Shown: positions 1 to 24,937, numbered from the stretch's first letter. The stretch: 24,937 bases of DNA from a virus (IMGVR_UViG_3300027969_000403:1-24937); one strand, 5' to 3'. A program made the numbers and translations. Notes: generated by a model not told the origin, from the letters alone.

Positions 1-212
1 TAGAAAAAAGACAGCAATACCTTTTAATATCTCCAAATCAAAAAACACGTGAAAACGCAGAGGCTGAACTCCAACGTATTAGCGAAAAAAAGGCCGACTT
101 GCTTGCAAAGAATGCTAGCGGGGCGAGCGCCGAAGCTCCTAAAACAACTAAAACGCCACCACCTAAAGGTAATGCTGGTAAAGTAGACACATCAAATCCC
201 TTGTTGAACTAA
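1..212 (+). CDS. C-terminal end of an upstream phage protein (partial)
   Basis: A frame open from the left edge (codons in phase with position 3) runs about 69 codons to TAA at 210-212. The peptide is hydrophilic: a charged helix-like stretch (ENAEAELQRISEKKADLL) is followed by an Ala/Thr/Pro/Lys-rich tail ending GKVDTSNPLLN. The stop lies 3 bases before the ATG of the giant gene, and that ATG has no purine-rich Shine-Dalgarno sequence in the preceding 20 bases, so this gene probably delivers ribosomes to it by termination-reinitiation. Its position just before a giant virion protein suggests another structural or internal virion protein. The fragment is too short to name a family. The start lies outside the window. 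Confidence 0.75.
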   Translation, partial: EKRQQYLLISPNQKTRENAEAELQRISEKKADLLAKNASGASAEAPKTTKTPPPKGNAGKVDTSNPLLN

Positions 213-215
213 GCT

Positions 216-3200
216 ATGCCCACCTTACAAGAAGTTCTTGTTGACCCTAACTATGTCAATGCAAACTTTGCTACTAAACAAGCTATTTTCAATAAGTATG
301 CGCCGCAGGATCCGAACTACGCTAATGCGAATGACGCGACCAAAGCAGCCATTCATCAAAAGTACGGCTTAGAAACGCCGGCTGTTCAAGTAGTAGAAAA
401 ACCCACTGCGCCTACTGCGCCTACTGCGCCCTCTGAGCCCGACACGGAAGGGTCTAGCGACTTTGTACGTGGCATTCGTAATTATCTGCCGGGCCTACAA
501 GAAACATACGGTGGAGCAAAAGTCTTTGCTGGTCTTGCTGCTAAAAAGCTAGGTGCAACAGACACTGCTAAATCTCTGATTGAAGGCGGCATCGAGACTA
601 TGGATGTCGGGCAGAGTAAGCAAGTCACCCGCGATACTGACTCGTTTACAAACGCATGGGAAAAAGGCATTGGCAGCGTAGTCACTGATTGGCTCCCGTA
701 CCAAATGGGTGCTGGCGTAGCTAACATCGCTGAGACTCTTGCAATGATGGGTATTGGCGCTGGTGTTGGCGCAGTTACTGGTGCTGGTGTTGGCGCGTTG
801 CCCGGCGCGGTGGCGGGGGCTGTGTCCAAGACTTTGTTAAAACAAGGCGTTAAAGAGATAGCGGAAAAAGTTGCCAAAGAACAAGGCGAAGAGGCCGCGC
901 AAAGATACGTTCAGGCTGAGGCTAAAAAAGCTATTGTGCGTATGGGTTCTACCGCTGGTATGGTAGGTCAAGCAGGCTTGCATGGCACGGGTGAAGTTAC
1001 GGGGCGTGCGGTGGAAGAAGCTAAGCGGCGCGGTGAGCGCCCAGAAGACATTGAGATGTCTCGCGTTTTGCCTGCGGCGGTTGCGCATGGCGTTGCGGAT
1101 TTCTTTATCAACAAGATCGGTCTTGACTCTCTTAAGATCGGTGAGACTGGCACAAAGTATCTAGCTGCTGATATTGCTAAGCGAATTGGTGTAACTGGTC
1201 TCAAAGAAATACCAGCCGAAGAAATCCAAACAATGGCAGAGCGCTACGGCGCTAAGTTGTCATTGACTGACGCTGAAGCTGTTAAAGAATATGTAGACAC
1301 AGCAGCGGCTGCATTCGGTATGTCCGTTGTGCCGGGCGGTATTGGTGGTGCGCGTACACACCTGTCCAATAAATTCTCTAATCTAGCTAAGCAAGAACAA
1401 GAGCAGGGGCAAGAGCAAGAAAAAGCTACTACTGGAACTGCGACTAAACAATTCGATACGCTCACTGAATTGGTCGATCCTGAGCTAAAAGAAGTGCTAA
1501 ATCTGGATACAAAATACTTTAAGCCAATACCACCAATAACACCCCTAACCGACACCGCTGCACAAGGAGAGCAAAATGTTGCAGGAACTAACCAACCCCC
1601 AGTTGGAACAAGCACTAGCGTGGCTGAACAGCCCAACACAAACGCCGCCCCCACCCCCTCTGAGGAAGCTCAACTCGATGGAGTGGTATCTACTGGAGAG
1701 ACTACTGGACAACCTCCTGTCGGAGAAGGACAACAGCCCAGTGCATTAGAAAACTTACAACCCAGCCCATTTAAGCTGACTCGCGGGGAGGTTACACCGG
1801 AAGCAGTTAGCAAACTATCTGATGAACAACTAAGAGCTGAACTCAACAATATCTACCTCAACGATCCCGAGAATGCGCTCGTACAAGCAGAATTAACCAA
1901 ACGTCAACAAGGAACCCCAAGTGGCACTACGACCCCTAAAGCCGTCCAAGCAGAAACGCAAGGACAAAAAGCAGCAGCAAAACCAGCAGCCCCAGCAGCA
2001 AAGCCAGCAGGCCCAATAACCCCTAAGAAAATTTCTGATCTTTCTCCTGAACTACAGGAGGAAGTTGCGCGGCGTCGAGACCAGATCGCAGAGATTGAGT
2101 CGGATGGCGGCGATGCATCCAAACAGAAAAAATTCCTTAATGCGTTTTTGGCTAATCAGGGTATTACAGGCACACTGCCTGCGCGTCGTGAGACCAAGAG
2201 CATCGAGAAAGATTTCTTGGAAGAAGGCGAACTGCCATACGCAGTGGCTGGCAAAGAAAAGTCTGATTCAGCGCAAGAGATAGAGCGCGTTCAGGCGTAC
2301 AAGGAATCATTGACTGACGAGAAGGGCAAGCCTAGAGTTATCCCTGATTATGAAATTAGCAATGAGGATCAACGTCTTTACAACGAGGTTCGTGACGAAG
2401 TAAACACGGAAACCAAAGCCGCTAACGAGCGCCGTTTGAAGTTGGTTGCTGAGCGCGATGCGGCGAACAAAGAACTCAAAGCTGCCCAAAACGCGTTTGA
2501 TGAAGCCACTGATGAACAGGAAACTCCTGCATACACACGCTTAGAAGCTGCGCTTAAACGCTTTAACCAAGCTGAGAAAGCACTGGAAGCACACGGTGAA
2601 GAGCGCCTTGAGCTACCTGAGTACAGCAAGAAATTTGCTGCTGACTATAAAGACGTTTACTTCGGAAACATTACTGCTGGGGTTGATCTTGACCCAAAAA
2701 CCAACAAGATGAAGATGGCGTTTGCGAGTGGCAAGAACGAGCACCGCAAAGCTGCCAAAGCGTTACAGGCATACATGCGGGAAATGCGCGGACGTGACAA
2801 GGAGCAGATGTCTCCCCAAGAACGTCGAATTGCCAATGCGTATAACGAAATGCGCGTTTCTTACAGCAAGATTTTTCCTGTCAGCTTTCCCCGCTGGCAA
2901 GACCTAACAGCCGAACAAAAAGACGTATTCAGAAGTAATATAGTAAGCCTTGCTGGCGCGCAACAAGATGTTGCATTTGCTTTTCTCGGTAAGAAACTTG
3001 TTGAAGACAGTAAGCTAAGCGAAGGCGAGAAACGCGAAAAACAAAACGTTATTGATCGCCAAAACGAAGTGCGCAGCAAGTCTGAAGCGCAACAAGAAAA
3101 AGACCGTAAAACGCGTGAAAGCTATGAGCGTAATAAACCATCTTATAGCTCCTTGCCTAATAATGTTGTCAAGATGGTGTCCGAGGGAAATCTGCAAGGT

Positions 3201-6200
3201 GTCTTGCAGCACATGCGTAGCATCCCAACAACCGCGCTAACCAATCCTTACAAACGGATTATGAAAGCTGTAGCTCAGTCTCTATTTGAGATGAAGCTTA
3301 ATACCAAGATAAAAATTGTTGATTCTTCAGAGATTGACGGTGACTTGGCGCAATATAAACCTGAAAACGACACTATCTATGTGTCTAAGGAAGGACTCAG
3401 CAGCAACACACTGCTGCACGAAATTATCCATGCAGGTACGGTCAAAGTCATTAATGAGTATCTGAACGGAAACAAAAAGTCGTTAAGCGCTGAGCAGCTT
3501 AGAGGCGTGCAGCAGCTTGAGCGCATCATGAATGACACTCGTGAGACTCTCGGAGAAGACCACCCAGAGGCGTACAAAAATTTGTTTGAATTCGTGGCAT
3601 ACGCGCTGACTAGCGACCAACTGCAACAAGACTTGCATGACGAGCAGGCTATCAGTAGTGTGGTGGGGGCAATGAATAAGCTTCCTACTAAAGAGGGGTA
3701 TGCAACCACGGAAGAAGAAAACATTGGGACAATCCTCCCCGAAGAAAAGTCTCAGTGGTCAGCTTTCAAATTGGCTATTGCGCGAATACTTAAAGTGCGT
3801 GATGTCTACTTGCGTAAAAGCGGAGTGGCGAACAAAAACATCGAGGCCAACTATGTAATGGAGATTGCAGCAGCGTTTGAAGACATGCTTGCAAAACCTA
3901 CACAGCCCATTTATTTACCGGCACTGCCAACAAAGAAAGCACCGAAAAAAGCGGAGACCGCTTCACGGGATGTTAATAGTCTTGATGAGGATGATAAATC
4001 CTATGATCCTAAAGAGGATCAAATGCCTAAAGGGTGGAAATACTGGAAGCGAAAACTTCTCACAGTTGATGGCTGGCAAGAAATTGCACGGGACTTCCAG
4101 AATGACCGCTACCACATTAAAGAGTGGGAACGTGCGTTAGATCTAGCTGGGGAGATTTACCGTGAGGGTCAGGACAAGATTAACAATATCTACGAACAGA
4201 TTGTTCGGTCTACTGGCATTGCTAGGAATCACTTTAACCGATCCATTGCCGATCCTTCTATGGAGTTAAACCTTGCTGTTGGTGATTTTGCCAAAGCTTT
4301 AGGTATAAAAACTGACCAAGCGCTCAACAAGTTGCATCGTGTTTTAGAAGCGCTTCATGAACCTGAAAGGCGCATGATTAAATTTATCCTGAATGTGCCA
4401 CTGAGCACGAGCAATACTTTGAGTGGCGGTACTACCAACCCTGCTGCTGCTAGGGCACAAATTGTCAAGCTTCTTGACGCTAAGAAGATGACCAAAGCAC
4501 AAGCAAAAGATCTACGCGCTAAGCTTGATGCAATCATATTTAAGCAGGATAAGAACGGAAATATCATCTACAAAGACGGCGCGCCACAGCTTTCTAAAAA
4601 TGTTGACCCACTAGGTAGTAGCCCCGCAGGGCACACAGGTGCGCAAAGCATCGACTTTAGAAATGAGTCTCTGTATTCAGCAACAGGTATGTCACCTGAC
4701 TCTGTAAAATCTATTACAGCCGCATACGAAAAACACCCAAACAAAAAAGAAATTGACCGAGTCCTAGCAGCGATTAAAACCTTAACTGATCGCACTGCTG
4801 ACCTTAACCGTCTGTCAAACTACTGGTCGTTCCCAGTAGACAACCGTGTGAACTTTTACGGTTGGGACTATTACGTTCCCCTCAAAGGTACTTCCCGTGA
4901 CGGCGACTCACAGCTTGACTTTAGCAAGATGGGTAGCGGTAAAAATGGGCGAGAGTTCCAAGATGCGCCTGCGTCTATGGAAGGCCGGTATAGCGTATCT
5001 ACTAACCCTGTGCTGCAAGTTATGTCTGACGCTACACGCTCTGCAATGCGTGCCGGGCTAAAGGACGTTACCCAGTCAGTTAAAAATGCCATAGACCAAA
5101 AACTTATACCGGGCAAGCCCTCACGGAAAATTACATTTGAAGAGCGCAAAGATATAGACCCCGCTGAGTTCAAAGGCGAGACAACTCTATTCCACTACAA
5201 CGAAGACGGCAGCATTGATGTGCTTCAGATCAGTGACCCAAAATTGCTGAACTCAGTTCGCCGCACGTTTAAAAAGGCCACGCCTCTCACTGACATTGCC
5301 AACACTATAACCAGCACTATTGGCAAGATGCACACTCGCTACAACTATCAGTTTGCTCCAATGAACTTTGTGCGCGATATGTTGACCAATGCGTTTACTA
5401 TCGGCGCTGAACTAGGGCCAGCAAAAGCAGCGAGATTTCTTGGCGATGTAGCCACAATGGTTGTTGCTAAAAACGGGCTGTACAAAGCCATGCAGGTTGC
5501 TATTCTTTACGAGAAGGGCGATGCTAAAAGCCAAGGAGCGCTGCGTCAGCTAGCGAAGACCGACCCATATCTTTCCTCAATGGTTGAATTCATTGAAGAG
5601 GGTGGCATGGTGTCGTACTTGCAAGGTATGTCTATCAAGTCCAACTTCCAAGAACTGCACAAGGATATTGGGCGTTCAGGCATCATGCATAAGAAAGAGC
5701 AGCTAGAGAAGTTTATTGACACATGGACTGACATGTTTGAGATTGCCAGCCGTGCCGCTGCGTACAAGATAGCTAAAGAAACTGCTCTGTCAAAAGGCGA
5801 GTCAGAGAAAGCAGCTAAGGTACGGGCGTCTGCTTACGCTAAAAACTTAGCTAACTTTGAACAAGTCGGTGAGTATGGCAAGGCGCTGGGTGCTGCATAT
5901 ATGTTCTTCCGTCCCGCTGCGACAGGCGCAGTACGTGCGATTGAGGCTGTAGTTCCAGCTTTCCCCGGCTCACTAGATCGCGCTATGGAGCGTCTGTCTC
6001 CTAGCTTGAGTGACAAGGCTAGGGAAACTTTCAAGAAGAACTATAAAGAGAAAACCGACAACTCTCGCATAATGCTTGCGTCTCTCACGGGTCTTGGCGT
6101 AATTGCTTACATGATGGCGTTGATGATGTCTGATGATGACGACCTCGGACGTAATGCAGTAGCTACAGATAACATGCAGCAATGGACACGCTTTGCGCGT

Positions 6201-7130
6201 TTCCACATACCAAAGGCTATTACCGAATCAATGGGTATTAAAGAGCCAGTAGTGTTCCAGCTACCGTGGGGCTTCGGTCTTGGCGCGTTCATGGCATCGG
6301 GCGCACAGATAGCGGCTTATGGTGCAGGTAAGCAATCGTTTGGCGACATGGCGGCGAACATATTTACACAGATTTCGCTGGATTCTTTTATCCCGATTCC
6401 GGTTTCCCGCATGCCCCCCGGGGAAATGCCACTAGAGTTTGTCTTGGACTCAGTTGCGCCAAGCGCGGCGCGTCCTATTCTTGAGTTCGCGTTGAATAAG
6501 AATGGTCTTGGTCAAAAGATTTACAACGACCAGAACCGTAAGTTCGGTGATGCGTACACAGGCGGGGACAAAATTCCTCAGATATACAAAGACGCAGCCG
6601 TATATCTTGCAGACACGTCTATTGGTTCTTTCTTCGGCGAAGTTGATGTAAGCCCCAACACGCTGTACTTCTTGTCGAATAGCTACATTGATGGTATTGC
6701 AAGGGTTGCTGACGGGATGTACGGGATTGTTGACACCACTGACAGTCGGCCCCCGTTTAACCCTAAGACTGATTTGCCTTTACTCGGTTCTTTCTTTGGC
6801 GCGCGGTCTAACGTGGACTCACGTGAGTTTTCTAAAGTTGAAAATCAGATCAAAGCCATAGAACGGCAGATCAAGATGTACGACACTAAGCCGGAAAGAG
6901 CAGTTGAGTACGATGAAGCACACCCAATGAACCGCCCAGCCGTTGAGTTGTACAACAAGATGGTCAACGGTGAACTTAGAAACTTACGCCAAGAAGCCAA
7001 CACAATCCGTCGGGATCAAACAATACCTGCTGACGTAAAACGTGAACTTATTACTGTGCTGACCCTACAGCAAAACATAGTAAAGCGGCAGATGATTGAT
7101 ATATTTGACGCATACGAGATCAAGCCCTAA
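216..7130 (+). CDS. Giant (2304 aa) virion/ejection-type polyvalent protein with zincin-like HExxH motif
   Basis: Seen in order: two tandem 19-residue repeats (residues about 10-28 and 32-50, pattern DPNYxNANxATKxAI..KY); a TAP-repeat linker; a Gly/Ala-rich, helix-prone region (about 150-380) with hydrophobic stretches; a disordered Pro/Gln/Thr-rich linker (about 395-620); a charged coiled coil (about 725-830); an HExxH motif (HEIIH, 1068-1072) with a possible third zinc ligand Glu1125 in FEFVAYALT; a long helical region; NFVRDMLTNAF near 1717 and YMFFRPAATGA near 1895; and a hydrophobic segment near 1951-1972 followed by DDDD. The C-terminal third resembles domains seen in phage 'large polyvalent proteins' (LPD38-like, from memory). 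Inference: an internal virion or ejected protein carrying a peptidase-like domain. There is no Shine-Dalgarno sequence; translation is probably coupled to the upstream gene, whose stop is 3 bases away. No lysozyme or transglycosylase motif was recognised. Confidence 0.85.
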   Translation: MPTLQEVLVDPNYVNANFATKQAIFNKYAPQDPNYANANDATKAAIHQKYGLETPAVQVVEKPTAPTAPTAPSEPDTEGSSDFVRGIRNYLPGLQETYGGAKVFAGLAAKKLGATDTAKSLIEGGIETMDVGQSKQVTRDTDSFTNAWEKGIGSVVTDWLPYQMGAGVANIAETLAMMGIGAGVGAVTGAGVGALPGAVAGAVSKTLLKQGVKEIAEKVAKEQGEEAAQRYVQAEAKKAIVRMGSTAGMVGQAGLHGTGEVTGRAVEEAKRRGERPEDIEMSRVLPAAVAHGVADFFINKIGLDSLKIGETGTKYLAADIAKRIGVTGLKEIPAEEIQTMAERYGAKLSLTDAEAVKEYVDTAAAAFGMSVVPGGIGGARTHLSNKFSNLAKQEQEQGQEQEKATTGTATKQFDTLTELVDPELKEVLNLDTKYFKPIPPITPLTDTAAQGEQNVAGTNQPPVGTSTSVAEQPNTNAAPTPSEEAQLDGVVSTGETTGQPPVGEGQQPSALENLQPSPFKLTRGEVTPEAVSKLSDEQLRAELNNIYLNDPENALVQAELTKRQQGTPSGTTTPKAVQAETQGQKAAAKPAAPAAKPAGPITPKKISDLSPELQEEVARRRDQIAEIESDGGDASKQKKFLNAFLANQGITGTLPARRETKSIEKDFLEEGELPYAVAGKEKSDSAQEIERVQAYKESLTDEKGKPRVIPDYEISNEDQRLYNEVRDEVNTETKAANERRLKLVAERDAANKELKAAQNAFDEATDEQETPAYTRLEAALKRFNQAEKALEAHGEERLELPEYSKKFAADYKDVYFGNITAGVDLDPKTNKMKMAFASGKNEHRKAAKALQAYMREMRGRDKEQMSPQERRIANAYNEMRVSYSKIFPVSFPRWQDLTAEQKDVFRSNIVSLAGAQQDVAFAFLGKKLVEDSKLSEGEKREKQNVIDRQNEVRSKSEAQQEKDRKTRESYERNKPSYSSLPNNVVKMVSEGNLQGVLQHMRSIPTTALTNPYKRIMKAVAQSLFEMKLNTKIKIVDSSEIDGDLAQYKPENDTIYVSKEGLSSNTLLHEIIHAGTVKVINEYLNGNKKSLSAEQLRGVQQLERIMNDTRETLGEDHPEAYKNLFEFVAYALTSDQLQQDLHDEQAISSVVGAMNKLPTKEGYATTEEENIGTILPEEKSQWSAFKLAIARILKVRDVYLRKSGVANKNIEANYVMEIAAAFEDMLAKPTQPIYLPALPTKKAPKKAETASRDVNSLDEDDKSYDPKEDQMPKGWKYWKRKLLTVDGWQEIARDFQNDRYHIKEWERALDLAGEIYREGQDKINNIYEQIVRSTGIARNHFNRSIADPSMELNLAVGDFAKALGIKTDQALNKLHRVLEALHEPERRMIKFILNVPLSTSNTLSGGTTNPAAARAQIVKLLDAKKMTKAQAKDLRAKLDAIIFKQDKNGNIIYKDGAPQLSKNVDPLGSSPAGHTGAQSIDFRNESLYSATGMSPDSVKSITAAYEKHPNKKEIDRVLAAIKTLTDRTADLNRLSNYWSFPVDNRVNFYGWDYYVPLKGTSRDGDSQLDFSKMGSGKNGREFQDAPASMEGRYSVSTNPVLQVMSDATRSAMRAGLKDVTQSVKNAIDQKLIPGKPSRKITFEERKDIDPAEFKGETTLFHYNEDGSIDVLQISDPKLLNSVRRTFKKATPLTDIANTITSTIGKMHTRYNYQFAPMNFVRDMLTNAFTIGAELGPAKAARFLGDVATMVVAKNGLYKAMQVAILYEKGDAKSQGALRQLAKTDPYLSSMVEFIEEGGMVSYLQGMSIKSNFQELHKDIGRSGIMHKKEQLEKFIDTWTDMFEIASRAAAYKIAKETALSKGESEKAAKVRASAYAKNLANFEQVGEYGKALGAAYMFFRPAATGAVRAIEAVVPAFPGSLDRAMERLSPSLSDKARETFKKNYKEKTDNSRIMLASLTGLGVIAYMMALMMSDDDDLGRNAVATDNMQQWTRFARFHIPKAITESMGIKEPVVFQLPWGFGLGAFMASGAQIAAYGAGKQSFGDMAANIFTQISLDSFIPIPVSRMPPGEMPLEFVLDSVAPSAARPILEFALNKNGLGQKIYNDQNRKFGDAYTGGDKIPQIYKDAAVYLADTSIGSFFGEVDVSPNTLYFLSNSYIDGIARVADGMYGIVDTTDSRPPFNPKTDLPLLGSFFGARSNVDSREFSKVENQIKAIERQIKMYDTKPERAVEYDEAHPMNRPAVELYNKMVNGELRNLRQEANTIRRDQTIPADVKRELITVLTLQQNIVKRQMIDIFDAYEIKP
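414..430 (+). repeat. Short 9-base tandem repeat encoding the TAP linker
   Basis: An ACTGCGCCT unit is repeated almost three times and encodes the TAPTAPTAP linker between the N-terminal tandem repeats and the Gly/Ala-rich region of the giant protein. It is in frame, so length changes here would leave the reading frame intact. It is probably a flexible hinge. Confidence 0.7.
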
Positions 7131-7333
7131 CGAACGCGCCATGCGCGTATACCTATGTGGTCATCCTTGGTGGTCACATAACACTTGGCTCGTATCCCGC
7201 AGCGCTTTGCCCCGCTATCAATCGCGTACATCATCTCAGCGAAGTGAAGGGTAGGGATAAAAAAGCTATCCCCGACCTCCATGCCTTGGAACGGAAAAAT
7301 CCACTCCGGCTCAATTATCTTGTCCGGCGTCAT
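7127..7333 (-). CDS. Small conserved phage protein (GDSFFIP...RAWRV type)
   Basis: A 68-residue protein with MEVGDSFFIPTL near its start and GIRAWRVR at its end, a pattern I recall in small phage proteins of unknown function. ATG at 7333 is preferred because GGAGA sits about 10 bases upstream; a TTG one codon earlier is also possible. It overlaps the 3' end of the primase-helicase gene by about 23 bases, so it is probably the last gene of the minus-strand transcript. Its TAG (7127-7129) overlaps the TAA of the convergent giant gene by 3 to 4 bases. No enzymatic motif is visible. Confidence 0.8.
   Translation of the reverse strand: MTPDKIIEPEWIFPFQGMEVGDSFFIPTLHFAEMMYAIDSGAKRCGIRAKCYVTTKDDHIGIRAWRVR
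7134..7148. other. Short GC hairpin at the convergent gene ends
   Basis: ACGCGC-CAT-GCGCGT is a perfect 6-bp stem with a 3-base loop, starting 4 bases after the stop of the giant plus-strand gene and lying in the last codons of the minus-strand gene. There is no T-run on either side, so it is a weak candidate for a bidirectional terminator. Confidence 0.3.
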
Positions 7334-10157
7334 CAAAGAAATTCTCCGGTAGTTCAGTTCTGAACCAGTACAGATACGCTGGGTCTACCTGCACCGCAGA
7401 CTTCCAGCCCGTTGTGAGGCGGCCTTTCTTGTCGTCGATGAGCAGCTTTTTCTCCCGCATCTCAAACTCAAACTCTCGTGAACTGATCTGCCGCTCTGCC
7501 AAGTACCTCTTAAAGTCTGTCTTGGAGATTTGCATAAGATTTTCTTCGCTGACGATACGTCCTACGATCTGGCCGCGCGGCTCCATAGCTACCTTACCGT
7601 CCTTAAGCACCAAGATGTTACCCAAGTTTTTGTTGACGTAATCACCTAAGATAGATGGGTAGTCGGTGCGGTTGACCTTCACCACTTTGTCCCGAATCGT
7701 AATCATCTCTAGTACGGTCTCGTGATACACGCGATTTATGTCAAGGTTGATGATGTTGGCGTTGTGCGCCATTGCGCCAGTCATGCAAGCTGCGGACATC
7801 AGGTTTTGATAAAAACGATAAGTTGTGTCGTCACCAAAATCCTTTATGAACTTCTCGTCCCACACTGCTATGTTGTCGTGTATGTAGTTATCGCCAAGGC
7901 GAAACGCTTCTTGGATAAGCATCGGGCCAGCGTGTCCGTAGTTAAAGTTGTAAGCATTGAAGATGTGTTTGCCTAGCGACCCGTTGTTCTCTAGCAGGGC
8001 AGGTTTGTGGATTAAAAACTCAATAAGCCGCGCTGCCTCTCCGTCGGGGTTTGCTTTGATGCCTTCAAACTTACTATATGCTGACTGGTTAGTAGTCATG
8101 ATGCCAACAAGCGAGGCGGACATTTCATGCTCACGTTCTGCGTTAACTGAGCCCTGCATCCTGATCTTGGCTTTACCGTGAGAAATTTTGTGTACAAGTT
8201 GCGATAGAACTTTCGCGTCCTTGTTTGAGATTTCGTCAACCCCAAGTGGGATATTGTGCAATCCGAGATAACGCCCAGTCATACCATTGTCTGTGGCTTC
8301 AAACACGCTAAGCTCCTTTGGGTTGCCCCAAACGCTCAATCCGGCGTACATTGCTCCGGTCTTGGCACTGCCAGACTTACCTAAAAGGCACACAGTTACG
8401 CCAGCAGTTGACGTATAACTCATGAAAGGGGACGCCATACCGCAAAGCATGGTGAATGCATGCATCTCAAACCCGGGTTGGTTCAAATAGTCCGTAGACT
8501 CTCGCCACCTAGCGTAGTCACCGTGAGGTACTAGATGTTTAGCTATGCCCCGCACAAAGGGAGACGCTGGAGCATCTATGATTTGTCCCGTGTGGGTAAC
8601 TTCTTTCTTGCCGATCACGAAGCTGCGCCTTGCCCAATCGGGGTCTGACATATCTTCAGTCCAGCCCATTTGCATCCGCATTGTTTCCGCTTTGTCATTT
8701 AGTTGCATGTATTGTCCCCATTTGATTACGTAGTTCATAAGGTGTGGTAATTTCTCTGCTGAAGCAAACACGCCGTTAGACGACATGAGTGCTTTGAATT
8801 GATCTTGGGCGTACACATGTTTCATGGGTACAAGGATCTCGCGTACAGGATCGCGTGGTAGTTCTAAGCGCATCAACAAACATTCGCCGTCATGCTTACT
8901 AAACATCCTGCGAATTGGGAAAAATTCATGTGGCAAAACAAGAATAGGGTCTTGCTCAATCTTTTCTCCCTGCTTGTTGTACTTAGCTTGCGGCTGGTAG
9001 TAGATGCCGCCGTTCGCGCCTTTTAAGAATGGGTAGAGGAATTCGGGGAAAGAAGAAAATGTTTTGGCACCCGATTCTTGCCGAACTGATTCCTCTTTAT
9101 TTGGCGCGGGTGCTGCTTTGAACTCTTTGCCAAGGACGATGGGGGAGGTGATTTTTCCCTTGTGCTGACATCCCTCACAGTGTCTTGGGTAATTGTCGTT
9201 GAACCACTCACAGGTGCGCGGAGCAGGTAGGCGACTTGCCTTTTCTTCGGTGTCTTCATAACTATATCCAATGTAATCTTCTGACATTTTGTGGATGGCG
9301 GTGGCTCCATCGTCACAGAACTTTGCGATTGATAATCCTGCCCACCACAGGGGTTCTTCAAGTTCTTGAGCGTTACTCAGAATGTGTGTTATCTGATTGC
9401 ACCCTGTCCCATTAAAACTTTTCTCAGCTAGTGTGTCGAATGACTTCGCAAAGTTGTCCAGCTTGAGCATCGCCTTGGTGTCATCATCCAGCCCCTTTGA
9501 TACTGTTGCCAGCACATCGTCAGTTTTGGGCAATATAGGTTCGCCCAGCAACTCTTTCATCTCATCCCAGTCATAGACGGGAAACTCATCAACCAAAAAG
9601 GCAGCTTCAACCTTTGGGTCAAACTTGTGATTGAATGTGTAGGGGCAGCGTAGGATACGGGCGGCATCTGCTGATACCACGGGATCCATCTTTATAGTTT
9701 TAAGGCAGATAGATTTAAACTTCTCTGCATAGCCTTTCCACTCATCGCGTGGAATGTCTCTATCAAAAAGCCAGTAGGCGTGGATGCCGCCACCTGAGTC
9801 AAGCACTATGGGTTCGGGTAAACCTACATCATCAAGTAGTTTCTGTAAGGCTTCCAGCGCTCTGTCTTTGTCTTCATACTTGTTTGTCGGGTTGCCGTCT
9901 TTGTCTACCAACTCACCGACATCTAGGTCAACAAAGAGTGACCGCACAAAGCAGCAATCTACCGCTTTCCTACTGTATCCATTAAACGTCCCCATCGCCA
10001 TGAACAGGTCATGGCCTTCGTCTTTCAGGTTATTGATTATCCCAATTGCATCATCGAGCGTCTTTGCGAAGTTGTGCTTGAGCCTTTTGTTCTTAATAGA
10101 ACCAACGCAATAGACACCCTGACTTGGTAATGCTTTCTCGTAGAATTGTTTTAACAT
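7311..10157 (-). CDS. Primase-helicase: AEP-type primase domain fused to DUF927-like ATPase
   Basis: A 948-residue replication protein. The N-terminal domain carries archaeo-eukaryotic primase (AEP) signatures: FVDLDVG with the DxD pair at Asp77/Asp79, SGGGIHAYW at 121-129, and RILRCPYTFNHK at 167-178. A Cys cluster (CEWFNDNYPRHCEGC) follows near residue 330. The C-terminal half has a Walker A GKSGSAKT at 593-600, a Walker B-like LGVDEIS near 640 and a sensor-like MTTN near 690, as in DUF927 phage/plasmid helicase-like ATPases. The likely role is to prime and unwind phage DNA for the family A polymerase encoded upstream. The ATG lies 14 bases after a terminator hairpin, with only a weak purine stretch (GACGAG) before it. 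Helicase activity is inferred from family; AEP plus ATPase is the confident part. Confidence 0.9.
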   Translation of the reverse strand: MLKQFYEKALPSQGVYCVGSIKNKRLKHNFAKTLDDAIGIINNLKDEGHDLFMAMGTFNGYSRKAVDCCFVRSLFVDLDVGELVDKDGNPTNKYEDKDRALEALQKLLDDVGLPEPIVLDSGGGIHAYWLFDRDIPRDEWKGYAEKFKSICLKTIKMDPVVSADAARILRCPYTFNHKFDPKVEAAFLVDEFPVYDWDEMKELLGEPILPKTDDVLATVSKGLDDDTKAMLKLDNFAKSFDTLAEKSFNGTGCNQITHILSNAQELEEPLWWAGLSIAKFCDDGATAIHKMSEDYIGYSYEDTEEKASRLPAPRTCEWFNDNYPRHCEGCQHKGKITSPIVLGKEFKAAPAPNKEESVRQESGAKTFSSFPEFLYPFLKGANGGIYYQPQAKYNKQGEKIEQDPILVLPHEFFPIRRMFSKHDGECLLMRLELPRDPVREILVPMKHVYAQDQFKALMSSNGVFASAEKLPHLMNYVIKWGQYMQLNDKAETMRMQMGWTEDMSDPDWARRSFVIGKKEVTHTGQIIDAPASPFVRGIAKHLVPHGDYARWRESTDYLNQPGFEMHAFTMLCGMASPFMSYTSTAGVTVCLLGKSGSAKTGAMYAGLSVWGNPKELSVFEATDNGMTGRYLGLHNIPLGVDEISNKDAKVLSQLVHKISHGKAKIRMQGSVNAEREHEMSASLVGIMTTNQSAYSKFEGIKANPDGEAARLIEFLIHKPALLENNGSLGKHIFNAYNFNYGHAGPMLIQEAFRLGDNYIHDNIAVWDEKFIKDFGDDTTYRFYQNLMSAACMTGAMAHNANIINLDINRVYHETVLEMITIRDKVVKVNRTDYPSILGDYVNKNLGNILVLKDGKVAMEPRGQIVGRIVSEENLMQISKTDFKRYLAERQISSREFEFEMREKKLLIDDKKGRLTTGWKSAVQVDPAYLYWFRTELPENFFDDAGQDN

Positions 10158-10170
10158 GTCTCGTCAGAGT

Positions 10171-10196
10171 TAAAAAGAGCGGAACCATGTCCGCTC
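10171..10196 (-). terminator. Intrinsic terminator between HTH gene and primase gene
   Basis: Read on the minus strand: GAGCGGA, 6-base loop, TCCGCTC, then TTTTTA. This is a 7-bp GC-rich stem followed by a T-run, the standard Rho-independent layout. It lies 35 bases after the HTH gene stop and 13 bases before the primase-helicase ATG, so it probably lowers, or conditionally controls, expression of the primase relative to the genes upstream. Confidence 0.8.
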
Positions 10197-10230
10197 GGTG
10201 AAAGGGAATAGGGCACTAAGACCCTCGGAG

Positions 10231-10539
10231 TTACATTCGTTCGATTAACTCCTCTATATATTTTTTAGCCTGAATGGTGCTCCGCGCAGGTAGCACACCT
10301 TTTGCAGTGTCATCCTCGATCAAGCTAATAAATGACTCTATCTTTAGAAGATTTTTATGGCGAACAGGAGAGCCACGGAACCAACTAAAGACAGTCATGC
10401 GGGTCACATCAAGTGCTTTCGCTACGTACTTGGCAGGGAGGTTGGCCTCTACACAAGCAAGTGCGAGCGCAGTGCCAGCCCTATTAGGATTGGCCTTGTG
10501 CAACTCAATCAAAAAAGCTTCGCTGTATGTCCGTGGCAT
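10231..10539 (-). CDS. Small helix-turn-helix DNA-binding protein
   Basis: A 102-residue protein with a central HTH: LPAKYVAKALDVTRMTVFSWFRG at about residues 34-56, a Cro/XRE-like arrangement with DVTRMTVFSWF as recognition helix. The C-terminal part is helical and charged (IQAKKYIEELIERM). It lies 9 bases after the putative ssDNA-binding gene and has a good Shine-Dalgarno sequence (AAGGAT, about 6 bases before ATG). It could be a transcriptional regulator of the replication module or a DNA-binding accessory protein. The intrinsic terminator immediately downstream separates it from the primase. A similar HTH protein in a replication cluster is common in phages, but the operator cannot be inferred. 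Confidence 0.8.
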   Translation of the reverse strand: MPRTYSEAFLIELHKANPNRAGTALALACVEANLPAKYVAKALDVTRMTVFSWFRGSPVRHKNLLKIESFISLIEDDTAKGVLPARSTIQAKKYIEELIERM

Positions 10540-10548
10540 TTTCTATCC

Positions 10549-11421
10549 TTACTTCTTAGACCACTTTTTCACAACGTCAGAGATGTCTTTCTCTTCCGAT
10601 GGTGTGGATTTTGTTGATTCACGTTTGACGGGTTCCGGCACATCTGCCTCTTCCTCTACTACTTCACGCACGTTTTGTGGTGCAGCAACTTCAACGTCAC
10701 CCATACTGTCGCTTTGGAAGACATTCATCTTCACTGCGGCTTCAGCGGCGGCGCTCTTCGCTTGTTGAGCAATGATAGGCAGGTCTGAATCCTCGACCTT
10801 GCCAGCGGGACTGAACAAGACTTTAGGAGTCGGTGATTTAGTATCAAACGCCATCTTTGTGATAACACGACCAGCAGACACGTTGTGTGACGCGAGGTGC
10901 TGGATATATGGACGGAATGGGAATCGACCATTATCTTCTTTGCCGAAGCTGGAAGTAGCGGGTAAAACCAACTGCATCACGTCACCGGCTGGGTCGTTTG
11001 GCAGAACCACCGCAGTGCGCCAAGACAAGCGGCAAGCTGTACCTGTACCACCACCGCCTGAGCCTTTAACAGACTTGGTGCACTCGCCGCAGGATGCAGC
11101 GCAAGGAGTTTTCACGTCAGCGTCAGGACGCTCAGAGTCAGTAGACCAGCACACGGGGCTAATCTTTTGTCCTTCTTGGTATGCACCGTCATAGTACATG
11201 CGAGAAGCTTTGTGCGCCATCTTGACGAAGATCACATTCATGTAGCGGTCTTCAATAGCACCAATTTCTTTACCGCCAGCGTACTTGCGGAACACACCAC
11301 CCTTGATGGAGATGCGTTTATTTTGCCGTGCGCCGCCTGCAACTGCAAGGGTGTCTTCATCTAGGCCTTCGATGGGAGCCATCACTGCGCCGCTAAACAG
11401 GGTTGCGAGATCATTACTCAT
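10549..11421 (-). CDS. Cys-cluster protein with acidic tail, possible ssDNA-binding protein
   Basis: 290 residues. The N-terminal half contains NKRISIKGGVFR (34-45) and a Cys cluster, C91, C107, C111, C114 and C130 (CWSTD... CAASCGEC... ACR), which could bind zinc. It is followed by AVVLPNDPAGDVMQLVLPATSSFG. The C-terminal 70 residues are disordered and Glu-rich (VEEEADVPEP) with a final Lys-rich stretch. This resembles a phage family I recall next to replication genes. A DNA-binding core with an acidic tail between polymerase and primase genes makes a single-stranded DNA-binding role plausible, but no OB-fold motif can be proved by eye. Its Shine-Dalgarno sequence AAAGGAAA is clear. The tail differs from T7 gp2.5 in ending with lysines. 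Confidence 0.75.
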   Translation of the reverse strand: MSNDLATLFSGAVMAPIEGLDEDTLAVAGGARQNKRISIKGGVFRKYAGGKEIGAIEDRYMNVIFVKMAHKASRMYYDGAYQEGQKISPVCWSTDSERPDADVKTPCAASCGECTKSVKGSGGGGTGTACRLSWRTAVVLPNDPAGDVMQLVLPATSSFGKEDNGRFPFRPYIQHLASHNVSAGRVITKMAFDTKSPTPKVLFSPAGKVEDSDLPIIAQQAKSAAAEAAVKMNVFQSDSMGDVEVAAPQNVREVVEEEADVPEPVKRESTKSTPSEEKDISDVVKKWSKK

Positions 11422-11449
11422 TTAAATTTCCTTTGTTTACTGAACTAAC

Positions 11450-11869
11450 TTAATTAGAGGGTTTACGGACAACTATTCCGAATTCCCTCATTACATTCAC
11501 GCCGGGCGGTAGACCATCGTCTTTCCGTTCAGCAATGAATTCTTTAAAGTTGCCCTGATGAATACGGGATTCAAACAGTTCAACTGCACCTTCTTGGAGA
11601 ACAAACTTGCGGAATACATCACCGTCTGCCACTGTGTAACGCTCATTGAGTTTACGAATCACTGTGCCACTTCCGGTTTTGATGCTGCTTGCATTGTTCT
11701 CGTTACAGGTCACAAGCATCCGACTCTCTAGCGCCTTCAAATCAGCAACTATTTCGTCGTTCCTTGCTTTCCACTCAGCCTCAATTTTTTCACGTTCATT
11801 TCTAATTGTCAAGTATATCTTGACTAATTCTTCCAAATTTGTTTCGTCTTCTACTGTAAATTCACTCAT
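11450..11869 (-). CDS. Conserved phage protein coupled to SNF2 helicase
   Basis: A 139-residue soluble protein: an N-terminal charged coiled coil (about residues 10-55), then IKTGSGTVIRKLNERYTVADGDVFRKF and a C-terminal LPPGVNVMREFGIVVRK. I recall the GT-R...TVAD..F...LPPGVN pattern from phage proteins of unknown function encoded near replication genes. The start ATG overlaps the helicase stop as ATGA, so translation is probably coupled to the helicase, and the two may work in roughly equal amounts. The coil followed by a compact domain could suit a partner of the helicase or of the downstream Cys-cluster protein, but that is inference. Confidence 0.8.
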   Translation of the reverse strand: MSEFTVEDETNLEELVKIYLTIRNEREKIEAEWKARNDEIVADLKALESRMLVTCNENNASSIKTGSGTVIRKLNERYTVADGDVFRKFVLQEGAVELFESRIHQGNFKEFIAERKDDGLPPGVNVMREFGIVVRKPSN

Positions 11870-13422
11870 ATTCCTAACTCCTGCTTGTACAGATCAACCA
11901 AGCTTTCGTGCATATCTACCTTGTTCTGAAGCATCTGATAAATTCTTCGCTCAGCCTCCGACCCTTGCAGATGGACGACTGTCATAGCATTCTTCTGCCC
12001 GACACGATCAATACGCGCTATGCATTGCAAGTAGGTCTCCACAGACATGACAGGCGACCAAAACACTACTGTGTCGGCGGCTGTCAACGTCACCCCATGC
12101 GATGCGGCTTGCGGTTGTATAACTAAAACTCGTGGATGTTCTTGCGTTTGAAACCGATTGATAGTTTCTGAACGCCCTGATGCTGACACTGCTCCGTTGA
12201 TTACTTCATTGCTTACTCCTTGGTCGGTTAAAAATTTAGATACCAGTTCTATAGTGTGGGTGTACGGCACGAACACGATTACTTTGTTCTTCGTCTCGTC
12301 TAGAACTTCCGACAACGCATTGAACCTTGGGCTTGCGTCGAACTCCACTACCTCTTTGGTGTCGGTATAGATTGCTCCACCCGATAGCTGCAACAACTTA
12401 CTGAGCATTGCTGCTGCATTGACTGCGCTGATTTCTTCTCCCGCCGCGCTGATGAGCATTTCTTTCTTCAGCATGCGGTAATATCTTTCTACTTGTGGCG
12501 ATAGCGGAACCTCACGTGTTTGGTACATCACCTCCGGTAGGTCTAAGCAGTCTGCCTTCTCGAAACGGATGGCGGGTTGCAACGCTTGATAGACTAAAGT
12601 CTTTGACTCTTTCTTGGGAGCCCATTTGAATCGGCTGATGGGCTGCATAACTTTGTCACGCCATGCCCCAAAGAACTTAGGTACTCCACTAGGGTTAATT
12701 AGTTTGGCAAGACCGAACGCATCTAGTGGTGACTGTGAAGCGGGTGTACCTGTCAGCATCCATAGCCGTGTAGTAGGAGTAAGCAATCTAGCTAAAACTT
12801 TCCAGCGTTTTGTTGAGACTGTTTTATATGCATTAGCTTCATCAACAACAATCAGGTCGAACCCTGCTTTATTGATTTCCTCACTAACTGTCCCTACGCC
12901 GTCAAAGTTGATAATGACAAACTCATACTCTCCGTTAATAATTTTTTTGCGCTTAGCGATATCTCCGTGGGCCACAGCTACCGTTCTATGCATAGCTGTT
13001 TTAAAAATGTCAGCTTGCCAAGCTGAGTACATGATTGAGAGTGGGCATATGACGAGCACCCGCTTGACCTGTTTCTGCGTCATCAGATAGTCTGCCGCCC
13101 AAATCACAGATGAAGTTTTGCCTGTGCCAGCTTCGTTAAAACAGAAGGCCCTATCCCTAAGCGCTAGGTATGAGGCGGTAATTCTTTGGTGGACGAATGG
13201 CGCATACAGTCCGGGCCAGTCGTATTCTTTTAGCATTGGGTTAGGAGCTTCACCATACAACCGCACAAGGCGTTGCATTTCTTCTATGCCCCAGTACACC
13301 ACAACCTCAGCATCGGTTCCATCGTTTTTGAGGACTTCAACTCTGTCGATGTGCCCGACCAAAAACCCAAGATCAGAAGATGGAATCACCATATGGACTA
13401 CCGTGTCTTCTACTACATTCAT
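11866..13422 (-). CDS. SNF2-family DEAD-like helicase/translocase
   Basis: 518 residues, a compact SNF2/superfamily 2 enzyme. Motif I is NEAGTGKT at 96-103; motif II is DEAN at 194-197 (Asn in place of the usual His); motif III is LTGTPAS at 223-229; the C-terminal RecA-like domain has VIQPQAASHGVTLTAAD (434-450) and motif VI QCIARIDRVGQK at 466-477. The GQ after IDR is typical of SNF2 proteins. It probably remodels or translocates on double-stranded DNA during phage replication or recombination. There is no N-terminal targeting domain beyond about 75 residues. ATG at 13422 has Shine-Dalgarno AAAGGA. It is the first gene after a 169-base gap and its stop overlaps the next start. Confidence 0.93.
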   Translation of the reverse strand: MNVVEDTVVHMVIPSSDLGFLVGHIDRVEVLKNDGTDAEVVVYWGIEEMQRLVRLYGEAPNPMLKEYDWPGLYAPFVHQRITASYLALRDRAFCFNEAGTGKTSSVIWAADYLMTQKQVKRVLVICPLSIMYSAWQADIFKTAMHRTVAVAHGDIAKRKKIINGEYEFVIINFDGVGTVSEEINKAGFDLIVVDEANAYKTVSTKRWKVLARLLTPTTRLWMLTGTPASQSPLDAFGLAKLINPSGVPKFFGAWRDKVMQPISRFKWAPKKESKTLVYQALQPAIRFEKADCLDLPEVMYQTREVPLSPQVERYYRMLKKEMLISAAGEEISAVNAAAMLSKLLQLSGGAIYTDTKEVVEFDASPRFNALSEVLDETKNKVIVFVPYTHTIELVSKFLTDQGVSNEVINGAVSASGRSETINRFQTQEHPRVLVIQPQAASHGVTLTAADTVVFWSPVMSVETYLQCIARIDRVGQKNAMTVVHLQGSEAERRIYQMLQNKVDMHESLVDLYKQELGI

Positions 13423-13591
13423 TAAACTGTCCTTTACTGTGTTTTAACGTAACCCCTTACGGGGGTTAGTCGGTCAAGCCTGTCGCGCCACATCACTGGG
13501 GAGAACTACGCCGCCTGACTGACATGGTTGTACGGGTAGCAAATTTGCAAGCCCCCCGCCACTGCCCACTCATGCCTTACAGCAGTGACTA
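13423..13591. other. 169-base non-coding gap upstream of the helicase gene
   Basis: This is the longest gap in the window. On the minus strand it runs from the HNH-like gene stop to the helicase ATG. It contains a 7-bp hairpin at 13450-13468 (TAACCCC-CGTAA-GGGGTTA on the minus strand) without a T-run, and a 10-base palindrome GCAAATTTGC at 13539-13548. I see no convincing promoter pair and no tRNA. The spacing would allow a promoter or operator for the helicase/SSB/HTH group. Confidence 0.5.
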
Positions 13592-13876
13592 TTATTTCTT
13601 ACGCTCCCGCTTGCTAGTTTCAGAGACTAAAGCGCCAGCGGAATTCCTTTTAAATGATCTGTTTTTAGACGCGCTCTCAACCCGTAGTCCATCGGAGTTA
13701 CTTCCCCCTTTAGATAGCGCTTTGACGTGAGCAACATCTTTTCCTTTACGGTCAACACCCTCGGCATCGAGTTTGCGTCTAGCCCGTTGTCGTTCCATGC
13801 GGTTATCATGTTCCCCGCGCTCTTTCTGCTGTTGGTATTCTTTTGCATACGGCCTCGGTTTATTTACGTACGGCAT
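13592..13876 (-). CDS. Small HNH-like phage protein
   Basis: A very basic 94-residue protein. Residues 26-50 are Arg/Lys-rich (RMERQRARRK), then KDVAHVKALSKGGSNSDG (46-63) and SKNRSFKRN (70-78). Asp47/His50, Asn60 and Asn72 fit the D-x-x-H...N...N skeleton of HNH nucleases, and similar phage proteins are often labelled that way. The usual zinc-binding Cys pairs and a second His are absent, so it may be a reduced or inactive HNH fold, or just a DNA-binding protein. It overlaps the preceding gene by 17 bases and has an AAGGAA Shine-Dalgarno sequence. Confidence 0.8.
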   Translation of the reverse strand: MPYVNKPRPYAKEYQQQKERGEHDNRMERQRARRKLDAEGVDRKGKDVAHVKALSKGGSNSDGLRVESASKNRSFKRNSAGALVSETSKRERKK

Positions 13877-14057
13877 GGTTGTTTTCCTTCATAAGCTTGA
13901 TTGAGTTAAGTGTCATCTTAGCCTCAGTCATTGTTACCAAGATTTTCTCTATCGCTTTGTCATGGTCGTTGCCAAGCATGTGGATGTGGGCTTCTTTCAG
14001 TGCTTTCTCAGCCATCATCATCGGGTATGCGTAATCAATATAAGCGCCTTGCTTCAT
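13860..14057 (-). CDS. Small helical protein of unknown function
   Basis: 65 residues from ATG at 14057, which fits the Shine-Dalgarno AAGGA (14064-14068) with 6 bases spacing and gives a TGATG junction with the nuclease stop. The ATG one codon earlier (14060) gives an ATGA overlap and is equally possible. The longer frame from 14105 lacks a ribosome site. The protein starts KQGAYIDYAYPMMMAEKALKEAHIHMLG and continues as amphipathic helices (AIEKILVTMTEAKMTLNSI). No known motif. It was probably co-translated with the upstream nuclease. Confidence 0.75.
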   Translation of the reverse strand: MKQGAYIDYAYPMMMAEKALKEAHIHMLGNDHDKAIEKILVTMTEAKMTLNSIKLMKENNHAVRK

Positions 14058-14713
14058 CATCTTTCCTTGTAGTGTTCGCAGGTGGTGACAGGGCACCAGC
14101 CGCATAGTTGGGTTCTTTTAGGGTTCCATACGCCCGTGTCGTAGGAAGTTTGTAAGCGTTGGAGATCAGGACGGAAATGGCCCCAAAGCTCCTCGACTTG
14201 GTTTCGCGTGTAAGTCTCATCAACAAAGCTGTTATGTACGATGAAAAGAAGTCCAGCCTTAATGGTTTGTACTTTAGGGAAATGGGCAAACACCATGAGC
14301 GCCATAAGCTTTAACTGTTTGGGGTCAGGGTACTTGTTACTTCCGGTCTTGTAGTCAACGATATAAGCTTGCTCCCCATCCACGATTAACAGATCTGCTA
14401 TGCCCCGCACCCAGCGGTCAGGGTCGGTAAATTTACAAGGAGATCCATCTAAATGCAACCCCATTTCGTGTTCGGGGTAGCGGTCACCGTCAATCTCCAA
14501 TAGCGAGTCCAGCACAGGCTTGAAATGCTGGTAATTTTTTGGCAGGGGTTTGCCCTCGCCCACGTAGTCCTCACAGTGTTTGTGTACTTCTGTGCCAAAC
14601 GTCATCTGCTGGGTCACTTTTTTGGTGAACTGCTTTAAGACTTTGGTTTCGTGGTACTGCCTAGGGCAGTTGATGTAATCCTTAAGAGCAGAAAACGACC
14701 AAGTAAAACTCAT
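14057..14713 (-). CDS. PD-(D/E)XK nuclease, Cas4/RecB-like with Cys cluster
   Basis: 218 residues. The N-terminal WSFSALKDYINCPRQY is the typical RecB-family start. The catalytic core is RGIADLLI (Asp107) and IVDYKTG (Asp120, Lys122), with Gln133 as the following motif and His44 in GTEVHKH as motif I. Cys16 together with Cys204, Cys207 and Cys212 (LCGWCPVTTC) forms the four-Cys arrangement that binds an iron-sulphur cluster in Cas4/AddB-type nucleases. No CRISPR genes are nearby, so a role in phage DNA recombination or end processing is more likely than CRISPR adaptation. It lies 22 bases after a 49-residue gene that follows the polymerase. Confidence 0.9.
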   Translation of the reverse strand: MSFTWSFSALKDYINCPRQYHETKVLKQFTKKVTQQMTFGTEVHKHCEDYVGEGKPLPKNYQHFKPVLDSLLEIDGDRYPEHEMGLHLDGSPCKFTDPDRWVRGIADLLIVDGEQAYIVDYKTGSNKYPDPKQLKLMALMVFAHFPKVQTIKAGLLFIVHNSFVDETYTRNQVEELWGHFRPDLQRLQTSYDTGVWNPKRTQLCGWCPVTTCEHYKER

Positions 14714-14735
14714 GTATTGTCCAGTTAAATTTTAC

Positions 14736-14885
14736 TTATTCTAACTCTTCTTTTGGGTCTCGTGCAACTTTTTTTGGTGCAGGGGGCAATCTAAATTCCC
14801 AAAAACCTACTCTGTCGTACCAGCGTTCCCATGAGAAGTGAATCTCTCGCGTCTTTATGTTGATGTATTTCCACAGGGGTCGCAT
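14736..14885 (-). CDS. Small aromatic-rich protein (49 aa) coupled to the DNA polymerase
   Basis: A 49-residue frame, under the usual length cutoff for automatic calling. It starts at ATG 14885 overlapping the polymerase stop as TAATG, and ends at TAA 14736. The peptide begins MRPLWKYINIKTREIHFSW and continues with WYDRVGFWEFRLPPAPKK before a charged tail. It has four tryptophans in 49 residues. The one-base stop/start overlap, the composition unlike a random frame, and the neat fit between polymerase and nuclease genes support it. I do not recognise the family. It could be a small partner of the polymerase. Confidence 0.75.
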   Translation of the reverse strand: MRPLWKYINIKTREIHFSWERWYDRVGFWEFRLPPAPKKVARDPKEELE

Positions 14886-16774
14886 TAGCAATCACCGTAG
14901 CTTCGCCCGACATTGGCTTCGCATGCCACGGGTAAAGATTCACACCAATCAGGGGGCACAGACATGCACTCGACGATATATGCAAGGGCTTCCTCTTGCT
15001 CAGCTTCAGGAACCACAACCACCGCCGCATCGTGCACAGTCAGCTTCACAGGGTAGCGCTTCTTAATCTTCAGCATCTGCTGCCCGACTACGATCCGCGC
15101 CAAGGCTTGAACTACGTTTTCAACTAGCGATCCACCCCACAAAGACACTGGCCCTTTGCGGCTTTTGTAGACGTACTTAGTCGTGGCTTCGGACGTGTCC
15201 TTCCCTAGATCAGGATAGCGAATCATCAACCCATTAGGCAGCCGAATGCCACTCTTATAAACTTTCAAACAATGATTCTTACCATAGTAGTACGGCTTGT
15301 GTGGGTTACCCTGCTTATCTTTAGGCCACACTGCTAGGTCATCAATCACTTTGTCGCCTTCACGCCAAAGTTTAATAACCATGTCGTTCTTATCGCGGTA
15401 CACGCCCACGATACGCTTAGCTTCCTCATCATCAATGACAGCCCCGGGCGGCGTAGTCTTTAGCGTGTGCTGAAGTTTTAACGCGCCAGTCCCATACCCA
15501 AGCCCGAGAATGCAGGTCTTACCCACAAAACGTTCAGTAGGATTTGCTTTGCTGACAGGTCGGTTATATACCTCAGATGCAAAGATAGAGTAAACATCCT
15601 CTCCGTTGCGAAACTGCTCAACGACATCTTCTTGCCCAGCTAACCATACAAGGATACGCGCCTCAATCTGAGAGGAGTCACAGTTGATAACTACATGACC
15701 CTCGGGAGCAACTACTGCGTTCTTTAAGGCTTTCTTTTTCTTGTCCCTTGATGGCAAGTTTTGGAAGTTAACCTTGTCTGACCCTGCCCACCTACCAGTG
15801 TGGGCACCATAGTATTTAAGAGGTATTGGCAAACGGCCCTCATTACGCATACCAATGTCGATGAATCTCTCAATCCTCGATTCCTCAATGGTTGATTTCG
15901 TGCCAAGACGAACCGCGCATAGCTGCTGAATAAATGTGTCTTCCATCTCAGTGAGCGCCAAAAATCCCTCGTCATTCTTCGCCAAAGCATAGGTTTCCTT
16001 TCCTGTCGTGCCGCTAACTTTCATCGGGGGCGTGATGCCATGCTCCAGCAAGATTGCTGCGAACTGTTTATTGCTAGATAGCTTCTTGCGTACAGCTTCT
16101 TCTGTATCGCATTTGAGTTTCTCCATTAAGCCCGTGAGAAGCTCGCTTTTCTCCGCCTGCATATCAGCAAGCCTTTCTTGCAACAAGGCATCGTCAACCT
16201 CAAAGACAGGCTCAGTAAACATGCGTAGGGTCATGTCTATAAGCTCTAACTCTTCTTCGGGAAACTCACCCGCTAACTCTCTGAATAGCCTGAACGTAAG
16301 GTCTACGTCATTCTTGCAATACTCACCGTACTGCGCCAAGTCGGCGGGGGTGAAGTCTTTACGGCTCTTACCTTCAGCGGCAATAACCTCATCGCCCTTC
16401 TTGCCAAGCACGTACCGATCAGCTAGCTTAGATAACGACCCGCCAGCGTCTACGCCGTGAAGCGCCCTCGCCATACTAAGAGTATCTAGCAGGAAGATTG
16501 GCTTGATACCAAAGTGCCAGCTAAGAATACAACCGTCGAACAATGTGTTATGACAGAGTAGTGCAGATTGGTCCCAATCGAATGTGTTGAGATAGCTAGA
16601 GATTTCCTCATGCGAACCTGAGAACCATTCTTCTGGGGCGTCGTCAACCTTCACACCAACGCCTATGACTTCAAAACGTGAGTCTCTTACGTACTCTTCT
16701 GTAGTCTGATACTTAAACCCTAGCTTAAGTTTGTTGTCGTAAAATGTTTCAAAGTCTAATGTAATTAAATTCAT
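14885..16774 (-). CDS. polA-like: Family A DNA polymerase with 3'-5' exonuclease
   Basis: 629 residues, T7/Pol I type. Exonuclease motifs: DFETF (Asp7, Glu9), NTLFD (Asp80), and EYCKNDVD (Tyr152, Asp156). Polymerase motifs: A is NCDSSQIEAR (catalytic Asp366); B is RFVGKTCILGLGYG (Arg415, Lys419, Tyr427); C is VHDAAVV (His581, Asp582). By motif B spacing the residue equivalent to E. coli Phe762 is Leu423. Motif C has Ala583 where Pol I has Glu883. No 5' nuclease domain is present. Its ATG overlaps the stop of a 34-residue membrane protein as ATGA. It replicates phage DNA with the primase-helicase encoded downstream. Confidence 0.96.
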   Translation of the reverse strand: MNLITLDFETFYDNKLKLGFKYQTTEEYVRDSRFEVIGVGVKVDDAPEEWFSGSHEEISSYLNTFDWDQSALLCHNTLFDGCILSWHFGIKPIFLLDTLSMARALHGVDAGGSLSKLADRYVLGKKGDEVIAAEGKSRKDFTPADLAQYGEYCKNDVDLTFRLFRELAGEFPEEELELIDMTLRMFTEPVFEVDDALLQERLADMQAEKSELLTGLMEKLKCDTEEAVRKKLSSNKQFAAILLEHGITPPMKVSGTTGKETYALAKNDEGFLALTEMEDTFIQQLCAVRLGTKSTIEESRIERFIDIGMRNEGRLPIPLKYYGAHTGRWAGSDKVNFQNLPSRDKKKKALKNAVVAPEGHVVINCDSSQIEARILVWLAGQEDVVEQFRNGEDVYSIFASEVYNRPVSKANPTERFVGKTCILGLGYGTGALKLQHTLKTTPPGAVIDDEEAKRIVGVYRDKNDMVIKLWREGDKVIDDLAVWPKDKQGNPHKPYYYGKNHCLKVYKSGIRLPNGLMIRYPDLGKDTSEATTKYVYKSRKGPVSLWGGSLVENVVQALARIVVGQQMLKIKKRYPVKLTVHDAAVVVVPEAEQEEALAYIVECMSVPPDWCESLPVACEANVGRSYGDC

Positions 16775-16875
16775 ATATCTGATTTGTCTTCACCTATAAA
16801 AATCCGAATGGTGATGTATACAGACAGCACTAAGCTCGCGCCGCCAAGTGCTAGTAGTAAAAAGATTTCAAGCAT
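16771..16875 (-). CDS. 34-residue single-span membrane protein
   Basis: A tiny protein: MLEIF, then a hydrophobic helix of about 22 residues (LLLALGGASLVLSVYITIRI) and a charged GEDKSDI end. ATG at 16875 is preferred over an upstream ATG at 16959 because it has GGGAGAAG at ideal spacing; that site is written into the last codons (LREKN) of the upstream gene. Its stop overlaps the polymerase start as ATGA. Phages often carry such small inner-membrane proteins next to replication or lysis genes. Function unknown. Confidence 0.7.
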   Translation of the reverse strand: MLEIFLLLALGGASLVLSVYITIRIFIGEDKSDI

Positions 16876-17257
16876 GATTCTTCTCCCGCAACTTAGCTTC
16901 GATCTCCCTAATGCACTGCATCTGATAGGGTGACAAGTCACCGTCCCAGCACTCCTCAATCTCTTTGTCTGTCAGCCTTACCCATGTGCGCTGGGGTGGA
17001 GTAACTGGAACATTTACTGGCATACCTAAACAACCAATATTCCCGATCTTATGTGGCGGGTGGGCATAAAGAGGCGTCCAACCCAAATCCCTTGGATGAT
17101 CATCAGTCATCGTTATCTCATACCCAACCTCGGGACATATCGCTTCACCCCATTCAGGCTCAAGCCAAGCCACAGGCTTGACCTGATTTGTTTCTGATTG
17201 CATAGCTAGGACATCGTGGATTTGTCTGAGCAACCCGCAGATTTCGTCTTTAGTCAT
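16868..17257 (-). CDS. Small modular phage protein, C-terminal W..LT..EI...LREKN module
   Basis: 129 residues in two parts. Residues about 1-75 carry PVAWLEPEWG and GWTPLYAHPP, short modules I recall in small phage proteins. The C-terminal part is WVRLTDKEIEE... IREIEAKLREKNHA, which shares its pattern with three neighbouring genes (see findings). ATG at 17257 overlaps the previous stop as ATGA and has AAGGGGA upstream. Its last codons contain the Shine-Dalgarno for the membrane-protein gene. Nothing indicates an enzyme. Confidence 0.75.
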   Translation of the reverse strand: MTKDEICGLLRQIHDVLAMQSETNQVKPVAWLEPEWGEAICPEVGYEITMTDDHPRDLGWTPLYAHPPHKIGNIGCLGMPVNVPVTPPQRTWVRLTDKEIEECWDGDLSPYQMQCIREIEAKLREKNHA

Positions 17258-17481
17258 GTTTGTCCCCTTGCTCGGATGTTACGGGCGCACTCTTCAGCCA
17301 AGTTGTATGGCGTGCCGTCATCGGTTTCTTCACACACCCTTGCACACGCCTCACGCTCTTTAGCCGCTACCAGTTTGGCAAATGCTTCAAAGGCTTGGTA
17401 TTTTGGATAACCAATGTATTTTGGATAGCCAATGACAATGCCACATTGTCTAGCCATCTCAATGATTTCATCTTGTGTCAT
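17254..17481 (-). CDS. Small phage protein (MTQDEII...EREACARVCE...RARGQ type)
   Basis: A 75-residue protein: MTQDEIIEMARQCG, then a duplicated hexapeptide IGYPKY-IGYPKY, then FAKLVAAKEREACARVCEE and IRARGQT at the end. The MT.DEII.MAR ... EREACA.VCE ... RARGQ layout is one I recall in small phage proteins of unknown function. The hexapeptide duplication reflects an 18-bp tandem repeat (17398-17433). It overlaps both neighbours by 4 bases, and the ARGQ codons supply the next Shine-Dalgarno. Confidence 0.75.
   Translation of the reverse strand: MTQDEIIEMARQCGIVIGYPKYIGYPKYQAFEAFAKLVAAKEREACARVCEETDDGTPYNLAEECARNIRARGQT
17398..17433. repeat. 18-bp tandem direct repeat within a small gene
   Basis: Two adjacent copies, 17398-17415 and 17416-17433, differ at one base and encode the tandem IGYPKY hexapeptides. 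The in-frame length and high identity suggest a recent slippage duplication. Confidence 0.85.
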
Positions 17482-17723
17482 GTGTTCAGCTCCCGCAACT
17501 TAGATTCAATGTTCTGTATCCCTGCAATGAAGTTGCCTTTCGTTAAAGTCTTTGCAAGCTCTGTTATTTCATCAGCGGTTAGCCCTGACCAAGGACGCGC
17601 CCTTTCCGCTCTTAGTGCGGCTTTCTTCAGCGCTTTGTTCTCTGCCACAAGTTCGTTAATCTGATTAAGAACATCCTTCAGCATTTCAGAAGTCTCATGC
17701 AGTGCCTTCATTGCTTCAGTCAT
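17478..17723 (-). CDS. Coiled-coil protein with C-terminal LREKN-type module
   Basis: 81 residues. The first 45 form an amphipathic coiled coil (MLKDVLNQINELVAENKALKKAALRAE), then the shared C-terminal module WSGLTADEITELAK...NIESKLRELNT. ATG at 17723 overlaps the previous stop (ATGA); the GGTGGTGA in the last codons of the previous gene is a likely ribosome site. The coil suggests self-association. Function unknown. Confidence 0.72.
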   Translation of the reverse strand: MTEAMKALHETSEMLKDVLNQINELVAENKALKKAALRAERARPWSGLTADEITELAKTLTKGNFIAGIQNIESKLRELNT

Positions 17724-18052
17724 GCTTCACCACCCTGCTTTGGCTTGCAAGCATCATTGAAACCCTCGGCATAGCCCATTGCATATTCTGCGGGTGTATT
17801 CTTCTCCCGCAGTCGCTCTTGCGCCGCCGCCACTAGGTCAAACGGCGCGTCTTTCTTGTCGAGCATCAAAGACATGCTCTCTTCTTCAGTCAGGTCTTTC
17901 CATCCGCTTTTAGATGCATACGACAAAGCATGTTGCAGTACGTCCTTGGCATGGCACAGCGCTTCTGTGGACTCGCTCAACTGCATAGGGGTAGTTGCGT
18001 CAAGCTCTAGCTTGATGGCTTCAATGGCAAATTTAATAGCTTCGATAATCAT
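17720..18052 (-). CDS. Small helical protein with LREKN-type module and GYAEGFNDACKP tail
   Basis: 110 residues: an N-terminal helix (IIEAIKFAIEAIKLELDATT), a middle with ALCHAKDVLQHALSYA, then WKDLTEEESMSL ... AAAQERLREKNT, and an extra C-terminal YAMGYAEGFNDACKPKQGG. It overlaps the preceding gene by 4 bases (ATGA). This is one of four neighbouring genes sharing the same C-terminal pattern; here that pattern is internal, with a tail added. Confidence 0.72.
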   Translation of the reverse strand: MIIEAIKFAIEAIKLELDATTPMQLSESTEALCHAKDVLQHALSYASKSGWKDLTEEESMSLMLDKKDAPFDLVAAAQERLREKNTPAEYAMGYAEGFNDACKPKQGGEA

Positions 18053-18213
18053 GATGTTTGTTCTTCCTCTAGTTCGCGTTCTATACGATCAATAGCTGCT
18101 TGCATAGTTTCAAGGCGTTTGATGGCTTCAACTACTTCCTGCTTCTCTTTGACAGACAAGGTTCGTGACGTTCGTAAACCATTTAAAGCGTTTAAGATGG
18201 ACTCGATACTCAT
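18049..18213 (-). CDS. Small coiled-coil protein (54 aa)
   Basis: 54 residues from ATG at 18213: SIESILNALNGLRTSRTLSV then KEKQEVVEAIKRLETM and an acidic end (ERELEEEQTS). The later ATG is chosen over one at 18246 because AGGAGA sits 4 bases upstream of it, and the added residues from the earlier start look unlike a protein N-terminus. The sequence is nearly all helix, with heptad-like spacing. Function unknown. It overlaps the next gene by 4 bases. Confidence 0.7.
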   Translation of the reverse strand: MSIESILNALNGLRTSRTLSVKEKQEVVEAIKRLETMQAAIDRIERELEEEQTS

Positions 18214-18217
18214 AATA

Positions 18218-18223
18218 TCTCCT
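18218..18223 (-). promoter_or_regulatory. Ribosome-binding site deciding the start at 18213
   Basis: AGGAGA on the minus strand with 4 bases before ATG 18213; the alternative ATG at 18246 has no such site. Confidence 0.75.
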
Positions 18224-18261
18224 AAAAAATCCATCATAAAGCCCACCTGTTACGCTTCTAG

Positions 18262-18510
18262 CTAGCTATTCCTTCTTCTCAATTCGTTCTCGATTGCTCG
18301 AGCAAATGTCAAGTAGACATTACCGTTCGTTTGCTTGCGTACATCTTCTAGGATGTCCGAAATGTCTTTCTCTCTAAGCCCTTCCCACGGCCCTTTGCTG
18401 GTAGCTGTACTAGGCTTGACTTGGGTATAAAGTTTCTTACATTTGCTACATGCCCATTCCGATGTGCGGTTAGCGCTCACATCTGTCCAAAGATGGTCAT
18501 CACATGTCAC
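18262..18510 (-). CDS. Small CxxC protein with LREKN-type C-terminal module, GTG start
   Basis: 82 residues from GTG at 18510. The N-terminal part has Cys3, His6 and CSKC (WACSKCKKLY), a possible small zinc knuckle, followed by a linker and the shared module WEGLREKDISDI...FARAIENELRRRNS. The GTG is chosen because GAGGAGGAG ends 7 bases upstream, while upstream ATGs lack a site and add residues of unlikely composition. It overlaps the previous gene by 11 bases. Confidence 0.72.
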   Translation of the reverse strand: MTCDDHLWTDVSANRTSEWACSKCKKLYTQVKPSTATSKGPWEGLREKDISDILEDVRKQTNGNVYLTFARAIENELRRRNS

Positions 18511-18664
18511 TGTCTTGCTCCTCCTCAACTTTATTAGCAAGGGCATCGCGGAGCGCACTAATAGCGTTGTCCACAAAACCCTCATCGAATGACGGGAGCT
18601 TGTTAAACTCCCGCACAACCTCTAGCGCCTTAAGCGCTAGTTCGGCAGCTTCTTTCAGCTTCAC
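18500..18664 (-). CDS. Small helical phage protein (54 aa), GTG start
   Basis: A 54-residue frame below usual calling length: GTG at 18664 overlaps the previous stop as GTGA, ending TGA at 18500. Sequence starts KLKEAAELALKALEVVREFN, then LPSFDEGFVDNAISALRDAL and an acidic tail. The ALKALE...ALRDALA style is common in small phage proteins. There is no ribosome site, so translation probably depends on coupling. It contains the GAGGAGGAG site for the next gene. Confidence 0.7.
   Translation of the reverse strand: MKLKEAAELALKALEVVREFNKLPSFDEGFVDNAISALRDALANKVEEEQDSDM
18518..18526 (-). promoter_or_regulatory. Strong ribosome-binding site for the GTG start at 18510
   Basis: GAGGAGGAG on the minus strand, ending 7 bases before GTG 18510. 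It lies inside the coding sequence of the upstream 54-residue gene (codons for VEEEQ). Confidence 0.75.
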
Positions 18665-18834
18665 GCGCGTTCGGACAGAATCCGCTCGGGGTCGCGCTTT
18701 GGCTCAGGAGCTTTCTCAGCCTTCTCGGGCTTAGCTTCTTGCTGTACCTTGACCTCAGCCGCTTTCTTTTCATCAGCCTCGATGCGTTTGATTGGCTCTA
18801 CTGGTGGTTTGTGACTTACTGATTCAATTCTCAT
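18661..18834 (-). CDS. Small Lys/Glu/Pro-rich disordered protein (57 aa)
   Basis: 57 residues: MRIESVSHKPPVEPIKRIEA, then a charged low-complexity stretch (VKVQQEAKPEKAEKAPEPK) and DPERILSERA. ATG at 18834 has GAGG 7 bases upstream. Its stop overlaps the next GTG as GTGA. It is probably disordered in solution; no function is inferred. The neat overlaps on both sides support coding. Confidence 0.7.
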   Translation of the reverse strand: MRIESVSHKPPVEPIKRIEADEKKAAEVKVQQEAKPEKAEKAPEPKRDPERILSERA

Positions 18835-18997
18835 TTAAAACCTCATTTAGTAAAAGTTCAATTGCCTTTAGTTCCTCTGCTGTCCGGCGCATTTGGATGG
18901 GGTTGCCCCTGCCTTTTGCCGCCGCCTCAAGCACACTAGCTGCTTCGGCAATAACTTCAGCCGTGTGCCTCAAGTTCTGTATGGTTTGTTCATTCAT
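18824..18997 (-). CDS. Small helical protein (57 aa)
   Basis: 57 residues: MNEQTIQNLRHTAEVIAEAA, SVLEAAAKGRGNPIQMRR, then TAEELKAIELLLNEVL. Two predicted helices. ATG at 18997 overlaps the previous stop as ATGA; the end overlaps the next start by 11 bases and contains that gene's GAGG. It is shorter than many callers' limits but the frame is clear. Family not recognised. Confidence 0.7.
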   Translation of the reverse strand: MNEQTIQNLRHTAEVIAEAASVLEAAAKGRGNPIQMRRTAEELKAIELLLNEVLNEN

Positions 18998-19158
18998 TGC
19001 ATCTTGTATCTAAGCTGCTTCGGCCTAGGGTCAGTAATGGCTTTCTCTTCTGTCTTAAAAATGTGCTCGTTGAAACACATCCTTCGTCTTGTTGTAAGAC
19101 TGTCCTTAGTTCTTGTGTCGGTAGTCTCGGTTGGGGCATTGCACAAGGGGCACTTCAC
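18994..19158 (-). CDS. NrdR-like zinc-ribbon protein, GTG start
   Basis: 54 residues from GTG 19158: KCPLCNAPTETTDTRTKDSL, TTRRRMCFNEHIFKTEEK, then a basic tail. CPLC plus the RRRMC...H pair fits a zinc ribbon like the N-terminal domain of NrdR (C..C...DTR...RRR.C..C.). The second pair is Cys + His rather than Cys + Cys, and the NrdR ATP-cone is absent. Such lone ribbons occur in phages and could bind DNA. GTG is chosen because GGAGGAA lies 5 bases upstream. Confidence 0.75.
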   Translation of the reverse strand: MKCPLCNAPTETTDTRTKDSLTTRRRMCFNEHIFKTEEKAITDPRPKQLRYKMQ

Positions 19159-19163
19159 GTCTA

Positions 19164-19170
19164 TTCCTCC
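19164..19170 (-). promoter_or_regulatory. Strong ribosome-binding site for the GTG start at 19158
   Basis: GGAGGAA on the minus strand, 5 bases before GTG 19158. It decides the start: the alternative 12 codons upstream has no site and lies in the non-coding gap. Confidence 0.75.
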
Positions 19171-19203
19171 AAAGTAAAAAACAACTGGTATCAATCTAGG
19201 GTG

Positions 19204-19242
19204 TCAATTTAGCATCCATGTATGCGTGGGATGCTAAATTGA
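19204..19242. other. Perfect 14-bp inverted repeat with 11-base loop
   Basis: TCAATTTAGCATCC at 19204-19217 and its exact reverse complement at 19229-19242 flank 11 bases. It lies in the 100-base gap between the HTH-DUF3310 gene and the Zn-ribbon gene. There is no T-run after it in either direction, so it does not look like a standard terminator. On the minus strand a perfect TTGACA overlaps its trailing arm, but no good -10 box lies 16-18 bases on. Candidates are an operator, an RNA processing hairpin or a replication-related site. Confidence 0.8.
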
Positions 19243-19258
19243 TCTATGAAATAAAAAA

Positions 19259-19747
19259 TTATTTAGAGAGGTTTTCAATCTCGCGGTTGAGATACCACTG
19301 CGCTTTCTTCAAGTTCTCTAAACGATCACCTTTGTGGTCGGCGCGAGTGATGTACTTCACTACATTGCCCAAGTGATAGTTAAGATTCTTTGCCTCGATA
19401 AAATCAATAGTCTCAATACCACCTGTCTTGTAGTGGGTTGGGTGATTGATAGCATCCGCATTTACCGCGACAGTTTCAATAGCTTGTACCCTAGCCATCC
19501 TAGCCTTGGGTTTTGCCAACGCTTCATCGCGGCGATTGACAAACTGCTTCCTTGCTTGCGACATCAAGTTGTATGCGTAAGGCTTTGATACCTTAAACTT
19601 TTTCATGATGTCCCTTACCGTAACACCAACGCTGTTAGCCATTGTGTTAGCTACTTCTACTACTTTACTCATCTGCCTTTTCCTTTTTAGTTCGGCGTTA
19701 AAAAACGATCTCAACCCCATGCTGAAACCGTGGACTTTCACTGTCAT
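19259..19747 (-). CDS. HTH-DUF3310 protein, possible nucleotide kinase-related
   Basis: 162 residues. Residues about 40-66 look like a helix-turn-helix (VTVRDIMKKFKVSKPYAYNL). The C-terminal INHPTHYKTGGIETIDFIEA and NLKKAQWYLNREI (100-157) are the DUF3310 domain; T7 gp1.7, a nucleotide kinase, carries this domain. ATG at 19747 overlaps the VRR-NUC stop (ATGA) and has AAGGAGA in place. A second ATG at 19672 also has AAGGAAAAGG upstream and would remove the first 25 residues, so a shorter form is possible. A role in nucleotide metabolism is inferred from the family only. Confidence 0.85.
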   Translation of the reverse strand: MTVKVHGFSMGLRSFFNAELKRKRQMSKVVEVANTMANSVGVTVRDIMKKFKVSKPYAYNLMSQARKQFVNRRDEALAKPKARMARVQAIETVAVNADAINHPTHYKTGGIETIDFIEAKNLNYHLGNVVKYITRADHKGDRLENLKKAQWYLNREIENLSK

Positions 19748-20037
19748 ACATCTCCTTTTATAAAGACTTCAAACTCGTGCAAGTTTTCCTCATTGACAAC
19801 ACAGGTAGTACCTCCCGCCTTGTCTATATCGCCTAGCGCTTTAATCTGCAATGCAGTAGGCTTACCTTTACCAGCCTTCGCCTCTATAGCTAAGAACCTA
19901 CCGCGCCAGCAGCACAAGAAGTCAGGTACTCCTGCGTTACCAAACCCCGCGCCATGCGGCATCGCATAGTAGATGCTGTGCCGTTTAAGAATATCTTTGA
20001 TCTTGTCCTTCACTTTACCTTCAGGCGTTTGTGCCAT
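19744..20037 (-). CDS. VRR-NUC domain nuclease
   Basis: A 97-residue single-domain PD-(D/E)XK nuclease of the VRR-NUC family: Asp39 in GVPDFLCC, Glu52 and Lys54 in AIEAKAG, Gln64 in the following helix, and an N-terminal Glu6 helix (TPEGKVKDKIKDIL). Stand-alone VRR-NUC proteins from phages act on structured DNA such as Holliday junctions or flaps; here it probably helps recombination or resolution. Its start overlaps the previous gene by 17 bases and has AAAGGTGG upstream. Confidence 0.88.
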   Translation of the reverse strand: MAQTPEGKVKDKIKDILKRHSIYYAMPHGAGFGNAGVPDFLCCWRGRFLAIEAKAGKGKPTALQIKALGDIDKAGGTTCVVNEENLHEFEVFIKGDV

Positions 20038-20362
20038 TTACCGTCCCACCTTTCAATGACTCTAAAGTTAATCTATCTATCACTACACAGAACCATGTCT
20101 CAGACGACCTCCACCCATCGTACTCAAGGTGCGGCATCGTAACGCTATACACATTCAGCTTCTGCAACTTGTACTCGGGTATGAGATTCGGTTGCGGTGA
20201 TGCGAGAATCATTGCCATCTTTGTCTTTAACACGTCCGGCAATGTCCCGCTATCGTAGTAGCGCACAAGGTCATCAGCCACATAAACCGTGTACTTGTTG
20301 TCTACCTTGCGCAAAGGAACCCTTACTAGATTCCAGTCTCGGTGATGCACAACGGGACTCAT
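20021..20362 (-). CDS. Unrecognised phage protein (113 aa)
   Basis: 113 residues from ATG 20362, 18 bases after the preceding stop; GGA lies 4 bases upstream. A TTG at 20401 would extend it by 13 residues but has no ribosome site. The protein is rich in beta-prone and aromatic residues (NKYTVYVADDLVRYYDSG, YSVTMPHLEYDGW, WFCVVID). No motif is recognised. It groups with the 312-residue gene upstream, which shows a similar style (Tyr-rich, mixed alpha/beta). Confidence 0.7.
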   Translation of the reverse strand: MSPVVHHRDWNLVRVPLRKVDNKYTVYVADDLVRYYDSGTLPDVLKTKMAMILASPQPNLIPEYKLQKLNVYSVTMPHLEYDGWRSSETWFCVVIDRLTLESLKGGTVNGTNA

Positions 20363-20379
20363 GCTTCCAGTCTTTGTAC

Positions 20380-21318
20380 TCAGCAAGGTGTGACCATCCA
20401 AGCACGTTCGTAGTAAGTCGGGGTCGATCTATAGAAAAACACAGCGTCAAGATTCTCGTCATAGCCATCCATCAGGGGTATCACTCCAGTTCTATTCGAC
20501 TTGTCTTCGTATGCAACTTTAACCATTGTCATCAAAGGGATAAGCTCGGGCACATCTTCGTATGAGCGATAGCGTTTAAAGGCCTCAACAGTTTCATACG
20601 CATTGGTGTCCTCTCCCCCTCCTACCAGCTTGTATTTACCAATAAGATAGTCACCCGAAACATCAACGCCTATCATGTAGAAAGGGTTGTTGAACATGCG
20701 GTTGACCTCTTGTTGCTTGATCTTCATAAGTCTATCGGCCTCTTCATATTTGTCAAGTAATTCTTGACATTTATTTAAGTCTACTACCGCGCTATCGCTA
20801 CAAGAAGGTTTGTTAAAAGCTTTAAGTAACAACCCATGAACCTCGTCCGGTGATAGAGCATTACGCTTATCACTATTGCCTAACTTATCTCGCATAATTC
20901 TTCTAGCCATAGAGGACTCCGCAACGTTCTTATTCGCTAAAGACGCCATAGTAGGTACGACCCCATGACGTGACAGGGTAGCCATCAGTGAAGATACCTT
21001 TATGCTTCGTATAGTCTCTCTATCATTCTCTGAAGAGCCGCGCTCTTTCTTATAGAAAGGTGACCTATAGCAATACTCTAATTGGTTGTGGTCTTTACCA
21101 CCTTCCATAGAGGTAGACACTCTACAAACAGCGATGCCGTTCTTGTGCGCCAATTGCCACCCTGAGTCACGCTGGAACCTGCTATCTACCTTACGCAAAA
21201 CTTTCAGCCCATACTTAAATTCCAGTTCACGCACCAGTGTGAACACAGGTGAGTCTTTCAACTCGTTGTACGCTTCCTCGTCATGAAAGCCGTCAAGAAA
21301 AAATCTACTAACAGTCAT
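20380..21318 (-). CDS. Unrecognised phage protein (312 aa)
   Basis: 312 residues, soluble, mixed alpha/beta. Features: FKYGLKVLRKVDSRF near residue 34, a basic helical segment (SSMARRIMRDKLGNSDKRN), a coiled-coil-like DKYEEADRLMKIKQQEVNRM, then NPFYMIGVDVSGDYLIG and a Tyr-rich end (VFFYRSTPTYYERAW). Start ATG with a strong AAGGAG. No conserved catalytic motif is obvious; GVDVSGDY recalls an acidic loop but nothing supports a nuclease call. It is one of four unrecognised genes following the AAA+/VWA pair. Confidence 0.75.
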   Translation of the reverse strand: MTVSRFFLDGFHDEEAYNELKDSPVFTLVRELEFKYGLKVLRKVDSRFQRDSGWQLAHKNGIAVCRVSTSMEGGKDHNQLEYCYRSPFYKKERGSSENDRETIRSIKVSSLMATLSRHGVVPTMASLANKNVAESSMARRIMRDKLGNSDKRNALSPDEVHGLLLKAFNKPSCSDSAVVDLNKCQELLDKYEEADRLMKIKQQEVNRMFNNPFYMIGVDVSGDYLIGKYKLVGGGEDTNAYETVEAFKRYRSYEDVPELIPLMTMVKVAYEDKSNRTGVIPLMDGYDENLDAVFFYRSTPTYYERAWMVTPC

Positions 21319-21328
21319 GTCTATCTCC

Positions 21329-21508
21329 TTAATAAGTTACAGTTCTAATTGTGGCTACAGAGTAACCAAGAGCCTCAATTTTCTTCAAGGCATCGGCAGT
21401 TAAAGTCTTAGTTCCTGCTATGTCAGCAAACAGTTTCGCTGAGTCACACTTAGGATAAAACTTCACCTGCCCATATACATCGCGTACTTCTACCGTTATG
21501 TTCATCAT
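21329..21508 (-). CDS. Small conserved phage protein (59 aa, VYG...AGTKTLT)
   Basis: A 59-residue frame, below usual calling length: starts at ATG 21508 (GGAG 8 bases upstream), overlaps the 330-residue gene's stop as ATGA and ends at TAA 21329, 10 bases before the next ATG. It reads MMNITVEVRDVYGQVKFYP, then CDSAKLFADIAGTKTLT and a last helix-strand. The VYG..YP...FA.IAGTKTLT pattern is one I recall from small phage proteins of unknown role. It fills what would otherwise look like an empty gap of nearly 190 bases. Confidence 0.8.
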   Translation of the reverse strand: MMNITVEVRDVYGQVKFYPKCDSAKLFADIAGTKTLTADALKKIEALGYSVATIRTVTY

Positions 21509-22497
21509 GTGTATTGCTCCATTTCCTTGCCCTCAACAACAATCTTCACGCCCCAATCACAGGCGGGAAAGCGCTTACCTGCTTCACACTTGACTTCCTT
21601 AAAGACATCTGCGTGTTGCTTGTACAGTTCTTTGTTTAGCTTATTCTTGAGTCGTAAGAATAATCTCTCATGCGCTGACCTCTCCTCTGCTGGGGCTAAG
21701 CTCCTCTCATACGCAACGCTGTAATAAAACCTATCTATGTCTAGCGATATGCAGTACAAAAGAAAAGCATCTACCGGAGCATCATCTATGAGTCTCTCTG
21801 CTTCTTTGAACACCTTACTTCCACCCCTCCATTCCTCCTCGCCCCAAGCCTCATTAATTATCTCCCTCGCCGTCTCGATTGCAGTACGCTCTGACATGTT
21901 CTTGAGCATGACCTCAGAGACTTTATAGAAGCGTTCGTATTTAGATAGCAATTCTTTTGCCTTCTTGCGGTCTACATGGTTGATGAATACCTCATAAGGC
22001 ACATTAGGTTGCATAGTGCTAACATCTATACGCATGCCCCTCCATACCGGAACGAGTTTATTGCCTAGGCTATATATCATCCCACCCCTGCGTGAGTCTG
22101 TAGTTAAGTACCCATGACAGTAACTGCTGAGATAGCCGCGCTCACCTTGGTGATATTGGTCTTTGTTGAACTCAAACGTGTTGTCAGGTCGCACCGTCCC
22201 TATGATGTTCATTGAAGAGATGTACCGTACATAGGTATTTTTATCTCCATTCCGATAATTTACTATGTTATTGTTGCCCTGCGCGTCAAGCTCCCTGTAT
22301 TCACTCTCAGTTATTTCAACTCTGTCCCACTTAACGCCATACACGATGTCGAACACTGTATGACCATCCTCTTGTCGTCTAATAAAGTATTTGCGGCTGT
22401 CCCGCTTAGCAGTCATAGGAAACCTATCCTTGTTTCCACGGAAGTGCGGTGCAATCTTTGTTATATCCATTAGTCTCGCGTACTGTAATCCCATCAT
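21505..22497 (-). CDS. Unrecognised phage protein (330 aa)
   Basis: 330 residues. The N-terminal half is beta-rich (YFIRRQEDGHTVFDIVYG, WDRVEITESEYREL, NTYVRYISSMNIIGTV, with Gly-rich turns), and the C-terminal half is helical (KKAKELLSKYERFYKV, AIETAREIINEAW, HERLFLRLKNKLNKELYK). ATG at 22497 overlaps the previous stop (ATGA) and has GGAGAAAAG upstream. No family is recognised. Its position between the repeat protein and the 312-residue protein, downstream of AAA+/VWA genes, suggests a common pathway. Confidence 0.75.
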   Translation of the reverse strand: MMGLQYARLMDITKIAPHFRGNKDRFPMTAKRDSRKYFIRRQEDGHTVFDIVYGVKWDRVEITESEYRELDAQGNNNIVNYRNGDKNTYVRYISSMNIIGTVRPDNTFEFNKDQYHQGERGYLSSYCHGYLTTDSRRGGMIYSLGNKLVPVWRGMRIDVSTMQPNVPYEVFINHVDRKKAKELLSKYERFYKVSEVMLKNMSERTAIETAREIINEAWGEEEWRGGSKVFKEAERLIDDAPVDAFLLYCISLDIDRFYYSVAYERSLAPAEERSAHERLFLRLKNKLNKELYKQHADVFKEVKCEAGKRFPACDWGVKIVVEGKEMEQYT

Positions 22498-22862
22498 TTC
22501 TTTTCTCCAGTTAATTCATCTATACAAGCCAATACATCACGCCACAACTTAGGCTGTTGCGTTCCGTTCGTTAATTTGTGCAAACAATACAGGTATGCTT
22601 GCTCTGTCGAGGAACTCTCAGCCAGTATCGACTCAGCTATCTCCTTAGCCAAGCGATGCTTCTCAGCTTGCATCGACTCAGCTATCTCCTTAGCCAAGCG
22701 ATGTTGAGAGGCGGGTTCCCTCGACTCAGCTATCTCCTTAGCCAAGCGATACCTCTCAGCTTGCTCAGCTATCTCCTCAGCCGAGTGATGTTGAGAGGCA
22801 GGTTCCAACACCATGTAAGCAATCTCTCCAAGCTCTATCGCCATCTCATTCATCTCATTCAT
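22494..22862 (-). CDS. Helical protein with nested tandem repeats
   Basis: 122 residues from ATG 22862, overlapping the VWA gene's end by 8 bases. Starts MNEMNEMAIELGEIAYMVLE. The middle consists of four repeats of about 15 residues with core (H/Y)RLAKEIAES, the first one degenerate; the end, WRDVLACIDEL, is non-repeated. The repeats should form long amphipathic helices, probably for binding or oligomerisation. The repeat is visible at DNA level (22628-22807). No ribosome site was seen; coupling to the VWA gene is likely. Several ATGs lie within the first 7 codons, so the exact start is uncertain. Confidence 0.7.
   Translation of the reverse strand: MNEMNEMAIELGEIAYMVLEPASQHHSAEEIAEQAERYRLAKEIAESREPASQHRLAKEIAESMQAEKHRLAKEIAESILAESSSTEQAYLYCLHKLTNGTQQPKLWRDVLACIDELTGEKK
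22628..22807. repeat. Nested in-frame tandem repeat (four 31-bp cores in two about 90-bp units)
   Basis: 31-bp cores at 22628-22658, 22673-22703, 22721-22751 (1 mismatch) and a degenerate copy at 22761-22790. Alternating spacers make two larger units, 22628-22720 (93 bp) and 22721-22807 (87 bp), both multiples of 3, so the frame is kept. It lies wholly within a coding gene. Confidence 0.85.
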
Positions 22863-24168
22863 CGTTGTCCACCACAACTTTCTTGTTACCAAGCGGCACT
22901 TCTAGGTTCTTGTTCATCGTGACCATCCATAGAGTTGGACTAGAGATTCCCCACGCGATGTCACGCTCAACATACCCATCCGTGAACACAATCACACACT
23001 CAGCTTTCAAGCCTTCCTTGTTAATGTATTCACTCACACTTGACACTCGTGTACCGCCTCCGCCCAACGGCTTAAGAAGTCCAGCGATGTTCTCGTAGTC
23101 GCTCTCAAAGATTTGCTCGCCATGTACTTCTGTATCCCACCACAAAATGCGAACTCTCTCAGGTGTACACAAGCCACAAATTGATGCCAGTTCTGTAGCA
23201 AACGCAGTCAACGCTTCCGTGTTAATAGAGCCTGACGTGTCTATCGCCACAATGATCTCGCCAATCGACTCGTTCTCCACGCTTGGCATATAGATATCGT
23301 TAGCCATGTGACGCTTATTCATACGGCGCCACGTGAACTCATCATTGCCCTTGGTTGTGGAACTCACAAAGTCACGCAGAGCCTCACGCCAATCTACCTT
23401 GGGTTCAAGCAAGTCTGTAATCGAACGAGGCAGCTTTGCACCCATGCGACCGGCTAGCAGTCCACCCTCACGTAGAGCTTTATCTATCGAGTCATTGATC
23501 TCCTTGATCTCCTCATGCGACAAGCCTTCCAGCATCTTCTCAAAGTCATGCTCGTCTTGCTGAGAAAGGTCATACTCCTTGCCATTGACCTCAATGGATT
23601 CCCATTCTTGGTCACCGCTACTTTGCTCTCCACCCTCGGATGGGTCGTTACCTTGGTCACCCTCATTACCCTTCTGACCCTTCTGACCTTTGTTACCGTC
23701 ACCCTTGGGCTTGGGCTTGGCGTTCTTCTTTAGATAGTTAAACACCTCACGCATTGACCAGTTGTGAAACATCGGGTCATACACACCACCGTCAGGCAGC
23801 AACACGATAGCCTCGCTAGTACCCGCGACTGTGCCTTTAATGTTCTCAATGATGTCATTCACTACGAAGTCCGCAGCTAGATTCGCCATCTTCCGATGCT
23901 CTTCAAACATACTTCTACCGAACGCCACTTGCTTGAGCGCCACGTGTAAGTTTTCATGCAGCACAAGACCACGCACCTTTGACTCGTTGTCAATACTCTC
24001 CAAGAATTGGGTAGAGTATTTCTTGTTCACGCCATCGGTATAAGCGGTGAACGCGCCGTCTGTAACCTCAGTGCTACCCATCAGCATCACACCTGAGTAC
24101 AAGGCTGTCTCGGGGTGTTTCATCAACGCAATGTGCGCACGTTTAATCCTTGTCTGTTGCTTAGACAT
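22855..24168 (-). CDS. Metallopeptidase + VWA domain protein (DUF2201-like)
   Basis: 437 residues. N-terminal zincin domain: HENLH at 71-75 with NLAADFVVND (96-105) as the likely helix carrying a further ligand. A collagen-like stretch of six Gly-X-Y triplets (158-175) and an acidic linker follow. The C-terminal VWA domain (about 303-400) has the MIDAS motif DTSGS (310-314), Thr373 in GGGTR and TDG at 396-398. This architecture matches DUF2201-type predicted metallopeptidase/VWA proteins, which pair with MoxR AAA+ ATPases in bacteria. Here the ATPase gene lies 62 bases upstream. ATG has AGGAGA upstream. Likely role: protein remodelling or processing; the substrate is unknown. Confidence 0.9.
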   Translation of the reverse strand: MSKQQTRIKRAHIALMKHPETALYSGVMLMGSTEVTDGAFTAYTDGVNKKYSTQFLESIDNESKVRGLVLHENLHVALKQVAFGRSMFEEHRKMANLAADFVVNDIIENIKGTVAGTSEAIVLLPDGGVYDPMFHNWSMREVFNYLKKNAKPKPKGDGNKGQKGQKGNEGDQGNDPSEGGEQSSGDQEWESIEVNGKEYDLSQQDEHDFEKMLEGLSHEEIKEINDSIDKALREGGLLAGRMGAKLPRSITDLLEPKVDWREALRDFVSSTTKGNDEFTWRRMNKRHMANDIYMPSVENESIGEIIVAIDTSGSINTEALTAFATELASICGLCTPERVRILWWDTEVHGEQIFESDYENIAGLLKPLGGGGTRVSSVSEYINKEGLKAECVIVFTDGYVERDIAWGISSPTLWMVTMNKNLEVPLGNKKVVVDNDE

Positions 24169-24189
24169 GTCGATCTCCTAGTAATGAAT

Positions 24190-24224
24190 GGATAAATAAA
24201 ATAACATCCCACGTCTCCGTGGGA
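24190..24224 (-). terminator. Terminator-like hairpin between AAA+ and VWA genes
   Basis: On the minus strand: TCCCACG, GAGA tetraloop (GNRA type), CGTGGGA, followed by TGTTATTTTATTTA. A stable 7-bp stem with a stabilising loop and a T-rich but interrupted tail lies between the AAA+ stop (24231) and the VWA ATG (24168). It is probably a leaky terminator that adjusts the ratio of the two gene products. Confidence 0.6.
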
Positions 24225-24230
24225 ATCAAA

Positions 24231-24937
24231 TCAGAACAACTCGTGATTGTTCTTAGCCCAATCAGCGATGTCTTGGTTGTTACGTGCCAAGCGCAATGAC
24301 TTAGGTGAGCGCATCATCATGGTAAAGAACACGCCCTGTACCTCTGACGATGGAACGCGCTTAACGAACGACATGAATTTAGACAGCTCATCCTGTGTCG
24401 AGAGAACATCTACTGCCTGAAACATAATCATCAACTGCGCGCTGATGTCTTTGGGCATTTCAATGTCGTCTGGTTTTTTGATGATGTCCTTAACGTCAGT
24501 CAAAGATTTCTCAAGTGATAGAAACGCTGCCATGTCGCCGGCAGCGGACGCGCCGATAGTGCCAGCTAGTGCAACCTTCACCGAGTTCTCAGTCATAGCA
24601 TCGCGGTTACGCACAATCACATCTGCCTTTGCAAGCGAACGTGGGGACACGAACGACAACGATGTCATGCTTGGCTTGAAGATGTACGGATTGTCCTTTT
24701 GGTCACCGTCAATGTAGGACGCCAAGCAACGTGGGAACATAGAAACCCACGCACGAATGACACGTGAGATACCATTCTCTGATGCCCATGACAGCCACTC
24801 GTCAGCCGTAGGCTTAGCCATACGCATAATGCAAACGCGATTACCTGCGTGTGCCAGCATATTGTCACCCACACCATCTGATGCATTGTTAGATGTTGCA
24901 AACACAATAGAGCCTTCGGGCAATGGCTTGTCACCCA
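24231..24937 (-). CDS. MoxR-like AAA+ ATPase, C-terminal part (partial)
   Basis: The frame continues off the right edge, so only the last 235 residues are seen and the Walker motifs are outside the window. Visible: IVFATSNNASDGVGDNML, with sensor-1-like Asn, then AHAGNRVCIMRM whose NR fits the Arg-finger position of the MoxR clade, and EWLSWASENGISRVIRAWVS, SFVSPRSLAKADVI (sensor-2 lid). The TTG that could serve as a start at 24923 lies inside the ATPase core, so it is not the real start. With the VWA-metallopeptidase downstream it forms the known AAA+/VWA pairing. Confidence 0.85.
   Translation of the reverse strand, partial: GDKPLPEGSIVFATSNNASDGVGDNMLAHAGNRVCIMRMAKPTADEWLSWASENGISRVIRAWVSMFPRCLASYIDGDQKDNPYIFKPSMTSLSFVSPRSLAKADVIVRNRDAMTENSVKVALAGTIGASAAGDMAAFLSLEKSLTDVKDIIKKPDDIEMPKDISAQLMIMFQAVDVLSTQDELSKFMSFVKRVPSSEVQGVFFTMMMRSPKSLRLARNNQDIADWAKNNHELF

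Follow-up and report, generated by a model that had tools for sequence, protein, structure and literature searches.

The window, meaning the whole stretch of DNA that was analysed, is an entire IMG/VR virus record of 24,937 bases. Its DNA between positions 14000 and 22000 gave no match to known phages. Four small ORFs (P0001 to P0004), singled out in a preliminary description, were all located on the minus strand at the coordinates reported there. P0005 and an ORF of 34 codons, absent from that description, belong to the same chain of genes, which starts at position 18213 and leads through the MSIES gene, P0003, P0002, P0005, P0001 and the 34-codon ORF into polA, with six consecutive overlaps of 4, 4, 4, 4, 8 and 4 nt. 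The anti-Shine-Dalgarno duplex energies at the joints of the window range from -5.8 to -11.0 kcal/mol. For the CGGGAG preceding the 34-codon ORF the value is -7.4 kcal/mol (5th percentile of the window, -7.2), and for that in P0002 it is -7.9. The 34-codon ORF is also present behind a different gene in G004 and behind a similar module in L010. P0004, which has relatives in L101 and L103, ends in LRRRNS-stop without an overlapping start. The coordinates of these features are listed in Table 1. Elsewhere in the window, a gene of 2304 codons (216-7130, plus strand) takes up more than a quarter of the record and faces the minus-strand genes. Upstream of the small-gene cluster, and on the same strand, lies a DUF3310 protein (19259-19747; Pfam E 5e-21, PHROG 'nucleotide kinase').

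Table 1. Features of the small-gene chain and its surroundings in the window.
Feature	Coordinates	Strand	Remarks
polA-like DNA polymerase	14885..16774	-	chain end; identity from sequence features; 4-nt overlap with the 34-codon ORF
34-codon ORF, one hydrophobic stretch (MLEIFLLLALGG...)	16771..16875	-	overlaps the P0001 end by 8 nt and polA by 4 nt
P0001: N part (residues 1-28), PVAW..PLYAHPP middle and C-module	16868..17257	-	pieces separate in L002-L018
C-module of P0001, RTWVRLTDKEIEECWDGDLSPYQMQCIREIEAKLREKN	16877..16990	-	window-free profile E 4.1e-16
CGGGAG, putative Shine-Dalgarno of the 34-codon ORF, read as R-E of LREKN	16883..16888	-	7 nt before ATG 16875
P0005, EREACA...IRARGQT gene	17254..17481	-	4-nt overlap with each neighbour
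GCAAGGGGACAAACATGA, end of P0005	17271-17254	-	
P0002: predicted coiled coil and C-module (17484-17597)	17478..17723	-	E 1.2e-7
CGGGAG in P0002	17490-17495	-	8 nt before ATG 17481
P0003: helical N part, C-module (17798-17902) and YAMGYAEGFNDACKP module (17720-17797)	17720..18052	-	E 3.8e-4
relic CGGGAG in P0003	17804-17809	-	
MSIESIL... gene	18049..18213	-	chain head; AGGAG before ATG; 4-nt overlap with P0003
P0004: CxxC N part and C-module (18268-18390)	18262..18510	-	GTG start; E 6.8e-5

A profile was built from 109 modules of other phage loci, with the window and L001 excluded; its seed rule, as read, also bars close homologues of P0002 to P0004. This window-free profile picked exactly four ORFs of the window, in the order P0001, P0002, P0004 and P0003 (E-values in Table 1). 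The weakest real match scored 18.1 bits. Among 60,600 shuffled ORFs of the window the top score was 10.3 bits, and the best reversed natural ORF reached 7.3 bits. The C-terminal layout that the preliminary description had seen in the four neighbouring genes is thus borne out by this profile, which connects all four C-termini above the shuffles, that of P0003 being not significant after masking of the L[KR]xxN box. With this box masked, the scores are 43.7 bits for P0001, 14.1 for P0004, 9.8 for P0002 and 4.1 for P0003, with shuffles reaching up to 9.5. Much of the four-way likeness therefore sits in the last residues; by the front half alone, P0001 is firm, P0004 is supported, P0002 is borderline and P0003 is not proven. 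The last box reads LRRRN in P0004 and LRELN in P0002, and in P0003 the module is internal, with 25 residues following it. The membership of P0003 rests largely on what would be a disguised ribosome site. Scores from a second-iteration profile were set aside and not counted as evidence, because that profile contains the four genes or their homologues.

The module comprises 40 residues, with W-x-G-L-T-[DE]-x-E-I, a variable loop and F-A-R-A-I-E-A-K-L. We identified 391 modules among the 21,435 distinct ORFs of the fetched loci, 376 of them C-terminal. AlphaFold2 gave a pLDDT of 91.5 for the P0001 module with 53 relatives and placed helices at residues 8-14 and 21-39. For full-length P0003 with three homologues the pLDDT of 49 was too low for use; helices at 56-64 and 71-84 match the module. 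No hit above the curated cut-offs of Pfam, NCBIfam or PHROGs was obtained for the four proteins, the module alignment matched no family in Pfam or PHROGs, and Foldseek found no relative at E <0.001 in PDB and BFVD with a query of just 40 residues, too short for a firm verdict. A weak match to a calmodulin-like profile (E 0.03), short of statistical support, was rejected as general helix-loop-helix likeness: the LTDEEI...FxxxxxxKL pattern is held in common with the EF-hand, but the loop is variable in length and sequence and carries no conserved 12-residue acidic calcium loop. Trp3 and Leu6 are nearly invariant. The codons of Leu6 and Thr7 vary silently, which indicates that the front half of the module is kept for its protein sequence. 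The W-x-G-L-T-x-x-E-I...AIEAKL unit is thus a real, unnamed helix-loop-helix module of aquatic-phage proteins, and it may be a small fold with a binding role. In front of it stand, among others, hydrophobic helices, CxxC pairs, a helix-turn-helix-like part and PVAW..PLY parts; 366 N-terminal parts grouped into 84 clusters, of which one is large. The helix-turn-helix-like part (LNQLEFANLIGVQRSTISTWEHGRQPPR) is joined to the module in L015 (3751-4239).

The usual ending of the module is CTN AAG GAG AAG AAC ACA TGA, with AAGGAG, a spacer of 7-8 nt and an ATG that overlaps the stop. The codons of L[KR]EKN differ from those in the rest of the same genes (GAG 114/125 vs 38%, Fisher p 1e-33; AAG 104/108 vs 41%, p 7e-33), as do those of the tail Thr (ACA 64/70 vs 36%, p 5e-21); the loci were gathered largely via the motif itself and are mutually related, so that pairs are not independent and these p-values, like those below, are guides. 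Where Arg stands in for Lys in the tail, CGG is used in 15 of 17 cases and the GGAG core is kept, with the adjoining Leu codon free. Diversity at the third codon position is 0.69 for Leu36 and drops to 0.14 for Lys37. The ratio of amino-acid to synonymous change is 2.2 at Lys37 and 3.3 at Thr41, against 0.02 at Leu6 and 0.25 at Thr7. The anti-Shine-Dalgarno energy is -7.0 kcal/mol as observed and -4.1 kcal/mol after synonymous resampling (Wilcoxon p 9e-16). Moreover, a start that opens an ORF of at least 30 codons lies 7, 8 or 11 nt past GAG in 278/310 modules. This start is ATG in 258 of them and GTG or TTG in 10 each, at unchanged distance from GAG. The residues that follow Asn (T, I, V, S, HG, HA, NG, NA) would thus be largely dictated by the needed position of the next start. 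L-R/K-E-K-N-(T) is probably in the main a Shine-Dalgarno sequence with the start of the next gene, rather than a protein motif.

Codon bias alone was dropped as proof of the ribosome-site reading, as synonymous codon choice is uneven in the front of the module (GLTDE) and in AIEAK as well; part of the bias reflects recent shared ancestry or recombination. The argument is carried instead by the start geometry, the modules with no start behind them and the proteins without a module. One could go further and attribute the uniform tail codons to inertia only, in one recently spread cassette with no ribosome-binding function, and both the skew at GLTDE and AIEAK and the near-identical pieces common to several loci would agree with this. 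We regard this as highly improbable: the adjacent Leu and Lys codons vary freely while Arg variants keep GG, GTG and TTG replace ATG at the same spacing, the alternative tails HG, NG, HA and NA recreate an ATG 7 nt away, the codons differ where no start follows, and the string is retained outside coding sequence in three loci (L076, L028 and L097).

The ribosome-site reading is backed by the modules that lack a following start. Of the modules with a start, 250/278 have intact Shine-Dalgarno codons, vs 15/32 of those without (p 4e-8). Exceptions occur in both directions, since under the stricter definition 15/265 modules with these codons have no nearby start and 28/278 modules with a start do not have the exact codons. 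Several of the modules scored as having no start carry an ATG four bases past the core. When the loosest definition is used, which admits these and shorter ORFs, the codons are intact in 258/293 vs 6/16 (p 7e-6), and in 205/237 vs 5/11 among representatives below 80% identity (p 0.002). In a pattern-only search, AAGGAG was found in 49/55 module genes ending KEKNT-TGA vs 6/12 ending KEKNT-TAA/TAG (p 0.005). Several of the TAA/TAG genes with AAGGAG have a TAATG overlap instead, and those of L115, L120 and L136, without AAGGAG, have a separate purine-rich site further downstream. KEKNT is spelled AAA-GAA-AAA-AAC-ACT in L041 and L086, with no gene behind. In L076 the stop is shifted and AAGGAGAAGAACACATG is retained outside the coding sequence, as the joint string also is in L028 and L097. 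Among 84 ORFs with KEKN-like ends and no module (44 of them without any sign of W-GLT), the Shine-Dalgarno codons are present in 66, and a start then follows in 61/66. In addition, the GenBank annotation of phage DSL-LC04 independently puts a gene start in the 4-nt overlap at such a joint. In L239 an ORF of 12 codons (MSNTSKLKEKNT) ends in the joint, just upstream of a AAGGAGAAGAACACATG site, and resembles a leader peptide whose sole content is the ribosome site.

These data bear on the proposal, made in the preliminary description, that the whole W..LT..EI...LREKN unit is a single docking or adapter domain for a common partner. The shared C-terminal module stands, and its near-invariant W3 and L6 and silent codon variation at Leu6 and Thr7 speak for protein-level selection on the front half; the diversity of the N-terminal parts would also suit an adapter. 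LREKN, on the other hand, seems to serve mainly as the ribosome site and start of the next gene: it is constrained at synonymous sites, tracks the downstream start and is found on unrelated proteins. P0003 is no longer recognised once the box is masked, and the Foldseek search of PDB and BFVD returned no fold relative. A docking function for the unit as a whole is therefore improbable in our judgement.

Shuffling of parts between phages was confirmed at the DNA level. The first 28 residues of P0001 (MTKDEICGLLRQIHDVLAMQSETNQVKP) are encoded by DNA that is 92-96% identical in L002, L003, L007, L014-L016 and L018. L002 keeps the middle of P0001 as well, and the other carriers of the N part continue differently. 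The middle part (PVAWLEPEWGE..PLYAHPP) is found at the end of a short gene in L011 and at the beginning of another in L005. In L004, L006, L009, L010 and L012 the C-module follows unrelated starts, with an identity of 84-94%. The same N part as in P0001 is fused with an EREACA-type module in L015. The suggestion that unrelated N-terminal parts had been shuffled onto a shared C-terminal module thus proved correct, with N, middle and C pieces recombined in other phages. Two C-modules stand in tandem in one ORF of L003 (677-1093); the seam between them, AGGAGTAAGAACGCATGG, resembles a former ribosome site with its start that is now read through in frame.

We compared 659 joints between loci. Of the pairs of loci that agreed on one side with an identity of 85% or more, 84 were unrelated on the other side and 15 had the same sequence there. 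In the control-matched set, 69/79 pairs (0.87) were swapped at the joint vs 0.24-0.56 at sites shifted by 90-240 nt (p 9e-10 at +90, p 3e-5 at -120). The clearest single case is G004 (L293). Its helicase and polymerase are 65-68% identical to those of the window over the main alignments, its small-gene cluster is 86-93% identical (window 16808-18836), and polA lies on the opposite side of the cluster. G004 has exactly one extra gene, of 62 codons (MRYEQ...FKEKNT), between the P0001-type module and the 34-codon ORF. This gene has the joint CGGGAGTTGAACACATGA before it and AAGGAGAAGAACACATGA after it, where the window goes straight from CGGGAGAAGAATC to ATG. P0003 looks like a healed joint: its versions in L006 and L103 stop at REKNA*, and those of the window and L101 read on past the relic CGGGAG into the YAMGYAEGFNDACKP part, known from other proteins. 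The mobile part Y-A-M-G-Y-A-E-G-F-N-D-[AG]-C-K-P is C-terminal in P0003 and occurs also in L105, L106, L107, L108 and L110, where it can be internal in long mosaic proteins such as the 354-residue ORF of L105.

The concentration of exchange breakpoints at the joint, and the fact that G004 and the window differ there by precisely one gene, might be expected if the 18-20 nt of the joint were a dedicated recombination site for an integrase, nuclease or transposase, and its match to the ribosome secondary. The joint, however, tolerates CGGGAG, AAGGAG, GAGGAG and CCGGAG with differing spacers, which fits ribosome binding and not a specific site, and other joints such as AAGGGGACAAGCATGA are in use too, so that we hold a dedicated site to be very unlikely. 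The explanation we favour, with a probability of roughly 0.85, is that these genes are translationally coupled single-gene cassettes of an aquatic tailed phage, chained into polA. It is built on the module and its recurrence after unrelated parts, on the geometry of the start codons, on the nucleotide-level constraint on the tail and on the exchange breakpoints at the joint. Each cassette would be one short, exchangeable gene, many of them ending in the 40-residue module, and the last codons of the module (L-[KR]-E-K-N-T-stop) would double as AAGGAG or CGGGAG, a spacer of 7-8 nt and the next ATG (rarely GTG or TTG). As the start overlaps the stop behind a Shine-Dalgarno sequence, a ribosome finishing one gene would be placed to start the next, and the downstream gene would then be translated by coupling. 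As the same short joint is present in many phages, genes or gene parts could be exchanged without loss of the next start signal, and the repeated joint is presumably what recombination uses. For a further step the odds seem even: that the joint is a natural standard connector, offering short homology for ordinary phage recombination by which single genes or half-genes are inserted, lost or swapped and the next start is kept, and that this, and not protein function, gives unrelated proteins the same end (LKEKNT, IRARGQA). The second of these endings, IRARGQA or IRARGQT (GCAAGGGGACAAGCATGA), encodes the putative Shine-Dalgarno sequence AAGGGG with an overlapping ATG, and the fetched loci have 78 examples among their ATGA overlaps. 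P0005 ends in this way, with GCAAGGGGACAAACATGA (Table 1) as a different motif to the same effect.

Several known systems resemble parts of this arrangement. It is established that genes can be coupled by termination-reinitiation through ATGA overlaps with an intragenic Shine-Dalgarno motif (Huber et al. 2019, PMC6728339). The genes described here are likewise co-directed, with overlapping stop and start and a Shine-Dalgarno sequence within the 3' end of the upstream gene. In the pairs of that study, the upstream 3' ends belong to ordinary unrelated genes, whereas here hundreds of modules, and unrelated proteins as well, carry one tail, the C-terminal peptide is shared and the joints are exchange points. 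The nearest parallel at the nucleotide level is the Start Associated Sequences of cluster K mycobacteriophages, a repeated AGGAG-containing sequence before many small non-structural genes of different families (PMC3203893). These are 13 bp long (GGGATAGGAGCCC) and lie a few bases upstream of starts, whereas the joint described here is part of the coding sequence of the upstream gene, overlaps its stop and comes together with a protein module. By eye, its consensus AAGGAGAAGAACACATGA, inside coding sequence, does not follow the published one. In phage domain mosaicism the same fragment is present in otherwise unrelated proteins through ongoing DNA-level shuffling (Smug et al. 2023, PMC10684548). 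The emphasis there is on tail fibres, endolysins and replication proteins with domains already known, and the authors anticipate that proteins of unknown function hold much mosaicism still to be seen. Our case has the same fragment in unrelated proteins and breakpoints at the DNA level; it differs in that the module is absent from Pfam and PHROGs and that the breakpoint coincides with the ribosome-binding site. In the open-access literature, to which the search was confined, we found no earlier account of a promiscuous module in which the terminal motif is at once the ribosome site of the following gene and the boundary a point of exchange.

What looks like a conserved 'protein motif' at a C-terminus can thus be the imprint of a nucleotide signal of the neighbouring gene, and such imprints can mislead domain annotation as well as claims of homology among small phage proteins. 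A standard joint that carries the next ribosome site is, in addition, a testable answer to the question of how phages keep small accessory genes interchangeable: in lake-virus genomes, genes would be exchangeable one at a time with the next start signal kept. The helix-loop-helix module is common in aquatic phages, and hardly any copies turned up in the searched bacterial genomes and cultured phages. A motif scan of viral contigs gave at least 600 matches. With a slightly longer motif, 62 stretches, two of them confirmed, were found among 84,980 prokaryote species (one genome each), and among 201 genomes of a host-like family the motif was present only in the seed genome. Finally, two metagenome-assembled genomes that carry the module suggest a betaproteobacterial host.
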